Positions 1-64,000 of a stretch of 64,000 nt of DNA are shown here, piece by piece; within the stretch, counting starts at the first letter, position 1; every line of letters begins with the position of its first letter. A program made the translations under genes and the position numbers. Source of the stretch: Desulfobacula toluolica Tol2 (GTDB lineage Bacteria > Desulfobacterota > Desulfobacteria > Desulfobacterales > Desulfobacteraceae); the NCBI RefSeq assembly GCF_000307105.1, contig NC_018645.1, forward strand, positions 1,934,578 through 1,998,577. The letters run 5' to 3'. Under the pieces are notes generated by a model. It saw only the letters and a list, made by a program, of their open reading frames with translations. It did not search any database and had not been told where the DNA came from.

Positions 1-2
1 AT

Positions 3-1520
3 ATCGTTATCCCGGCCATGGATTATATAAGAGAAAATCGTGATAAAGTACAGGCCATCATCATTACCCATGCCCATGAAGATCATATCGGGGCGTTGCC
101 TTATCTTTTAAGGGAAATCAGGCTCCCTGTATATGGCACAGCCTTTACCCTGGGGATCGTCAGGAACAAGCTGATTGAGTTTGATCTCAATAAATACATT
201 GATTTGAATCTTGTCAATCCCGGAGAAACCCTTTCAATTGATCCTTTTGAAATAGAATTTATCCGTGTCAGCCACAGCACGGTTGAGGGTGTTGGTCTTG
301 CTATTAAAACCCCTGAAGGTGTTGTGGTTCATACAGGTGATTTCAGGATCAATCATGATTCCGACAAAATGAAAAACACGGATATTTCAAGTTTTGCAAG
401 ATTTGGCGAAGAAGGTGTCCTTGCCCTTATGTCGGATTCCACCAATGTTGAGGTTGAAGGTTATACCATGTCTGAACAGGAAGTGGCAAAAAATCTTGAA
501 GACTTGATCACTGTTGCCAAAGGCAGGGTTATTGTCGCCCTGTTTGCCTCAAATGTGTTCAGAATACAGCAGCTGGTGGATATAGCTATTCGCAATAATA
601 GAAAGGTTGTTTTTCATGGTCGGAGCATGGAACAGATAGTTGCCGTGGCCACACAGCTTGGGCATATCCATTATCCCCCAAACACCATTCTTAATATAAA
701 GCAGATTAGCAGACAAGAGGATGACGAAGTTCTCATCATCACCACCGGCAGTCAGGGAGAACCAATGTCTGCTTTGGTAAGGATGGCTTCAGGCATGCAC
801 AAGCACATTAATATTAAAAAAGGTGACAATGTGATTTTGTCATCCAAATACATCCCGGGAAATGAAAAGGCCATTGCAAATATTATCAATAAACTCTACC
901 GCAGAGGCGCGGATGTGGTGTATTCAAAAATTGCAAAGATTCATACCTCGGGACATGCCCACCAGGAAGAGCTCAAATTGATGTTGAATCTGACCAAACC
1001 CAAATATTTCATACCGATTCATGGGGAATATCGTCATTTGGTCGTTCATGCCAGGCTTGCCGAAGGACTTGGACTGCCAAGAGAAAATGTCATTGTTGCC
1101 GAAGACGGCAAAATCATTGCCTTTGATAAGGACGGCGGCAGGATAGAAGGCAGTGTTCATACAGGTAGAATCCTTGTTGACGGTAAAGGTATAGGTGATG
1201 TTGGAAGAAGCGTTTTAAAGGAGAGGAGGGAACTTTCCGAAGGCGGCCTTGTTGTTGTCACCATGATCATTGATGAAGAAACAGGTGTTGTTCTTTACGG
1301 GCCGGAGTTGATTTCAAAAGGATTTGTTTTTGATTCAGCCACAGGATACCTTGTTGATGATGCACAGTGTGTTATACTTGAAATCGTTGAAGAGATAGAA
1401 GCCGGGTTTGAATCCCGTGTTGAGTTGATCAGAAAAAAATTAAAAAAAGCCTTGAAACAATATTTTGCTTTTACCATAAATCGCAGGCCTCTAATTGTGC
1501 CAATTATCATTGAAGTATGA
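3..1520 (+). CDS. rnj: Ribonuclease J (5' end outside window)
   Basis: Metallo-beta-lactamase-fold exo/endoribonuclease of the RNase J family, which matures and degrades mRNA and rRNA in the cytoplasm. The frame is open to the window edge: codons before the Met at position 18 read IVIPA, matching the usual lead-in to the MDYIREN segment, so about 50 N-terminal residues are missing and the ATG at 18 is internal. Visible motifs are the metal site THAHEDH (residues 17-23 counted from that Met), VHTGDFRI and SDSTN in the lactamase fold, the late metal-binding IPIHGEYRHL, and the C-terminal domain ending in VPIIIEV. The stop overlaps the ftsK start by 4 bases (ATGA), so the two are probably translationally coupled. 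Confidence 0.95.
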   Translation: MVIPAMDYIRENRDKVQAIIITHAHEDHIGALPYLLREIRLPVYGTAFTLGIVRNKLIEFDLNKYIDLNLVNPGETLSIDPFEIEFIRVSHSTVEGVGLAIKTPEGVVVHTGDFRINHDSDKMKNTDISSFARFGEEGVLALMSDSTNVEVEGYTMSEQEVAKNLEDLITVAKGRVIVALFASNVFRIQQLVDIAIRNNRKVVFHGRSMEQIVAVATQLGHIHYPPNTILNIKQISRQEDDEVLIITTGSQGEPMSALVRMASGMHKHINIKKGDNVILSSKYIPGNEKAIANIINKLYRRGADVVYSKIAKIHTSGHAHQEELKLMLNLTKPKYFIPIHGEYRHLVVHARLAEGLGLPRENVIVAEDGKIIAFDKDGGRIEGSVHTGRILVDGKGIGDVGRSVLKERRELSEGGLVVVTMIIDEETGVVLYGPELISKGFVFDSATGYLVDDAQCVILEIVEEIEAGFESRVELIRKKLKKALKQYFAFTINRRPLIVPIIIEV

Positions 1521-3811
1521 AAAAAGAACTTTATGGTATATTTCTTTTTTTTCTCATTGTACTAACAGCGGTCAGTCTTTTTTCCTATAATGTTTCCGAT
1601 CCTTGTGTGGGGAATCGTTTTTTTGACATTCCAGATCATATCCACAATGCCTTTGGTTTGTTAGGGGCACATCTTGCCGGTTTTTTTGTTTTTCTGTTCG
1701 GGTTGGGTGCATTCTGGATTCCTATTGTCCTGGGACTTGTCAGTGTCTGGTTATTAAAAGGGAAACCTGCAAATATCATCTGGCTGACCCTTCTGGGTGG
1801 CCTTTTTTTAATTGTCAGTACCGGCGGTCTGCTTTTCCTTTTTAAAGACAACTATGAGCTTTTAGGCACTCATGTCTCATCAGGTGGGGTTATCGGGATT
1901 ACAATCACATCCTTTTTATTAAAATATGCCAATATTATCGGCAGTATTATTATTCTGATGTTTCTTATGATACTCGGCATTATTTTTGCTACAGGGATAT
2001 CCATTATTTCTCTTGGTCTGTTTTTAAATCAGAAAATTATTGACCTTTTAAACGTTATGAAGACGGATTTTTATGAGGGAATAAATTTTTTTAATGAAAG
2101 GTATGTCAAATGGCAGGAAGACAGGGCGAAGGCTGAAAAACAGATTGACATCACCCCTGTTAGGGTGAAAAAGGATGTTCTTATTAAAATTCCTGAAAAG
2201 ATCCAGCAAAAAGAATTTTTTCATGAACCTGAAAATGTTTTTGAGTCTGACATATGCGAGCCTGACATATTTGAACCAACCATATGTGATCCTAACATAG
2301 TGGAACTGGAAGAACAGGATTCATATTTTAAACCGGATGCTGATTTTGTTGATATTCGGGATAAAGCTGAATTTGATTTGCCCCGTATTTCATTTCTGGA
2401 TGAAAAAAAGGCGGTTGAAAAAAATATTGATACAGACCTGCTCAAAGAGAAAAGTCATATCCTGGAACGCAAGTTAAAGGATTTTAACGTGTCCGGGGAG
2501 GTTGTTGAAATTCTTCCTGGCCCGGTTATCACAACTTTTGAATACAGGCCTGCCCCGGGAATAAAAATAAGTAAGATCGCAGGATTGTCAGATGATCTTG
2601 CCCTTGCCCTGAGTGCCATAAGTATAAGGATTGTCGCTCCTATCCCGGGCCGTGATGTGGTGGGCATAGAGATTCCCAACGATGAAAGAGAAGTCGTTAA
2701 TTTAAGGGAATTGATCGCGTCAAAAGATTTTGTCAGTTCCCCCTCCATTCTGACCCTGGGGCTGGGAAAAGATATTCTGGGAAGGCCCATGGTCACAAAA
2801 ATGGATTCCATGCCCCATCTGTTGATCGCCGGTGCCACAGGAACCGGTAAGAGTGTGGGATTGAATGCCATGATTATCAGTCTTTTGTACAAAGGCACAC
2901 CAGATGATATTAAAATGATCATGATTGATCCCAAAAGGATTGAACTTTCCGTTTATAATGATATTCCCCATTTGATTTCTCCTGTGGTTACGGATATGAA
3001 AAAAGCAACCAATGCTCTTTTATGGGCGGTACGGGAGATGGAGCGTAGGTATGAGTTGCTGGAACAAACCGGGTTAAGAAATATTCTTCAGTATAACAGC
3101 ATGGTGGCATCGAAAAAAAAGGGAAAGCTTGATAATTCTGAAACCCTGGATTTGTTTGAAAAGCTTCCTTATATTGTAGTGATCGTGGATGAACTGGCGG
3201 ATCTCATGATGGTAGCTTCAAAAGACGTGGAATTTGCATTGACACGGCTGGCCCAGATGGCAAGGGCTGCCGGGATTCATCTGATTGTTGCAACTCAGAG
3301 ACCCTCTGTTGATGTTCTCACGGGAAGTATTAAAGCCAATTTTCCCACACGGATTTCATTTCAGGTATCTTCCAGGGTTGATGCCAGGACAATTTTTGAC
3401 GGCGGCGGATCTGAAAGTCTTCTGGGAAACGGGGATATGCTTTTCTGCCCGCCCGGTGCGGGAAGGCTTGTCAGGATTCAGGGTGCCTATCTTTCCGAAC
3501 AAGAGATCGCCCGGGTGACTCAATTTCTAAAAGATCAGAAAGCCCCTGATTATATTGAAGATATTACACTGGGCGGCAATGATGATGAAAAAGAGTTTGA
3601 CGAATCAGACTATGATGAAAAATATGATGAGGCTGTGGCCCTGGTGACCAAAACCCGCCAGGCGTCCATTTCCTTTGTTCAGCGCCGTCTTCGCATCGGG
3701 TATAACCGTGCGGCCCGGCTGGTTGAAATGATGGAGCATGAGGGGATTGTCGGCCCTCAGATGGGTTCAAAACCCAGGGATATACTGGTAAAAAGTTATG
3801 ATGACGATTGA
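1517..3811 (+). CDS. ftsK: DNA translocase FtsK/SpoIIIE
   Basis: Hexameric dsDNA pump that clears chromosome termini at the division septum. The 764-residue protein has an N-terminal membrane part (hydrophobic segments at about 5-25, 50-80, 85-105 and 135-175), an acidic linker (about 190-300), and the motor. The motor carries Walker A GATGTGKS near residue 440 and Walker B IVDELADLM near 553. A C-terminal winged-helix gamma domain (about 700-760, with TRQASISFVQRRLRIGY) is the part that reads KOPS in FtsK. It overlaps rnj by 4 bases upstream and the next gene by 14 bases downstream. It contains an A8 run at 3113-3120 that does not break the frame, a useful control for the homopolymer breaks around 36-43 kb. 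Confidence 0.96.
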   Translation: MKKELYGIFLFFLIVLTAVSLFSYNVSDPCVGNRFFDIPDHIHNAFGLLGAHLAGFFVFLFGLGAFWIPIVLGLVSVWLLKGKPANIIWLTLLGGLFLIVSTGGLLFLFKDNYELLGTHVSSGGVIGITITSFLLKYANIIGSIIILMFLMILGIIFATGISIISLGLFLNQKIIDLLNVMKTDFYEGINFFNERYVKWQEDRAKAEKQIDITPVRVKKDVLIKIPEKIQQKEFFHEPENVFESDICEPDIFEPTICDPNIVELEEQDSYFKPDADFVDIRDKAEFDLPRISFLDEKKAVEKNIDTDLLKEKSHILERKLKDFNVSGEVVEILPGPVITTFEYRPAPGIKISKIAGLSDDLALALSAISIRIVAPIPGRDVVGIEIPNDEREVVNLRELIASKDFVSSPSILTLGLGKDILGRPMVTKMDSMPHLLIAGATGTGKSVGLNAMIISLLYKGTPDDIKMIMIDPKRIELSVYNDIPHLISPVVTDMKKATNALLWAVREMERRYELLEQTGLRNILQYNSMVASKKKGKLDNSETLDLFEKLPYIVVIVDELADLMMVASKDVEFALTRLAQMARAAGIHLIVATQRPSVDVLTGSIKANFPTRISFQVSSRVDARTIFDGGGSESLLGNGDMLFCPPGAGRLVRIQGAYLSEQEIARVTQFLKDQKAPDYIEDITLGGNDDEKEFDESDYDEKYDEAVALVTKTRQASISFVQRRLRIGYNRAARLVEMMEHEGIVGPQMGSKPRDILVKSYDDD

Positions 3812-4415
3812 TTTTGATGTGTGGGGCAGTATCAAGGGGTTTATGGATCGCGATGAAGCAGCAAGGCTTTATTGCATTGCGTTAAAAGCTTCTGAAAGCG
3901 GCCCTGTTCTTGAAATAGGAAGCTATTGCGGTAAATCCGCCTACGTTATAGGATCTGCATGTAAAAAAAATGATTCCATTCTTTATTCCATTGATCACCA
4001 TGAGGGGTCGGAAGAGCAGCAGCCAAATGAAGAATATTTTGATCCTGATCTGTTTGACCCGCAAATATCAAGAATTAATACCTTTCCTTTTTTCCGGGAG
4101 ACTATCCGCAGAAACGCTCTTGAACATACAGTGGTGCCCATTGTTGCAAAGTCAAGTACGGCAGGCAAAATGTGGAATACCCCAATTTCAATGCTGTTTA
4201 TAGATGGCGGTCATTGTTTTGAGGCCGTAAATACGGACTATCTGACTTGGACCCCTCATATTAAGACCAATGGATTCTTGGTGATTCATGATATTTTCAA
4301 GAACCCTGAAAAAGGGGGGCAGGCCCCCCGGAAAATATATGAAACAGCCCTTGCATCAGGAAATTATGAAGCCCTTGAAATGATAAAAACCCTGGGTGTT
4401 TTAAGAAAAAAATAA
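3798..4415 (+). CDS. Class I SAM-dependent methyltransferase (Methyltransf_24-like)
   Basis: A 205-residue protein with a Rossmann SAM-binding pattern: VLEIGSYCGKSAY (about 37-49) is motif I, YSIDHHEG follows as the acidic post-I strand, and LFIDGGHCFEAV (about 134-145) is characteristic of the Methyltransf_24 family. Its substrate cannot be told from the sequence. The start codon lies inside the end of ftsK, in another frame, so it is probably co-transcribed and translationally coupled with it. No membrane segment or signal peptide is seen. Confidence 0.8.
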   Translation: MMTIDFDVWGSIKGFMDRDEAARLYCIALKASESGPVLEIGSYCGKSAYVIGSACKKNDSILYSIDHHEGSEEQQPNEEYFDPDLFDPQISRINTFPFFRETIRRNALEHTVVPIVAKSSTAGKMWNTPISMLFIDGGHCFEAVNTDYLTWTPHIKTNGFLVIHDIFKNPEKGGQAPRKIYETALASGNYEALEMIKTLGVLRKK

Positions 4416-4511
4416 TGAAAATAAGCTAAAAATAAAAAATTTCAAGTATTTGTTTGGAGTTTCATCTAAGTGGGAATAAAGATGGGACAGTCGCTGAAAT
4501 GCACAAAAAAA

Positions 4512-4540
4512 AAGCTTTCAATGAAAAACACCGAAAGCTT
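4512..4540 (-). terminator. Intrinsic terminator of tRNA-Phe
   Basis: Perfect 8-bp inverted repeat (AAGCTTTC at 4512-4519, GAAAGCTT at 4533-4540) with a 13-base loop. Read on the minus strand it is followed by a T tract (the A run at 4505-4513 on the plus strand). It lies 20 bases beyond the 3' end of the tRNA gene. Confidence 0.8.
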
Positions 4541-4560
4541 ATTTGAATCTTGATTTGTTG

Positions 4561-4636
4561 TGGTGCCCAGGGACAGAATTGAACTGCCGACACGGGGATT
4601 TTCAGTCCCCTGCTCTACCGACTGAGCTACCTGGGC
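4561..4636 (-). tRNA. tRNA-Phe (GAA)
   Basis: The 76-nt minus-strand cloverleaf starts GCCCAGG and pairs with CCTGGGC before A-CCA; the CCA is encoded at 4561-4563. The anticodon loop is CTGAAAA between GGGGA and TCCCC, giving anticodon GAA. The D-arm has AGCTCAGTCGGTAGAGC and the T-arm GTTCAATTC. It is transcribed alone, opposite to ftsK, and is followed by its own terminator. Confidence 0.97.
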
Positions 4637-4714
4637 TCAAACAAGAAGGGATATATTCCTTTTGGCTGATTATGTCAAGGGGAAATATTAAAAAGTGTTT
4701 ATTGTTTTGGGGTA

Positions 4715-5449
4715 TCAGATATCCCCAAGGATGTGTTGGATGAGTGTACAGCTTGAAATAGCAGCTGTTTCAGCTCTTAAAATTCTGGGTCCAAGAGAAT
4801 AAGATAAAAAGCCTTTTTTTTGAGCTGTTTCTATTTCCGTTTCCGATAATCCTCCTTCCGGGCCGATCAAAATAATGACATTAAGAGGTGAAGAATTTCT
4901 TGTCAAAGTGTCAAGTCTTTGAGTTGCTTTTTCCCAGAAGGCAATTTTTAAATCATAGGCCTCAGCATGATCTAACAGATTTTCAAAACTCAATGGCTTG
5001 AATATTTGTGGAAGCCTGCTTCTCCGGCACTGTTTTAAAGATTCTACTGCAATGGTTTCCCATCGCTGATGCCGGTTTTTTATCCTTTTTGCATCCGGGG
5101 TGGGAATGGACCGTTCACAAAAAAAAGGAATCCATTGATAGATACCCAACTGTGTCACATGCTTGATCACAAGATCCATTTTTTTGTCTTTCAGCATGCC
5201 GGAACAAAGTGTAATATGAAGGGCAGATTCTGTTGACGAGTCATGTTCGTCAATGATATCAACTTTTATATTACCCGGTGAGACGCTGGAAATAAGTGCC
5301 GTATAATCTTTGCCTGCTCCATTTGTAACTTCAATGGGGTCTCCCGGGTTCAGCCTGAGAACTTTAAAGATGTGTTTTGCATCCTGGCCCTGGATATTTG
5401 TTCTGCACGGTATACTGTCAATGTCTGGAATAATGAATTTTTGCATCAT
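4715..5449 (-). CDS. rsmE: 16S rRNA (uracil-1498-N3)-methyltransferase RsmE
   Basis: SPOUT-class methyltransferase that makes m3U1498 in 16S rRNA. The frame is open further upstream only through a TTG at 5509. The ATG pair at 5449/5446 is preferred because family members begin with M(Q)(K/R)F. An N-terminal PUA-like domain (AKHIFKVLRLNPGD) is followed by the SPOUT domain with IGPEGGLSETE and the knot motif SLGPRILRAETA near the C-terminus. It ends convergent with the plus-strand genes and is followed by the oppositely placed tRNA gene. Confidence 0.93.
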   Translation of the reverse strand: MMQKFIIPDIDSIPCRTNIQGQDAKHIFKVLRLNPGDPIEVTNGAGKDYTALISSVSPGNIKVDIIDEHDSSTESALHITLCSGMLKDKKMDLVIKHVTQLGIYQWIPFFCERSIPTPDAKRIKNRHQRWETIAVESLKQCRRSRLPQIFKPLSFENLLDHAEAYDLKIAFWEKATQRLDTLTRNSSPLNVIILIGPEGGLSETEIETAQKKGFLSYSLGPRILRAETAAISSCTLIQHILGDI

Positions 5450-5620
5450 GGGATTTTTTAAAACAAAGATTTGATATTGTAAATAAATTTTTTGTTCTGC
5501 TGAGGCCAAAGTTTTGAGCTGTTTTAAATAGTTGACACTTTGATCCTGCTTTGATACTTTTTGATGTTTAAAAATACTGGACAGGGTATTGTTTTTAATA
5601 TCTAATAAAGTGAGGCCTTT

Positions 5621-6133
5621 ATGACGGATTATGATGATGATATGTTGGGTGATGATAAGACAGATGACAGTATTATCGAACTGACGGATATTGTTAAGTA
5701 CGGTTCAGGCCATGCAACACAGGAAGATATTATACAGGAAGATATTATTGAATTGACCGATATGATTGAAAATGACGATACCGATTTTGGTCCGCATGGT
5801 GTTAAGGAAGACAGTCTTAAGCTTGAAGAAAATTTTGAGACAGAAGATGAATTTTTTTTTGATAAAGGCCTTGAACTTGAAATGGGTGATCCAACTGATG
5901 CTGATCCAACTGGCGATGATTCGTTGGAGCTTGAAAAAATTACAGAATCCACATCTGATTTAAATGTGAGTCAGGAACAGGTGGAGGCTGCGTTGGAGAG
6001 GATAATTGAAAAAAAAATTGCCGGCAAAATTGAAACCATTTTGTTTGATGCCATGGAAAAAGTAATTGAAAAAGAAATTGCCGGGATCAAGAAAAGTTTG
6101 CAAAAAGATCTTGATCAGATTGGAAACAATTAA
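5621..6133 (+). CDS. Acidic protein of unknown function upstream of valS
   Basis: 170 residues, very acidic in the first two thirds with an internally repeated segment (ELTDIV / ELTDMI and two adjacent copies of QEDII around residues 20-50). The C-terminal third (about 115-165) is an alternating Glu/Lys helix with a repeated IEKxIAG element, likely a coiled coil. I know no function. It sits directly before valS, separated by a terminator-like hairpin. A T9 run at 5852-5860 is in frame and intact. Confidence 0.75.
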   Translation: MTDYDDDMLGDDKTDDSIIELTDIVKYGSGHATQEDIIQEDIIELTDMIENDDTDFGPHGVKEDSLKLEENFETEDEFFFDKGLELEMGDPTDADPTGDDSLELEKITESTSDLNVSQEQVEAALERIIEKKIAGKIETILFDAMEKVIEKEIAGIKKSLQKDLDQIGNN

Positions 6134-6167
6134 GTTCAGGCAATTGATATATATAAAAAAAGGTTCT

Positions 6168-6195
6168 GGGGATTCATCAAGTGATCCCCTTTTTC
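6168..6195 (+). terminator. Terminator-like hairpin between the acidic ORF and valS
   Basis: GGGGAT at 6168-6173 pairs with ATCCCC at 6184-6189 (a bulged base extends it by two more pairs), followed by TTTTTC. It could end the upstream transcript or act as an attenuator for valS; no T-box-like leader is visible. Confidence 0.55.
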
Positions 6196-6222
6196 ATTAA
6201 TATGGGTTTTAGGAGTTGATTT

Positions 6223-8880
6223 ATGGGTTCCGGTTCTCTGGATAAAGGCTATGAGCCATCTGGTATTGAAGAAAAATGGTATAAATACTGGATTGATAAT
6301 GGATTTTTTAAAGCTGAAGATACAAGCAATAAACCTGCCTTTTCAATCGTTATACCGCCGCCGAATGTCACGGGCGTACTTCACATGGGGCACGCTTTAA
6401 ATAATGTTGTTCAGGATATTATGTGCAGATATAAAAGGCTTTCAGGGTATAATGTTCTCTGGATGCCCGGAACAGACCATGCCGGGATCGCAACCCAGAA
6501 TGTTGTTGAAAGAGATCTTGCAGCAAAAGGGCAGACACGCGATCAGATTGGCCGGGAGGAATTTATCAAACAGGTCTGGAAATGGCGTGAAAAATCCGGT
6601 GGTGCCATTATCAACCAGCTCAAAAGACTGGGTGCTTCCTGTGACTGGGACCGGGAGCGCTTTACCATGGATGAGGGACTTTCAGATGCTGTCCGCAAGG
6701 TGTTTGTAAGGCTTTATAAAGAGGGGTTGATTTATGAGGGCCATTATATTATCAACTGGTGTCCTAGGTGCAAAACAGCTCTTGCAGATCTTGAAGTTGA
6801 GCATGAAGAAAAAGATTCTTACCTGTATTATATCAGATATCCTTTTGTGAATAAAAAACAAGGGCTTACAGTTGCAACCACACGGCCTGAAACCATGTTC
6901 GGTGATACGGCAGTAGCGGTAAACCCCAATGACGAGCGCTTTTGTGACCTTGAAGACAAAGAGGTCATACTTCCCTTGACGGACAGGACTATTCCAATTA
7001 TCAAAGATGAGTATGTGGATACCGGGTTTGGAACAGGTGCCTTAAAAGTCACTCCTGCCCATGACCCCAATGATTTTAATCTGGGAGAAAAACACGGCCT
7101 TCAAAAGTTAAAAGTCATTGATGATGACGGATGCATGCTTGACGGGGCAGGTCGGTTTAAGGGCCTGGACAGGTTTGAGTGCCGGAAACAGGCGGTTGAA
7201 GCACTTAAAGAACAGGGCCTGCTGGCCAAGCAAGAGCCATTAAAACACAGTGTCGGACATTGCTATCGGTGCAAAACCGTTGTTGAACCGTCTATTTCCA
7301 AGCAATGGTTTGTAAAAGTGGCTCCTTTAGCCCAAAAAGCTTCGGATGCAGTCCGCAACGGACAAACCCGGATTATTCCGGAAACCTGGTCAAAAACCTA
7401 TTTTGAATGGATGGATAATATCAGGGACTGGTGTATCTCACGGCAGATCTGGTGGGGTCATAGAATTCCCGTATGGAAATGTCCTGCATGTAAAGAGGTG
7501 ATTGTTGAAGAACATGATCCGACCCAATGCCCGGCATGCGGATCAAAAGAAATTATTCAGGAAACTGATGTGCTGGATACCTGGTTTTCAAGTGCGCTCT
7601 GGCCGTTTTCAACCATGGGATGGCCAAATGATACAGAACTTTTAAAAACATTTTATCCTACCAATGTGCTTGTGACCGGTTTTGATATTCTCTTTTTCTG
7701 GGTTGCCAGGATGATGATGATGGGTCTTCATTTTATGGATGAGGTGCCGTTTGATGATGTCTATATCCATGCCCTTGTAAGGGATGAACATGGAAAAAAG
7801 ATGAGCAAATCAGTCGGGAACGTTATTGATCCGTTAAAAGTGATTGATGAATATGGTGCAGATGCTTTTAGGTTTACTTTGGCGGTATTTGCGGCCCAGG
7901 GTCGTGATGTCAAGATGTCGGAATCAAGAGTGGAAGGATATCGGCATTTTGTCAACAAGCTTTGGAATGCATCACGATTTGCCCTCATGCATATTACGCC
8001 AAAAGATAGTCAGATAGACCCTAAAAAGCTTACTTTGTCTGAAAAATGGATACTTTCCCGATGTGCCTGCACCACTCTTGCAGTGAAGCAAGGCATTGAA
8101 AACTATCGGTTTAATGAGGCTGCATCAGCCGTATACAAGTTTGTATGGCATGAATTCTGCGACTGGTTTCTGGAAACAGCCAAACCCGCACTTTATGAAA
8201 AAGAAGGCGTCCAGAGAAGAGATTGTGCAAGAAGTGTTCTGGCAAAAGTTCTGGAAGATATTCTGGTCATACTTCATCCGTTTATGCCCTTTGTGACCGA
8301 AGAAATTTACAGCATCCTGCCGTCAACCACTGGCTCTGTCATGGCCGCAGATTATCCTTATGATGAAAAAACATATGACACCTTCAGGGATGAAACCGTT
8401 GAAAAAGATATGGATTTTATTTTTGGTTTGATTTCCGGTATCAGGAATATCAGGAGCGAAATGAATATTCAACCGTCCATGAAAATAAAAGTGCTGGGAT
8501 ATACAAACGATGAAAAAGAAAAAATAATTATCGCTGAAAATAAATCAATGATTGTGAATCTTGCCACACTTGAGAGTTTTTATTTTTGTGATGCGGATAA
8601 TTTGCCGTCATCTTGTGCAACATCTGTTACCGGGGATACCACCTGTTTTGTTTCCTTGGAAGGGGTGATTGATTTTGACAAGGAAATCAAGCGGCTTGAA
8701 AAAGAACTTGAAAAAAATACCAAAGACCTTCTGGGTGTCCAGAAAAGACTTCACAATGAAAGCTTTCTTGAAAAGGCACCGGAAACTGTGGTTCAGAAAG
8801 TAAAGGCTCAATACACTGATTTTGAAGAAAAAAACAACAAGCTCAAGGAAAATCTTGAACGAATACAACAAATGAAATGA
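6223..8880 (+). CDS. valS: Valyl-tRNA synthetase
   Basis: Class Ia aminoacyl-tRNA synthetase charging tRNA-Val, 885 residues, the normal bacterial length. The HIGH signature is HMGH (about residue 53) after PPPNVTGVL, and the KMSKS loop is KMSKSVGNVIDPL (about 526). The CP1 editing domain contains TTRPETMFGDTAVAV and TPAHDPNDF. Two zinc-type Cys pairs are present (CPACK and CPACGS). The last 70 residues are a charged coiled coil that contacts tRNA. The start is preceded by TTAGGAGTTGATTT. It is 6 bases upstream of nadC, so they are probably one operon. Confidence 0.97.
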   Translation: MGSGSLDKGYEPSGIEEKWYKYWIDNGFFKAEDTSNKPAFSIVIPPPNVTGVLHMGHALNNVVQDIMCRYKRLSGYNVLWMPGTDHAGIATQNVVERDLAAKGQTRDQIGREEFIKQVWKWREKSGGAIINQLKRLGASCDWDRERFTMDEGLSDAVRKVFVRLYKEGLIYEGHYIINWCPRCKTALADLEVEHEEKDSYLYYIRYPFVNKKQGLTVATTRPETMFGDTAVAVNPNDERFCDLEDKEVILPLTDRTIPIIKDEYVDTGFGTGALKVTPAHDPNDFNLGEKHGLQKLKVIDDDGCMLDGAGRFKGLDRFECRKQAVEALKEQGLLAKQEPLKHSVGHCYRCKTVVEPSISKQWFVKVAPLAQKASDAVRNGQTRIIPETWSKTYFEWMDNIRDWCISRQIWWGHRIPVWKCPACKEVIVEEHDPTQCPACGSKEIIQETDVLDTWFSSALWPFSTMGWPNDTELLKTFYPTNVLVTGFDILFFWVARMMMMGLHFMDEVPFDDVYIHALVRDEHGKKMSKSVGNVIDPLKVIDEYGADAFRFTLAVFAAQGRDVKMSESRVEGYRHFVNKLWNASRFALMHITPKDSQIDPKKLTLSEKWILSRCACTTLAVKQGIENYRFNEAASAVYKFVWHEFCDWFLETAKPALYEKEGVQRRDCARSVLAKVLEDILVILHPFMPFVTEEIYSILPSTTGSVMAADYPYDEKTYDTFRDETVEKDMDFIFGLISGIRNIRSEMNIQPSMKIKVLGYTNDEKEKIIIAENKSMIVNLATLESFYFCDADNLPSSCATSVTGDTTCFVSLEGVIDFDKEIKRLEKELEKNTKDLLGVQKRLHNESFLEKAPETVVQKVKAQYTDFEEKNNKLKENLERIQQMK

Positions 8881-8886
8881 TAGGGT

Positions 8887-9717
8887 ATGAATACAACAGA
8901 AAACATAATCAAACTGGCTCTTTTTGAAGATTCAGGGCTTGGCGATATCACAACGGAATCAATTTTGTCGGAATCTTTTTTGGGCAAAGGCGTTATCGTT
9001 GCCAAAGAATCATTTGTTCTTGCTGGAATTGAGGTGGCCAAAAAGACATTCAAGCTGCTGGATAAGGATTGTGAGGTTTTTTCTTCGTTTTCAGATGGTT
9101 CCAACATAAAGCAAGGGGACATTGTGTTTAAAGCACAGGGCGATCTTGTTGCGCTTCTGAAAGGGGAGCGGGTGGCTTTGAATTTTTTGCAGCGCCTTTC
9201 AGGGATAGCAACCTTAACCCGTTCCTATGCGGACGAACTCAAATTTCCAAATGTCCGGCTGACTGACACAAGAAAAACAACCCCCGGGCTGCGTGGGCTT
9301 GAAAAAGAAGCGGTCAGGGCGGGAGGGGCTTATAATCACCGCATGTCCTTATACGATGGTGTTTTGATCAAGGATAATCATATCGCGGTTGCAGGCTCCA
9401 TCAAGAGTGCAGTCTATGCTGTTAGAAACAGGATATCACATCTGATGAAAATTGAAGTTGAAGTGACCAATCTTGATGAAGTCAAAGAGGCTGTTGATGA
9501 GGGTGTTGATGTGATCATGCTGGATAATATGGATTATGACCAGATGTCGGCGGCAGTAAATTATATAAACGGAAGGGCAGTGGTAGAGGCCTCGGGAAAT
9601 GTTTCTCTGGGAACATTAAATAAAATCGCCGCCACCGGGGTGGATGTGATTTCCTGTGGCGCACTTACACATCAGGCAAGGTCGGTGGATTTAAGTATGC
9701 GAATCAATACAGCTTAA
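8887..9717 (+). CDS. nadC: Nicotinate-nucleotide pyrophosphorylase (carboxylating)
   Basis: Quinolinate phosphoribosyltransferase, forming nicotinate mononucleotide from quinolinate and PRPP in de novo NAD synthesis. The 276-residue protein has the family landmarks ALFEDSGLGDITTES at the N-terminus, ERVALNFLQRLSGIAT, the basic phosphate-binding TRKTTPGLRGLEK (about 134-146), GGAYNHRMSL, IKDNHI and EVEV. The C-terminal barrel ends with VDVISCGALTH. It begins 6 bases after the valS stop. Confidence 0.96.
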   Translation: MNTTENIIKLALFEDSGLGDITTESILSESFLGKGVIVAKESFVLAGIEVAKKTFKLLDKDCEVFSSFSDGSNIKQGDIVFKAQGDLVALLKGERVALNFLQRLSGIATLTRSYADELKFPNVRLTDTRKTTPGLRGLEKEAVRAGGAYNHRMSLYDGVLIKDNHIAVAGSIKSAVYAVRNRISHLMKIEVEVTNLDEVKEAVDEGVDVIMLDNMDYDQMSAAVNYINGRAVVEASGNVSLGTLNKIAATGVDVISCGALTHQARSVDLSMRINTA

Positions 9718-9789
9718 TTGTGTATTGGGTTGGTGCTGGGGGATGTAGGGTATTGTTTGTGCTGGTGCCTGGGGTGTCAGTCCGGCAGG

Positions 9790-10707
9790 CTAAGTGTTGT
9801 CAGGGTTTGAGACAATATAGGTTAATTTGTTCCGGCCGGTTTCCTTTGATCTATAGAGGGCTTTATCTGTTCGGCTGATAAAAGATCTGAAATCTTCTCC
9901 TTTCACAAGTTCTGTGGCACCAATACTGACGGTTATTGAGCGTTTAGTCCCAGGTTCAGGTTCAAATATTTGGGAGCAGATGTTGTCTTTTATTCTTGCT
10001 CCAACCATGCATGCTTTTTGAAGCCCGGTTTCCGGTAGCAGGATGGCAAACTCTTCTCCTCCATAACGATAAGCCGTATCCATGGATCGCATACAGGAAT
10101 TGATGACTTTTCCAATTCTCATCAGCACTTTGTCGCCTTCAAGATGTCCCCAGGTATCGTTATAGGCTTTAAAAAAATCAATATCCAGAATAAGCAAAGA
10201 CAAAGGGCGCGAGTATCTGTTATACCTGTTGATTTCAGTTTTAATTTGTGAAAAAAAGTGTCGAGAGTTATAAAGTTCGGTTAATGCATCGGTAATGGCA
10301 AGTTTTTCAAGTTCCTTTAAAAGCTTGTAGCGTTCTTTTTTGAATCCGGCTTCTCTTAAAACCCGTTTAATTCGCAAATCAAGTTCTGCCAGTCGAAATG
10401 GTTTGAAAATAAAGTCACTTGCACCTGCCTGAATCGCTTTTTCATATGAGTAATCAGCGCTGTAACCGGTCATTACCATGACATCCGTATCAAATGTTTT
10501 TTTTATTTTTCGCGTAAGTTCCAGTCCGTCCATGCCTTGCATCGTAATATCCGTCAGGATAATATCAGCTTTAAATGATTTGAGTATTTTCAACGCATTA
10601 TAAGCATTTTCAGCGCTTTTAACTTTATAGTTGAAACACTTCAGGTGTGCTTCTACATAATCTTTAATGGCTTTATCATCATCAACTATAAGGATGGAAT
10701 ATGCCAT
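9790..10707 (-). CDS. Response regulator with GGDEF output (PleD-like diguanylate cyclase)
   Basis: Receiver domain first (ILIVDDD, phospho-acceptor in IILTDITMQGMDG, and KPF), then a linker helix and a GGDEF domain with LDIDFFKAYND and RYGGEEFAILLPETG. The active-site signature GGEEF is intact, and RSMD five residues before it matches the RxxD product-inhibition site. It therefore probably makes c-di-GMP on phosphorylation. The ATG at 10707 is chosen over an upstream GTG at 10755 because receiver homology begins there and GGAG lies 8 bases before it. It is transcribed divergently from lepA. Confidence 0.92.
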   Translation of the reverse strand: MAYSILIVDDDKAIKDYVEAHLKCFNYKVKSAENAYNALKILKSFKADIILTDITMQGMDGLELTRKIKKTFDTDVMVMTGYSADYSYEKAIQAGASDFIFKPFRLAELDLRIKRVLREAGFKKERYKLLKELEKLAITDALTELYNSRHFFSQIKTEINRYNRYSRPLSLLILDIDFFKAYNDTWGHLEGDKVLMRIGKVINSCMRSMDTAYRYGGEEFAILLPETGLQKACMVGARIKDNICSQIFEPEPGTKRSITVSIGATELVKGEDFRSFISRTDKALYRSKETGRNKLTYIVSNPDNT

Positions 10708-10836
10708 GCGGTTTTCTCCATGGTTATCTCCTTCAATGAGAGCTTTTCTTGACACTTTTCAACTCAATTGATAAATGTAATATAATAAAATTTAACGGTA
10801 TACATGGTATTTGTCAATTATTAGTTTGGAGCAAAA

Positions 10837-12639
10837 TTGAAGTTAAACAAAAAGAATATTCGAAATTTCAGCATTATCGCTCATATCGACCATGGGAAAT
10901 CTACCCTGTCGGATAGATTGATTCAGCTTTCCGGTATTATATCGGAAAGGGATATGAAAGAACAGATATTGGATTCCATGGACATTGAAAGGGAAAGGGG
11001 CATTACCATTAAAAGCCAGACTGTTTCTCTTCCTTATACAGCGCAGGATGGTAAAACATATCTGTTAAACTTGATAGATACCCCGGGACATGTGGACTTT
11101 TCATATGAGGTGTCAAGGGCTTTAGCATCATGTGAGGGGGCATTGATACTGGTTGATGCAAGCCAGGGAGTGGAGGCCCAGACATTGGCAAATCTATATC
11201 TTGCCATGGAGCATGATCTTGCAATCATACCGGTTATCAATAAAATAGATCTGCCGTCTGCTGAAATTGAGTGGGCAAAAGAACAGATAGAAGAGGATCT
11301 GGGACTGGATTCCGATGATGCCATTCTTGTTTCTGCAAAGACAGGTATTGGTGTTGATAAAATATTTGAGATCATTGTCAAAAAAATTCCACCGCCTGTT
11401 TCAGGAGATGCCGGTTTTTTCAAGGCCCTGGTATTTGATTCCCATTATGATGCCTTCCGGGGGACCATTGTTCATTTCAGGATTTTTGAAGGCAGCATTA
11501 AAAAAGGAGAGAAGATCCAGTTCATGTCCAACAATGCCCAGTATAAAGTTGAAGAGGTGGGATTGTTTCAGATTGTCCGGCAACCTCAAGATGAACTCAT
11601 AGCAGGGCAGGTGGGGTATTTTATTGCCGGCATTAAAAATATCAGTGATGTGAAAATCGGTGATACCGTTACCATGGCTGACAAAAGGTGTGACAAAGCA
11701 ATGGCGGGATTCAGAGAACCCACACCGGTTGTGTTTTCATCCATGTATCCGGTTGCATCTGACGATTATGAGGAACTCACCGAGGCGCTGGAGAAACTCA
11801 AGCTCAATGATGCATCCCTGATTTATGAGAAAGACAGCTCCGTTGCCCTTGGGTTTGGATACCGTTGTGGATTTTTAGGTCTTTTACACCTGGAGGTGGT
11901 CCAGGAAAGACTTGAAAGAGAGTATAATGTCTCACTTATTTTGACATCTCCTTCTGTTATGTATGAGATAACCTATACGGATGGTACAATAAAAATTATT
12001 GATAATCCGGTACAGTATCCTGATCCGGCTGAAATTTCCCGGGTTCGGGAACCGTTTATTAAGGCATCCATTATTGTGCCGGACAAATATATGGGCAATG
12101 TCATGCAGGTGTGTCACGAATTTCGAGGTGTCAGTAAAAATTATCAATACCTGACCTCCAACCGTATGGAAATGAAATTTGAGCTGCCCCTGGCCGAAGT
12201 GGTTTATGAGTTTTATGACCGGCTTAAAAGCGTCACCCAGGGATATGGGTCTTTTGATTATGAAATTGCCGGATATCAGGAGACAGATCTTGTAAAGCTT
12301 GATTTTATTATCAATGGTGAGCGGGTGGATGCCCTTTCCCAGTTGATACACCGGGATAAGGCAGAAGCCAGGGCCAGGACCGCCTGTAAAAAATTAAGAG
12401 AAGAAATTCCCCGGCAGCAGTTTAAAATACCCATTCAGGGTGCTATCGGAGGGAAAATTATTTCCCGGGAAACCATATCCGCATTCAGAAAAGATGTTAC
12501 TGCCAAATGTTATGGCGGCGATATCTCAAGAAAGCGAAAACTTCTTGAAAAACAGAAAAAAGGCAAGAAACGAATGAAAATGGTAGGGTCTGTTGAGATT
12601 CCTCAATCTGCATTTTTGTCTGTCTTGAAAACCGATTAG
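10837..12639 (+). CDS. lepA: Elongation factor 4 (LepA)
   Basis: Ribosomal back-translocase GTPase, 600 residues, the normal length. G motifs: AHIDHGKST, DTPGHVDF and INKIDLPSA. The LepA-specific C-terminal domain includes KRKLLEKQKKGKKRMK. The start codon is TTG, with GGAG six bases upstream (TTTGGAGCAAAA) and the usual family N-terminus (NIRNFSIIAHID) straight after, so the non-ATG start looks real. Confidence 0.96.
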   Translation: MKLNKKNIRNFSIIAHIDHGKSTLSDRLIQLSGIISERDMKEQILDSMDIERERGITIKSQTVSLPYTAQDGKTYLLNLIDTPGHVDFSYEVSRALASCEGALILVDASQGVEAQTLANLYLAMEHDLAIIPVINKIDLPSAEIEWAKEQIEEDLGLDSDDAILVSAKTGIGVDKIFEIIVKKIPPPVSGDAGFFKALVFDSHYDAFRGTIVHFRIFEGSIKKGEKIQFMSNNAQYKVEEVGLFQIVRQPQDELIAGQVGYFIAGIKNISDVKIGDTVTMADKRCDKAMAGFREPTPVVFSSMYPVASDDYEELTEALEKLKLNDASLIYEKDSSVALGFGYRCGFLGLLHLEVVQERLEREYNVSLILTSPSVMYEITYTDGTIKIIDNPVQYPDPAEISRVREPFIKASIIVPDKYMGNVMQVCHEFRGVSKNYQYLTSNRMEMKFELPLAEVVYEFYDRLKSVTQGYGSFDYEIAGYQETDLVKLDFIINGERVDALSQLIHRDKAEARARTACKKLREEIPRQQFKIPIQGAIGGKIISRETISAFRKDVTAKCYGGDISRKRKLLEKQKKGKKRMKMVGSVEIPQSAFLSVLKTD

Positions 12640-12697
12640 TCTTCTTGAAAAAAAATAATCTTTCCTTGCGATCATCCCGCAAACACGTTAAAGATTG

Positions 12698-12741
12698 AAC
12701 CTGATCCTGGTAAAACAGTCAGGATCGGGTTTAAACTTTTA
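12698..12741 (+). terminator. Probable terminator after lepA
   Basis: AACCTGATCCTG (12698-12709) pairs with CAGGATCGGGTT (12720-12731), twelve pairs with one G-U, followed by a weak T-rich tail (TAAACTTTT). Confidence 0.6.
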
Positions 12742-12755
12742 ACTGGAGACATATT

Positions 12756-13124
12756 ATGAACAAAAACAGCGGACAGCCGGCAAGCCTGAATTTTCAAGTT
12801 GACAAAGACAACCTTTATCGTGAAGAATCCATCACGGATCTTAAAATCGCCAGTATACTGCGGATGATACCTGTCAATCTCGACGGATCGGACGACAACA
12901 GCCGGGAACCTATTTTCCTGGGAAGATCACAGCTTTCCACTCCCCAGGGACCCATCCCCATACAGGCCCGCCTGGAGGTCAAAACTCTTGAAGAGGCCAT
13001 GGATGTCTTTCCCAAAGCCATGGAAGGTGAGACCCAAAAGGTCATGGAAAGTTTCAGGCAGATGCAGGCACAGCAGAAAAAAGATGAACAATCAAGAATT
13101 ATTGTTCCGGGAAGGAATAATTGA
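12756..13124 (+). CDS. Hypothetical cytoplasmic protein
   Basis: 122 residues with no signal peptide or membrane segment. Features visible: a basic/acidic N-terminus, a central GRSQLSTPQGPIPIQ stretch, and a Gln/Lys-rich C-terminal helix (FRQMQAQQKKDEQ). I do not recognise a family. ACTGGAGACATATT before the ATG is a good ribosome site. It lies between the lepA terminator and an enoyl-CoA hydratase gene, 78 bases ahead of the latter. Confidence 0.65.
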   Translation: MNKNSGQPASLNFQVDKDNLYREESITDLKIASILRMIPVNLDGSDDNSREPIFLGRSQLSTPQGPIPIQARLEVKTLEEAMDVFPKAMEGETQKVMESFRQMQAQQKKDEQSRIIVPGRNN

Positions 13125-13202
13125 TTCTTTAAAATAATCTGTTAAAGGTATTTCATCCCTTCCTAAACTTGTATTTTAAAAAAATCTAAAAGGCGAATCC
13201 CC

Positions 13203-13967
13203 ATGGACTATGAATGCATTATTTATGAAAAAAAAGATCAGGTCGGCTTGATTAAATTGAACAGGCCCAAAGTCCTCAATGCAATGAACCGGCAGCTTTG
13301 GATTGAGATGCAGGACGCCCTTGAAATCTCAAAACAGGACAATCAAATCAAAGCGTTGATTTTTACGGGTGAGGGCAGGGCGTTTTCCACTGGTGCAGAC
13401 CTTAAGGATTCAAAAGACAGAAGCATTGAAGATTATCGAAGATATCTTGAGTCCCTTCAGGAGGCATCACGAAAAATAATACGTTTTGAAAAACCTACCA
13501 TTGCAGCAATTAACGGGTATGCACTGGGCTCCGGGTATGAGCTTGCCCTGGCCTGTGATATCCGTATTGCTGCCAAAGAAGCTTTTATCGGTTCTCCCGA
13601 GGCAAAGGTGACCTCGTCTGTCACTGGCGGTGCTTTCAGGCTTGTGCAGGATCTTGTTGGGCCCGGCAAGGCAAGGGAACTTTTATTTACCGCAGAAAAT
13701 ATTACCGGTGAAGAGGCTCAGAGAATCGGACTGGTTAATAAAGTCGTTCCCCTTGAGACATTAATGGATGAAGCGTTTGCCATGGCAAAAAAAATTGTGG
13801 CAAATTCTGCGTTTTCTTTAAAACTCATTAAAAAGGGGTTCCTTATGGCCAGGGGAGAGTGCAGCCTTGAAGCATTGATGGATTATGAGATTGAAGCCTG
13901 CCTGGCCTGTGTTTCCACCAAAGACAGAGAACAGTCTTTAGATGATTTTGAGCAGAGAAAAAAATAA
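13203..13967 (+). CDS. Enoyl-CoA hydratase/isomerase (crotonase superfamily)
   Basis: 254 residues. Oxyanion-hole segments FTGEGRAFSTGADL (about 58-71) and INGYALGSGYELALACD (about 103-119) are present, and the catalytic region FIGSPEAKVT (about 128-137) supplies a glutamate. The specific acyl-CoA cannot be assigned. The following gene is an NDP-forming acyl-CoA synthetase only 18 bases away, so the pair likely acts in one acyl-CoA degradation or fermentation route. Confidence 0.9.
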   Translation: MDYECIIYEKKDQVGLIKLNRPKVLNAMNRQLWIEMQDALEISKQDNQIKALIFTGEGRAFSTGADLKDSKDRSIEDYRRYLESLQEASRKIIRFEKPTIAAINGYALGSGYELALACDIRIAAKEAFIGSPEAKVTSSVTGGAFRLVQDLVGPGKARELLFTAENITGEEAQRIGLVNKVVPLETLMDEAFAMAKKIVANSAFSLKLIKKGFLMARGECSLEALMDYEIEACLACVSTKDREQSLDDFEQRKK

Positions 13968-13985
13968 TTAAAGGAAAATAATTTT

Positions 13986-16118
13986 ATGTTGGATAAAGTA
14001 CTCAATGCCAGATCAGTTGCCATCATAGGTGCCTCAAAAAATAAAACAAAACGCGGATACCAAGCCATTAAAACCCTTCTGGCCGATGGGTATGAAGGAG
14101 AAATTTATCCGGTGAACCCCAACGAGGACATGATTCTCGGGATTCGCTGCCATAAAGATATCACACTGATTAAAGATCCTGTTGATCTTGCCCTGATTAC
14201 AACTCCTGCTCGGACAATTCCGGATATTTTAAGAAAGTGCGGTGAAAAGAAGGTCGCTGGTGCAGTCATCATTGCCGGTGGTTTCAGGGAACTTGGCCTC
14301 AAGGGCAAAGAACTTGAGCGCGAGGTTGTCGCTGTTGCAAAACAGACAGGCGTAAGATTGATCGGCCCCAATACTTCGGGTATGATAAATCTTAAATCAA
14401 ATATGAATCTTGTGGGCATTCAGAATGCACCCAAGGGAAATATTGCCCTGCTCTGCCAGAGCGGAAACATGGCCCTGACACTTATAACAGAAGCTACCAT
14501 TCGCAAGCAAGAGGGATTTACCTACTATGTGGGCGTTGGAAATGAATCAGATATCAAGTTTCATGAGTATCTTGAATTTTTAAGAAATGATCCTGATACA
14601 AAATCCATCCTTATGTATGTGGAAGGGATGAGCGAGGGCCGAAAATTCCTTCAGGAAGCTTATAAAACAAGCATTAAAAAACCGATTGTTCTTTTAAAAA
14701 GCGGCAGGTCTGCAACGGGTAAAAAATCAGCAGGATCACATACGGGGTCTCTTGCAGGTATGAGCGAAGTTGCAAAATCAGCCTATGAAAGGACCGGGAT
14801 TGTTGTGATTGAAAATTCAGATGAGTTGTTTCCCGTAGCCACGACTCTTTCAAATCAGCCGCCCATTAATAATAAATCCATTGCAATTCTAGCCGATGGC
14901 GGGGGGCATGCCACCATTGCAGCCGATCTTTTAACGGATTACGGCATCCTTTTGCCTGAATTGTCTGATAAAACAAAAAATAATTTGAGAAAACTTCTTC
15001 CTGATGCCGCATCAGTTGTAAACCCCGTTGATGTGGCGGGTGGTACGGATGCAAATCCAGGACTTTTTGCAGATTGTGCCAAAATTATTTTAAAAGATCC
15101 CAGTGTGGGTGGGCTTCTGGTAGTCGGGTTGTTTGGCGGATACGGCATCCGGTTTGACGACAGCCTTGCCATAGGAGAAGAAGCTGCAGCTCATCGAATG
15201 GGGGCAATGGTAAGACGCAAAAATAAACCCATTATTGTGCATTCACTTTACAGTTCATACGAGTCCCATGCCCTGGATTTGCTGCGTCATTATGATATAC
15301 CGGTTCATGATTCCCTGGATATTTCATGTAAGTGTGTTGCCTCTCTTTGTAAATACGGAAGTTATCTGAAATCCTATCATGCAAAAACCAACTTTGTGTT
15401 TAACTGGCGGTCAAAGGCAAAGCCTGAAGGTAATCAGATTATTAACAATGCCTTAAAAGAAGGTCGTCATGTGCTTTTAGAAAATGAGGCAAAAGAATTG
15501 ATCAAGCTTCATGGTGCCCCCACATCAGTGGGGCAGGTGGCAAGGAGCGAAGATGAAGCATGGCAAATTGCAGAGAAAATCAAAGAGAATGTCGTATTAA
15601 AAATTGTTTCACCCGATATCCTGCATAAAAGTGATGCCTGTGGGGTGAAACTGAATTTGAAATCTGAACTTGAAGTGAGAAAAGCATATTGTCAGATTAT
15701 TAAAAACGCTATTGCCTATAACTCGGAAGCGGACATTCGAGGGGTTCTTGTCTCTCCTATGGCTCAAAAAGGCCTTGAAATTATTATCGGCACTAAAATA
15801 GATGAGCAGTTCGGGCCGGTTATCATGTACGGGTTAGGTGGAATTATGGTTGAAATCATGAAAGATGTTACATTCTGGGTATTGCCTGTATCACCGACAT
15901 CTTGTAAAAAAATGCTGGAAGATACGCGATCATCCATTCTTTTGGAAGGCGTAAGGGGTCAGAAAGGATATGATAAAAAATCATTAAGAAGGTTGATAGC
16001 CATGTGTTCTGAACTGATAGAGGCCTATCCTGAAATTGAAGAAATGGACTTGAATCCCATAATTTTATACGAAAAGGGCCTGGATGTTGTGGATGCCAGG
16101 ATAATCCTTAAAAAATAA
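13986..16118 (+). CDS. Acyl/acetyl-CoA synthetase, NDP-forming (fused alpha-beta)
   Basis: 710-residue fused enzyme that interconverts acyl-CoA plus ADP/Pi with acid plus ATP and CoA. The CoA-binding Rossmann domain begins VAIIGASKNKTKRGY. A succinyl-CoA-ligase-like domain contains AGSHTGSLAGM, whose His is the probable phospho-carrier. The C-terminal ATP-grasp half (about 480-710) has VVLKIVSPDILHKSD. It follows the crotonase gene with 18 bases between them and is closed by a strong terminator. Confidence 0.92.
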   Translation: MLDKVLNARSVAIIGASKNKTKRGYQAIKTLLADGYEGEIYPVNPNEDMILGIRCHKDITLIKDPVDLALITTPARTIPDILRKCGEKKVAGAVIIAGGFRELGLKGKELEREVVAVAKQTGVRLIGPNTSGMINLKSNMNLVGIQNAPKGNIALLCQSGNMALTLITEATIRKQEGFTYYVGVGNESDIKFHEYLEFLRNDPDTKSILMYVEGMSEGRKFLQEAYKTSIKKPIVLLKSGRSATGKKSAGSHTGSLAGMSEVAKSAYERTGIVVIENSDELFPVATTLSNQPPINNKSIAILADGGGHATIAADLLTDYGILLPELSDKTKNNLRKLLPDAASVVNPVDVAGGTDANPGLFADCAKIILKDPSVGGLLVVGLFGGYGIRFDDSLAIGEEAAAHRMGAMVRRKNKPIIVHSLYSSYESHALDLLRHYDIPVHDSLDISCKCVASLCKYGSYLKSYHAKTNFVFNWRSKAKPEGNQIINNALKEGRHVLLENEAKELIKLHGAPTSVGQVARSEDEAWQIAEKIKENVVLKIVSPDILHKSDACGVKLNLKSELEVRKAYCQIIKNAIAYNSEADIRGVLVSPMAQKGLEIIIGTKIDEQFGPVIMYGLGGIMVEIMKDVTFWVLPVSPTSCKKMLEDTRSSILLEGVRGQKGYDKKSLRRLIAMCSELIEAYPEIEEMDLNPIILYEKGLDVVDARIILKK

Positions 16119-16156
16119 TTTCCCAAATAAAAACAACAAATATAAGTTAAAAATAA

Positions 16157-16229
16157 CCGGACAGCCAAGCAAGTTTTTGGTGACTGATAATATGTTTTTC
16201 ATCAGCCTGCTGTCCGGCTTCTTTTTTTG
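16157..16229 (+). terminator. Intrinsic terminator after acyl-CoA synthetase
   Basis: Nine-base arms CCGGACAGC (16157-16165) and GCTGTCCGG (16209-16217), followed by CTTCTTTTTTT. The long loop is 43 bases. It may also serve the convergent sensor gene. Confidence 0.75.
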
Positions 16230-16230
16230 A

Positions 16231-16695
16231 TTATTTGCCTTTTATATCATGGATTCCCAGTCCGCCGGCGGAAAATTGGTCAACAATTATAGTGTAGAAA
16301 TTTCTTTTCTGGGATGGAGAGAGAAGTTCTTTTTCTTCTAAAATATGCTCCACAACTTCATGCTCAAGTTCCGTCTGGAGTCGGATAATTTTTTTTGAGA
16401 TTGATTGTATTTCCAGTTCGTTGCAAGGTTCCATAAACAGGGCTTCCGCCAGTTTGCTCCGCTGAATGTGGAGACACTTTCTGATGCCTGCGACTTTTGG
16501 TAAAAACACTTTGCGAATGGATTGGGCCTGTTTTCTTTGTTGCTGTGTAAGATCTGGAATTAAATCTAAATATCCGATAATTTTGTTTTTTTTCAAATGT
16601 TTGCGTTTTAAATGATTATACACGATGATTAAAATGGCTGATACAAGAATCAAGGCCGTTAAAAAGCCGGAAACATAATGTAAAAAAATGTGCAT
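16231..16695 (-). CDS. Membrane-anchored LTxxQ/CpxP-like sensor (heavy-metal resistance family)
   Basis: 154 residues: one N-terminal transmembrane helix (about 5-25), a basic stop-transfer (KRKHLKKNK), then an all-helical domain with two LTxxQ-type repeats (LTQQQRKQ and LSPSQKRN) as in CpxP/Spy/ZraP and CnrX. It is the third gene of a sigma factor/anti-sigma/sensor operon, which suggests an extracytoplasmic input for the anti-sigma factor. Metal binding is plausible by family but not shown by the sequence. Confidence 0.7.
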   Translation of the reverse strand: MHIFLHYVSGFLTALILVSAILIIVYNHLKRKHLKKNKIIGYLDLIPDLTQQQRKQAQSIRKVFLPKVAGIRKCLHIQRSKLAEALFMEPCNELEIQSISKKIIRLQTELEHEVVEHILEEKELLSPSQKRNFYTIIVDQFSAGGLGIHDIKGK

Positions 16696-16696
16696 C

Positions 16697-17113
16697 TTAA
16701 GACCTCATATGACTTGGATTCATTATTTTGAAATATATATAGCCAAATGACTCGGGCGGAAAATCATTAAATTCTTCTATTGGGCGTGATTCCTTTTCGA
16801 TTAGCGGGTTGAGCAATTCAAACAAGGTTTCAAAAAAAACAAGTAGAGGTGTGAAAATCCGGGATTTAAAAAAAGATTTTTTCACGGGAGAAGACACTTT
16901 GAAGACCGCTGAATCAATTTGTCTGATGAGCGCTGATGGCATTTTTTCCTGTGGCAGGTTTTGAATCATTTGATCTGTGTACTGAAAAGCCTCTAATTCT
17001 TTTTTGCACTCTTTGCATTGGATTAGATGCTGTATTATGTTTTTGTTCTGGATCAAATCCAGCTCTTTGTCCAAATGGGCTGATAATTTTTCCAAAATTT
17101 CCTGACATTTCAT
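16697..17113 (-). CDS. Anti-sigma factor with zinc-finger (zf-HC2)
   Basis: 138 residues. The N-terminal anti-sigma zinc finger has an early Cys (MKCQEIL), then HLIQCKECKKEL, giving the HxxxCxxC core of ZAS-type anti-sigma factors. A hydrophobic segment lies at about 85-102 (RIFTPLLVFFETLFELL), probably membrane-associated but weak. It sits 15 bases after the ECF sigma gene and directly before the LTxxQ sensor gene. Confidence 0.8.
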   Translation of the reverse strand: MKCQEILEKLSAHLDKELDLIQNKNIIQHLIQCKECKKELEAFQYTDQMIQNLPQEKMPSALIRQIDSAVFKVSSPVKKSFFKSRIFTPLLVFFETLFELLNPLIEKESRPIEEFNDFPPESFGYIYFKIMNPSHMRS

Positions 17114-17128
17114 GATTCTGTTTCCTTG

Positions 17129-17680
17129 TTAAAATTTTAGATGTTTTTTCAAGCCTTTTCTGGCTCTGAAAATCAAAGACTCCACACTGGAAATTGAAAG
17201 GTTTAAAATGTCACTGATTTCCCTGTAAGAATACCCTTCATTCACCCTTAAAAGCAATGCTGCCCGTTGGTCTTCAGGAAGCCTTTTTAAACCTGCCATG
17301 ATATCTTTTCTTGTTTCCCACTCCTTGATTTGATCTGGTTGACTTGTGTTTTGTGCGTTTTGATTTAATGCATCATAAAAGTGTTTGTAGCGTTTACGTC
17401 GTTTGATCTCATTGATCGAAAGGTTATACGCTATTTTAAATATCCAGGAGGATGCTTTTACGCCGGTCATTTTTTTGAATTTATGTACAGATGTGTAAAT
17501 TCTTATAAACACTTCTTGTACGATATCTTCTGCTGTTGTACGGTCACCCAGGTATCTGAGTAAAAAATTAAAGAGTGCAGCTCCGTGTTTTTGAACCAGA
17601 CGTTCGAACGCCTTTTGATCTCCTTTTCCTGCTGCCGTTATAAGCTCTGCGTCCTGATCTGTTTTGATCATATTATTCAT
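17129..17680 (-). CDS. ECF RNA polymerase sigma factor
   Basis: 183 residues with sigma region 2 (LFNFLLRYLGDRTTAEDIVQ, split by the usual core-binding helix) and region 4 (LPEDQRAALLLRVNEGYSY then the helix-turn-helix REISDILNLSISSVESLIFRARK). It is the first gene of a three-gene operon with its anti-sigma factor and an LTxxQ sensor. A GGCAACC at 17743-17749 on the minus strand resembles an ECF -35 and could mean autoregulation; that is only a guess. Confidence 0.92.
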   Translation of the reverse strand: MNNMIKTDQDAELITAAGKGDQKAFERLVQKHGAALFNFLLRYLGDRTTAEDIVQEVFIRIYTSVHKFKKMTGVKASSWIFKIAYNLSINEIKRRKRYKHFYDALNQNAQNTSQPDQIKEWETRKDIMAGLKRLPEDQRAALLLRVNEGYSYREISDILNLSISSVESLIFRARKGLKKHLKF

Positions 17681-17768
17681 TGACTATTGCAATAGTCTGT
17701 TTTGATTTTATCATATCGGGTCTTCCTTGTTTAAATAACTGGGGTTGCCGATATTATTATTTTTTATG

Positions 17769-18980
17769 TTAAACAGTCAATTTGTTTGATTTTAAGGCAT
17801 AAGCTATGGCAATACCGACAATAAAAGCCGCTGCAAGATTTGAGGCCAGTGTTATGCCCAGCATCATTAAAGAAACAAACAGATCTTTGTGATTTTTTAT
17901 GTCAATTATTGTCATTGACAGTTGACTGCCTGCAAACAGGAGCAACACTCCCAGTACCGACATGGGAATAAGGTATAAAATCGACAGCAGATGAGAGCCG
18001 AATACAACAGCTAAAATCAAAAAGATGGAGCCGATAATCATATTTGATCCGGCAGTACGTGCGCCGAACCGATAATGAGCTGCCAGCCCGCCGGCACCAT
18101 GGCACAGCGGCATGCCGCCAAGGAAAAAACTCATAAAGTTTGCCAATGCCATGCTGATGCAAGCTGATTTATAAGTTACTTTTTTTGATTTATCGTCAAA
18201 ATAGTCCTTGGACAGATCTGCATAGGCAATAACTGCATTCCCTAATGTCATTGGTATTTGAGGAAGAACCAGGGCAAGTAGAGCAAAGGTGAAGTCTGCC
18301 CGTGTGGGAAATTCAAAAGGAAAAAATTCAGAAAGATTGAGTCCGCCCATAAGATTATTAAATGCTTTGTAAATACCTTCGTGGGTTCCCCAGACGAGTC
18401 CTATAAAAATGCCGCCTGATACGATAAAAAGTCCGGCTGGTAATCGTTTGTTTTCCAGTAGCAACAGAGTAAGGAGTCCGCCGATAATCCCTATAACAAT
18501 ACCAACGGGCAGAGGCCCGAGATTCTGTACTGTAAGATAAGGTTCAACGGCCTGTCTCAGTATCTGGAATTTCGAGGTGCCAATGATAAACCTGACTCCC
18601 TGAGCCATCAAAAGAACACCCGTTGATAACTGTACCCCCCGGATGACCGGTTTGGGAACATATTTTCCTATAACCTTGATCGCATTGGTTCCCCCTATGA
18701 TTAAAAGAAAGCATCCCACCCAAAATCCCGAGGCCGATATCTGGGAAGCACTCATCCCGGTTGCAATTGCGTAGGCTCCGATAACCTTCATTGGCTGAAC
18801 AGGTACGGTGACTTTAAAATACAGTCCGGAAAGAATATAAAAAAGACCGACACTTAAAAATATGCCCATCGGATTCAGGCCGTTGATCATTGTCATGCCT
18901 ATGGCCATTGGAAGTAGAGTGCCCAGATCTCCCAGAGAACCTGCAACTTCCATTCGGTTGAATTTGTACTGTGTCATCAT
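17769..18980 (-). CDS. MOT1-type molybdate/sulfate transporter
   Basis: 403 residues, about 10-11 hydrophobic segments. The family hallmarks SLGDLGTLLPMAIGM (near residue 15) and VPVQPMKVIGAYAIA (near 60) identify the MFS_MOT1 / putative sulfate-molybdate permease group, related to SulP carriers but lacking the STAS domain. Later segments repeat the theme (LVLPQIPMTLGNAVIAYADL and GGMPLCHGAGGLAAHYRFG). It is 88 bases upstream of the ECF sigma gene on the same strand, so co-transcription is possible. No molybdenum-cofactor riboswitch was seen in the 225-base upstream gap. Confidence 0.85.
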   Translation of the reverse strand: MMTQYKFNRMEVAGSLGDLGTLLPMAIGMTMINGLNPMGIFLSVGLFYILSGLYFKVTVPVQPMKVIGAYAIATGMSASQISASGFWVGCFLLIIGGTNAIKVIGKYVPKPVIRGVQLSTGVLLMAQGVRFIIGTSKFQILRQAVEPYLTVQNLGPLPVGIVIGIIGGLLTLLLLENKRLPAGLFIVSGGIFIGLVWGTHEGIYKAFNNLMGGLNLSEFFPFEFPTRADFTFALLALVLPQIPMTLGNAVIAYADLSKDYFDDKSKKVTYKSACISMALANFMSFFLGGMPLCHGAGGLAAHYRFGARTAGSNMIIGSIFLILAVVFGSHLLSILYLIPMSVLGVLLLFAGSQLSMTIIDIKNHKDLFVSLMMLGITLASNLAAAFIVGIAIAYALKSNKLTV

Positions 18981-19205
18981 CTGTTCACTCCTTTACCTTG
19001 CTTGTTTATAGTAATTCAGTGCTTAAATTAGGCTTTAAAATGTTAAACAACTCAAATATGAAAAACTTGCAAATTTTTTTTCTGGCTATTGTTAACAGAC
19101 TATGGCAGCTTATAATATTTGTTTGATTTGGAATTAATGGTATAAAATTTTACATCATAAAAATGTCGGATAGTTAATTGTTTGCGTAATAATTAAGAGG
19201 AGTGG

Positions 19206-20651
19206 ATGGAACAAAGAAAAAATAAATTGATGTTAATGATAAGCCTGCTGTTGATAATTGGATTTGGCGCAACAAGCCTGGCAAGTTATTTTGTTTCAAG
19301 GTCATCACTAAGAGATCAGATTGTCGGACGTGAACTTCCCTTAACCAGTGACAATATTTATTCGGAAATTCAAAGAGATCTTCTGCAGACTATTTTTATA
19401 TCTTCTTTGATGGCAAATGACACCTTTCTTCGGGACTGGGTGATAAAAGGAGAAGAAGATGAACAACAAATTGTGCGCTATCTTCAAGAAATCCGGAACA
19501 AATACAATGCCGTTACAAGTTTTTTTGTTTCCGAACAGACACGGATATATTATCAGGCAAAGGGAATATTAAAAAAAGTACAAGAGAACCAGCAGCGGGA
19601 CATCTGGTATTTCAGGGTAAGGGCTTTGACATCTGATTATGAAATTAATATTGATCCGGATATGGCCAACAATGATTCCATGACCATTTTTATTAATTTT
19701 AAGGTTTTTGATTATGATAAAAAATTTATCGGTGCAACCGGTGTGGGGCTTAAGGTAAGCGCAGTTAAAGAATTGATCAAAAAATATCAAAAAGATTATG
19801 ACAGGCAGATATATTTTACAGATAAACAAGGCAATATAACGCTACATGGATCAAATTTGATAAATCCCGATAAACCGATTACAAGGATGAAAGAGATATC
19901 ATCCATAGCAGATGAAATTTTATCAAAATCAAGTGGCTGCTTTAAATACAAAAGAGATGGAAAAACAGTTCATTTGAACACAAGATACATCCCTGAATTT
20001 GACTGGTACTTACTGGTTGAACAGACAGAAGAAAAAGCAATAAAACAGATTCTTCACACTCTTTTGATCAATCTTGCAATATGTGCGGTGATTACAAGTG
20101 TTGTGCTTGTTTTAACCAATTTGACCATTTCATCTTACCAGGGCCGTCTGGAAAAAATGGCAACAATTGACAAGTTGACAGGCATATACAACCGTCAGGC
20201 GTTTGATATGATTTTTCATCAGGTACTTCAGGACATCCAAAGGAAAAATTTCACACTGTCAATTATTTTGTTTGACATCGACCGGTTTAAAAATGTGAAT
20301 GATCAATTCGGGCATCTGGCAGGAGATGCTGTAATTAAAAATATTGTAAAAATTTCCAATGCTGCCATAAGAAGATCAGATGTTTTATGCAGGTGGGGAG
20401 GTGAAGAATTTTTAATCCTTTTAAAAAAATGCAGCCTGGATGATGCTTATACAATTTCAGAAAAAATAAGGGATACTGTGGCAAAAACCTCTACAGTGTA
20501 TGAGGATAAAAAAATTATCGCCACAATCAGTCTGGGGGTGGGTCAGTATCGTCCTTTTGAAAAGGAAGACATTTTTCTTTCCAGGGTTGACAAGCTTCTT
20601 TACAAAGCAAAACAAAACGGAAGAAACAGGTCTGAAAAAGAATTTTCATAA
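19206..20651 (+). CDS. Membrane diguanylate cyclase with extracytoplasmic Cache-like sensor
   Basis: 481 residues: transmembrane helix (about 8-28), a periplasmic sensor of about 250 residues that looks like a Cache domain (FVSEQTRIYYQ and FDWYLLVEQTEEKA), a second transmembrane helix (about 280-300), then GGDEF. The cyclase has LFDIDRFKNVNDQFGHL, the active-site RWGGEEF and an RRSD inhibitory site. The start is preceded by AAGAGGAGTGG. It is divergent from the transporter gene. The signal sensed is unknown. Confidence 0.88.
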   Translation: MEQRKNKLMLMISLLLIIGFGATSLASYFVSRSSLRDQIVGRELPLTSDNIYSEIQRDLLQTIFISSLMANDTFLRDWVIKGEEDEQQIVRYLQEIRNKYNAVTSFFVSEQTRIYYQAKGILKKVQENQQRDIWYFRVRALTSDYEINIDPDMANNDSMTIFINFKVFDYDKKFIGATGVGLKVSAVKELIKKYQKDYDRQIYFTDKQGNITLHGSNLINPDKPITRMKEISSIADEILSKSSGCFKYKRDGKTVHLNTRYIPEFDWYLLVEQTEEKAIKQILHTLLINLAICAVITSVVLVLTNLTISSYQGRLEKMATIDKLTGIYNRQAFDMIFHQVLQDIQRKNFTLSIILFDIDRFKNVNDQFGHLAGDAVIKNIVKISNAAIRRSDVLCRWGGEEFLILLKKCSLDDAYTISEKIRDTVAKTSTVYEDKKIIATISLGVGQYRPFEKEDIFLSRVDKLLYKAKQNGRNRSEKEFS

Positions 20652-20701
20652 GGTGCAGGACAGGTATTTTGCCCTTGGTTGAAAGACGCCTTTATTTTGA
20701 A

Positions 20702-20757
20702 CGCTAAAAAAAATACCACCGCTTTTATTCTGATGGTTTAAGCGTAAAAGCGGTGGT
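20702..20757 (-). terminator. Terminator of the ilv-leu operon
   Basis: Perfect 13-bp arms, ACCACCGCTTTTA (20715-20727) and TAAAAGCGGTGGT (20745-20757). On the minus strand a run of T follows (A run at 20706-20713). It lies 130 bases beyond the leuA stop. Confidence 0.85.
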
Positions 20758-20889
20758 GAATCGTTTTATATGAAAGAATTTTTAACCTGCTGAAATTAAA
20801 TATCTTTCATTATTTGTTGTGGCAGAGTGATATGCCATGGTCGTTATTAAAAAAAAATAGTGATTTCAGTTCTGGGTGTATGGGATAAT

Positions 20890-22434
20890 TTAAAGGTTGT
20901 CGGGTTTTACAATTGGATGGCTTTTCAGGTATTCCAATCTGTTTAAACCGTTGATGTAAGCCAGGGCACTTGCCGTAATAATATCCGGGTCCGTGCCTTT
21001 TCCCAATGCCACGATTCCGTCTTCCTGCAGCCGCACAGTTACCTCACCCTGGGCATCCGTGCCTTCGGTCAACGCTGAAATGGTAAATCTTAAAAGCTCT
21101 GATGTGGTCCCGGTTAATTTTGATATGATATTGTATACCGCATCAATGGGACCGCTTCCCGCTGTCGCTCCCTGGACGGGACGGCCGTTGATGTTGAGCT
21201 TTACACTGGCTGTGGGAAAAACTGTGTTTCCAGATACAACATTGATATATTCCAGGGTAAAGACTTCAGAGCTTCTTAATACTCCTTCGTTGATCAAGGC
21301 TTCAATGTCCTCATCCTGGATGCTTTTTTTCTTGTCGGCCAGGTGTTTGAACTTTTCAAAAACTTTGTTCAGCTCTTCTTTTGAAAGATTGTATCCCATC
21401 TCCTGAATATGGGAATTAAGAGCATGACGTCCGGAATGTTTGCCCAACACCAGGCTGTTTTTGCTCAGGCCAATGGTTTCCGGTTTCATGATTTCATAGG
21501 TCATGGGGTTTTTCAATACACCGTCCTGGTGAATCCCGGCTTCATGGGCAAAGGCATTGGCCCCAACGATGGCGCGATTGGGCTGCACTAAAATTCCGGT
21601 TATCATGCTTACCAGGCGACTTGTGGGGTAAATTTTTGTGGTGTCAATGGATGTGGTCTGAGGGAAAAAATTGGGCCGTGTGTGCAGAGACATGACCACT
21701 TCTTCAAGCGAGGTGTTGCCGGCCCGTTCTCCAATACCGTTGATGGTGACTTCAACCTGCCTTGCACCGGCTTTTATGGCGGCAAGAGTATTGGCTGTGG
21801 CAAGTCCCAGATCATTATGGCAATGAACGCTCAACACAGCCTTGTCCATATTGGGAGTGTTTTGCATGACATGTTTGATAAGCTCACTGTATTCTTCCGG
21901 GATGGCGTAGCCCACCGTGTCAGGAAGGTTAATCGTTGTGGCGCCTGCATCAATTACCGCTTCAAACACTTTGCACAAAAATGCTGGATCAGACCGTGAT
22001 CCGTCTTCTGCTGAAAACTCCACATTGTCCGTATAGGAGGCGGCAAGCTTTACAGATTCAACCGCCTGTTCCAGCACCTGTTCCGGCGTCATCTGGAGTT
22101 TGTATTTCATGTGCAGTTCAGAGGTTGCAATAAAGGTGTGGATTCTGGGGTGTGCTGCATTTTTAACGGCTTGCCATCCCCGGTTGATATCGTCTTTATT
22201 GGCCCTGCAAAGAGCTGCAATCTGGGCGGTTTTAAGGGTTTCAGCAATCGCTTTGACCGCTTCAAAGTCACCTTCTGATGCTGCCGGAAATCCTGCTTCA
22301 ATAACGTTGACACCCAGTTTTTCAAGCTGGGTGGCAATACGCAGCTTTTCAGGCTGGTTCATGCTGGCTCCGGGTGATTGTTCGCCGTCCCTTAAAGTTG
22401 TGTCAAAAATTATTATCTGGTTGTCTGTTGTCAT
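20890..22434 (-). CDS. leuA: 2-isopropylmalate synthase
   Basis: First step of leucine synthesis: 2-oxoisovalerate plus acetyl-CoA. 514 residues with the HMGL-like TIM barrel ([18 protein letters not shown] at residues 8-25, [12 protein letters not shown] metal site, [14 protein letters not shown]) and the C-terminal regulatory LeuA dimer domain ([19 protein letters not shown]). It is the last gene of the ilvD-ilvB-ilvH-cimA-leuA operon; the ATG lies one base after the cimA stop. Feedback inhibition by leucine is expected from the family. Confidence 0.95.
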
Positions 22435-22435
22435 C

Positions 22436-24031
22436 TTATTTTGCCTTGTTTTGATCGTCTAATGAAAGTTTGTATTGAAAACTGTCAGCCAATGCCTGCC
22501 AGCTTGCTTCTATAATATCTTCTGAAACACCGATGGTTGAAAAAATGTTATTTTCATCCCGGGATTCAATAAGAACCCGGACCTTGGCATCAGTGCCGTC
22601 TTTTCCGTCAATGACCCGGACCTTGAAGTCCACCAGGCGCATGTCATTGATCTGGGGGAATATTTTGGTCAGTGCCTTTCTTAATGCATTGTCCAATGCG
22701 CTGACAGGCCCGTCTCCTTCTGCCGCAGTGATTTCGGTTTCCTTGTCCACCTTGATTTTGATCATGGCATGAGAACAGCAGGGTCGTTCCTTGTCTTTTT
22801 CAACAGTTACCCGGAAGGATTCAAGCTCAAAATATGGGACAAACTGTTCGGTGAGTTTTTCCATGATCAGTTTTAAAGAGGCTTCTGCCGCATCAAATTC
22901 AAACCCGTCATCTTCAAGCTCCTTGATGCTTGAAACAATCTGATGGCCGTTGACGCCGCTTTTGCCCATATTCATGCCCATCTCTTTTGCTTTGTATTCG
23001 ATGTTGCTTTTGCCGGATTGCTCTGAAACAATTACCCTGCGCTTGTTTCCAACCAGTTCCGGGGCCATGTGTTCATAGGCCAGGGGATTTTTCATGATGG
23101 CGCTGACATGGACCCCGCCTTTGTGGGCAAAGGCACTTTTTCCCACAAATGGCCTTGAGTTGACCGGCGGGACATTGGCGGTTTCAGAGATAAACCTGGA
23201 CAGGTTCAAAATCTTTGCAAGGTTTTCGCTGGAGATGCATTCCCGGTTCATTTTAAGGGCCAGTATGGGAATGACTGCGGTAAGGTCGGCATTGCCGCAT
23301 CGTTCGCCATATCCGTTAATGGTGCCCTGAACCATGGTCGCACCTGCATGAACAGCATTAATGGAATTGGCAACCGCCATGGCGCAATCATTGTGGCAAT
23401 GAATGCCGAAGATCAGGCCGGGTACGTCAATTTTCTTGAAATGATCGATTGTTGCCCGGGTTATGGTGTCAATTTCACAGGGCATGGACCCGCCGTTTGT
23501 GTCGCACAGCACAAGGCACCTTGTTCCGCCTTCAACCGCTGCTTCAAGTGTTTTCAAGGCATAGAGCGGGTTGGCCTTATATCCATCAAAGAAATGTTCC
23601 GCATCGTAGATGACCTCTTTGTCATGACTTAACAGATAAGCAACACTCTGCTTGATCATGGCAATATTTTCCTCTTTTGTGTTCTGCATTATGGATTCAA
23701 CATGCAGGTCCCATGATTTTCCAAAAATTGTGATCGCAGGCGCTCCGCTATTTATTAATGCCTGAAGATTGCCATCCTGTTCACAGGTTTTGCCCTGGCG
23801 CCGGGTGGAACCAAAGGCTGTCACCTTGGCATTTTTAAATTCCATCTTTTTTGCCAGTTCAAAAAAATGCTGGGCACCGGGATTTGATCCCGGCCATCCC
23901 CCTTCAATATAGTGGATGCCTGCATCATCAAGTCTTCGTGCTATTTTTACCTTGTCTTCAGGAGAAAAAAAGATGTTTTCTCCCTGCATGCCATCTCTTA
24001 GCGTGGTATCGTATAAAAGTGCTTTTTCCAT
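22436..24031 (-). CDS. cimA: Citramalate synthase
   Basis: Condenses pyruvate with acetyl-CoA to (R)-citramalate, opening the threonine-independent route to isoleucine. 531 residues. LLYDTTLRDGMQGENI at the N-terminus and EGGWPGSNPG are typical of the long CimA type rather than LeuA; HCHNDCAMAVANS, GYGERCGNADL and a LeuA-type dimer domain (AAEGDGPVSALDNALRKAL) follow. It is placed between ilvH and leuA, so isoleucine, leucine and valine are made from one transcript. Confidence 0.93.
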   Translation of the reverse strand: MEKALLYDTTLRDGMQGENIFFSPEDKVKIARRLDDAGIHYIEGGWPGSNPGAQHFFELAKKMEFKNAKVTAFGSTRRQGKTCEQDGNLQALINSGAPAITIFGKSWDLHVESIMQNTKEENIAMIKQSVAYLLSHDKEVIYDAEHFFDGYKANPLYALKTLEAAVEGGTRCLVLCDTNGGSMPCEIDTITRATIDHFKKIDVPGLIFGIHCHNDCAMAVANSINAVHAGATMVQGTINGYGERCGNADLTAVIPILALKMNRECISSENLAKILNLSRFISETANVPPVNSRPFVGKSAFAHKGGVHVSAIMKNPLAYEHMAPELVGNKRRVIVSEQSGKSNIEYKAKEMGMNMGKSGVNGHQIVSSIKELEDDGFEFDAAEASLKLIMEKLTEQFVPYFELESFRVTVEKDKERPCCSHAMIKIKVDKETEITAAEGDGPVSALDNALRKALTKIFPQINDMRLVDFKVRVIDGKDGTDAKVRVLIESRDENNIFSTIGVSEDIIEASWQALADSFQYKLSLDDQNKAK

Positions 24032-24081
24032 TGTTTGTCCTGTCTGGTGGTGTTTACCTGTTAATCACATTCTTAACTTGC

Positions 24082-24573
24082 TTACTTGCCATTCTCCCGT
24101 GCCAGGGCAATGGAGCCGGTAGAGGCGATTTCAATGATCCCCATAGGGTTTAATAAAGAGATGATTGCATCATGTTTTTCATTGTCCCCGGACACTTCTA
24201 TGGTGTAATGGGACAGCCCCACATCAACAATCTTGCACCTGAAAATATCCACAATTCTCAAAATATCCGCTTTTTTTTCGGGCTGTGCATTGACCTTGAT
24301 TAATGCCAGTTGGCGCTGGACATATTTTTTGTCTGTCAGGTCTGTTACCGTGATGACATTGATAAGCTTGTGCAGCTGTTTTTTTATCTGCTCAATAATA
24401 TGTGGTTCACAATTGGTCACCATTGTAATTCTTGATACTTCGGGTTCGGCAGTGTTGGCCACACTCAAACTGTCAATGTTAAATCCGCGCCCTGAAAAAA
24501 GCCCTGCAATTCTTGAAAGAACGCCTGGTTCATCATCTACGAGGATAGAAAGTAAGTAGCTGTTTGTTTTCAT
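24082..24573 (-). CDS. ilvH: Acetolactate synthase small (regulatory) subunit
   Basis: 163 residues. The N-terminal ACT domain (SILVDDEPGVLSRIAGLF, GRGFNIDSLSV) binds the feedback inhibitor valine, and the C-terminal half matches ALS_ss_C (RELALIKV-like RQLALIKVNAQ, then EVSGDNEKHDAII). It sits 27 bases after ilvB and 50 before cimA in the same operon. Confidence 0.95.
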   Translation of the reverse strand: MKTNSYLLSILVDDEPGVLSRIAGLFSGRGFNIDSLSVANTAEPEVSRITMVTNCEPHIIEQIKKQLHKLINVITVTDLTDKKYVQRQLALIKVNAQPEKKADILRIVDIFRCKIVDVGLSHYTIEVSGDNEKHDAIISLLNPMGIIEIASTGSIALARENGK

Positions 24574-24600
24574 GATAAATATCCTTTTTCAGATTTTAAA

Positions 24601-26292
24601 TTAAACCAGGAGCATTTCCGTTATGCTGGCACCTGCGGGAACCATGGGGTAAACAGACTCTTCTCTGTCCACGGCAAATTCCATAATTACCGTTCCTTCG
24701 GTGTTCAGGCCTTTTTTGAGTGTGGATTCAACCTCATCAGGCCGGGTGCATCTTAATCCTTTTGCACCGTAGGCTTCGGCAAGTTTTACAAAATCAGGGG
24801 CATTTTCCATGTTTGTGGAAGAGTAAACCTTATCATAAAACAGTTCCTGCCATTGCCTTACCATACCCAGATATTGATTGTTCAGGATGACGATTTTAAC
24901 ATCTATTTTTGATTCAATGGCCGTCATCAGCTCCTGGATATTCATCTGGATGGAGCCGTCGCCTGCTATATCAACCACAAGCTTGTCCGGGCGGGCGGCT
25001 TTGGCTCCAATAGCGGCAGGCAGCCCGAATCCCATGACACCCAGTCCGCCGGATGTGATAAAATGGTTGGGCTTGTTAAAATGATAATATTGTGCTGCCC
25101 ACATCTGGTTTTGCCCGACTTCAGTTGTAATTATGGCATCTCCCTTTGTCAGTTCATAGAGTTTTTCAATGACAAACTGGGGCTTGATCACCTCATCGCC
25201 CTGGTTGTATTTCAAGGGCATTGTGCTTTTCCACTCCTCGATCTGTGCAAGCCATTTGGGCCGGTTATTTTTAAACTCTTCCGGGTCCCGGCCTTCCATT
25301 AATTGAACAAGCTCTTTTAAGGCAGCCTTGCAGTCTCCCACTATGGGGCATTGAACTTCAATGTTTTTATGGATGGATGTGGGATCAATATCAATCTGGA
25401 CAATCCTGGCATCAGGTGCAAATTTTTTAACATTTCCGGTAACCCTGTCATCAAACCGGACCCCTGCCGCAATCATGAGATCACAATTGCCAATGCTCAT
25501 ATTGGCCCTGTAAGTTCCGTGCATTCCCAGCATTCCCAACCACAGGGGATCAGATCCTGGAAATGCGCCCAGCCCCATCAAGGATGCCGTGACGGGGATA
25601 TCCGTAATTTTTGCAAGGCGGGTAAGTTCCTCGGAAGACTCGGAAAGAATTACACCGCCACCGGCAAAAATAACCGGCCGTTTGGCCTGTTTGATCAGAT
25701 CAACCACCTTGGAGAGCTGTTTTTTATTGGGTGTGTAATTGGGTTTGTAGGATTTTAAAGAAATCTCACAAGGTTCTTCAAACTCAATTTGGGTTCCCAC
25801 AATATCTTTTGGCAGATCAATGAGGACCGGGCCGGGTCTGCCTGATCTTGCCAGGTGGAAGGCTTGTTTAACTGTTTCAGCCAGTTTTTCCACATTTTTT
25901 ACAAGGTAGTTGTGTTTGGTACAGGGCCTTGTAATGCCCACTATATCCACTTCCTGGAATGCATCATTGCCGATCAGCGCCGTTGGAACCTGGCCTGTAA
26001 ACACAACAAGGGGGATGGAATCCAAGTATGCAGACGCAATTCCCGTAACCGTGTTCGTAGCTCCGGGACCCGAGGTAACCAGGGCAACGCCAACTGATTT
26101 ATTGGCTCTTGCATAGCCGTCTGCAGCATGGACAGCGCCTTGTTCGTGCCTGACCAGAATATGCCTAAGGCCGTTCTGCTTTGCCAGTGCATCATAGATA
26201 TCAATGACAGCACCGCCGGGATATCCAAAGATTGTGTCAACCCCTTCTGCCTTAATCATTTTGATAAGAATCTGGGCACCTGTAAGTTTCAT
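24601..26292 (-). CDS. ilvB: Acetolactate synthase large subunit
   Basis: ThDP/FAD enzyme that condenses pyruvate with pyruvate or 2-oxobutyrate. 563 residues: N-terminal pyrimidine-binding domain with FGYPGGAVIDIYDAL and the catalytic Glu in VRHEQGAVHAADGYARA, a central FAD-type domain, and the C-terminal ThDP motif GDGSIQMNIQEL ending in NN. It starts 9 bases after the ilvD stop and is followed by its regulatory subunit. Confidence 0.96.
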   Translation of the reverse strand: MKLTGAQILIKMIKAEGVDTIFGYPGGAVIDIYDALAKQNGLRHILVRHEQGAVHAADGYARANKSVGVALVTSGPGATNTVTGIASAYLDSIPLVVFTGQVPTALIGNDAFQEVDIVGITRPCTKHNYLVKNVEKLAETVKQAFHLARSGRPGPVLIDLPKDIVGTQIEFEEPCEISLKSYKPNYTPNKKQLSKVVDLIKQAKRPVIFAGGGVILSESSEELTRLAKITDIPVTASLMGLGAFPGSDPLWLGMLGMHGTYRANMSIGNCDLMIAAGVRFDDRVTGNVKKFAPDARIVQIDIDPTSIHKNIEVQCPIVGDCKAALKELVQLMEGRDPEEFKNNRPKWLAQIEEWKSTMPLKYNQGDEVIKPQFVIEKLYELTKGDAIITTEVGQNQMWAAQYYHFNKPNHFITSGGLGVMGFGLPAAIGAKAARPDKLVVDIAGDGSIQMNIQELMTAIESKIDVKIVILNNQYLGMVRQWQELFYDKVYSSTNMENAPDFVKLAEAYGAKGLRCTRPDEVESTLKKGLNTEGTVIMEFAVDREESVYPMVPAGASITEMLLV

Positions 26293-26301
26293 GTTTTTCT
26301 C

Positions 26302-27978
26302 CTATAATATGTCTTTGAATATGGCACCGTTGCCGGCCGAGCTAACCATTGCCGCATACCGGGCCATATAACCTGTTTTGATTTTAGGTTCAGGTTTTTT
26401 CCATCTGCTGAACCGGTCTGCAATCTCATTTTCCGAAACCAGAAGTTCAATGGTTTTTGCCGGGATATCTATTTTTATCTGGTCATTTTCTTGAATGATT
26501 GCAATGGTTCCTCCCTCTGCTGCTTCCGGTGAGATATGGCCGATGGATGCCCCTTTGGTTCCTCCTGAAAATCTGCCGTCGGTAATCAGGGCAACTGTGT
26601 CATCCAGTCCCATGCCTGCTATGGAAGAGGTGGGGGTCAGCATCTCACGCATGCCAGGACCACCGGCCGGCCCTTCATACCGGATGACAATGACATCCCC
26701 TTTGTTGATCTGGTTGTCGACAATAGCCTGGGTTGCGTCTTCTTCACAATCAAATACCCTTGCCGGTCCCTGGTGTTGGAGCATCTCGTCTAAAACCGCA
26801 GACTGCTTGACCACACAGCCTTCTTTGGCAAGATTGCCAAAGAGTACTGCTAACCCTCCTTCGCTGTGATAGGGGTTTTCAATCGGTCGTATCACCTGCT
26901 GGTCTTTTTTTACAACTGTTTCAAGGTTCTGGGCGACGGTTTTTCCTGTGGCTGTAAGACAGTCTGTATTGAGCATGGCATGGTCAAAAAGCTCTTTCAT
27001 GACAGCAGGTATGCCACCGGCAAAATTCAAGTCTTCAATACGGTCCTGGCCTCCTGGGCTTAAAGAACACAAATGAGGAGTTTTTCTGCTGACCTCATTA
27101 ATTAAGTTCAGATCTATATCAACATGGGCTTCATGGGCAAGCGCTTTTAAGTGAAGTACTGTGTTGGTGGAACATCCCAGGGCCATATCCACCACCAGTG
27201 CATTCATAAATGCCTCTTTGGTCAAGATTTTATCCGGCGTAATTGCTTTGTCAAGCAATTGCATGATCTGTATGCCGGTTTGTTTGGCCAGCCTGATTCT
27301 TTCAGACATGGGTTCGGGAATGGTTCCATTTCCAGGGAGGGCCATCCCAATGGCTTCGGTCAGGCAATTCATTGAGTTTGCCGTAAACATCCCGGCACAT
27401 GATCCGCATGTGGGGCAGGCGGCATTTTCAATGGCGAAAAGTTGTTGTTCCGTCATTTTGCCGGATTGAACCGCCCCCACGGCTTCAAATACCGTGACAA
27501 GATCAATTTGCTGATTTTTATTATCCGGGTGTTTCCCTGCCAGCATGGGACCGCCACTGATAAATATGGCTGGAATATTCAATCGTGCAGCTGCCATGAG
27601 CATGCCGGGAATAATTTTGTCACAATTTGGAACCATGACAATGGCATCAAAAGGATGGGCTGTTGCCGTGACCTCTATGGAGTCTGCAATGAGTTCACGG
27701 GAGGCCAGTGAATAGTGCATGCCTTTATGGTTCATGGCAATACCGTCACACACACCAATGGTTGAAAACTCCATGGGAGTGCCGCCTGCCATACTGATGC
27801 CTGATTTTACAGCCTTTACAATATGGTCCAGGTGCATGTGTCCCGGAATCAATTCATTGGCTGAATTGGCAATACCGATAAGGGGCTGGCTAATTTCCCT
27901 GTCCGTATATCCCATGGCCTTGAACAGGCTCCTGTGGGGCGCTCTGGCTATACCTTTTGTTGCGATATGACTTCTCAT
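26302..27978 (-). CDS. ilvD: Dihydroxy-acid dehydratase
   Basis: Fe-S dehydratase producing the 2-oxo acid precursors of Ile and Val. 558 residues. Cluster-ligand regions include [12 protein letters not shown] and [18 protein letters not shown]; the C-terminal [23 protein letters not shown] is present (split here as [10 protein letters not shown] and [10 protein letters not shown]). The ATG at 27978 with TTTGGAG upstream is preferred to an open TTG 15 bases earlier. It is the first structural gene after the attenuator at 27997-28147. Confidence 0.95.
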
Positions 27979-27996
27979 GTTGTTTGTCTCCAAACC

Positions 27997-28039
27997 AAAA
28001 AAGCCGTTATCAGCCCTTTTGGGGCTGATAACGGCTTTT
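27997..28039 (-). terminator. Attenuator terminator upstream of ilvD
   Basis: Perfect 18-bp stem (arms 27999-28016 and 28022-28039, core GCCGTTATCAGCCC) with a 5-base loop, followed on the minus strand by TTTTTTGG. It lies between the leader peptide stop (28064) and the ilvD start (27978), 19 bases from the latter. A GGGGCT at the end of the leader ORF (about 28069-28074) can pair with AGCCCC of the terminator arm, a possible antiterminator. Confidence 0.88.
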
Positions 28040-28063
28040 AAAGTTTATTTAAAGTTTATGCCA

Positions 28064-28147
28064 CTAAGAGCCCCTTCGCCTGGAGGTGTTAATAATCACC
28101 CCCACGATAATAAGGACTAATAGTATGCTAAGAATATTTGTAATCAT
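28064..28147 (-). CDS. ilv operon leader peptide (Ile/Leu/Val-rich)
   Basis: 27 codons plus TAG. After MITN the peptide reads ILSILLVLIIVGVII, then NTSRRRGS. Residues 2-19 contain 7 Ile, 4 Leu and 3 Val. This composition, the position just before an 18-bp terminator and the ilvD-ilvB-ilvH-cimA-leuA genes make it a translation-attenuation leader like enterobacterial ilvL. Scarcity of charged branched-chain tRNAs should stall the ribosome here and favour read-through. The Ile-codon region itself lies in a possible pause hairpin (GGGGGTG with CACCTCC). No strong Shine-Dalgarno is seen. It is too short for the usual ORF cut-off. Confidence 0.88.
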   Translation of the reverse strand: MITNILSILLVLIIVGVIINTSRRRGS

Positions 28148-28172
28148 AATTTTTACTTTATTTAAATATAAT

Positions 28173-28201
28173 TAACTATATATAAATTTTGTAAAAGTCA
28201 A
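28173..28201 (-). promoter_or_regulatory. Candidate sigma-70 promoter of the ilv operon
   Basis: Minus strand: TTGACT (28196-28201), 17-base spacer, TAGTTA (28173-28178). The predicted transcript starts about 20 bases before the leader-peptide ATG. The -10 is imperfect; the surrounding AT richness offers alternatives. Confidence 0.5.
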
Positions 28202-28439
28202 GAATGTTTTTTTCTCTCTAAAGCTTTTTTATAAAAATCTTAAAAAAGTTATACAGAAATTTTCGATCTTTGTTTAAAGCAAATCTTAAATGAAATATCG
28301 GGTCTGCAAATGGCAGTTTATATGAAAGCTTTCAAAAATACAAAGAGCGAATTTCGTGCTTTGTTGTGGGCAAAATAAACAATAAACAACAGGTTTGCGC
28401 ATGGCAGTTATTCTGAAAATAAATTTGACAATATAGAGC

Positions 28440-31085
28440 ATGGTTCTATATAAGTCTGCTATGACAGTTTATGGTTCCATAAATCTAAAGGCTTTTTCTC
28501 TTGTTTTTTCAGGATTGCTTATCCTCCAGTCCGGTTTGTTTTTTAAGATTGGTGCTTTGTCTCTGGTTGCATTGAGCGGTTTTTTTTTGCTTATAAACAT
28601 AGTCAATTTATATGCCTTGAAAAAAACAGGCACAACTTTTCGTTGTCATATATTGAATACTTCCTTTGTGTCTTATCTTGGCTGCCTTTGCTATAATACC
28701 GGTGGATTTTACAGTATCTCTATGGTTCTTTTGTTGTTTGTACCTTTACTTACAACTGTTTTCCAGGATAGGAAATTCAGAGTGCCGTATCTGATCGTTG
28801 CCGGTTTGATTTTCTTTTTGTTTTATTTTGATCAACGTTTGAATTTAAGCATCCTGGTCAGTGAACAATTTGTTAACATCAGCCTTTACCGGTTTTACAA
28901 TTTTTTGGTCATTTCCGGCTGTTTTTTTGCTATTGTCATGGTCCGGGAAAGAAATTATGAGCAATTTGACATACTTCTTGATCAATCCAGGCAGGAGTGC
29001 CGCAGGATTTCTGAGAATGCCGATAAGGCAACGAAAATAAAAGATGAATTTTTAGCAAACATGAGTCATGAAATCAGGAATTCAATGAACGGCATCATCG
29101 GTATGATGCATGTTTTGCTTGATTCTGATCTGGATGAAGAACAACGTTCCTATTCCAAGATTGTTTATAACAGTGCCAGGGATTTATTAACCATTGTAAA
29201 CGATATACTTGATTTATCAAAAATCAAAGCAGGCAAACTTGAACTGGATGTCAGGGATTTTGATCTTGATATTGCCATAAAAGATATGGTGTCCCTGCCT
29301 GAATTACAGGCCAGGCAGAAGGGCATTGATTTCTTATGTTTTATAGATTCCGATGTTCCTTGTCTTTTGCAAGGGGATATCGGCCGGATTCGTCAGGTGA
29401 TTAATAATCTGACGGGAAATGCCATAAAGTTTACAGGTTCAGGAGAAGTCAGATTAAGTGTTACTTTACGAAGGGAAGATGAAACATCTGCAACCCTTTA
29501 TTTTTCTGTGGAAGATACCGGTATAGGTATCAAGGATGATCAGTTGACAACCCTTTTTGAATCCTTTACCCAGGCAGATCTTTCCATCACCAAAACATAC
29601 GGGGGCACTGGATTGGGATTGGCCATATCAAAATTGCTGGTTGAAAAAATGGGCGGTAAGATCGGTGCAGAAAGCATTGATATGATAGGGTCTACCTTCT
29701 GGTTTACACTGCCGCTAAAAAAACAAGTTGAAAAAGAAAAGACAGTTGATCTTTTTACCCGGAATGCTGAAGATTGCAGAATACTTGTCTTAAGTGACGG
29801 TTCAGTCCTTGGAAAGAGTTTTGAAAACAATTTGAATGAATTGAACATGGATTATGATCAGGCCTTTGATGATACAAAAGCCATGGAAATGCTCAGATGG
29901 GCAAAAGATGATAACAATCCTTTTCATATGGTGATCATGGAGGCCAAGGAATTTTATGAAAACGTGGAAGCATTGGGAAAAAAAATAAAGCAGGATGATC
30001 AATTAAAGAATACACGATTGATACTGCTGTCATCAATCGGGAAAAAAGGGGATGCCAGGCGGTTTGAAGAAATTGGCTTTTCGGCATTCTTGAGTGAACC
30101 GGTTGAAAAAAAACTTCTTCAAGATTGTATTAAAGCTGTTTTATCAAGGTCATACCCAGAAAAATCATACCCAGAAGATGCCGGGAAATTGCCGATAATG
30201 ACCCGTTACAGTATCCTTGAAAGTAAAAAATATGTCAGGCAGATCTTGATTGTTGAAGATATGGAAACCAATCTTTTAACGGCAAAAGCATTGATTGGTA
30301 AATTGGGATATCAAACAGATGTCGCAAAAAACGGACTTGAGGCCATAAATAAACACAAAAACAACTCATATGATCTGATTTTAATGGATTGTCAGATGCC
30401 TGTGATGGATGGGTTTGAATCAACCCGGCAGATCAGGGAGAATGAGAAGATATTGAAAATGGACCATGTCCCGATTATCGCCATGACCGGAAATGTCTTT
30501 GAAAAAGACCGTCAAAAATGTTTTAAAGCAGGAATGGACGATTTTATTTCAAAACCGGTTGAACCTGATATTCTTTCACAAAAAATCAGGTCAAATTTAA
30601 CGGACAGGTTACAGTTTGTAAAAAAAGATTGTCCTGAAAAATTTGAAGATGAATATGAGCAAGATGATGAGCCTATACAAAATAACGAACCTGGTAAAAT
30701 TGATATCAAGACTGAAACAGTGCAATCGGATTTGTTGTCCAAGACAGACATGAAAATGGATATGTGTTTTAACAAGGATAAATTATCTGAACGATTTGGG
30801 GGCGATGAGGAGATCATCAAAGTTGTATTGGATTCTTTTCTACAGGAAGCCCCGGAGTTGATAGATGCTATCGACGATGCAATTGATCAAAATTATGCCG
30901 AGGGTGTAAGATTAAATTCACATGCTTTAAAAGGATCTGCCGCAAATGTTAACGCAGATTTGTTGAGAAATGCCGCTTTGGATATGGAAACCCATGCAAA
31001 GGTAGAAAATTTCAATGCATTTGCCTTAACGTTTGAGGCAATTCAAAATGAATACAAAAAGTTTATCAGGAAAACAAAATTATGA
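28440..31085 (+). CDS. Hybrid histidine kinase (membrane, HisKA-HATPase-REC-REC-HPt)
   Basis: 881 residues. Five or six hydrophobic segments (about 15-170), HisKA with [15 protein letters not shown] (about 203-217), and HATPase_c with [16 protein letters not shown] and [12 protein letters not shown]. The first receiver-like domain (about 445-575) appears degenerate because the acceptor position reads VIMEAKE. The second (about 600-720) is intact with [12 protein letters not shown] and KPVEP. The C-terminal HPt domain has [13 protein letters not shown]. It overlaps the REC-TPR gene by 4 bases. An alternative start is the ATG at 28461. Imperfect repeats precede the start (see findings). Confidence 0.92.
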
Positions 31086-32230
31086 TCGATATTGATAATA
31101 TGTCAATCCTTGTTGTTGATGATATGAAAAGCATGCGATTAACCATTCGAAAAATGGTCAAAAATCTGGGTATTGGAACAAATTTAAAATTTGCTGAAAA
31201 CGGAAAACAAGGTCTGGATATTTTAAAAAACGAACATTGTGATTTGGCTATCCTTGACTGGAATATGCCTGTCATGAATGGAATTGAGATGCTTGATAAA
31301 ATTCGAAATGATAAAAAACTCAGGGATCTGCCGGTTATCATGGTAACGGCTGAAGCTGAGAGGGATATTGTTTCCGAAGTGGCTGAAACTGAAATTGACG
31401 GATACCTGCTTAAGCCGTTAACCCTTGAATCTTTAGATACGAAAATAAAAACAGTTGTGGAAAAAGCCAATAACCCGGACCCTGCAACTCTGCACCGCTT
31501 AAAGGCAAGAGATCTGGAAGAAAAAGAACAGTATGAAGCCGCCATTGAAGAGATTAAACTTGCTTTGTCTCATAAGCCGTCTGCCTCAAGACTCCTTCGC
31601 CAGTTAGGGTTGCTGCATTTTAAAATTGAGAAAAACGCCATAGCCGAAAAATGCCTTTTAAAGGCCGCATCTGTGAACAAGCAGGATGCAATTTCAAGGA
31701 TTCATCTTGCTGATTATTATAGCCAAAACAAAGAACTTGAAAAAGCGGGTAAATATTGTCTTGAAGTTTTGTCATTGACGAACCAGTATAATGAACAGGC
31801 CTTTGATCTTGGTGAAAAATTGCTAAAAAAGGATTTCAGGCAGTTGTCTCTGAATATTTTTTCAAAATTCATTACCCGTTCAAAAAGACAAAGTGCGGCA
31901 AGGCAACAAGTTATTGATGTCTGTTTGTTCCATAATGAATTTGAGTATCCTCAAGAATTGCTTGAGCGTGTTATCAAAGATAATCCCTCCAATTATGAGA
32001 TGATTTATAAGGCAGGGTTGATACACAAGCAGGTGGGTGAATGGGCAAAAGCTTTAAAGTGTTTCATGGAAGTTGACCGTCAAGCCAAGGGCCATATTGA
32101 AGCAAAATTTCAGATTGCAAAAATACATTGCATGAACAAAAAAATCTTTGTGGCAGATGACTATTTGAATCAAATTCTCAGGATAGATCCCAAAAATGAA
32201 GCGGCAATAGAGCTTAGAAAAAAAATTTAA
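31082..32230 (+). CDS. Response regulator with TPR repeats
   Basis: 382 residues. Receiver domain (about 1-125) with [11 protein letters not shown], acceptor Asp in [12 protein letters not shown], and LKPL. The rest (about 130-380) is a series of TPR-like helical repeats ([49 protein letters not shown], split for brevity), with no DNA-binding domain. Output is presumably protein-protein. Its ATG overlaps the kinase stop, so the two form a cognate pair by inference. Confidence 0.88.
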
Positions 32231-32256
32231 GATTAATTTTCAGCACATAACGCGTA

Positions 32257-33018
32257 TTATCCGGATACAGATACATGGTTAATGGATGAGGCCATAAATC
32301 CAGCTCCAAATCCATTGTCAATATTTACCACGGCAATATTTGAACTGCAGGAATTGAGCATCCCCAAGAGAGCTGTCATTCCACCAAAATTTGTACCATA
32401 TCCGATGCTGGTTGGAACGGCAATGACAGGGGCCTTGACCATTCCTGCCACCACACTGGGAAGCGCTCCTTCCATTCCGGCAACAACAATGATGACTGCA
32501 GCTGCCATGATTTTTTCCTGGTGGGCAAAAAGACGGTGAATACCTGCGACACCAACATCAAAGATTGATTCCACCTCATTTCCCATGGCATGGGCGGTTA
32601 GCAAAGCCTCTTTTGCAACAGGAATATCAGATGTGCCGGCAGTCATGACCAGAATTTGACCACAGCCTGTTATTTTGGGTTCATTCTTTTTAAACCACAT
32701 GAATTTTGCGTCTTCAAAATATTGGGTTCCTTTAATTTTTGAGCTTATTTTTTGAGCTTTTTCTTTTTTAAGCCGGGTCACAAGAACGATCTCTTCATGG
32801 ATGATGATTTTTTTCATGATCTCAATAATTTGTTCACTTGTTTTTCCTTGTCCAAAAATCACTTCGGGAAAACCTTTTCTCAGGGACCTGTGATGATCAA
32901 TCTGAGCAAAATCAATATTTTCAAAAGAGATGTTTTTCAGCTTGCTTTGGGCATCCTCAACAGATAGCGATCCTTTGGCTACAAGAGATAAAACTTTTGT
33001 TAAATCATTTTGGTTCAT
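32257..33018 (-). CDS. larB: LarB, pyridinium-3,5-biscarboxylate mononucleotide synthase
   Basis: First enzyme of the nickel-pincer (NPN) cofactor pathway: carboxylates and hydrolyses nicotinate adenine dinucleotide. 253 residues; the C-terminal PurE-like domain has VMTAGTSDIPVAKEA, DVGVAGIHR, VVAGMEGALPSVVAG and VPTSIGYGTNFGG. The other lar genes (larC, larE) and larA are not in the window. It is transcribed in the same direction as, and 14 bases after, the ParM-like gene. Confidence 0.93.
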   Translation of the reverse strand: MNQNDLTKVLSLVAKGSLSVEDAQSKLKNISFENIDFAQIDHHRSLRKGFPEVIFGQGKTSEQIIEIMKKIIIHEEIVLVTRLKKEKAQKISSKIKGTQYFEDAKFMWFKKNEPKITGCGQILVMTAGTSDIPVAKEALLTAHAMGNEVESIFDVGVAGIHRLFAHQEKIMAAAVIIVVAGMEGALPSVVAGMVKAPVIAVPTSIGYGTNFGGMTALLGMLNSCSSNIAVVNIDNGFGAGFMASSINHVSVSG

Positions 33019-33032
33019 GGCAACCTGTGAAT

Positions 33033-34208
33033 TTACCCCTGGCGTTTCAGCCAGGAAAGTCCTTTAGACTGATTATTGAGTTTTGCTTCATCCTGATATG
33101 GGGTTTTGTTTGTTTTGTCTTGATCCTCGGCAGGCGCTTGATTGTTTTGCTCTTCTTCCGTATTTTTTTGTTCTTTTGGGTTTTCTGCAATATATTTGGC
33201 ATATCCCCACTTGTACCTGCCGAATTTGCAATATCCACGGACATTATTGAATCGGGCATCCCCATTGTTTTCCATTGGGATAACATTACCATCAATATTC
33301 GGGCTTAAATATTTTGCCAATTCTACACTTCCGCCGCCTGAAAGGAGAATGGAATCCATGTCCCAGTCATTTTCCCACAGCCGGTTGAGATCGGATGCAA
33401 TGGCTGATGCGGCATGAGTGTAAACTCTTTTTTTGAGATTTGAGATATTATATTCTTTTCCCTTGATCTTGATCATTCCCGAATCAATAAATTTAAACAT
33501 TCTATACAATTCAATATTCATGTTGCTTTCCTGCCTTAATTTGTTGGCGATTACGGAAAAGCACTTTGAAATACCGGTATCCATTGTAAGGGAACCTCTT
33601 TCAATATAGTGAAGGTGGTCAAAAATACTAAAATCCGTGGTCTTAAAACCAATATCCACAACGCCAAGCTTCTGGGTGGCAAGGTCCCGGTTTTTTATTT
33701 TTCCCTGTTTATCAAAAAGCATGTTGAAAATAGAGCCAATGGGTTGGGGAATGATATGAATTTTATCAATATTAATTCTTTTTTTTACATCCTCTCCATT
33801 TGTATTGTGAAGGGTTATGTCGTGAACCCCCAAGATCATCTCTTTTAATTTTTTGTGATCTCTTCTTAAATATCCAACAGGTAAGCCTGATACAACATGA
33901 AGGGGTGCTGATGTGTCGGTGCAGATACTTGCGGCTGTGATAGCGAGGATTTTAACAAACTCTTCAAGAAGTTTTTCCTGGTCAAGAGTGAATTCACGGA
34001 TGTTTGACTGAAGTTCGGCATAATTGCCAAGAAAATAGGATTTGTTTTCCAGGGTAATATGCAGATTTGAAGTTGAAGAATCTTCACCCAATGAAGAACG
34101 GTAATGGATATCCGTGGCATCTCCGAGGATTGATTTGAATATGACGGAATTTTTGCCATTATATGCTTTTGTAAACCCAAACCCGACATCAATTCCAATA
34201 ATTTCCAT
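33033..34208 (-). CDS. ParM/StbA-like actin-family ATPase (chromosomal)
   Basis: 391 residues. The actin-fold phosphate-1 loop is IGIDVGFGFTKAY (residues 4-16), phosphate 2 is GVVDIGFKTTDF (about 188-199), and the adenosine loop is ILLSGGGSVELAKYL (about 293-307). This matches the ParM/Alp group of bacterial and archaeal actin-like proteins (ALP_N). The last 55 residues are a Gln/Asn/Lys/Glu-rich low-complexity tail. No parR-like DNA-binding partner is adjacent; the downstream gene is larB. Function on a chromosome is unknown. Confidence 0.85.
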   Translation of the reverse strand: MEIIGIDVGFGFTKAYNGKNSVIFKSILGDATDIHYRSSLGEDSSTSNLHITLENKSYFLGNYAELQSNIREFTLDQEKLLEEFVKILAITAASICTDTSAPLHVVSGLPVGYLRRDHKKLKEMILGVHDITLHNTNGEDVKKRINIDKIHIIPQPIGSIFNMLFDKQGKIKNRDLATQKLGVVDIGFKTTDFSIFDHLHYIERGSLTMDTGISKCFSVIANKLRQESNMNIELYRMFKFIDSGMIKIKGKEYNISNLKKRVYTHAASAIASDLNRLWENDWDMDSILLSGGGSVELAKYLSPNIDGNVIPMENNGDARFNNVRGYCKFGRYKWGYAKYIAENPKEQKNTEEEQNNQAPAEDQDKTNKTPYQDEAKLNNQSKGLSWLKRQG

Positions 34209-34235
34209 ATTATTTTCCTCCTGAAGCTTTTAACT

Positions 34236-34263
34236 CCATTGTGGGATCACCATTGTGGGATCA
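34236..34263. repeat. Tandem 14-bp repeat upstream of the ParM-like gene
   Basis: CCATTGTGGGATCA occurs twice in direct succession (34236-34249 and 34250-34263), 28 bases before the ParM-like start. It could be an operator or centromere-like site. Confidence 0.6.
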
Positions 34264-34489
34264 ATTGAAGACTTAACTTTCGAAAGTCGGCAAATTTAGG
34301 TGGGGTATGCTAAAAGCCCGTCTGCTAAGCTTAAAGTCCGAAAGTTGAGTTAAAGATTTAATTTCAGCTGCTAAATAGCATTATGAAATGAGTTGCGTCA
34401 AGGGATAATGAAATGGATTTCAGGTATTCTTGCACTTATTTGCAGAATATTATAAAACCTGTAAAAAAAATATTTTACAGGCAGCAAAA

Positions 34490-35218
34490 ATGGCTAAAGA
34501 CAAAGTATTTGCAGAAAAAAAAAATAAGGTTAAACCCTTTGAATTTAATAAAGAAGTGGCTGATGTGTTCGATGATATGCTGAACCGGTCAGTACCTTTG
34601 TATATGGAAAGCATTGAGCGGCAGTCCAAACTGACTGCTCAATATTATCAGGCGGGCAGCCGGATTTATGATCTTGGCTGTTCTCATGGAAATCTTGGGA
34701 TTTTGATTTTGAATCAACTAAAGGAACGCCCCTTTTCAATGGTTGCTGTGGACAGTTCAAAACCCATGATTGAAAAGTATAAAAAACGTCTTGTATATCA
34801 GGGGAAAACCCGGCCGGTTGACCTTGTTTGCGGTTTTTTAGAAAATATTCATATTAAAAATGCCTCAGTGGTATTGATAAATCTGACCTTGCAGTTTCTT
34901 GATATGAAAAAACGAGATGCTCTTATCAAAAAAATTTATCAGGGGATGAATCCAAACGGCATTCTTCTTTTAACGGAAAAAACCGTTCATGAATCCAAAC
35001 AATTAGATGATCTTCAAACAAGCTTTTATAAAACTTTCAAACTTGAAAACGGTTATTCAGAGCTTGAAATCAGTCAAAAAAGGGATGCACTTGAAAAAGT
35101 TCTCATCCCGGATACTATTGAAACCCATAAAAACAGAATTTTAAATGCAGGTTTTGCTCTATTTGATGTCTGGCTTAAATGGTTTAACTTTGCCTCAATG
35201 ATTGCGATAAAAAAATAA
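34490..35218 (+). CDS. cmoA: Carboxy-S-adenosyl-L-methionine synthase CmoA
   Basis: Makes Cx-SAM from SAM and prephenate for the wobble modification cmo5U34. The ATG at 34490 (MAKDKVFAE) is chosen; the frame extends to a TTG at 34430 with no family support. Family landmarks: FNKEVADVFDDMLNRSVPLY and the SAM motif IYDLGCSHGNLGI, then VVLINLTLQFL. The user of its product, cmoB, follows 87 bases downstream. Confidence 0.93.
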   Translation: MAKDKVFAEKKNKVKPFEFNKEVADVFDDMLNRSVPLYMESIERQSKLTAQYYQAGSRIYDLGCSHGNLGILILNQLKERPFSMVAVDSSKPMIEKYKKRLVYQGKTRPVDLVCGFLENIHIKNASVVLINLTLQFLDMKKRDALIKKIYQGMNPNGILLLTEKTVHESKQLDDLQTSFYKTFKLENGYSELEISQKRDALEKVLIPDTIETHKNRILNAGFALFDVWLKWFNFASMIAIKK

Positions 35219-35305
35219 TCTGTCATATATTGCAGATATTAGTGGCAGGCTTGTTTTATTGGCTTATTTTTCAGATCACACATAACCATAAAGGTCACAT
35301 ATAAA

Positions 35306-36277
35306 ATGGAAAATTTTCTTCAATATTATCATCACTTGAGATTAGATCAGCATTATAATGAGTTCAAAAGACTCATAAACGAAAAAAGAGCTTTTCTGGA
35401 TCATGCCAAAGGTAATTTTTTAAAATTCAAACAGATTGTGGATGCCCTGCCGGACTTTCGTCCTTCAATCATAGATCTTGAAAATCAGGCCGTCACCATT
35501 GGTGATTCATCAGATCTTACACCGGATCAATACCATTTGCTGAATAACAGTGTTGAACAGCTGTGTCCATGGCGAAAGGGGCCGTTCAACCTTTTTGGTA
35601 TCAAGATTGATTCTGAGTGGCAATCATGGATGAAGTGGGAAAGGCTTCAACCTCATATCGGCAGCCTTAAAGGGCGGCGAATTCTGGATATCGGGTCAAG
35701 CAACGGATATTACATGTTTAAAATGGCGGCTAAAAATCCATTAATGGTTTTGGGCGTGGAACCTCAAAGTACGTTTTATTTTCAATATCTTATTATGCAG
35801 AAGTTTTTAAGGCAAAAGAACGTGTTCTGTCTGCCCGTTACCCATGATCAACTCCCGAAAACAGACAATTATTTTGATACGGTGTTTTGCATGGGGGTGT
35901 TGTATCATCGAAAATCTCCTGTTCAAATGCTCAAGGATATTTGTGATTCAATGAGACCAGGCGGGGAACTGGTGCTTGAAAATCTTGTTATTGAGTCAAA
36001 ACAAAATCTTTGTCTTTTTCCAAAAGACCGGTATGCAAAAATGCGAAACATTTTTTTTATTCCCGATCTTCTGGCAATGGAATCCTGGCTGCTGCGGGCG
36101 GGTTTTACAAACATCAGGTGTGTGGATATTACCAAAACCTGCGGGCAGGAGCAGAGAAAAACCAGGTGGATACAAACGGAAAGTTTAAAGGATTTTCTGG
36201 ACCCGGATGATCCTGATAAAACCATAGAAGGATATCCTGCACCGGTTAGGGCTATTTTTCTGGCAACGGCAACTTAA
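35306..36277 (+). CDS. cmoB: tRNA U34 carboxymethyltransferase CmoB
   Basis: 323 residues. Transfers the carboxymethyl group of Cx-SAM to ho5U34 of tRNA. Shows WRKGPFNLFGIKIDSEWQS, the SAM motif RILDIGSSNGYYMF (about 130-143), GVEPQSTFYFQY and FCMGVLYHRKSP, all CmoB landmarks. It is the last clearly housekeeping gene before the ATPase/helicase island. Confidence 0.95.
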   Translation: MENFLQYYHHLRLDQHYNEFKRLINEKRAFLDHAKGNFLKFKQIVDALPDFRPSIIDLENQAVTIGDSSDLTPDQYHLLNNSVEQLCPWRKGPFNLFGIKIDSEWQSWMKWERLQPHIGSLKGRRILDIGSSNGYYMFKMAAKNPLMVLGVEPQSTFYFQYLIMQKFLRQKNVFCLPVTHDQLPKTDNYFDTVFCMGVLYHRKSPVQMLKDICDSMRPGGELVLENLVIESKQNLCLFPKDRYAKMRNIFFIPDLLAMESWLLRAGFTNIRCVDITKTCGQEQRKTRWIQTESLKDFLDPDDPDKTIEGYPAPVRAIFLATAT

Positions 36278-36326
36278 AGCGACTTTAGATGTGGGAACCG
36301 GAGACTTTTTTTTAAAATCCAAAATA

Positions 36327-36354
36327 TTGACAAAAAAATAAATTTTTGTAGAAT
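36327..36354 (+). promoter_or_regulatory. Sigma-70 promoter of the ATPase/helicase island
   Basis: TTGACA (36327-36332), 16-base AT spacer, TAGAAT (36349-36354). The ATG at 36420 with AAAAGG upstream follows about 60 bases later. This is the only good promoter seen between cmoB and the island genes. Confidence 0.65.
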
Positions 36355-36419
36355 ACTGGGTTGCTTTTAATTCATAAAACATAAACCTGAAAAGGTAATA
36401 AAATAAAAAAAGGCAATAT

Positions 36420-37642
36420 ATGACGGAAAACACAAGTTTCTTTTTTTTACAGTAGGACGGCAAAACTGGCTTACCTTTATTGAGGATGATCTGGAAAATT
36501 ATATCGGGCAGGGCGGCTCCAAAGTGAGGTTTGTCAACGGTGATTATGGTGATGGTAAAACCCATTTTATGTCGGTGATCCGGCATCTTGCCATGGAAAA
36601 GAAATTTGCAGTATCTTTTGTGGTCCTTACCCGGGAAGTTCCCATTCATAAATTTGAAACCGTTTACCAGACAATTGTCAGGCAGCTTCAGGGTGATTTT
36701 CAAGGAATCGGTATCAGGAACATGCTGGCGGCATGGCTGGAAAAACTGGATACAACAACGGTTCAGGGCAAAACGGATGACGCCCGGAAAAACAGGATGG
36801 CTTTGGCCGAAGAGTTCAGAAATATCCAGGGCATGGACATTAATTTTGCCAATGCCCTGGCCGCCCTTGTGAACAACAGGTTTGACCCTGAGTTTTTTGA
36901 AGATCAAGAAAAACAGGATGCCGACCATGAGGTGTTGCTTCACTGGTTTGAAGGGGGCAAGGTGACCAAACGCGAACTCAAGCCGTTTCAAATCTATGAG
37001 TTCCTCAATAAAACCAACAGCAAGCAGTTTATGAACTCTTTGATTTTGTTTTTGCGACATATCGGCCATCAGGGATTGATCCTGCTCATGGATGAGATGG
37101 AAACTGTTGTGGCACAAAGTGCTTCCATTCGTAATGCAGCTTATGAAAATGTTCGCTTGCTGATTGATAACAGTGAGTCTTCACAATATCTTCACATCTT
37201 TTTTTCCATTATTCCCGATGTGTTGATGTCGGAAAAAGGGTTTAAGTCTTATGATGCATTGTGGAGCCGTATCCGATCCATTGGTGAATCAGCAAAATTA
37301 AATTACAGGGGTGTGCTGGTGGATATCCATCAAACCCCGCTTAAGAACGAAGAGCTGGTTGAGCTTGGGGGGTGCCTGCGAACTTTGCATGGAATTTCCT
37401 ACCGCTGGGAACCAAAGGAGATGGTAACTGATGAGCTGATGGAGCAGATCTGTTCCAACCAGAAGCGAATGGGGGTGATCAGCGAGGTTCGTTTGTTTAT
37501 TAAACATTTGATTCACATCCTTGATATGGCTGAACAGGGACAGTCTCCTCAGGATTTGGATATGGACCGGGAGATGGTGGAAACCAGACGGAAAACGGAG
37601 GCTGAAAAAATTGAGCAAAAGCAGCCTTCCTGGGATAATTGA
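36420..37642 (+). CDS. BrxC/BrxD-like P-loop ATPase 1 (DUF2791), frame-interrupted
   Basis: Member of the BREX-type ATP-binding family. The ATG at 36420 has AAAAGG before it but runs into TAG after 11 codons. Shifting -1 on the T8 run (36441-36448) joins it to the long frame that continues FTVGRQNWLTFIEDDLE and then the Walker A GDYGDGKTHF. The restored protein is about 407 residues, with Walker B ILLMDEMET (about 220). Without the shift only an internal GTG at 36524, just before Walker A, is open, which would cut off conserved residues. It is the first of four same-strand genes. Whether the break is programmed, phase-variable, decay or an error is open. Confidence 0.75.
36441..36449 (+). other. 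Slippery site U UUU UUA in ATPase 1
   Basis: T8 followed by A. In the frame of the ATG at 36420 the phase is T|TTT|TTA (36443-36449), the classic -1 heptamer. A -1 slip restores the long frame beginning ACA GTA GGA. Confidence 0.6.
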
Positions 37643-37696
37643 CCAAAACCATAACCCAAAATCCAATACAAGAACCCAAAACCTAAAACCCAAACA
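37643..37696 (+). repeat. Degenerate CCCAAAA-type repeats between the two ATPase genes
   Basis: The 66-base gap contains repeated (A)ACC(C/T)(A)AAA units: CCAAAACC, AACCCAAAATCC, AACCCAAAACCTAAAACCC. It is strand-asymmetric (almost no G) and has no hairpin. Confidence 0.55.
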
Positions 37697-37708
37697 GGAC
37701 ACACAAGA

Positions 37709-38974
37709 ATGGATGATCTGGATTTTCAGGATCAGTTGAACACTTTGGATAATTTTGAACTTCGCAGGGCAGTGGAGCGGTTGCGTGAAGGTTTGTTTGA
37801 TCCTCTGGGTGTGCGCTTGCTCACAACTGGTGAGGCACAACTTACCACTGCCTTTGATAAAGGCGTTAAAGCCATTGACAGTGACAAATTCTCCCATCTG
37901 TGTGTTTGCGGTGCATATGGACAAGGCAAATCCCACAGCCTCAATTATATTAAACAGCGGGCTTTGGATCAGAATTTTGTGGTCAGTTATGTGAATCTTG
38001 ATCCAAGACAGGTGCCGTTTCATGATTTTAAGAGTGTTTACCGGGCATTGATGGGGGCCATGGAATTTCCCGAACCAGAAAAATCCTTTGTTTCTGTATG
38101 GAAAACCCGTGTTGCTCAATGGCTGGCCTTGCCGGAAAACAGCAAAAAAACTTTGTCAGATCTTATTCCACAGGAGATCCCCCACCGTTTCAGAGCAATT
38201 TTAGCTGCTATGGCCCGGAAAAATATGTCCTTGTCCTCCAAAAAAAGAAAATTTAAAAAACATGCTCGATTCAAACCAAGGGAATTTTCCTGGATACTGA
38301 AAAACGCCCTTATGGGAAAAAATATCCCTGCCTGGCGGTTGCGGTCTGTTTTTTATTATCGTGAGGTATCGTTTTATAAGGAGCATTCTTTGGTATGCAG
38401 TGAACAAGAACATTATCTGGCAATGGTTCAAGGCATGGCAAATTTGTTTCAAAAAATCGGGTTCAAGGGATGGGTGGTGTTGTTTGACGAAGGCGAATCC
38501 ATTGTACAAACCCGTATTACCTGCCGCAGTAAAAGTTATGCGTTTCTTGATGAAATTTTTTATCCTGAATCAACCGCCTTGGGATTGTATCCTGTTTTTG
38601 CCTTTACCCCTGAATTTTTCACCCATATTGCAAACGAAGACTATGACCAGGTTAAAATCAAAAAAAATGCCGGCAATGAAATCTCTTTATCCCCTGAGGT
38701 TCCCTATTTTAAACAGAACTACGGCAGGGCCTGGGAAAAAATAAATATTCACACTTTGCAGGACTTGTCACCAAAAGAGTGGGAAACGCTGATTCATAAA
38801 CTGATCTTAGTCCACGCAGGTGCCTATGGATGGAAACCTCCTGTTGCTTTGATGCAAAGCCAAATGAACCGGGAATTATCAGGACTGAAAGGTATTGAAG
38901 CACGTTTGAAACTCAAAATTCTGGTAAATCATCTTGATTTTGAGCAGCAGAGCCAGGTGATGGCCGTTGCTTGA
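37709..38974 (+). CDS. BrxC/BrxD-like P-loop ATPase 2 (DUF2791)
   Basis: 421 residues, intact. LRRAVERLREGLFDPLGVRLLT is the usual N-terminal segment of this family (split: residues 18-27 and 28-39). Walker A is CGAYGQGKSHS (about 66-76) and Walker B WVVLFDEGES (about 254-263). A second, divergent copy beside ATPase 1; the two share the GxYGxGKxH core and the following 'xVSYVNLDPRQVPFHDF' type strand. AGGACACACAAG precedes the ATG. The family is known from BREX (BrxC/BrxD) and, from memory, from TerB-ATPase-helicase defence loci; neither PglZ, BrxL nor TerB is present here. Confidence 0.85.
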   Translation: MDDLDFQDQLNTLDNFELRRAVERLREGLFDPLGVRLLTTGEAQLTTAFDKGVKAIDSDKFSHLCVCGAYGQGKSHSLNYIKQRALDQNFVVSYVNLDPRQVPFHDFKSVYRALMGAMEFPEPEKSFVSVWKTRVAQWLALPENSKKTLSDLIPQEIPHRFRAILAAMARKNMSLSSKKRKFKKHARFKPREFSWILKNALMGKNIPAWRLRSVFYYREVSFYKEHSLVCSEQEHYLAMVQGMANLFQKIGFKGWVVLFDEGESIVQTRITCRSKSYAFLDEIFYPESTALGLYPVFAFTPEFFTHIANEDYDQVKIKKNAGNEISLSPEVPYFKQNYGRAWEKINIHTLQDLSPKEWETLIHKLILVHAGAYGWKPPVALMQSQMNRELSGLKGIEARLKLKILVNHLDFEQQSQVMAVA

Positions 38975-39100
38975 TAAAGTTTGTTAAGGATTGTTTTTGG
39001 GGCCTCCTGCTATTTGATCTACCCTGAATAACATGAAGATTTATGAAGGGATAAAATAATAATTATCTCTTTGCCTTCTTGATGGTGAAAGCGTTTTTTA

Positions 39101-41417
39101 ATGTCAAACCCATTGCTGTTACAGCTTCCCAATACATTTCGAGCCTTTTATGGCGGTTTTCTTCGTTTGCACAAGGCACAGCAGGAAGCTGTCGGCCCTA
39201 TCCTGAAGGGCAAAGATCTTGTGCTGCAGGCTGCCACGGGTTCCGGCAAAAGCGAGGCTGTACTGGCACCCTGTCTTGAGCGGGTGATTCAGTCAGGCAG
39301 GAAAACAGCGGTTTTATATATCATTCCCACCCGTGCCCTTGCCATGGATTTGAAAAGGCGGTTTGAATCCATTATCACGGAACGCCTGGGGCTGAACCTT
39401 GCCGTTCGAACCGGTGATATCAAGCGTGCCGGCGGAAAATCCCCTGACATCATGCTCACCACCCCCGAATCCCTGGACTTGATGCTGGGCAGTGCCAATT
39501 CAGATCTTAAAGCGTTTTTATTCCGTGTGAAAATTGTGATCATTGATGAAGTTCATTCTTTGATTCACCAGTACCGGAGGCGGCATCTGGTTTATCTTTT
39601 CACCCGCCTTGAACGTAAAACAGGTCTGCCCTTACAGAAAATCGCCATGTCCGCAACCATTTCCCGTGCGGACGATGTTATTGGATTTTTCGGATTTCAA
39701 GATTCTGTACAATCGGTCATGGCCAGTGTAAAACGAAAAATAAGGGCGCGCCTGCTGCATATAAAAAAAGAAAAAACCGAGATTCCGGCATTGCTCAATG
39801 ATCTGTATGATACCTGGCAGTACCGCAAAATCCTGATTTTTGTCAACAGCCGGGTTGCCTGCGACAGGCTGTTTAGCATTGTCAACAAGACAGGAAAATT
39901 TCAAGGGGTGTCGGAACTTCACTATTCCAACCTCAAGCCTTTGGAACGAAAAAAGGCTGAAAAAAGATTCCGCAAAAGATCTCATGCTCTGTGCATTGCC
40001 ACAAGCACACTGGAAATGGGTATTGATGTGGGGGATGTGGATGCCGTGCTGTTGTATCAGCCAACCGGTTCTGTTGCAGCGTTTCTTCAGCGCATTGGCC
40101 GGTCCAATCGTCGTGAACAGGAAATTAATTTCTGGGGGATTTGCTGTGGTGACTGTTCAGGGGATCAACTTGTGCGGTTTCTTGCCCTTCTTGAATTGTC
40201 CGGTAAGGGAAAAATAGAATTTCATAGTGACAGGACATTGCCCAGTGTGTTGAGCCAGCAGGTGATATCCTGTCTGTATGAAAAAAAAGGCTCTCACTTG
40301 AGGCTTTGCAATCTTTGTTTCCAGATCAGCACGAGATTCTGCCTTCTGTTTTCAAATCCCTTGAAAAAAAACGCTGGTTAAAACAGTCTCGACTCCAAGG
40401 CCTGTTTGGCGGCGGGTGGCAATACAGAAACCATTTGTTTGATTATAAAATCTGGGGAAATTTTCCAGAAGCGGAAACTCAATATAATCTTGAGGTCTCC
40501 GGCAAGGCCATTGCTGATATTCCCCAATCCATTGTTTCCCAGATGGATGTGGGAGATAAACTTTACCTTGCCGGAAGGTTGCTCAGGATTTTAAATATTG
40601 ATATTGGCGAACAAAAAAAAGTGCTGGCACGGCCTTCCATGGGCAAGGAGGAAAAACAGCTTGCCTGGATCGGCCTGGGGCCTCCAGTGTCATATGAAGT
40701 TGCCAGGACAATGGGGCATATACTTAACGCTGGTGAAAGTAAAAGTAAAATTAAAGATGAAAACTGCCTTTTTTCCCGAACCAGAAAGCTTTTGCAACAA
40801 GAGTGGGAAAGAGGTGAAAAAAAGTGGTTCTGGAAAACGGCATTGAGGTTGTGCCCGGGAAAAAAGCTGTTTTTCGGTATTGCACTTTTCTGGGGTCGAT
40901 TGCCAACCTGGTTCTGGAGTGGAGTATCCGGGAGAAGGTTACAGATGATGAGATATCTGTAACATCTGATGAGATTGGCGTGGAATGTTCTGACCGGATC
41001 AAATTTGAAGAGTTGAACCTGCCGGTTGATAAAAACGCGTTTCAAACCTGGGTAAAAAAGCATTTTAAAATACTCAGCTCTTTGATGCCTTTGAATCTGT
41101 TTTGTAAAACCCTGCCAAGGGAGCTGTTTTTACAGGAATTAACGGATTTTTTATTTGACCATCGGGTGGCACTCGCCTTTGCCCATTATCGTGACACTTC
41201 ATCAAAAATTATTTCCGGTGATATGGCAGATCTTGTCTGTGATGTTCCTGTTCAGGATAACCAGTACCCTTGTGTCATTGATATCAAGGCTGGGGAGTCT
41301 TTATTGGAGATGGAAAAAACAAAAAGCAAGATTGCAGGCTTTGAAAGCCCGGTAGAGCTTTTTTGTTCGGATAACTGCCTGCAACCCTCAAGCCGGTTGA
41401 ATTTCGTGTATGGATAA
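39101..41417 (+). CDS. Lhr-like SF2 DEAD/DEAH helicase, possible C-terminal nuclease, two -1 breaks
   Basis: The restored protein is about 772 residues, spread over three frames: 39101-40288, then 40288-40824, then 40824-41417. Helicase motifs are AATGSGKSEA (about 44), IIDEVHSL (about 147), MSATISR (about 182), ATSTLEMGIDVGDVDAV and QRIGRSNR (about 330). The middle and last parts carry a winged-helix and Lhr-type region (FLGSIANLVLEW). Near the end GDMADLVCDV and VIDIKAGES resemble PD-(D/E)XK motifs II-III. Both breaks are -1 on A runs (A8 at 40281-40288, A7 at 40817-40823). Without shifting, translation stops after 426 residues, just beyond the two RecA lobes. The stop TAA overlaps the next ATG. 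Confidence 0.78.
40281..40288 (+). other. Slippery site A AAA AAA in the SF2 helicase
   Basis: A8 in phase GA|A..: codons GAA AAA AAA GGC. The heptamer A|AAA|AAA is 40282-40288. A -1 slip gives AGG CTC TCA CTT GAG and continues the conserved downstream frame. Confidence 0.6.
40818..40824 (+). other. Slippery site A AAA AAG (dnaX type) in the SF2 helicase
   Basis: Codons GAA AAA AAG TGG; the -1 frame continues GTG GTT CTG GAA. AGAGGTG directly 5' could act as a Shine-Dalgarno-like stimulator, though the spacing is shorter than in dnaX. A small GGCA/TGCC hairpin lies about 13 bases downstream. Confidence 0.6.
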
Positions 41418-43917
41418 TGCAAACCGATGAGGATCGAACAGCGGCATGGCAGGAGTTTGCCGATTTGATCTCAATTTTGTGGGAAAAGAGCATCGTCAAT
41501 GGCAAAGGCCCTCATATGTTTTGTTTTGGTTCCCAATCCCGGCAGGATCTTCTGGACTGGGCACAGAGTGAAGAAGGAAAAAAAGCAAAATTTTTATGGC
41601 AGACCCAGCCAAACCCATGGACGGATCTGCGTCAGGTCTTTAAGTCACATTTTCATATGCCGGCTCCCGGAATTGTGTCTTTGTCTACACTTGGGCATGT
41701 GTTTGGGTGTACTCAGGAATTTGATTCGCCTCCAAGCTTGTTCCACAATCATGGAACCGATGGGTCAAGCGTGGCAGGACTTGAATCAATGGTCAAAGCC
41801 GATCTGTCTATTATGGTTGATTTGTATGCAAAGGCCTGTTTCTATCTGAAAAGCCAATGGGTAAAAGAATGGGAATTTTGTTTTGAAAAAGATAAAGACG
41901 CCGGGGTTATTCCATATCTTGAATTCATCAAAGAAGAGCAGCGGTTACAAGAAGATGATATATTAACCCTTCAGGAGTTGACGCTGCAGGAAAGAATGCT
42001 GAAATTTCGTGCCATTGGTCATTTGCGGTTTGATCATACACGGCTGAATCATGAAGGGCGTTTTCTGTATGTTTTTAAATTTTCACAGGAAACCTGTCCG
42101 TCAAAATTTCGGACAGGAGATTTTCTCAGGCTTGCTCCTCATGGTATCCAGGATATTCAAACCGGTTTTCCCGTTATCCTGGCTGAGGTTGATATGGGGG
42201 CAGGGCAGATATCCATTCTTTCCCGATCCGGTTTTGCCCGATCAGGTTTTGCCGGGTCCGGGCAAATTCAGTTAACTAAAAATTTTTTGTACTCCCTGGA
42301 AGAGGATACAAGTGACTGGAATCAGGACAAGCTGACCCATGTTGCAGCCACTGTTTTTAAGAAAAATCATCCCCATTATTTGCAGCAAATGCTTGCAGGA
42401 CAGGCACTTGACCGGCAACCTTTGGCGTTATCATCCTGGCTGAAAAAATGGATTGCCAGTAATGACCATGGATTGAATTCTTCACAGCAACGCGCATTGG
42501 CGTTGCCGTTCCAATACCGGACCAGTCTGATACAAGGTCCGCCCGGAACCGGGAAAACCCATCTGCTTGGCTGGATTTTAATCGTCTTGATCCTGCAGGC
42601 CCATGAAGCTAAAAAGCCTCTTCGCATAGGTGTGAGTGCCTTGACTCACCAGGCTATTGATACTGTATTGAAAAAGGTGACAAAGCTTGTGAGCCAGTAT
42701 CTGCCGGGCTGTTTTCCAGGTTGTTGTATAAAATGTGGTCAGTCAGGACAGCTTGTAAACACAGATGCCCATAAAAATCCTGATGAAAACTCATATGAAA
42801 ACTCGTATGAAAATCGGGATGAAAAAAAGACAATAGCATGGAGGTGGAGTTTTCAGATGATGCAAATGATGTCCTGGGTCGACCCTGGTTGATTTTAGGT
42901 GCCACAGGCTATGGATTTTACAATCTTTTTAAGAGCAAAGATAATGGATTTCCCCCGGCCCTTGACTGGATTATCTTTGATGAAGCTTCCCAGGTGCCGG
43001 TGCCCCAGGCTCTTTTGAGTCTGATTTACAGCAGGGGCAATTTTTTGTTCCTGGGTGATGTTTGCCAGTTGCCTCCCATTGTACTGGGAAATTATGGGGA
43101 ATATTCCAGAGAGCCTGCAGACCGGTTTTTCAACCGGTCTATCCTGTCAAATTTGCTGGATATCTATCCAAAACCGCACCGGCAAACCCTTGATGTTACT
43201 TACCGCATGAACAAAGAGATCTGTGTTTTTCCCGGCAAAATCTGGTATGACGGCATGCTGCACCCGGCCCCCGGCAATGCCCATACCCGGCTTGTTCTGG
43301 ATAAGTCCTTATGCAGGGCCGATAACAATGACGTGCATAATCACAATCATAATAAAGATAACAATAACAGTCTGCAGCAGTTCTATGACAAAATCATAGA
43401 TCCTGCAAAACCTGTTGTGCTGGTATTGACAGATCACCATGGCTGTTCCCAGAAATCAGATGTTGAAGCCGATTTAATGGCGGCCCTTGCCCACAGGTTA
43501 ATGCAGTGTTATGGAGTGTCACCGGATCAAATGGCTTTGATTTCACCTCACAGGGCACAGAACAATGCCATTATCAAAAAACTTGGAGAAAAAATGCCTG
43601 AAAATTTACCGCTTCCCTGTGTGGATACGGTTGAACGGGTTCAAGGAGCAGAACGGGATATTATCATTTTCGGTATCACCTCTTCTGACCCTGATCATCT
43701 GCTAAGTGAGTTTCTAAACAGTCCCAACCGCTTGAATGTTGCCATGACCCGGGCAAAAAACAAATTGATCGTTATTGGAAGCCCGGCCTTTTTTTCTGTT
43801 ATACCTGACTCGGAAGCTGTGCTGGAGAAAAATTATTGCTTTAAAAAACTAATGATTCACTGCCAAAAACAAAATGCTGTTTTTTATGATTTTGACCAAG
43901 GTTGTGCTTTGGGCTGA
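41417..43917 (+). CDS. Dna2/NAM7-like SF1B helicase, one -1 break
   Basis: About 833 residues when restored, from the ATG at 41417 (inside TAATG, coupled to the previous gene) to 43917. The N-terminal 340 residues have no assignable domain. Motif I is IQGPPGTGKTHL (about 372-383), motif II WIIFDEASQ (about 520), motif III FLGDVCQLPPI, motif V VERVQGAERDIIIF and motif VI RLNVAMTRAK. The break is on A7 at 42822-42828, immediately after an Asn/Glu repeat (ENSYENSYENRDE), between motifs Ia and II; unshifted translation stops at 42892 and leaves no complete helicase. It is the last gene of the island. Confidence 0.78.
42823..42829 (+). other. Slippery site A AAA AAG (dnaX type) in the SF1 helicase
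   Basis: Codons GAA AAA AAG ACA; -1 slipping gives GAC AAT AGC ATG GAG and restores the frame containing motifs II-VI. No obvious upstream Shine-Dalgarno-like stimulator. Confidence 0.6.
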
Positions 43918-44021
43918 AAGGCAGATTTTGAAAATACAGTTGAAAAATGGCTTGAAACAAAATGTTTTTGTGAGATATAAAACATTGTTGTGGTGTAATG
44001 TGCCGCAAGGCAGTATCAATA

Positions 44022-44147
44022 ATCTGTTTTAAAAACGGAACTATAAAGCTCTATATCAACAATTTGTTTGATGCAGATTATGAAAATCTCAGCGGGTATC
44101 CGGCCACGGATCGTACATACGGCATTGTTTTAAATTTTGATCTTTAG
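44022..44147 (+). pseudogene. C-terminal remnant of a TonB-dependent receptor
   Basis: An open frame ending in TAG (44145-44147) encodes LYINNLFDADYENLSGYP followed by ATDRTYGIVLNFDL. This is the typical last beta-strand pair of an outer-membrane TonB-dependent receptor (NLFDxxY...GYP..GRTY). No start or plug domain precedes it, so the gene was lost up to this tail. Confidence 0.65.
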
Positions 44148-44234
44148 CGTTGCTGCGGTTACATCCCGCTATCTGTCGCCGTTTATATTTCAGACCTTCT
44201 CCCTGGATCGAGCAATACGTAAAAGATGAGGAGC

Positions 44235-44304
44235 CACCCGGAGAAAGCTCCCCACCTTAGATTAACCTTAATATTCTTTAAGGAGGATCAAGTGTCTCCG
44301 GGTG
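44235..44304. repeat. Nested inverted repeat between TonB remnant and hsp20 cluster
   Basis: Outer arms CACCCGGAGA (44235-44244) and TCTCCGGGTG (44295-44304), inner arms CCTTAA/TTAAGG. AAGGAGG followed by GTG sits inside the 3' half. It may be a terminator-less structured RNA or a remnant end of a mobile element; it lies just beyond the last hsp20 stop. Confidence 0.55.
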
Positions 44305-44315
44305 AGTTTGTATGA

Positions 44316-44696
44316 TTAAGCGGTTTTTATTTCAATCTGTCTGGGTTTTGCTGCTTCAGATTTCGGTAGATGCAGCCTTAAAACACCATTTTTCAGCTCA
44401 GCTTCAACTTTTTCAACATTTATTGTCTGGGGAACGGAAAAATTTCTGACATACTCAACATCTGAGAACTCTTCATAGGTAGCTGTTCCTTTTGTGGTAA
44501 GATGCCTGACACCGGATATAGACAATGTCCCGTTATCAATATCAACTGAGATATCTTCTTTTACAACTCCCGGCATGTCTGCGTGGAGAAGAATTTCATT
44601 TTCGTTTTCATAAATATCAACTGCAGGGGTTGCTTCATAGCGTGTTTTTTTAACGTTTTTTTTATCTTGTTTTGTGATTTCATGGGCCTTATCCAT
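44316..44696 (-). CDS. Hsp20 small heat-shock protein, type B copy 2
   Basis: 126 residues: a short polar N-terminus and an alpha-crystallin domain (about 25-115) with VDIYENENEILLHADMPGV, VDIDNGTLSISG and the C-terminal strand GVLRLHLPKSEAA. It ends RQIEIKTA, lacking a clear I-x-I extension. Closest relative in the window is the gene at 46101-46487 (shared FSDVEYVRNFSVP and LLHADMPGV). It is the last gene of the Hsp20 cluster, 34 bases after its A-type partner. Confidence 0.92.
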   Translation of the reverse strand: MDKAHEITKQDKKNVKKTRYEATPAVDIYENENEILLHADMPGVVKEDISVDIDNGTLSISGVRHLTTKGTATYEEFSDVEYVRNFSVPQTINVEKVEAELKNGVLRLHLPKSEAAKPRQIEIKTA

Positions 44697-44730
44697 GGCA
44701 AACCTCCTTTTTATGAATTAATTTTGGAGT

Positions 44731-45150
44731 TTAACTAATACTAATTTTCTTGGGTTTTGACGCCTCATGTTTGGGAAGAATAAGGTAAAGCACTCCGTTT
44801 TTTAATGTTGCTTCTACTTTTGTGGAGTCAACATCCGACGGCAGGGTAAAACTTCGGGAAAATGATCCGACCCCCCGTTCTGTTTTATGGGTTTTATACC
44901 CTTCTGGTGCATCAGATCCCCTGGTGCCGCTTATTTCAAGATAGTTTCCCTGGATCTTTACATTCAGATCTTCCTTTTCAAGTCCTGGAACTTCGGCCCT
45001 GATTTCAAAATTATCGCCGTTTTCATAAAGATTTGTCCGGGGAGAGGTTTCTTCTAAATCCCATCTGTAACCGTAAAGATTGTCCAGTTTCTTCTGGAGA
45101 AGATTCATGGACCCGAACAATCTGTCTATATCACTTAATCTTGTAAGCAT
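44731..45150 (-). CDS. Hsp20 small heat-shock protein, type A copy 2
   Basis: 139 residues. The N-terminus IDRLFGSMNLLQKKLDNLYG precedes the alpha-crystallin domain (SPRTNLYENGDNFEIRAEVPG, NYLEISGTRG, GVLYLILPKHEAS; pieces given separately). Paralogue of 46526-46972, with which it shares PEGYKTH and SFSRSFTLP. It has its own candidate promoter upstream (TTGACA at 45317-45322). Confidence 0.93.
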   Translation of the reverse strand: MLTRLSDIDRLFGSMNLLQKKLDNLYGYRWDLEETSPRTNLYENGDNFEIRAEVPGLEKEDLNVKIQGNYLEISGTRGSDAPEGYKTHKTERGVGSFSRSFTLPSDVDSTKVEATLKNGVLYLILPKHEASKPKKISIS

Positions 45151-45293
45151 AATTCTTCCTCCTTCTTTGATAGGCGTTTAAGTTGTTGCGGGAACCATTT
45201 GCAAAGTAGACTCGACTATTTATGAAAGATTTAAGGTGTCGTCCAATCTATCTGCAAGACCTTTGCTCCCACAAAATTATCTGTATTTGAGCC

Positions 45294-45322
45294 TAAATTA
45301 ATTCTTGTTTTTTTCATGTCAA
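45294..45322 (-). promoter_or_regulatory. Candidate promoter for the distal hsp20 pair
   Basis: Minus strand TTGACATG (TTGACA at 45317-45322) followed about 16-17 bases later by TAATTT. A similar TTGACATG stands before the proximal hsp20 gene. No CIRCE element was found. Confidence 0.4.
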
Positions 45323-45431
45323 CAGGGTTTTATTGTTTTTCATAAAATTTTTATTATTAGTAATAATAAATGGTCTCATGTTTACTTTGTTGCTTTTGTG
45401 TTGACTTGTGATTTTGTTTGATATCAGTCTG

Positions 45432-45995
45432 TTAACCGTCTTTGATTTCAATTTGTTTTGCGCGGCTTCCGACAATCTCCATTCTGGGTATAGTAATATT
45501 CAACACTCCGTTTTTAAAATCAGCTTTTACATTATCTTTGTTGGCATCTTCAGGCAGTGACAACGTGCGTTGAAAAGACCCATAGGATCTTTCGAGTCTG
45601 TAAAAGTTCTTGCTTTTTTCTTCTTTTTCCTGTTTCTTCTCGCCTCGGATTATTAATGTGTCATCAACAAGTTCAAGGCTAACATCCTTTTCGCTGACGC
45701 CTGGGATTTCTACAGAAACCGTGTATTCTTTCTGAGTTGAACCCAGATCGAGCCGGGGTTTTAGTAAGCTGCCGGTGATTCCCTCAAGCATCCGTGAGCC
45801 GGGCCTAAAGGGTGACAATCCAAATTGGCTGACAAAATTATCAAATAACCGATCCATTTCATCGTGAAAGATACTCAATGAGTTTGGTGAATAGCTGTTA
45901 CTTGCTTTGTTGTTGTACTTTACAGGAATAGTATGGCCAATGTCGCCGTTTTCTTTTTTAAACCAATTCCATGGTGCTAATTTCTTAATATCCAT
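45432..45995 (-). CDS. Hsp20 small heat-shock protein, type C (HSP16.5/IbpA-like)
   Basis: 187 residues, the longest of the five. The N-terminal arm has LAPWNWFKKE and FHDEMDRLFDNFVSQFG. The alpha-crystallin domain contains LDLGSTQKEYTVSVEIPGV, KDVSLELVDDTLIIRGEKK and NGVLNITIPR, and the tail KQIEIKDG. It lies between the two A-B pairs. AAGGAG stands 6 bases before the ATG. The transcript from the upstream pair would carry a long hairpin (46025-46080) in the preceding spacer. Confidence 0.93.
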   Translation of the reverse strand: MDIKKLAPWNWFKKENGDIGHTIPVKYNNKASNSYSPNSLSIFHDEMDRLFDNFVSQFGLSPFRPGSRMLEGITGSLLKPRLDLGSTQKEYTVSVEIPGVSEKDVSLELVDDTLIIRGEKKQEKEEKSKNFYRLERSYGSFQRTLSLPEDANKDNVKADFKNGVLNITIPRMEIVGSRAKQIEIKDG

Positions 45996-46024
45996 TTTTC
46001 ATCTCCTTTTATTGCTGCTTGTTT

Positions 46025-46080
46025 TCGCACAAGATGGCTGCAATGCTCCTGACTGGAAAGTTTCCGCAGCCATCTTGCGA
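46025..46080. repeat. Long hairpin between hsp20 genes
   Basis: CAAGATGGCTGC (46030-46041) pairs perfectly with GCAGCCATCTTG (46066-46077), extended by TCG/CGA with a 2-base bulge; loop 24 bases. There is no T tract, so it is not a plain intrinsic terminator; it could stabilise mRNA ends or respond to temperature. It does not include the next Shine-Dalgarno. Confidence 0.7.
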
Positions 46081-46100
46081 CAAGAGATGGTGTGGTAATT

Positions 46101-46487
46101 TTATGCGGCTTTTATCTCGATCATTTTGGGTTTGGCCGCCTCAGATTTGGGCATATGCAGTTTGAGAACACCGTCTTTGAGTTCTGCTTTCACCCTTTCA
46201 ACATCAATGCTCGGGGGTACGGAAAAATTTCTGACATATTCAACATCAGAAAACTCCTCCCGGGTTGAAATCCCTTTGTTGTCACACCGTCGTAAACCTG
46301 AAAGATAAAGTGTTCCGTTATCAATATTTACGGAAACATCATTCTTTTTTACACCAGGCATATCTGCATGAAGAAGTATTTCATCATCATTTTCATAGAT
46401 ATCAACATATGGGATTTCAGTCCTTAATTCCCTGGTTTTTTCAATGTCTTTTGCTTGTTTTTTAGCAATATCTTTTCTGTCACTCAT
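46101..46487 (-). CDS. Hsp20 small heat-shock protein, type B copy 1
   Basis: 128 residues; a Lys/Asp-rich N-terminus (RKDIAKKQAKDIEK) and an alpha-crystallin domain with YVDIYENDDEILLHADMPG, VNIDNGTLYLSG and GVLKLHMPKSEAA. Paralogue of 44316-44696. It starts 38 bases after the A-type partner. Confidence 0.92.
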   Translation of the reverse strand: MSDRKDIAKKQAKDIEKTRELRTEIPYVDIYENDDEILLHADMPGVKKNDVSVNIDNGTLYLSGLRRCDNKGISTREEFSDVEYVRNFSVPPSIDVERVKAELKDGVLKLHMPKSEAAKPKMIEIKAA

Positions 46488-46525
46488 GATAACCTCCTAA
46501 TCAATTTGATACTATTATTTATTGA

Positions 46526-46972
46526 TTAATTGATGGTGATTTGTTTGGGATTGGCAACTTCTGATTTCGGCAGTGTAAGATAAAGGATGCCGTCTTTCAG
46601 AGTAGCTTCAACTTTATCTGCATTTACATCGTCAGGAAGGGTGAAACTTCGTGAGAAGGTGCTGCCGCATCTTTCTCTGCGATGGGTTTTATAGCCTTCC
46701 GGGGTATCCACAGAGCGTTTGCCACTGATTTCGAGGTAGTTTCCTTGGATTTTAATGTTCAGGTCATCTTTTGAAATTCCGGGGATTTCAGTCTGTACTT
46801 CAAAGTTGGCACCATTTTCCAGAAGGTTGGTTCTGGGTGAATTAGATGGCAATGTGAAGGCAGGCCCATAAAGACATGATCGGTCAAAATCATTGAAAAG
46901 TCTGTCCATTCTGCTCCGGAGCAGATCCATGGCTCCGAACATTCTGTCGATGTAATTCATTCTTGTAAACAT
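46526..46972 (-). CDS. Hsp20 small heat-shock protein, type A copy 1
   Basis: 148 residues. N-terminus IDRMFGAMDLLRSRMDRLF, then the alpha-crystallin domain with TNLLENGANFEVQTEIPGI, NYLEISGKRS, STFSRSFTLPDDV and GILYLTLPKSEVA. It is the first gene of the cluster, and a good promoter plus direct repeats lie upstream. Confidence 0.93.
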   Translation of the reverse strand: MFTRMNYIDRMFGAMDLLRSRMDRLFNDFDRSCLYGPAFTLPSNSPRTNLLENGANFEVQTEIPGISKDDLNIKIQGNYLEISGKRSVDTPEGYKTHRRERCGSTFSRSFTLPDDVNADKVEATLKDGILYLTLPKSEVANPKQITIN

Positions 46973-47048
46973 AGCTGAGACTCCTTTTCTTTAATTCTTT
47001 TGTTTGTGAGGCTGAGTTTATCTCGACCTCCGCCTTGAATTTGAAACT

Positions 47049-47076
47049 AAAATAGACATAAAAAATAACATGTCAA
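47049..47076 (-). promoter_or_regulatory. Candidate sigma-70 promoter of the hsp20 cluster
   Basis: Minus strand TTGACA (47071-47076), 16-base spacer, TATTTT (47049-47054). Two direct repeats abut its upstream side. Confidence 0.5.
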
Positions 47077-47107
47077 TATAATTTTTATTACGAATATAAT
47101 TTTTATT
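47075..47107. repeat. 15-bp direct repeats upstream of hsp20 promoter
   Basis: AATATAATTTTTATT occurs at 47075-47089 and 47093-47107, an 18-base period, overlapping the -35 by two bases. It could be an UP-element-like or operator site. Confidence 0.6.
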
Positions 47108-47222
47108 GATAAAGTAATGAAAAATATTTGTTTCCCTTTTTAAAGGTACTCAGAGATGATGAAAGAGAAATTCTATGGCATGAGAAATCTTTGTCTGACA
47201 GTGCATTTTTTTATCATAAGCT

Positions 47223-47228
47223 GATTTA
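47223..47228. repeat. Target-site duplication, left copy
   Basis: GATTTA, identical to 50573-50578, immediately outside the left inverted end of the IS21-family element. Confidence 0.85.
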
Positions 47229-47285
47229 TGTCAGCGGCGGCGTGAAAATGTCATAAATCTCCCGGTTTAAAAATGTAGCTGGATA

Positions 47286-47322
47286 AAAGACCGGGCAGCG
47301 ATGACTTTGCCGACCGGTCTTT
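47286..47322. terminator. Hairpin after istB
   Basis: AAAGACCGG (47286-47294) and CCGGTCTTT (47314-47322) form a 9-bp stem just inside the left end of the element, following the istB stop; on the minus strand TTTTAT follows. It may also block read-through from outside. Confidence 0.6.
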
Positions 47323-47327
47323 CCGGT

Positions 47328-48062
47328 TTATTCTTCTGTCACGTCTCTCATTCTATAACTTTTGCCTTCAATAACGACAGGCTCTGTGTGGTGAAGGAGC
47401 CGATCCAGAAGTGCTGATGTCAGTGTCATGTCATTATTGAAGATCTGGGGCCAGTCCTTGAACACCCTGTTTGTAGTGATGATCATGGCACCTTGTTCAT
47501 AACGCTGACTGATAATCTGGAACAAAAGGTCTGCACCGATTTTGTCGATGGGCAAATAACCTAATTCGTCCATGATGAGCAGGGCTGGTTTGAGGTATTT
47601 TTTCAGTTCCTGTTTCAATTGACCGGCCTGCTGGGCTGCCACCAGATTATTCACGACATCTATAGCTGAAGCAAATAGAACCGTATGGCTTTTCAAGCAT
47701 GCTTGATATCCTAAAGCCGTTGCAATATGGGTTTTGCCGACACCCACCGGGCCGATGAAAACGATATTGTTTTTTTGTTCAATAAATTTAAGACGGAACA
47801 GATTCTGGACCTGGGGCTGGTTTATTTTCCGGGGCCATGACCAGTTGAACTGATCCAATGTTTTGATCACCGGGAACTTTGCCATGCGGATTCGGCGCTG
47901 TCTTGTTTTGTCCCGGCGCAGCCTTGATTCCTGTTTGACAAGTTCAGATAAATATTTTATGTGGGTCCACTGTTTCTGTGCTGCCATGGTTGCAACGGAT
48001 TCATAATTATCCCGGAGATAGGGTAATTTCAGGTGGGACAGATACTTTTCTAAATCAGGCAT
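47328..48062 (-). CDS. istB: IS21 helper ATPase IstB
   Basis: AAA+ target-selection ATPase that assembles with the IstA transposase, 244 residues, full length. Walker A is FIGPVGVGKTHIA (about 103-115), Walker B LLIMDELGYLPID (about 160-172), and sensor-type TTNRVFKDW follows. It overlaps istA by 8 bases. No sign of decay. Confidence 0.95.
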   Translation of the reverse strand: MPDLEKYLSHLKLPYLRDNYESVATMAAQKQWTHIKYLSELVKQESRLRRDKTRQRRIRMAKFPVIKTLDQFNWSWPRKINQPQVQNLFRLKFIEQKNNIVFIGPVGVGKTHIATALGYQACLKSHTVLFASAIDVVNNLVAAQQAGQLKQELKKYLKPALLIMDELGYLPIDKIGADLLFQIISQRYEQGAMIITTNRVFKDWPQIFNNDMTLTSALLDRLLHHTEPVVIEGKSYRMRDVTEE

Positions 48063-49530
48063 CTTGGTCTCCTATGGCGGTATAAATGTCAATGTCAGGG
48101 GCCTGGATTGTCAGATCCAACAAATCACTTTTATGGGTGAGGTAAAGGGCTCCGGGTTCCCTGGAGGGTCGGGAACGTTGTTCAAGGAGATTGGCGATAT
48201 ACTCGCAGGAAAATGCAGAAAATGAGAACGCATCTTCAATGGCCATGGCAACCTGCTCTCTGGAGTAGATTTCACTTAAGGCAACGATTTGCCGGACATG
48301 ATGAGAGGCATTCAGACGCCTGTTCTGCAACTGCTTAAAATATTCCTGGGCTTTGTCAGACAGGCTTAAGAATCGCATATATATGACTTGGTCTTTGGCC
48401 TTCTTTCTTTGGTTCAAAAGGATTTTTGAGTGATCCGGATCTTCAACATCCTTTCTGCGATCATAGCTCCTGACATGGCGGCCCACCAGTTTATTGTCGT
48501 GGTAAAAACAAATACGGTCCGGGTACAGTTTTGCTGTCAATGCCACACCGGCTAACTGGGCAGGCACGGTGTAATAATTGGTGTCAATGGTCACCCGATA
48601 CTGTTTTGAAGCCCGGACCTGCCTGATCACGCCGATATCATAGGGCTCAGCAGGCAGTGAATGAAGATGGGGCCGTTCTTCGGCATACATGTCACAGGGT
48701 TTTTTACCGGTCTCCCTGTGGCACCTGACATTGGCAACCGTATCAAGCCACTTTTTGCAAAGCGGTTCCATGATTTTAAAATCAGAGATTTCAAGGCCGT
48801 TGAGCAGATTCTTTTTGACATATCCCACTGCATTTTCCACTCGGCCTTTTTCATTGCCCTTTCGCACATTGCAGGGAATAATGGTAAAGCCATGATAATC
48901 CGCAAAATCAAGATACCTGGGATTAAATACAGGTGCTTTGCCAACGATCCTTTTTAAAACGGCGGATTTAAGATTGTCCACCATCACTTTTTCAGGCACC
49001 TTACCAAAAAATTCAAATGCGTTCTGGTGACATCCCAAAAAGTGCTCCATGGTTTGCGATACCGTAAATTCAACATACATCATTCGGCTGTGGCACATTA
49101 CCATTACAAAAAGACTCAATCGCCTGGTCGTTGAACCCACCCGGACCGTGCCGTAAGATCCCCAGTCTACCTGGGCACATTCACCCGGGGCAAAGTACAA
49201 TTTTAAATAGGCCTTGGTTTTGGGAGGCCGTACTTTTCTGACATAATCTTCAACAATGGTGATCCCGCCGGCAAACCCGTCTTCGGTTATCCGTTGAAAG
49301 ACCTGCCGGGAACTGTAAGGATGCTTTTCAAGCATTTGTAAGATGGTGTTTTTAAACGGGTCCAATTTGCTTTTCCTCGGGCTTGATTTCCGGGGCTGAT
49401 ACCTTTTCTGGTTGGCCCATCTTGCAACGGTCCTTGGGTCCAGGTCGAGTGAATTTGAGATCTGGCTGTAGGTCAAACCGTCCCGGGTAAAATAATTTCT
49501 GATTTGAACATAGGTCTCGTAATCAATCAT
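48055..49530 (-). CDS. istA: IS21 transposase IstA
   Basis: 491 residues. N-terminal helix-turn-helix (LTYSQISNSLDLDPRTVARW), then the rve/DDE catalytic core with CAQVDWGSYG (first Asp), VMVDNLKSAVLK (second Asp) and GNEKGRVENAVGYVK (Glu), and a C-terminal domain. Full length, overlapping its neighbours on both sides by 8 bases. Confidence 0.95.
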   Translation of the reverse strand: MIDYETYVQIRNYFTRDGLTYSQISNSLDLDPRTVARWANQKRYQPRKSSPRKSKLDPFKNTILQMLEKHPYSSRQVFQRITEDGFAGGITIVEDYVRKVRPPKTKAYLKLYFAPGECAQVDWGSYGTVRVGSTTRRLSLFVMVMCHSRMMYVEFTVSQTMEHFLGCHQNAFEFFGKVPEKVMVDNLKSAVLKRIVGKAPVFNPRYLDFADYHGFTIIPCNVRKGNEKGRVENAVGYVKKNLLNGLEISDFKIMEPLCKKWLDTVANVRCHRETGKKPCDMYAEERPHLHSLPAEPYDIGVIRQVRASKQYRVTIDTNYYTVPAQLAGVALTAKLYPDRICFYHDNKLVGRHVRSYDRRKDVEDPDHSKILLNQRKKAKDQVIYMRFLSLSDKAQEYFKQLQNRRLNASHHVRQIVALSEIYSREQVAMAIEDAFSFSAFSCEYIANLLEQRSRPSREPGALYLTHKSDLLDLTIQAPDIDIYTAIGDQDA

Positions 49531-49909
49531 GGGTGCCCTCCGCTGCCACTTTCAATATATCCGAAAGTCGCATCATGGATTTGCATCGCCTTGTCTTTTT
49601 CGGGACTGGGTCAAGACCAAGGACCTGATAGATAGGTTTTTGCCAGGCTATCAGACCATGCCGGATCAAACCGAACCGTGCTCCATGCAAATCAGCTTGA
49701 TCCATGGCTAACCTGCTCATAATGGCTTTGTCTCCATAAAAACTCAGGCCTTTACTGTCGGCCACACATACCAGGAATAGGTACAGAACCGATTGGACGT
49801 GCGTACATCGGTCAATGTATTTTTCACGTACCAGGCGATGATCGACCCAGCTGAAACTTTTGGGTACCTTCCGTATCCGGGACTTTAAAATCGGGGATTT
49901 TGCAATCAT
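49523..49909 (-). CDS. IS21 passenger protein 2 (HTH-like, unknown)
   Basis: 128 residues, overlapping the start of istA by 8 bases and the upstream gene by 86 bases. The central region (SFSWVDHRLVREKYIDRC, GDKAIMSRLAMDQADL, FGLIRHGLIAW) has the look of a winged-helix, replication-initiator-like domain. Lacks transposase motifs. Its place inside the element and the tight overlaps suggest it moves and is expressed with istAB; role unknown. Confidence 0.7.
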   Translation of the reverse strand: MIAKSPILKSRIRKVPKSFSWVDHRLVREKYIDRCTHVQSVLYLFLVCVADSKGLSFYGDKAIMSRLAMDQADLHGARFGLIRHGLIAWQKPIYQVLGLDPVPKKTRRCKSMMRLSDILKVAAEGTHD

Positions 49910-50381
49910 TTGAATCTCCTTCTATTTGGGGTTGTGAACATAAAATGTCCTGCCCGTATTTTTTCATACGAAGGAGAAAAGATGCTATGTCATCTTGTAA
50001 CGTTGTTCCGGTAAAATGAGCAATTAATCCTATTAAAACAGTTGGTTGTCCCTGTAAGAGATCTTGTAACTCAAAATCGATGATATTGCTTTTGTTTTCA
50101 GTAGGTTGGATCGGTAAGAGATCTTGTAACGCATGTGGTTGCTTTGGTCGTTTGGAGTACCCCGGATGATTTTCCCTCCATTTTTGGACCCGTTCAACGT
50201 TTTCCGGACATCGAAAATAATCCTGATTTTCGGATTTGCTCAGCCATTTTTCCTGACTTGCTTTCTTACTGGCCTTACGACATTCAGGTTTAAAACAATA
50301 TTGTTGAGATTTGTAATTTCTGGAGTCAGGCACAAACAATGTTCTGCAATTTTGGCATCTTTTCTTCAGAATACGCATCAT
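49824..50381 (-). CDS. IS21 passenger protein 1 (zinc-ribbon)
   Basis: 185 residues. The N-terminus has KRCQNCRTLF, then YCFKPECRKA, a CxxC...CxxxxC metal-binding arrangement, followed by a basic WRENHPGYSKR patch. The middle carries repeated LQDLLPIQPT / LQDLLQGQPT units, also visible as a repeated GAGATCTTGTAA at the DNA level. First gene of the element's transcript. A DNA-binding accessory role is inference. Confidence 0.7.
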   Translation of the reverse strand: MMRILKKRCQNCRTLFVPDSRNYKSQQYCFKPECRKASKKASQEKWLSKSENQDYFRCPENVERVQKWRENHPGYSKRPKQPHALQDLLPIQPTENKSNIIDFELQDLLQGQPTVLIGLIAHFTGTTLQDDIASFLLRMKKYGQDILCSQPQIEGDSNDCKIPDFKVPDTEGTQKFQLGRSSPGT

Positions 50382-50572
50382 CTACACATCGCCTCCAACA
50401 TAAAATTCGCTGCTTATGAAAGCAAATTTTACGGGAAGAAGATGCTCTTACGGAAGGAAGAAAAATGAAGAAGATAAGAATTAAATTTTTAATTTTTAGG
50501 AGAAGAAAATTAAACGAAGAAAACACATCTTGAAACCGGGACACCAAGAACATTTTCAGGTCGGGCCTGACA

Positions 50573-50578
50573 GATTTA
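50573..50578. repeat. Target-site duplication, right copy
   Basis: GATTTA immediately outside the right inverted end of the IS21-family element. Confidence 0.85.
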
Positions 50579-50723
50579 GGCTTGGCTATTAAAATCAGGG
50601 CTGAAAATGGCACTCTTGACACGATAAAATATGAAATTATTTTTTGAAAGATTTAAGGAATTGACATAAATAAGGCTGTGTCAATCCAAACCAAAAATTT
50701 AAATTATTGTTAAGGAGGAAACA

Positions 50724-50897
50724 ATGTCTAATGACTTTTGCATGGACTGTGGAATGTTGTTATCTCCCTACACACGCATATGTTCTGTTTGTGGGTATGA
50801 CAACAATTATAATGACTTTTCTGATATCGAACTGGATATGGATAAATTGATCAATGTGAATGATGATTTTGTACCTGAACATTATCCCGAATTTTAG
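50724..50897 (+). CDS. Small zinc-ribbon protein (57 residues)
   Basis: Starts MSNDFCMDCGM, then RICSVCGYDNN, giving two CxxC knuckles 11 residues apart, followed by an acidic tail (DIELDMDKL). A perfect AAGGAGG lies 5 bases before the ATG and a strong terminator follows, so it is a real monocistronic gene though shorter than common ORF cut-offs. Function unknown; zinc binding is inferred from the knuckles. Confidence 0.75.
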   Translation: MSNDFCMDCGMLLSPYTRICSVCGYDNNYNDFSDIELDMDKLINVNDDFVPEHYPEF

Positions 50898-50923
50898 CTG
50901 TCCTGAAAACAAAGAGATTCAGT

Positions 50924-50975
50924 AGGTGTCCTCAAAAAAAGATGTCTTTAAATGAGGACACCTTATTTTTCCTTT
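50924..50975 (+). terminator. Terminator of the small zinc-ribbon gene
   Basis: AGGTGTCCTC (50924-50933) and GAGGACACCT (50954-50963) form a perfect 10-bp stem followed by TATTTTTCCTTT. Confidence 0.85.
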
Positions 50976-51126
50976 AATAATAAAAAATCCATCTTAAAAT
51001 ACAGATGCATTCTGTTTTTATTTTCAACTTTTATGTCAGGAGTTCTGCATTTAGATTTTTATCTCTGATTTTCGTGTTGTTTTGGCAAGAAAACCAGAAA
51101 ACATCTTTGATTCTGGCTTGTCCAGG

Positions 51127-51957
51127 TTAAGTTACACTCAATTGATTGTCAACGGAATTGACACCATGACATAATTGAGCCAGTTTGAATATTTTATTTC
51201 GTTCTATTTCATCTGCAACAAAACCGGTAATTTTTATATCACCCAGTTTTTCGCATCCAATATTTAGATCAACATGCTCGGAGGATATTTCTTTTTTTAT
51301 CGTTGCTTCGACCCTTTTTTCAAGAGACAGACGTTTAAGGTTATCTTTGTTATTTTCTGTTAAAGGCTGTGTTTTTTCAATTTTTTTTGCATAATCAAGA
51401 ATCGTTGAGATAATGAGATCCGCGCCAAGTTTATAGTGATCAAAACAGCTGATTTGCCCTGTAAAAATAAGGTCATATGAATTCGTTTTTGAAATATCTT
51501 TTTTGAAAAGATACCGTATGAAATACTCACGCTCATGATCTTTTTTTGCAAGAAGTTTTTCAGCAAGGCTATGATTTACACGTTCTTTTTTTTCAAGATA
51601 AGAACATCTCACATTAAAAGGGGCCATAATTCGAATTTTTAACACATAGGGCTGATTCAGGATATACTGACCACCACGTCCCTTGATAACAATCTTGTCA
51701 TGACTTGCTTCTTCAAAAAGGATAGCCTGTACGAGACAGTTGTAAACCTCTGGGTTTTTAAAAAAATGTTTAAAAAAACCAGGTTCTTTTTCATTCGCCA
51801 AATCGTGCAGTTCATCGGAAAAATTGCAATGAAAGTCTTTAACTTTATTGTTAATTATGAACTTATCAATAAGTTTGTAATTTAGTTTTTTTGCAATTTC
51901 TTGAGCAATCTCATCACCGAAACTATAGGGTTGCCGTGAAATAGTAATTATTGCCAT
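51127..51957 (-). CDS. Cytidylate kinase-like protein with C-terminal BON domain
   Basis: 276 residues from the ATG at 51957 (AAAGGAGTTATAAA before it; an open TTG at 51975 is less likely). Residues 1-195 match the cytidylate-kinase-like family (MAIITISRQPYSFGDEIAQ, VIKGRGGQYIL, FDHYKLGADLIIS) but the loop is SRQPYSFGDEI rather than a canonical GxxGxGK, so nucleotide phosphorylation is uncertain. Residues about 215-276 form a BON domain (KRVEATIKKEIS, GDIKITGFVADEIERN, GVNSVDNQLSV). The fusion is unusual. Monocistronic. Confidence 0.8.
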   Translation of the reverse strand: MAIITISRQPYSFGDEIAQEIAKKLNYKLIDKFIINNKVKDFHCNFSDELHDLANEKEPGFFKHFFKNPEVYNCLVQAILFEEASHDKIVIKGRGGQYILNQPYVLKIRIMAPFNVRCSYLEKKERVNHSLAEKLLAKKDHEREYFIRYLFKKDISKTNSYDLIFTGQISCFDHYKLGADLIISTILDYAKKIEKTQPLTENNKDNLKRLSLEKRVEATIKKEISSEHVDLNIGCEKLGDIKITGFVADEIERNKIFKLAQLCHGVNSVDNQLSVT

Positions 51958-52500
51958 TTTATAACTCCTTTTCAAGTAATTATCATATTTTTTTTACATT
52001 ACCAGAAATCATTTATCGCGATAATTAAACCGGAATTGAAGAGGATAAGTCAGATAAGTCAATGAGTTAAGACTGCTTCCTACGCTACATCAAATGAGCC
52101 AATCGTCCATTAAGTTTAATACATTAGCATAACCGGGTCAACCTCCTTTGATCTCAAACAGCAATTTTCATTGGGGGGGAGGATCACAATCTGTGAAATT
52201 GAAATCCCTGTCGGCAGAGTTTGAAAAGACAGTCACCTTTTTAAAACCTGATAGAAAAATAAGCGCTAATTCTGTGTGAAAAGTCACTACACGTCTGTAA
52301 CTTTTGGCAACATCGGCCAAGACCGCCTATCTATAGCCCATTTGAACTTATATCTTCAAAAACAGCGGACAGACATGTAGCAAAAAAATACATTGATATA
52401 TCAATCATGCATGGCCGTTTGAAATCTTTTTATGTCTGAATGCAATATAATCCTTTGATTCTAATAGGATAACTTTTAGGTGTTCCATCTTTTTTTCTTG
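51958..52500. other. Intergenic region, no gene seen
   Basis: About 540 bases between divergent genes. No coding frame with support. It holds palindromes TATCGCGATA near 52015 and TTGATATATCAA at 52393-52404; the latter is about 100 bases before a sigma-54 promoter and could be an enhancer site for an NtrC-type activator. Confidence 0.5.
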
Positions 52501-52516
52501 TGGTACCGGGTTTGCA
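52501..52516 (+). promoter_or_regulatory. Sigma-54 promoter of the GcvH-like gene
   Basis: TGGTACCGGGTTTGCA matches the -24/-12 consensus (TGGYAC-N5-TTGCA), with exactly 10 bases between GG and GC. The ATG is at 52567. An NtrC-family activator gene (54026-55372) is close by. Confidence 0.75.
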
Positions 52517-52566
52517 ATATCAATGAATAAAAGCATTTAACCATTAAATATAAAGGAGGAGTAAAA

Positions 52567-53487
52567 ATGATACCCAAAAAACAAAAAAACATCGTCAAAG
52601 GGTTTCAAGTTGTTGAAAACGATTGTATCTGGATGAAATCGGGTATTGTCAGTTTCAAATTGTGCGATAATGCGTATGACTGCCGCACCTGTCCGTTTGA
52701 TAAAGCCATGCAGAAAAAAATGAATGCAAAACGCCATATGAATTCCCAAAGAGACTTTTCAAGGTGGGCTCAAAATTTAGAAAATATTTACAAATCAACC
52801 ACCCGTCCCTGCCGTCACTCGCTGACCGGTCGCGTCCATGCACTGAAAACCTGTCTTATGAACTATGAATGTTATCACTGCGCCTATGACCAGATGCTGG
52901 ATGAGGAAGAGTTGACCGGGCTCCCCGCAAAACCGTCTTTGACACTGGCATCCGGGTATCGCCTGGCCGACGGCTATTACTATCACATGGGACATACCTG
53001 GGCGCGGTTCGAGCACGGCGGCCGGGTGACGGTCGGGTTTGATGATTTCATGGTCAAGCTTTTTGGCCCCCCTTCAAAAATTTTGATTCCCCCCATCGGC
53101 ACTAATTTAAAAAAAGATCATGCCGGGTTGACATTTTCCCGCTCAGATAAGACGGCTACAGCCCTTTCACCTGTCACAGGGAATGTGCTGGCAGTTAACA
53201 TCAAAGCAAAGGAACACCCGGAAATCGTCCATGAAGACCCTTACCATGAAGGCTGGCTTTGTATCCTTGAGCCAAACATGCCCAAACGAAATCATAAGGG
53301 ACTTTTTTACGGAAAAGAAAGCCTTGAATGGACAGACCGCGAAAGCCAGAGGCTTTTACACCTGATCGAGCCTGAATACATGGACCTGGCTGCCACGGGC
53401 GGTGAACCGGTAGATGATATATACGGCAGTTTTCCTGAGATCGAATGGGAAATCCTTGTGAGGGAGTTTTTGAGAACCAAAAAATAA
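52567..53487 (+). CDS. Cys-rich GcvH-like (lipoyl-domain) protein
   Basis: 306 residues. The N-terminal 120 residues carry Cys clusters (CDNAYDCRTCPFDKAM and CLMNYECYHCAYDQML). The C-terminal part resembles glycine cleavage H protein: YYHMGHTWARFEHGGRVTVG, FDDFMVKLFGP, SPVTGNVLAVN, DPYHEGWLCILEP. At the place of the lipoyl-lysine the text is FSRSDKTATALSPVTG, so a lysine is present but the context differs from the canonical ESVKA. No gcvP or gcvT nearby. Preceded by AAAGGAGGAG and a sigma-54 promoter. Function unknown. Confidence 0.85.
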   Translation: MIPKKQKNIVKGFQVVENDCIWMKSGIVSFKLCDNAYDCRTCPFDKAMQKKMNAKRHMNSQRDFSRWAQNLENIYKSTTRPCRHSLTGRVHALKTCLMNYECYHCAYDQMLDEEELTGLPAKPSLTLASGYRLADGYYYHMGHTWARFEHGGRVTVGFDDFMVKLFGPPSKILIPPIGTNLKKDHAGLTFSRSDKTATALSPVTGNVLAVNIKAKEHPEIVHEDPYHEGWLCILEPNMPKRNHKGLFYGKESLEWTDRESQRLLHLIEPEYMDLAATGGEPVDDIYGSFPEIEWEILVREFLRTKK

Positions 53488-53501
53488 CAAGGGCGATACG
53501 G

Positions 53502-54029
53502 TCAGGGTGTCATGCGTCTTTCGCAGTCCCGGCAAAGATAAAAGGGAATATTGTCCAAATCGTCAATGGCCCCGGTAAAGTGCATGACACATTTGTTTTC
53601 ATTACAGTGGAAAAGATTGAACAGGTGTCCAAGTTCATGGAGTGCTACTTTAGCTGCCCTCTCATAACAAAGGGAAGGCGGCGGTAATGATCCGTCGGCG
53701 TTCTTATTCAGCCTGAACAGCGAAACTATGGCGAGATTGCCTCCCTGGACGGCCTGACCGTAAACATAATTGAAAATGGGAATAAAAATATCATGGGAAA
53801 TCACTCCGACAATTTTAGAATAATCGCTAAAATCCAATGCATCGAGCTTGTTGATTATTATACCGGCATCATACTTGAGCCGCCTGTCATCAAAAGCGGA
53901 CCTGGGAACGGGCTGCCGGGGCAGGACAATGGCCGGCCACTTGTAATAGGCCGTAACATTGGCTGCGATAACCTTTAACACGAACGCCGGGACCTCTCCC
54001 AGCGGCACCACCCCGATCTGTTTTTTCAT
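53502..54029 (-). CDS. Archaemetzincin-family zinc metalloprotease
   Basis: 175 residues. The active site HELGHLFNLFHC (about 131-142) is the archaemetzincin form HExxHxxxxxHC, followed by NKCVMHFTGAIDDLD (Met-turn) and CRDCERRM, the additional Cys pair of a structural zinc. Its start overlaps the regulator's stop (ATGA), so it is co-expressed with the two-component genes, and it ends convergent with the GcvH-like gene 14 bases away. Confidence 0.92.
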   Translation of the reverse strand: MKKQIGVVPLGEVPAFVLKVIAANVTAYYKWPAIVLPRQPVPRSAFDDRRLKYDAGIIINKLDALDFSDYSKIVGVISHDIFIPIFNYVYGQAVQGGNLAIVSLFRLNKNADGSLPPPSLCYERAAKVALHELGHLFNLFHCNENKCVMHFTGAIDDLDNIPFYLCRDCERRMTP

Positions 54030-55372
54030 GTACGTTTTTTTAAATTGTCCCGTTTAATGATTTTATGGAGCGTCACGCGGTTTATGCCAAGGATCTCTGC
54101 CGACCGGGTAATCTGCCAGTCCTGTTCATCCAGTATCCGAAGTATATGTTCTTTTTGTACAGCCTTTAATGTCTGTTCAATAGTTATGGCTGCCCGTGCC
54201 GGCTGCAGAAATGAAAAATCCCCGGCACCGAGAGTCCGGGATTTACTCAACACAACGGCGCGTTCAATGGCATTTTCCAGTTCCCTGACATTTCCCGGCC
54301 AGTCGTAAGATTTCAACAGCGTGATGGCATCCGGTTTGATCCTGTTCACATGTTTCGTTGTTTCATGGCTGTATTTTTCCATGAAATGCACCGTTAGAAG
54401 TTCAATATCATCTTTCCGCTCCCGCAAGGTTGGCAAATGGATTTTTATCACGTTAATGCGGTAATAGAAATCTTCCCTGAACACCCCGTCCATGATGCGG
54501 TTCTCAAGGTTTTGCCGGGTAGCTGAAATAAGGCGGAAATCAACCGCAACAGGTGTCTTGCTGCCAACGCTGAATATTTTTTTGTCCTCCAGTACCCGGA
54601 GTAGATCTATCTGCATTTTTGCACTGATATCACCGATTTCATCCAAAAACAGGGTGCCGCCGGAAACTATTTCCAGAAAGCCTTTTCTGGCATGTGTCGC
54701 CCCGGTAAACGCCCCTTTTTTATGCCCGAACAATTCACTTTCCATGAGCGTGTCCGGCAGTGCGCCGCAGTTGATGGCAATAAAGGGAAGCTCTGCCCTT
54801 GGGCTTTTGGCATGGATGGCTTTTGCCACCAGTTCTTTTCCCGTACCGGTTTCCCCGGTGATCAAAACGGACGAATCACTCTGCGCCACTTCCGGGATTA
54901 ATGAATACAGTTTTTTCATGGGTGCTGACTGGCCGATGATGTTATCAAACCGGGTGATCTGTTCCAGATGTCCTTTTAAATAATAATAATCCGATGTGAT
55001 TTTCTGCTGTCGGAAGATCCGTTCCATCACCAGTGACAGCTGGCGTGGCTTGAAAGGTTTAAGCAAATAGTCGCTGGCGCCGGTGCGCATCGCTTTTACC
55101 GCGCTTTCAATGGAACCGTAGGCGGTAATGATCACCACCATGATCTCCGGGTATTCCTCTTTTACTTTCTCAAGCAGTTCAAGGCCATCCATACCCGGCA
55201 TTTTAATATCCACAAACATTACCTGAAAAGGCTTTTGTTCAAGTTTCTCCAGAGCTTCTAAACCGGAAGCGGCAGTATCCATTTCATGGCCGTATTTTTC
55301 AAACCATGTCAAAAGAGATTCCCGAACAATCAGCTCGTCATCCACAATCATGATTCTAATTTTATTATCCAT
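54026..55372 (-). CDS. NtrC-family sigma-54 response regulator
   Basis: 448 residues: receiver (IMIVDDELIVRESLL, acceptor in MFVDIKMPGMDG, KPF), AAA+ domain with GETGTGKELVAKAIH (about 169-183), the sigma-54 contact GAFTGATHARKG and GTLFLDEIGDIS, then a Fis-type HTH (ITRSAEILGINRVTLHKII). It lies 2 bases after the kinase gene and overlaps the archaemetzincin gene. The sigma-54 promoter before the GcvH-like gene is its most likely nearby target. Confidence 0.95.
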   Translation of the reverse strand: MDNKIRIMIVDDELIVRESLLTWFEKYGHEMDTAASGLEALEKLEQKPFQVMFVDIKMPGMDGLELLEKVKEEYPEIMVVIITAYGSIESAVKAMRTGASDYLLKPFKPRQLSLVMERIFRQQKITSDYYYLKGHLEQITRFDNIIGQSAPMKKLYSLIPEVAQSDSSVLITGETGTGKELVAKAIHAKSPRAELPFIAINCGALPDTLMESELFGHKKGAFTGATHARKGFLEIVSGGTLFLDEIGDISAKMQIDLLRVLEDKKIFSVGSKTPVAVDFRLISATRQNLENRIMDGVFREDFYYRINVIKIHLPTLRERKDDIELLTVHFMEKYSHETTKHVNRIKPDAITLLKSYDWPGNVRELENAIERAVVLSKSRTLGAGDFSFLQPARAAITIEQTLKAVQKEHILRILDEQDWQITRSAEILGINRVTLHKIIKRDNLKKRT

Positions 55373-55374
55373 GC

Positions 55375-56943
55375 TTATCCTCCGTCAGGATCATGGTCAA
55401 CCGAAGATATTACAGGGAAAGTCAGTGTAAATGCAGAGCCTTCTCCCTCCCTGCTTTTGATTTTTATAGTCCCCTTATGGTTCTTGACCACGCCGTGCAC
55501 AATGGACAGTCCCAGCCCCGTACCCTGGCCGACATCCTTTGTGGTAAAAAAAGGATCGAACAGGTTATCCCTTAACTTTTCCGGAATGCCGTACCCGGTG
55601 TCCCGGATTTCAACACAGGCGTTTTCCGATTCCTTATCCATCCAGGATGTAACAACCAGATCCCCACCGTCCAGCATTGATTCATTGGCATTAAAAATCA
55701 GGTTCAGGAAACACTGCTGAAGCTGGTTGATATCCCCTTCAAGAATTAGCGGAGCAGGGTACAGATCTGTTGCCAGTTTGATATTCCCGAGTTCCAGCTT
55801 ATGCCGGGTAAGGGAGAGAACTGCATTTAAAACTTCGTTTAAATCGATATGCTTATGTTCCAGGCCGGATTCCCTGGCAAAGAAGAGCATCCCGGAAACG
55901 ATACTCCCGCAACGCTCCAGTTCCGTTGACATGAGCGACAGATGGTCTTTGAATTTTTTTAAGTCATCATCCTCTGGGCGTCCGGCATTTAAAATATCCA
56001 GCATATAATCACAGAATGTTAAAATTCCCTGGATGGGGTTGTTGATTTCATGGGCACAGCTTGCCGCTAATTTGCCTAAAGAAATCATCCGGTCTTCCTG
56101 GATCATTTTCTGGATATCGGATTTGAATTCTTTAACCCGCTTGTTCCACCGGTCTGAGAACTCAGCCGTAATATCCCGCCAGAACTCGATAACCTGTATG
56201 ACATCACCGTCGTCATTCTTAATTGGATAGGTGGTAAGGTTGCAGTACATCTTATGACCGTCCGGTCCTGGATGATCATGGATCACATGGGCATTTTTGC
56301 CGGTTCTTAACGTTTCAAGCATGGGGCATTTCACCCCGGGAAAAGCACTTGAACAAGGGGCCTTTATTCCGTGGGAAATTTCATGGCAATGGGCGCCGAT
56401 AACTTGGTCCTTTGTTTTTTTTACCGTATTAAGATAGGCATCGTTGACATCGACAATGGTAAAATCCGTGTTTATGATGACAATTGCAGCCGTACTCTGC
56501 TGGATCAGTAAGTTGGAAAAGGTTTTTTCGGCAATAAGCTTCTTTTCAGTTGATTTCAGCCGCTGGTTCGTATCCAATAAGTTGCGCAGTATTCTGCTGA
56601 TATTGTACTCAAGGACACCGACGCCCTTGGGTTTCAAACGGATGATCTCAAGCAGTACGTTCCGGCTACCCGTAAGCTCCAGGACACTGTCAAGGTGTTC
56701 GATATTCAGCAAATCATGGAGATCATCGGTCGTATAAATTCCCATTTTTTCGGCAAGCAGGATACCCTCTGCACGAGCATTCTTATCGCACACCCCCAGT
56801 ATTTTGATATCGAAAAAGGGAAAAGGATCATTATGGATGAGTCCAAGGAAAAATCGGCAGGTCCGGCCGCCGCCCACAATGGCGATATTAAGTGAGAACG
56901 TGGCATTTTCATGATTCCCTGGGATATTGTTTTTAGTCTCCAT
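55375..56943 (-). CDS. Soluble PAS histidine kinase with N-terminal Rossmann-like domain
   Basis: 522 residues from the ATG at 56943 (GGAGGGTGG upstream; an open TTG at 56979 is rejected). Residues about 15-130 form a nucleotide-binding-like fold (LNIAIVGGGRTCRFF, KILGVCDKNARAEGILLAE, LDSVLELTGS). Next come a PAS domain (about 155-270, with an HCHEISHG and CP cysteine segment typical of PAS_4), HisKA (CAHEINNPIQGIL), and HATPase (NLIFNANESM, DTGYGIPEKL, GTGLGLSIVHG). No membrane helices, so the input is cytoplasmic. Cognate to the NtrC regulator 2 bases downstream. Confidence 0.92.
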   Translation of the reverse strand: METKNNIPGNHENATFSLNIAIVGGGRTCRFFLGLIHNDPFPFFDIKILGVCDKNARAEGILLAEKMGIYTTDDLHDLLNIEHLDSVLELTGSRNVLLEIIRLKPKGVGVLEYNISRILRNLLDTNQRLKSTEKKLIAEKTFSNLLIQQSTAAIVIINTDFTIVDVNDAYLNTVKKTKDQVIGAHCHEISHGIKAPCSSAFPGVKCPMLETLRTGKNAHVIHDHPGPDGHKMYCNLTTYPIKNDDGDVIQVIEFWRDITAEFSDRWNKRVKEFKSDIQKMIQEDRMISLGKLAASCAHEINNPIQGILTFCDYMLDILNAGRPEDDDLKKFKDHLSLMSTELERCGSIVSGMLFFARESGLEHKHIDLNEVLNAVLSLTRHKLELGNIKLATDLYPAPLILEGDINQLQQCFLNLIFNANESMLDGGDLVVTSWMDKESENACVEIRDTGYGIPEKLRDNLFDPFFTTKDVGQGTGLGLSIVHGVVKNHKGTIKIKSREGEGSAFTLTFPVISSVDHDPDGG

Positions 56944-57163
56944 TCGGCCACCCTCCAGTTTGATTATACTGCCCCGCAATTGAGACGACCTCTGCCTGGA
57001 TTTCGTTTTTAAGCGATGCGGGTTCGATTACTCTGACATCGACCACACCATACTTCACTTTACCCTTGACGACCTCCTGAATATGGTCAACTGATAGATC
57101 GCGTTCCCGCAAGGTGACATCAAGCCCTTCTTTAGCATAAACGTCTCTTTCAACAGCGGTATA
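56933..57163 (-). pseudogene. Fragment of NMT1/THI5-like substrate-binding protein
   Basis: In one frame the minus strand encodes YTAVERDVYAKEGLDVTL and DHIQEVVKGKVKYGVVDV, which match the first part of an NMT1/THI5-type periplasmic binding domain, then about 35 unmatched residues to a stop that overlaps the kinase start. A stop lies just upstream and no start is present, so it is a remnant. Confidence 0.6.
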
Positions 57164-57655
57164 CTATCCGGAAAATTGAAATTGATGATACCATTTTAAC
57201 TGTATCGTAACAGGTTTCAGCTTTTCAGATGAGTTTGCCGGATATCTGCAAAAACTCAACATAGTTGCAGTGAAAAAAAATAGAAAATTTAGGATATTCA
57301 TGAACTCTCCTGAGTTGTTGATTAATCCTTTTGAATTATGTCATAGTATATGATTTTAGATTCATTCAAACAACTTATTCTTCAAAAAATCATAACTTGC
57401 ATCAATCTGGATGCTCAAGATACTCATGAATTCAAATAATATCCAGGATAAAAAAGGGTGCTGATCAAGGTATAGTTGGACTGGTTTTCAACAATTGTCA
57501 GGGCGTACACATTACCGGCATCATCGGTGATCGGCTTTGATTTCAAAATAGGCAGGAATGGCAGATGAAATGCGGGGGCTTCAGCGTCGAGGCCCGAGCG
57601 TGCCTTTTAATTTGTTATGTTGCCAGGTTTTTAAAAAAAAATCAAACCACAACAG
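57164..57655. other. Intergenic region, no gene seen
   Basis: About 490 bases with stops in all frames and no recognisable RNA structure; probably decayed sequence between gene remnants. Confidence 0.4.
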
Positions 57656-57829
57656 AGACCGGACGGGAGCGCCGGTGTTTTTATAAAGGAGAATGAAAAC
57701 AAAATTTTGTTCAGCCTTGATAAACATAAGGTGGAACAAATAATAAACCTGCTTTTAAAATTCGGCCCTGAGTCAGTCGAGAGAATCAAAAAATACCGGC
57801 AAGTTAAGGATGGAGGGTTAAATGAATAA
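57656..57829 (+). pseudogene. Short ORF remnant upstream of a DUF5131 fragment
   Basis: The frame encodes GVFIKENENKILFSL, then DKHKVEQIINLLLKFGPESV and ERIKKYRQVKDGGLNE, with a stop at 57827-57829 overlapping the next ATG. No ATG or GTG start fits. The helical C-terminus looks like a real protein end; family not recognised. Confidence 0.4.
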
Positions 57830-57887
57830 AATCGGTATTGAATACCTGGATTACACATGGAACTCCACCCCACGACCGCAAACCTGA
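57822..57887 (+). pseudogene. Truncated DUF5131 (Gp37/Gp68-like) start
   Basis: ATG followed by NKIGIEYLDYTWNST, the typical opening of DUF5131 phage-type radical-SAM-like proteins, ending at a stop after 21 residues. GGAGGG precedes the ATG. Clearly a remnant. Confidence 0.5.
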
Positions 57888-57976
57888 ACTTTCGGCTATT
57901 AGTTTATTGTCTTGTGATAGGACTTCGGTTATGCCATATTCTTTGCGTGAAAGGAAATAATTGGAGATTTTAAATC

Positions 57977-58234
57977 ATGTTGAAAAAGTTATTGAGTGTT
58001 GCAAAGAATATGGCAGATGATGTGGCCATCAAAAAAACAAAAGAAACTTTAATTAGGGCTGCAGAAGAAAATGGAATTGAAATAAACAAACTGCTCACCC
58101 CGGCTATTGAAGAAAAATTTGATGAGTTATTACATACTATTCTCAATGAGCATGGTTATGCTAAATTAGCAGCAATGGGTTTAATGACAAGTTTTAAAAA
58201 AATAAGGGTGATTGAAAGAGATCAGCAAACATAA
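57977..58234 (+). CDS. Small hypothetical protein
   Basis: 85 residues, mostly helical and charged (LLSVAKNMADDVAIKKTKE, EENGIEINKLLTPAIEEKF), with a hydrophobic LAAMGLMTSF near the end. GGAGATTTTAAATC precedes the ATG. I recognise no family. It is 23 bases before the PNPOx-like gene, so likely co-transcribed. Confidence 0.65.
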   Translation: MLKKLLSVAKNMADDVAIKKTKETLIRAAEENGIEINKLLTPAIEEKFDELLHTILNEHGYAKLAAMGLMTSFKKIRVIERDQQT

Positions 58235-58257
58235 AAAAAAATGCACAGGAAAATTAC

Positions 58258-58872
58258 ATGGTATTTGGAAAAAGACAAGCCATTTCAAAACTGGACGATG
58301 TCCTCAATACAAGCTGGAGACTTTTGCATAAAGGCGTTGAAAACTTCAAGCATCCGTTTTATCGACCAGTCCTTTCCACCATGAATGGTAACAAACCCGA
58401 TGTGCGAACTGTCATTTTGAGGGGTTTTTCAGAAGAGGACAGGACTTTGATATGTCACTGTGATGCTCGAACTCCCAAGGTTTCACAGATCCAAGATAAT
58501 CCCAATGTGAGCTGGTTATTTTATCATCCTGAAGAATGGCTGCAACTTCGCCTTTCAGGAAAAGCTGTGATCCATACTGATGATAAAATTGCTGAATCTC
58601 AATGGGAAAAGGTGCGCCTGACAAGTCGAATTAATTATTGTGCTGAAATCCCGCCAGGTTCGGTCACGGAGAAACCTACTTCAGGCCTGCCGAATTTTCT
58701 TCGTGATAAGACGTCTAAGCTGTTTGACTGTCCTGAAGCCCGTAAAAATTTTGCCGTCATTGTCTGCCGATTCGATCAAATGGACTGGCTGATGCTAAAA
58801 TTGACGGGTCACCTCCGGGCGAGATTTCACTGGGAGAAAGATCACATTGACGCATCATGGATAATCCCTTGA
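58258..58872 (+). CDS. Pyridoxamine 5'-phosphate oxidase-family flavoprotein
   Basis: 204 residues. The split-barrel FMN-binding pattern DVRTVILRGFSEEDRTLICHC (split RTVILRGF and LICHCDARTPKV) and WLQLRLSGKAVIH, with a C-terminal GHLRARFHW, matches the Alr4036/PdxH-like group. It lacks the full PdxH substrate signature, so a role in B6 metabolism is not assured; general FMN oxidoreductase is a safer call. Confidence 0.85.
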   Translation: MVFGKRQAISKLDDVLNTSWRLLHKGVENFKHPFYRPVLSTMNGNKPDVRTVILRGFSEEDRTLICHCDARTPKVSQIQDNPNVSWLFYHPEEWLQLRLSGKAVIHTDDKIAESQWEKVRLTSRINYCAEIPPGSVTEKPTSGLPNFLRDKTSKLFDCPEARKNFAVIVCRFDQMDWLMLKLTGHLRARFHWEKDHIDASWIIP

Positions 58873-58886
58873 TCTTTTATGGCACA

Positions 58887-58917
58887 ATTCACTTAAGCTT
58901 AATTTGCTTAAGTGAAT
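58887..58917. repeat. Perfect 12-bp inverted repeat after the PNPOx-like gene
   Basis: ATTCACTTAAGC (58887-58898) and GCTTAAGTGAAT (58906-58917), 7-base loop. No T tract on either side, so it is only a possible terminator. Confidence 0.5.
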
Positions 58918-59052
58918 ATCGGGTTCTTCAGTAGGGTTTCGAACCTCCCGGCTTTGATATGGAAATTGCCCACTTTTTCTTTGAGATGGGTGCTGAGTTT
59001 TCTGGTGTCACCTTTAACATGATCAAAACAGGTTTCACATCATAGCTCTTAT

Positions 59053-59598
59053 TCATTTTCTACAGCTTCGAACAAATCCATAACCCGCCCCAATAAATCC
59101 TCCGGCGAGGTGGCTGAATTGTGAGATCCTGTCTATTTTTAAAGTCGAAACCACTTCAGACCCAACAAAAAGCACTGCAATCACTATAAATGTCAAGGGT
59201 ATCTCTTTGGATTTGATGTTTGAAAAAGAACTGAGCAAAATCAGCATGAATGCTATGCCGCTGCCACCTATAAGAGAATTTGAGAATAAAAAAGCGTTTA
59301 ATAATGCTGTGGATATTGCTGTGATCAAGATCATCTCTAACAGCTTACCGGAACCGTATTTTTCTTCAAGCAAAGGGCCGACAAGAAGAATTATCATCAG
59401 ATTTCCAATGAGATGATTCCAACCGACATGACCGGCAATATAAGACACTGATCTGAGATAAAAATACAGGTTTGAGAATGATAAATTGGCAGGGGAAGAA
59501 AGATATTGTGCTAAAATTTCATTGCTCAAAAACGTCAAAACACATATCGAGAATATCGCATAGGTCAAAATTACAGGTGCGTTGTATTTGATCTTCAT
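59053..59598 (-). CDS. Rhomboid-family intramembrane serine protease
   Basis: 181 residues with about six hydrophobic helices, the compact bacterial form. The TM2 motif is GWNHLIGNLM (HxxxN), the active-site Ser is in LIGGSGIAFM (GxSG) and the catalytic His in FSHLAGGFIGAGYGF. It is followed by no partner; upstream 9 bases away is a DUF3820 gene on the same strand. Confidence 0.9.
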   Translation of the reverse strand: MKIKYNAPVILTYAIFSICVLTFLSNEILAQYLSSPANLSFSNLYFYLRSVSYIAGHVGWNHLIGNLMIILLVGPLLEEKYGSGKLLEMILITAISTALLNAFLFSNSLIGGSGIAFMLILLSSFSNIKSKEIPLTFIVIAVLFVGSEVVSTLKIDRISQFSHLAGGFIGAGYGFVRSCRK

Positions 59599-59607
59599 CT
59601 GCAGTCC

Positions 59608-59823
59608 TTATCTAAAAAGATATTCAAGTCCATTAAGCTTGATTTCATAAACAGCCCGCAGCATCTCTCCAAGTTTTCCTTCTGGGAAACCTTTTTGTGA
59701 AAACCAGACCAAATACCGTTCCGGAAGATCTACTAAGCGCAACCCCTTATATTTGCCAAATGGCATTTTTGCAGTTGCAAGTGCAATGAATGCTTCTTTA
59801 TCAGTTTGAATAAGTTTAGTCAT
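59608..59823 (-). CDS. DUF3820 family protein
   Basis: 71 residues; MPFGKYKGLRLVDLPERYLVW and FPEGKLGEML are the DUF3820 hallmarks (segments given partly). Family function is not established. It lies 9 bases upstream of the rhomboid gene and is probably co-transcribed. Confidence 0.88.
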   Translation of the reverse strand: MTKLIQTDKEAFIALATAKMPFGKYKGLRLVDLPERYLVWFSQKGFPEGKLGEMLRAVYEIKLNGLEYLFR

Positions 59824-59904
59824 TATAAAGTGGTTTCCCTAAAAAAAAGAGCTGTTATGGTTTGAGATAGAATGTCAACAATACAAAAACCGATAATAAA
59901 ATAA

Positions 59905-60903
59905 TTAACCGTGCAGGGCAAGCTCAAGTTGTTTGATGCTTTTTGCGCACCCCATAACCACAACTATATCTCCTTGTTCAAGTTTTGTGTCTGCTTTGGG
60001 GTTAAAAATCATGCGGTTTTCTTTGTTTTGTATGGCGATTATAATCAGATCCATGTCCTTTCGTATTCCGGAATCAATAAGTTTTACGCCTATCAGTTTT
60101 GATCCTGGTTTTACTAAGAGTTCTTCAATCTGAATATCGGTTGTGTCATCGGCAAAAGCCATTTCAAGAAACTTAATTACCGTGGGGCGAAGAATGGCAT
60201 GGGCCATGCGCCTTGCGCCAATATCATAAGGCGATATGACCTTGTCCGCACCTGCTGCCAGCAATGTTTTTTTGGATAAATCTTGAGTTGCCCGTGCCAC
60301 CACAAAAAGTTTGGGATTTAACTGCTTGGCAAGCAATACCAGAAAAACATTTTCCGCATCTGTTGCAACCACGCCTATTATTCCCACAGCTCTTTCAATC
60401 CCGGCTCTTATCAAAAGGTTCTCATTGGCAGCCTCGCCCATAAGATACAGGATGCCGTCTTCATTCATGGTTTCCACAAGATCATGATCGCGTTCTATCA
60501 CCACCACATCAATGTATTTTTGAATAAGATATCGAGTCAGCAGCTTGCCGATTCTTCCATAGCCGCAGACAATGTAGTGCCCTTTAAGTTTTTTGATCTG
60601 ATTGTCCAATTTATACCTCCCAAGTACAAGTCTGATTCGCCCTTCCACCAGGAATTTAATAATATCACTGATCAAATACAGGAAAAACCCGCCGCCGAGA
60701 AGAATAAGCAGAATTGTAAAAATGCGTCCCTTTTCACTGACTTGTCTCACCTCGCCGTATCCCACAGTAGCAAGGGTGATGATTGTCATATATAAAGAAT
60801 CCATGAACCGCCAGTGTTCGATAACCATATATCCAACTATCCCTAGGATGATAAGTGTAAGAAAAAGTAGGATGGATGTGATGATTTGTTTTGGTCGATT
60901 CAT
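59905..60903 (-). CDS. Potassium channel with RCK (TrkA-N/TrkA-C) domains
   Basis: 332 residues. Two transmembrane helices flank the pore ITLATVGYGEV (selectivity filter TVGYG) within the first 90 residues. TrkA-N follows (HYIVCGYGRIGKLLTRYL, then VVIERDHDLVE) and TrkA-C (IGVKLIDSGIRKDMDLIII, NPKADTKLEQGDIVVVMG). A ligand-gated K+ channel of the MthK/Kch type is the usual reading. Confidence 0.93.
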   Translation of the reverse strand: MNRPKQIITSILLFLTLIILGIVGYMVIEHWRFMDSLYMTIITLATVGYGEVRQVSEKGRIFTILLILLGGGFFLYLISDIIKFLVEGRIRLVLGRYKLDNQIKKLKGHYIVCGYGRIGKLLTRYLIQKYIDVVVIERDHDLVETMNEDGILYLMGEAANENLLIRAGIERAVGIIGVVATDAENVFLVLLAKQLNPKLFVVARATQDLSKKTLLAAGADKVISPYDIGARRMAHAILRPTVIKFLEMAFADDTTDIQIEELLVKPGSKLIGVKLIDSGIRKDMDLIIIAIQNKENRMIFNPKADTKLEQGDIVVVMGCAKSIKQLELALHG

Positions 60904-60989
60904 TGTTTTACCACTGGAATCATTGCAATACCTTAAACAAACTTTTTATTAAATTTGTTTGGATGTTTTTAGACGGCAGGTATAAAATT

Positions 60990-61334
60990 TTACAATTGTT
61001 GATCCTGGAGTGGGAGTGGGAAACCCTGTTCGGCAGCCATCTTATATTTGCTGAAAACATATGGTTCGTAAATTGTCGGGTTGTCCTGAAGTTTACTGAG
61101 CCTGCCATCCAATTCCATTCTTTTTTTGCTGTTTCTCCAATTGTTCCAGTCTTCAAGTTTTTCCCATTTGCTGATCACCATCACTTTGTTTGTTTTTTCC
61201 GCACAAATAAGTGTTTCTCCTGAAATATATCCTTTTTGATCCATTGCATTGAAACGCAGATTTTTAAGATGTGCAAAAAAATCTTTTTCCTTTCCATCGG
61301 TTACGTCCCTTTTGATTATAACTTTTACAATCAT
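60990..61334 (-). CDS. Antibiotic biosynthesis monooxygenase (ABM)-domain protein
   Basis: 114 residues with the ferredoxin-like ABM fold: VKVIIKRDVTDGKEKDFF at the N-terminus, GYISGETLI, then VMVISKWEKLEDWNNWRNS, as in small quinol/haem-type monooxygenases. Substrate not predictable. GGGGGAATC precedes the ATG. Single gene. Confidence 0.85.
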   Translation of the reverse strand: MIVKVIIKRDVTDGKEKDFFAHLKNLRFNAMDQKGYISGETLICAEKTNKVMVISKWEKLEDWNNWRNSKKRMELDGRLSKLQDNPTIYEPYVFSKYKMAAEQGFPLPLQDQQL

Positions 61335-61523
61335 GATTCCCCCTTTGACAGTGTTGTTTTAAAAAAAGAGTTGATTTTCTTCGTATTCAACCCAAAAATT
61401 TATGTCTTGTGGCTTGGAAAAGTATTTCCTTTTTAATAGTTGCTATGGGCAGACTTGGTATTTCGCCAGGTTTTGCCCTCAATAAATAATGAAAGTCACT
61501 ATTGGGGTTACCCAGAACTTTCA

Positions 61524-62168
61524 TTAAAAAGGCGATAGAAATTTGAGAATCAGTGGTTTTAAGTGAACATACAACTGGTAGCCCAGCATAGCAATGCACT
61601 CTGCGTCAAGGTAGGATTCCACGGTTCGTTCAAAAAGAATGGAACAGTCTGCCGGAAATCCTTCATCTGCATCATTGAACAGTAAGAGCATCGGAACTTT
61701 TGGCAGGGCATCAATCTGTATGGCCAGGTCATAATTGACGTCCAGACCCGTGGGGTATCCGTTCAATGCGGCCATGCATTGTTTTAGTTTTTCGGTATTC
61801 CCGGCAAATCGTTCAGCAATGGCCTTTTCTCCATTGTCCCGGAAATAGACGGTCAGGGGGCCGGCATCCTTGAGATCTTTGAAACTGACCCATTGCGGGT
61901 CATGGGGCAGTGTTACCGGGCACATCAGTAAATAACGAAACAAAATAATACAGATATCATAGATGGGTCTTTTCCCTGATGTGTCTTTGATTCCCTTTGA
62001 TGAGATGTCATAGACTTTGTCAAAAAAAGTCAATTTTACGGATTTGCCCCATTGGTTTTCATGAATCTTCCCGCCCAGTTTTCTTGAAATGGAATTAAAG
62101 TCAAGGCATGCAATACGTTGAAGATAGTCGTTATAATGTTTTTCAAACATTTTGGATTTGGGTTCCAT
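61524..62168 (-). CDS. DUF3786 domain protein
   Basis: 214 residues. NSISRKLGGKI, VKLTFFDKVYDIS, LFRYLLMCP, WVSFKDLKDAGPLTVYF and LNGYPTGLDVNYD match DUF3786, a family of anaerobes often near corrinoid or methyl-transfer genes. No such neighbours here. Function unknown. Confidence 0.85.
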   Translation of the reverse strand: MEPKSKMFEKHYNDYLQRIACLDFNSISRKLGGKIHENQWGKSVKLTFFDKVYDISSKGIKDTSGKRPIYDICIILFRYLLMCPVTLPHDPQWVSFKDLKDAGPLTVYFRDNGEKAIAERFAGNTEKLKQCMAALNGYPTGLDVNYDLAIQIDALPKVPMLLLFNDADEGFPADCSILFERTVESYLDAECIAMLGYQLYVHLKPLILKFLSPF

Positions 62169-62289
62169 AGGATTGTTTTTTTAACCTTTTTAATAGCGAT
62201 TTTGGGCTTTTTCCAGTTTTGAGTTTCGGTACATAATGGCAAATTGGGATGGATCAATCGTCATGACAATAAAATAAGTAAAAGGAATT

Positions 62290-62329
62290 TTAAAAAAAGA
62301 GACCGAATCCGGGACAGAATCGGTCTCTT
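62290..62329 (-). terminator. Terminator of the dodecin gene
   Basis: AAGAGACCGA (62297-62306) and TCGGTCTCTT (62320-62329), a perfect 10-bp stem; on the minus strand TTTTTTTAAAATT follows. It is about 140 bases beyond the dodecin stop. Confidence 0.8.
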
Positions 62330-62465
62330 AAAATCTATCAAAATAAATATTTTTCTGCGCCCGTTTCTTGTTTCCCTGTGTTAACGGATTTCAACCCATT
62401 GAAATTAAGTAAAATTAATCTTAAGATGAGATTTTCCATCTTGGCATTTGATTTTACTGTATTGA

Positions 62466-62672
62466 TTATTCAAGTTTAAATGAAACTTTTAATTTGGTAC
62501 GGTAACCAACAATTCTGTTATCCTCCAAACGCATATCCATCTTAACCACCTCTGCTACGCGTATGTCACGAACAGATTTGTCAACCGCTGCAACAGCAAC
62601 CTTTGCGGCATCTTCCCAGGAAGTTTCAGAAAATCCTACGACTTCAATTAATTTGTAAACACTTTTTTCCAT
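62466..62672 (-). CDS. Dodecin family flavin-binding protein
   Basis: 68 residues: SVYKLIEVVGFSETSWEDA, a central helix AAKVAVAAVDKSV, and strands VVKMDMRLEDNRIVGYRTK and LKVSFKLE. This is the dodecin length and pattern, a 12-mer that stores or buffers flavin. Monocistronic with its own terminator. Confidence 0.93.
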   Translation of the reverse strand: MEKSVYKLIEVVGFSETSWEDAAKVAVAAVDKSVRDIRVAEVVKMDMRLEDNRIVGYRTKLKVSFKLE

Positions 62673-63053
62673 GACAATCTCCTTTCAAAAGTTAAAATGA
62701 TCTTAAAAATGAGTTTGGTACAATCTTGGAATTGTGAGATAAATCATTGCACCTGTTTATTAATGATACAGATAACCAAACGGTTTGCAAGTTATTTTTT
62801 TTAAAGATGAAATAATCCTGTTTTCGGAATGATCAGACCATAGTTTTTATTAAAAGAAAATAACTTTTGAAATTTGGGGATATAAAATTAAAAGTTAAGG
62901 AAAAAGGGTTGAATGTTTACAGAATTATTTCCTGAAATTTGTTGACTTTTTTATTATTTAGCGGTTTGTTATAAGGTTGGGTTCGTAATCTGATTGGTAT
63001 TATTTAAAAAATAGTGTCGGGTAGAGCGGTTTTTGAATAAAAAGGAAAAAAAC
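62673..63053. other. Intergenic region between dodecin and HDOD genes
   Basis: Divergent promoter region, AT-rich. On the plus strand TTGACT at 62942-62947 followed by a TTATAA region about 20 bases on is a possible promoter. No gene seen. Confidence 0.4.
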
Positions 63054-64000
63054 ATGAAAGCTCAAAATGAACTGCAGGGAGAAGAAACCATTGCAAATGC
63101 AATAACATTGAATATTTTAAATTCAAATTTTAAACTTCCTCCCATGCCGGCAAATGGTCCGAAGCTTATGGCTCTAATCCAGCAACCAATGGACAAAATA
63201 GATATTGATTCTTTTGCCAAACTCATTAACTCTGATCCGGGACTCTTTTCCATGATTCTTCAATTGGCAAATTCCATTTATTTCAAGGGGATTGATGAAA
63301 TTTTCAGTTTGCGGGCCGCCATTACCCGTGTCGGGCTTCAAGAAGCGATTAATTCCGTTAATCTTTACTTTTTCCAGCGCATACTTCCAAAAATTCCTGA
63401 AATAGAGGGATTTTCAACCAAAGACTATTGGGCGTTTTCCTGGGCCTGTGCCACTGCCGCCAGGCGCCTTGGTCATCCTAATTTGAATATGAATGCCTTG
63501 CCGGGCGAACTTTATATTGCCGGATTGCTTCATGGTATTGGAAAATTAATTCTTGCCATCCATTATCCGGTTGAATTTTCAAAATGCATACAAAAAGCGG
63601 CTGAATTAGAGCAGCCGCTTCACACTATTGAACTGGATGAATTTGGTACCACAGATACCCTTATTGCATCTAAACTGATGACCATCTGGAATATTCCTTC
63701 CCGCATTTGTGCTGGTGTTGAATTTTATCAAGATCCTGGTTCTGCACCGGAAAAGTACAGGGATATTGCAGCATTGCTCCAGTCTGCCTGTTCTATAGCC
63801 GCAATGTCCGGTATTGGAACAAATGGTGATGGGTGTACAATGGGATTTGAATCAACTTGGATTGCAGGACAATCAGGATTGCTGTTTTCAAAAAAAGGAA
63901 TCCGGGACAATATTGTCCAGGAAATATTGGTATCCCTGGAAAAGAAATCAGAGAGTATTACAGGCGTTATCCCCCCAAAAAGAGATGTTTTGCCGGATTC
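63054..64000 (+). CDS. HDOD domain signalling protein (3' end outside window)
   Basis: At least 315 residues, frame open to the window edge. The HDOD region has LPPMPANGPKLMALIQQ, FAKLINSDPGLFSMILQLAN and ITRVGLQEAINSV, then LYIAGLLHGIGKLILA, which keeps a His-Gly rather than the HD pair and so is not expected to be a phosphodiesterase. AAAGGAAAAAAAC precedes the ATG. Common regulator in deltaproteobacteria; partner unknown. Confidence 0.88.
   Translation, partial: MKAQNELQGEETIANAITLNILNSNFKLPPMPANGPKLMALIQQPMDKIDIDSFAKLINSDPGLFSMILQLANSIYFKGIDEIFSLRAAITRVGLQEAINSVNLYFFQRILPKIPEIEGFSTKDYWAFSWACATAARRLGHPNLNMNALPGELYIAGLLHGIGKLILAIHYPVEFSKCIQKAAELEQPLHTIELDEFGTTDTLIASKLMTIWNIPSRICAGVEFYQDPGSAPEKYRDIAALLQSACSIAAMSGIGTNGDGCTMGFESTWIAGQSGLLFSKKGIRDNIVQEILVSLEKKSESITGVIPPKRDVLPD

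What the first reader, a model, noticed from the sequence alone, without database searches (positions are those of the whole stretch)
36327..43917. Four-gene ATPase/helicase island: a candidate undescribed defence system
Seen: one promoter, then two different DUF2791 (BrxC/BrxD-type) ATPases, an Lhr-like SF2 helicase and a Dna2/NAM7-like SF1 helicase, all same strand, two of them coupled by TAATG. Known: BrxC/D ATPases occur in BREX, and (from memory) a TerB-ATPase-helicase trio is described as Shango. Here PglZ, BrxL, methylase and TerB are all absent, while the ATPase is doubled and a second helicase is added. The region sits between core genes (cmoB) and a mobile-element-rich stretch. Inference: an anti-phage or DNA-repair system with a new architecture.
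Basis: partly seen in the sequence, partly recalled or inferred. Interest (0 to 1): 0.85.

Follow-up and report, generated by a model that had tools for sequence, protein, structure and literature searches.

The report
Wreck of an undescribed helicase-nuclease operon
The stretch holds the broken remains of a four-gene bacterial machine that is intact in related bacteria, where two ATPases, a small unknown protein and usually one giant helicase-nuclease protein sit side by side and probably take DNA apart; we found no description of the intact machine, and the copy seen here looks dead.

Summary
They are not an intact four-gene system. Relatives show the intact layout: X (about 280 aa, no known family), A, B, and usually G, one protein of about 1,900-2,200 aa with both helicases and a Cas4/Dna2-type Fe-S PD-(D/E)XK nuclease between them. 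Against the orthologous locus after cmoB in a congener, the window has lost nearly all of X plus the start of A, and the nuclease region of G (about 1.2 kb), and has three frame breaks at A7-A8 runs. The 'TAATG-coupled helicases' are halves of one broken gene. dN/dS is about as low as among intact copies: recent decay.

The intact module is conserved in order in Desulfobacterota, Latescibacterota and SAR324 (one MAG is labelled Gemmatimonadota). It matches no PADLOC system as a unit and fails tested features of BREX type 2 and Shango. Its likely action is DNA unwinding and degradation by G after loading by the ATPase pair. Defence is plausible (relatedness, patchiness, repeated decay) but not shown: no enrichment of defence families in the flanks, and X not found on plasmids or viral contigs as searched.

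The parts
36327..36354 (+). promoter-like site (TTGACA-16-TAGAAT) upstream of the remnant of X
   Evidence: 15 found, 13.1 expected by chance; window 36314-36377 aligns to L053 1882-1944, upstream of X there; the first hexamer is the same in both, the second is not clearly kept (by eye)
36420..36448 (+). first codons of gene X (MTENTSF) joined directly to codon 35 of A, out of frame: scar of a deletion of about 0.93 kb (rest of X and start of A; size worked out from L064 coordinates)
   Evidence: window sequence; X of L053 starts MTENT, A from residue 35 reads FTVGRQNW; X absent from the whole genome
36446..37642 (+). A: BrxD-type ATPase 1, lacking its own first 34 residues and start codon; Walker A GDYGDGKTH and Walker B LLMDE kept
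   Evidence: 82.7% identity to L064 A residues 35-430
37709..38974 (+). B: BrxD-type ATPase 2, open reading frame whole (73.8% identity to L064 B)
39101..40288 (+). G, piece 1: SF2 (BrxHI/Lhr-like) helicase core; frame lost at the A8 run 40281-40288
   Evidence: 83% identity to L064 G 16-412
40282..40823 (+). G, piece 2: Lhr-type winged-helix region; frame lost at the A7 run 40817-40823
   Evidence: 67% identity to L064 G 411-613
40817..41381 (+). G, piece 3: end of the BrxHI-like part, up to the edge of the nuclease deletion
   Evidence: 57% identity to L064 G 570-780
41381..42828 (+). G, piece 4: SF1B (Dna2/Upf1-like) helicase, first part; frame lost at the A7 run 42822-42828
   Evidence: 60% identity to L064 G 1176-1704
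42822..43917 (+). G, piece 5: SF1B helicase, second part
   Evidence: 72% identity to L064 G 1638-1978

Best explanation
The locus is the recently decayed copy of an accessory four-gene module X-A-B-G that is intact in relatives (shown). In the intact form, two different BrxD-type ORC/Cdc6-like AAA+ ATPases, A and B, probably form one mixed ring or clamp. With the help of X, which ends in a winged-helix-like domain (tentative), they load or gate G on DNA (inferred from the BrxD-BrxHI pairing in BREX type 2). G is a single chain holding a BrxHI/Lhr-like SF2 motor, a Cas4/Dna2-type Fe-S nuclease and a Dna2-like SF1 motor (shown by sequence; nuclease fold supported by a model). G would unwind DNA and cut the freed strand, probably to destroy invading DNA (inferred). 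The window copy very probably cannot work as a unit: X, the start of A and the nuclease are gone and G is broken into five pieces (lesions shown, loss of function inferred).
For: Conserved order in 38 named loci found by their X: A follows in 37 of 38 and B in 35 of 38 (the misses end at the contig edge), and G is recognisable in 28 of 38. Of 21 loci with at least 6.2 kb after B, 16 have G as one full ORF. A and B each form their own clade of 36 rows including the window, and the window forks with its congener L064 in both (support 81 and 96, quick tree). Lesions. dN/dS window-L064 is 0.11 (A), 0.17 (B) and 0.14-0.27 (G pieces) against 0.05-0.28 among the intact pairs printed. Nuclease: one Cys, D, D-I-K, Q and three Cys invariant in 16 of 16 aligned regions (C84, D195, D213-I-K215, Q227, C309, C312, C318 in fragment numbering); model hits Cas4 SSO0001 3.7e-5, AdnA, EXO5, MGME1, Dna2. 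G halves hit the solved ATP-dependent DNA helicase 5v9x (2e-31; an Lhr by recall) and DNA2 (2.2e-26). Patchy: X in 17 of 97 relatives and 5 of 26 in the genus; 0 of 14 cmoB-downstream stretches of congeners show X, A or B at E <= 1e-5. A second wreck in G027.
Against: No activity has been measured for any member. The three frame breaks at A7-A8 runs could in part be sequencing errors (the two deletions could hardly be). The two SF1 pieces have slightly higher dN/dS than their single printed intact comparisons (0.27 vs 0.24; 0.16 vs 0.12), otherwise no sign of relaxed selection. Some relatives lack the nuclease and SF1 parts: L093 and L097 keep only the SF2 part after X-A-B, and L070, L071 and L073 show no G nearby, so the nuclease may not be essential. 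Flanks of intact copies hit 41 PADLOC families among 142 proteins against 105 among 132 from random regions. X is absent from the plasmid collection and from viral contigs as searched. X's winged-helix reading rests on weak matches (Z about 5-6, with unrelated folds ranked above; nothing at E <= 0.001).
Confidence: 0.72

Rival explanations
1. The intact X-A-B-G module is a DNA-repair or replication-restart machine (a Dna2/Lhr-type end-processing complex), not a defence system; the window copy is still a wreck.
For: Of ten neighbours scanned with Pfam most are ordinary genes such as glutathione synthase, sulfatase, a ComM/Mg-chelatase-type gene, RlmL, an M20 peptidase, and cmoB in the genus; no PADLOC enrichment by family count; X not on plasmids or viral contigs as searched; trees look mostly vertical by eye; the SF2 half also resembles the ligase-associated DNA-damage helicase model, below its cut-off.
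Against: Patchy presence even within the genus: X in 5 of 26 genomes; decay seen twice; nearest ATPase and helicase families are BREX and Shango parts. RecB (E <= 1e-100) is found in 15 of 17 X-bearing and 73 of 80 X-less relatives, so X-A-B-G is not a RecBCD stand-in.
Confidence: 0.33
2. The window holds a minimal but working variant that has shed X and the nuclease, its frame breaks being sequencing errors.
For: B is whole, Walker motifs are kept, dN/dS is low; the three small breaks all sit at A7-A8 runs; two relatives (L093, L097) keep only the SF2 part after X-A-B, and a distant sister set has no Dna2 part seen.
Against: A has no start of its own and is out of frame with the remnant of X; the deletion edge in G also changes frame; no locus looked at keeps SF2 and SF1 without the nuclease, and the natural split in G463 and G388 lies after the nuclease. 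All 38 loci kept X, but they were found by X.
Confidence: 0.07
3. One reading: an intact four-gene defence system of two ATPases and two separate, translationally coupled helicases.
For: All four homologies lie on one strand in order.
Against: Seven ORFs, five pieces for one protein, two deletions, and relatives with the helicases in one chain and an extra first gene.
Confidence: 0.02

Closest known systems
BREX type 2 (BrxD-BrxHI pair)
   Same: A and B score with BrxD, and the SF2 half of G with BrxHI; ATPase-then-helicase order
   Different: No PglZ, PglX, PglW or BrxC hit listed for the window's ORFs; two BrxD-like genes; X added; BrxHI part fused to a nuclease and an SF1 helicase; A 158 and B 73 bits against NCBI's BrxD cut-off of 350. 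PglZ neighbours of ordinary BrxD genes (1002 and 556 bits) were seen in two loci of G081 as a contrast
Shango (SngA-SngB-SngC)
   Same: ATPase and Lhr-like helicase of related families
   Different: No TerB-type SngA: X (two loci) and X' (two loci) have no PADLOC hit, and one X and one X' have no NCBIfam hit. A true Shango set exists in G041 (SngA 323 bits, SngB 620 bits), a genome that also carries X-A-B-G (L047)
Dna2 (nuclease-helicase)
   Same: Fe-S PD-(D/E)XK nuclease followed by an SF1B helicase
   Different: Here fused behind a second, SF2 motor and encoded with two AAA+ ATPases and X
RecBCD / AddAB / AdnAB
   Same: Two motors and one RecB-type nuclease in one machine; the nuclease model matches AdnA (2.4e-4) and, weakly, AddB (0.03)
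   Different: One chain instead of two or three, SF2 plus SF1B motors instead of SF1 pairs, AAA+ partners; co-exists with RecB in most genomes
Mokosh, Dpd (DpdJ), PLuB
   Same: The SF1 helicase half scores with MkoA, DpdJ and PLuB models
   Different: Only the generic helicase domain matches, far below NCBI's cut-off for PLuB (157 of 999 bits)

Membership tests
BREX type 2 | PglZ, PglX/BrxX methylase, BrxC and PglW alongside BrxD-BrxHI (as described in PMC12839542, passages read) | tested here: not met
   No such model among the families listed for the window's seven ORFs; the flank scan of 142 proteins shows one MTase_II protein and no PglZ among the 25 of 41 families shown
BREX type 2 | BrxD equivalog by NCBI's own cut-off (350 bits) | tested here: not met
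   A 157.8 and B 73.3 bits in L060; 126.1 (truncated A) and 79.4 in the window
Shango | TerB-type SngA in the operon | tested here: not met
   X of two loci and X' of two loci gave no PADLOC hit; positive control SngA in L033 scored 322.7 bits
Shango | SngB-type ATPase and SngC-type helicase | tested here: inconclusive
   Both hit, but below BrxD/BrxHI (SngB 99 vs BrxD 129 bits; SngC 198 vs BrxHI 248); a true SngB scores 620 bits
Dna2-like nuclease-helicase | Fe-S PD-(D/E)XK nuclease with one upstream and three downstream cysteines, then an SF1B helicase (rule recalled) | tested here: met
   For intact G only: invariant residues in 16 of 16 aligned regions, of 17 long G proteins found, model matches, DNA2 hit. 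Deleted in the window
Anti-phage defence system | Lies in defence islands | tested here: inconclusive
   41 PADLOC families in 142 flanking proteins (among them SoFic, IetA, NsnA, SspH, MTase_II) vs 105 in 132 control proteins; the tool counts families, not proteins, and the control is inflated by restriction and Abi genes. No enrichment seen
Anti-phage defence system | Protects against phage or plasmid | not testable with these tools
   needs an experiment

The most novel reading that the evidence does not exclude
X-A-B-G is a new kind of DNA-destroying machine: a single-chain, two-motor helicase-nuclease (SF2 and SF1B motors probably moving along opposite strands, with an Fe-S nuclease between them, a RecBCD in one polypeptide) that is loaded on invading DNA by a mixed ORC/Cdc6-like ring of two BrxD paralogues and the protein X.
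Probability: 0.3. Interest if true: 0.78.

Novelty: new variant of a known kind. Interest (0 to 1): 0.52.

Why it matters
The window copy itself is only a wreck, but it points to a conserved, apparently undescribed operon that pairs two BrxD ATPases with a BrxHI-type helicase fused to a complete Dna2-like nuclease-helicase. The role of BrxD in BREX is open: PMC12839542 (passage read) calls it uncharacterised and suggests helicase loading. A four-gene relative with no methylase or PglZ seen, present in an isolate (Desulfobacter latus AcRS2 by record title), would make that loading idea directly testable, and would show whether the BrxD-BrxHI core is by itself a DNA-degrading unit.

Tried and rejected
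Sequencing error as the whole explanation: rejected because two deletions (about 0.93 and 1.2 kb) remove X plus the start of A, and the nuclease; it remains possible for the three A7-A8 frame breaks. No read-level check was possible.

Old pseudogene: argued against, dN/dS is close to that of intact copies (Nei-Gojobori; the piece called G_Lhr3 had one trailing base that was ignored; several dS values were saturated or undefined; only pairs with the window, L064 or L060 were printed).

RecBCD substitute: rejected, RecB found in 15 of 17 X-bearing and 73 of 80 X-less relatives.

Defence-island membership: no support. I used 142 of the 201 flanking ORFs listed (near-duplicate loci, short ones and a few large ones left out) and 132 of 133 control ORFs (one left out for size), from 20 regions of eight genomes. 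The tool gives counts per family, not per protein, and shows only 25 families.

Mobile carriage: X not found in 72,556 plasmid records or, by two short patterns, in viral contigs (24 pattern matches, no relative); A finds only distant relatives (under 60% identity) on 656 plasmids. The phage collection was not searched.

Fold of X: Foldseek nothing at E <= 0.001. VIA-align rows for ORC1/Cdc6-type winged helices, TubR and RctB at Z about 5-6 over residues 164-278 are below the level the tool calls trustworthy, and unrelated rows (a Mediator subunit, designed proteins) rank above them, so the winged-helix reading is tentative. No family is excluded by that.

Weak X hits in L111 and L114 (22-42 bits) lie in surroundings without A, B or G and were set aside as probable chance or coiled-coil matches.

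Literature: six answered searches on the system and one on the strain in the open library found no paper that describes two BrxD genes with a BrxHI-Dna2 fusion. PMC12839542: abstract, outline and 12 passages read. PMC11096173: passages read. The others were seen as search listings only. Most papers of subscription journals are not held, so a description there cannot be excluded.

The tree is the quick version; the careful search did not finish and was not continued. Its agreement between A and B is judged by eye (L088 and L091, for one, sit differently).


Full report
What is in the window. Seven ORFs on the + strand cover 36524-43917. By profile they are two BrxC/BrxD-family ATPases (Pfam PF10923, E 8.1e-50 and 2.1e-26), three pieces of a BrxHI/Lhr-like SF2 helicase (the third by a weak PADLOC hit only, 0.0015) and two pieces of a Dna2/IGHMBP2-like SF1 helicase.

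The genome is one contig of 5,197,905 bases and the three PF10923 matches in it all lie here. The size fits Desulfobacula toluolica Tol2 as I recall it; no call gives a name.

Relatives show what it was. A PF10923 search found matches in 27 of 97 relatives. I fetched surroundings and called ORFs. Where the orthologous ATPase pair lies on a long enough contig, it is preceded by an unnamed gene of about 280 codons (X) and usually followed by one gene of about 1,900-2,200 codons (G) that aligns with both helicases of the window. A scan of the species-genome collection with X gave 38 named loci: by record title five Latescibacterota, one Gemmatimonadota and two SAR324, the rest mostly Desulfobacterota or 'Deltaproteobacteria' (Desulfobacter, Desulfotignum, Desulfobacula, Desulfamplus, Electrothrix and others; two are titled only Proteobacteria/Pseudomonadota). 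The Gemmatimonadota row falls among the Latescibacterota in the tree, so its label may be doubtful. A follows X in 37 of 38 and B in 35 of 38, the misses being at contig ends; G is recognisable in 28 of 38. Of 21 loci with at least 6.2 kb after B, 16 have a full-length single-ORF G. Of the other five, L096 runs off its contig, L082 has G broken in three pieces, L093 stops after the SF2 part, and L070 and L071 have no G nearby. Among loci with less room, L097 also stops after the SF2 part and L073 shows no G in 2.9 kb.

Anatomy of G. About residues 30-705 match BrxHI along nearly its whole profile (295.9 and 299.2 bits in L047 and L053). About 780-1030 (L060 numbering) carry a Cys, G.PDL, GDIK, KWQVAFY and C..C.....CY; one Cys, two Asp, Lys, Gln and three Cys are invariant in 16 of 16 aligned regions. 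An AlphaFold2 model of this region (mean pLDDT 76.7) matches Cas4 SSO0001, AdnA, EXO5, MGME1 and Dna2, with nine hits at E <= 0.001. About 1480-1950 are an SF1B helicase closest among solved structures to DNA2. G is therefore a BrxHI-like helicase fused to a Dna2-like nuclease-helicase. In G463 and G388 it is split into two neighbouring genes after the nuclease. A more distant set in L110, L113, L052 and L055 has X', two BrxD-like genes and an SF2 helicase with no Dna2 part seen; in L055 the helicase runs to the contig end and in L113 the contig ends 222 bases after it. In L052 an Eco57I-type methylase and a Schlafen-AlbA protein lie nearby.

X. No hit over a Pfam cut-off, no PADLOC or NCBIfam hit (X' of L110 has a sub-threshold Pfam match at 0.0092). 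A confident model (pLDDT 91.8, pTM 0.77) has long N-terminal helices, a small sheet and a C-terminal helix-and-strand part that may be a winged helix; structure matches are weak.

How the window copy is broken. Compared with L053/L064 (the same congener locus, same place after cmoA-cmoB): the ATG at 36420 and MTENTSF are the start of X, joined to residue 35 of A in another frame, so X and the start of A are lost. X is nowhere else in the genome by single-sequence or profile search, while the same profile finds it in 17 of the 96 other genomes. G loses frame at A8 40281-40288, A7 40817-40823 and A7 42822-42828, and its residues of about 781-1175, the nuclease, are deleted at about 41381. dN/dS of each piece against L064 is 0.11-0.27, against 0.05-0.28 among the intact pairs printed; only the two SF1 pieces are slightly above their intact comparison. 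The decay is therefore recent. A second wreck, with fragments of B and G, lies in G027.

History and surroundings. In the genus the module sits after cmoB in the window's genome and in G008, G024 and G019; G005 and G017 carry it elsewhere. In 14 cmoB-downstream stretches (of 20 genomes of the genus with a cmoB match; four hold the module there, two were not fetched) no X, A or B remnant was found at E <= 1e-5; the only G hits, in five stretches, were 26-27% matches to a different helicase. Four of the stretches are short (1.7, 5.3, 6.0 and 8.2 kb). A and B form separate clades of 36 rows each with broadly similar internal groupings by eye; the window forks with L064 in both (support 81 and 96), though L063 is nearest to the window's A by path (quick tree). 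X is in 17 of 97 relatives and in 12 of 395 genomes drawn across the phylum, five of these 12 being weak hits of under 60 bits.

Function. The BREX paper PMC12839542 (abstract, outline and passages read) states that BrxD and BrxHI are a tightly linked dyad and suggests that BrxD may load or activate BrxHI. I extend this: A and B as a mixed ORC/Cdc6-like assembly with X, loading G, a two-motor nuclease. That the aim is defence is inferred from family ties, patchiness and repeated decay. Results against it: flanking proteins (142 of 201 ORFs listed) hit 41 PADLOC families at 1e-15 against 105 for 132 control proteins; the flanks include some defence-type hits (SoFic, IetA, NsnA, SspH, MTase_II), and the control count is raised by restriction and Abi genes. 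Of ten neighbours scanned with Pfam, most are ordinary genes. X is not on plasmids or viral contigs as searched. RecB is found in 15 of 17 X-bearing relatives, so the module does not replace RecBCD. Repair is the main rival.

Comparison with the known. It is not BREX type 2 (no PglZ etc. seen, BrxD cut-off not met) and not Shango (no SngA; a true Shango in G041 served as control). Six answered literature searches on the system found no description, with the limits of an open-access library.

Verdict. The intact relative is a new variant of the BrxD-BrxHI kind and worth an experiment; the window copy is a recent wreck.

Noticed in passing
G027 (L058:8780-10206): A second, separate wreck of the module: fragment of B next to short pieces of G in another genus of the family.
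   Followed up: partly
L115:9824-19579 (G463) and L117:9016-19207 (G388): Natural two-gene version of G: SF2 helicase plus nuclease (about 1,110 aa) and SF1 helicase (974-986 aa) as neighbouring genes.
   Followed up: partly
L110:2288-7777, L113:223-5643, L052:4503-10834, L055:267-4930: Distant sister set: X-like protein, two BrxD-like ATPases and an Lhr-like helicase with no Dna2 part seen (L055 and L113 end at or near the contig edge); in L052 beside an Eco57I-type methylase and a Schlafen-AlbA protein.
   Followed up: partly
L093:13474-14127: A nucleotidyltransferase-domain gene lies between B and a G that ends after the SF2 part in a Syntrophobacteraceae MAG.
   Followed up: no
L053:12534-15536 and downstream of cmoB in L163, L164, L165, L168, L169: A different DEAD-type helicase of about 960-1000 aa (BrxHI/SngC-like in L053; 24-27% to the SF2 part of G) is common downstream of cmoB in the genus, where X-A-B-G also sits.
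   Followed up: no
window 44316-46972: Five small-heat-shock (Hsp20-like, by eye) genes in a row on the - strand; 44316-44615 and 46101-46400 are 72% identical, suggesting duplication of a unit.
   Followed up: no
   Followed up: no
window 33033-34208: A 391-aa protein whose start (MEIIGIDVGFGFTKAYNGK) looks like a ParM/actin-like ATPase (by eye only).
   Followed up: no
L033:5680-11487 (G041): The same genome carries both a true Shango set (SngA 323 bits, SngB 620 bits) and an intact X-A-B-G (L047), so the two are not mutually exclusive.
   Followed up: partly
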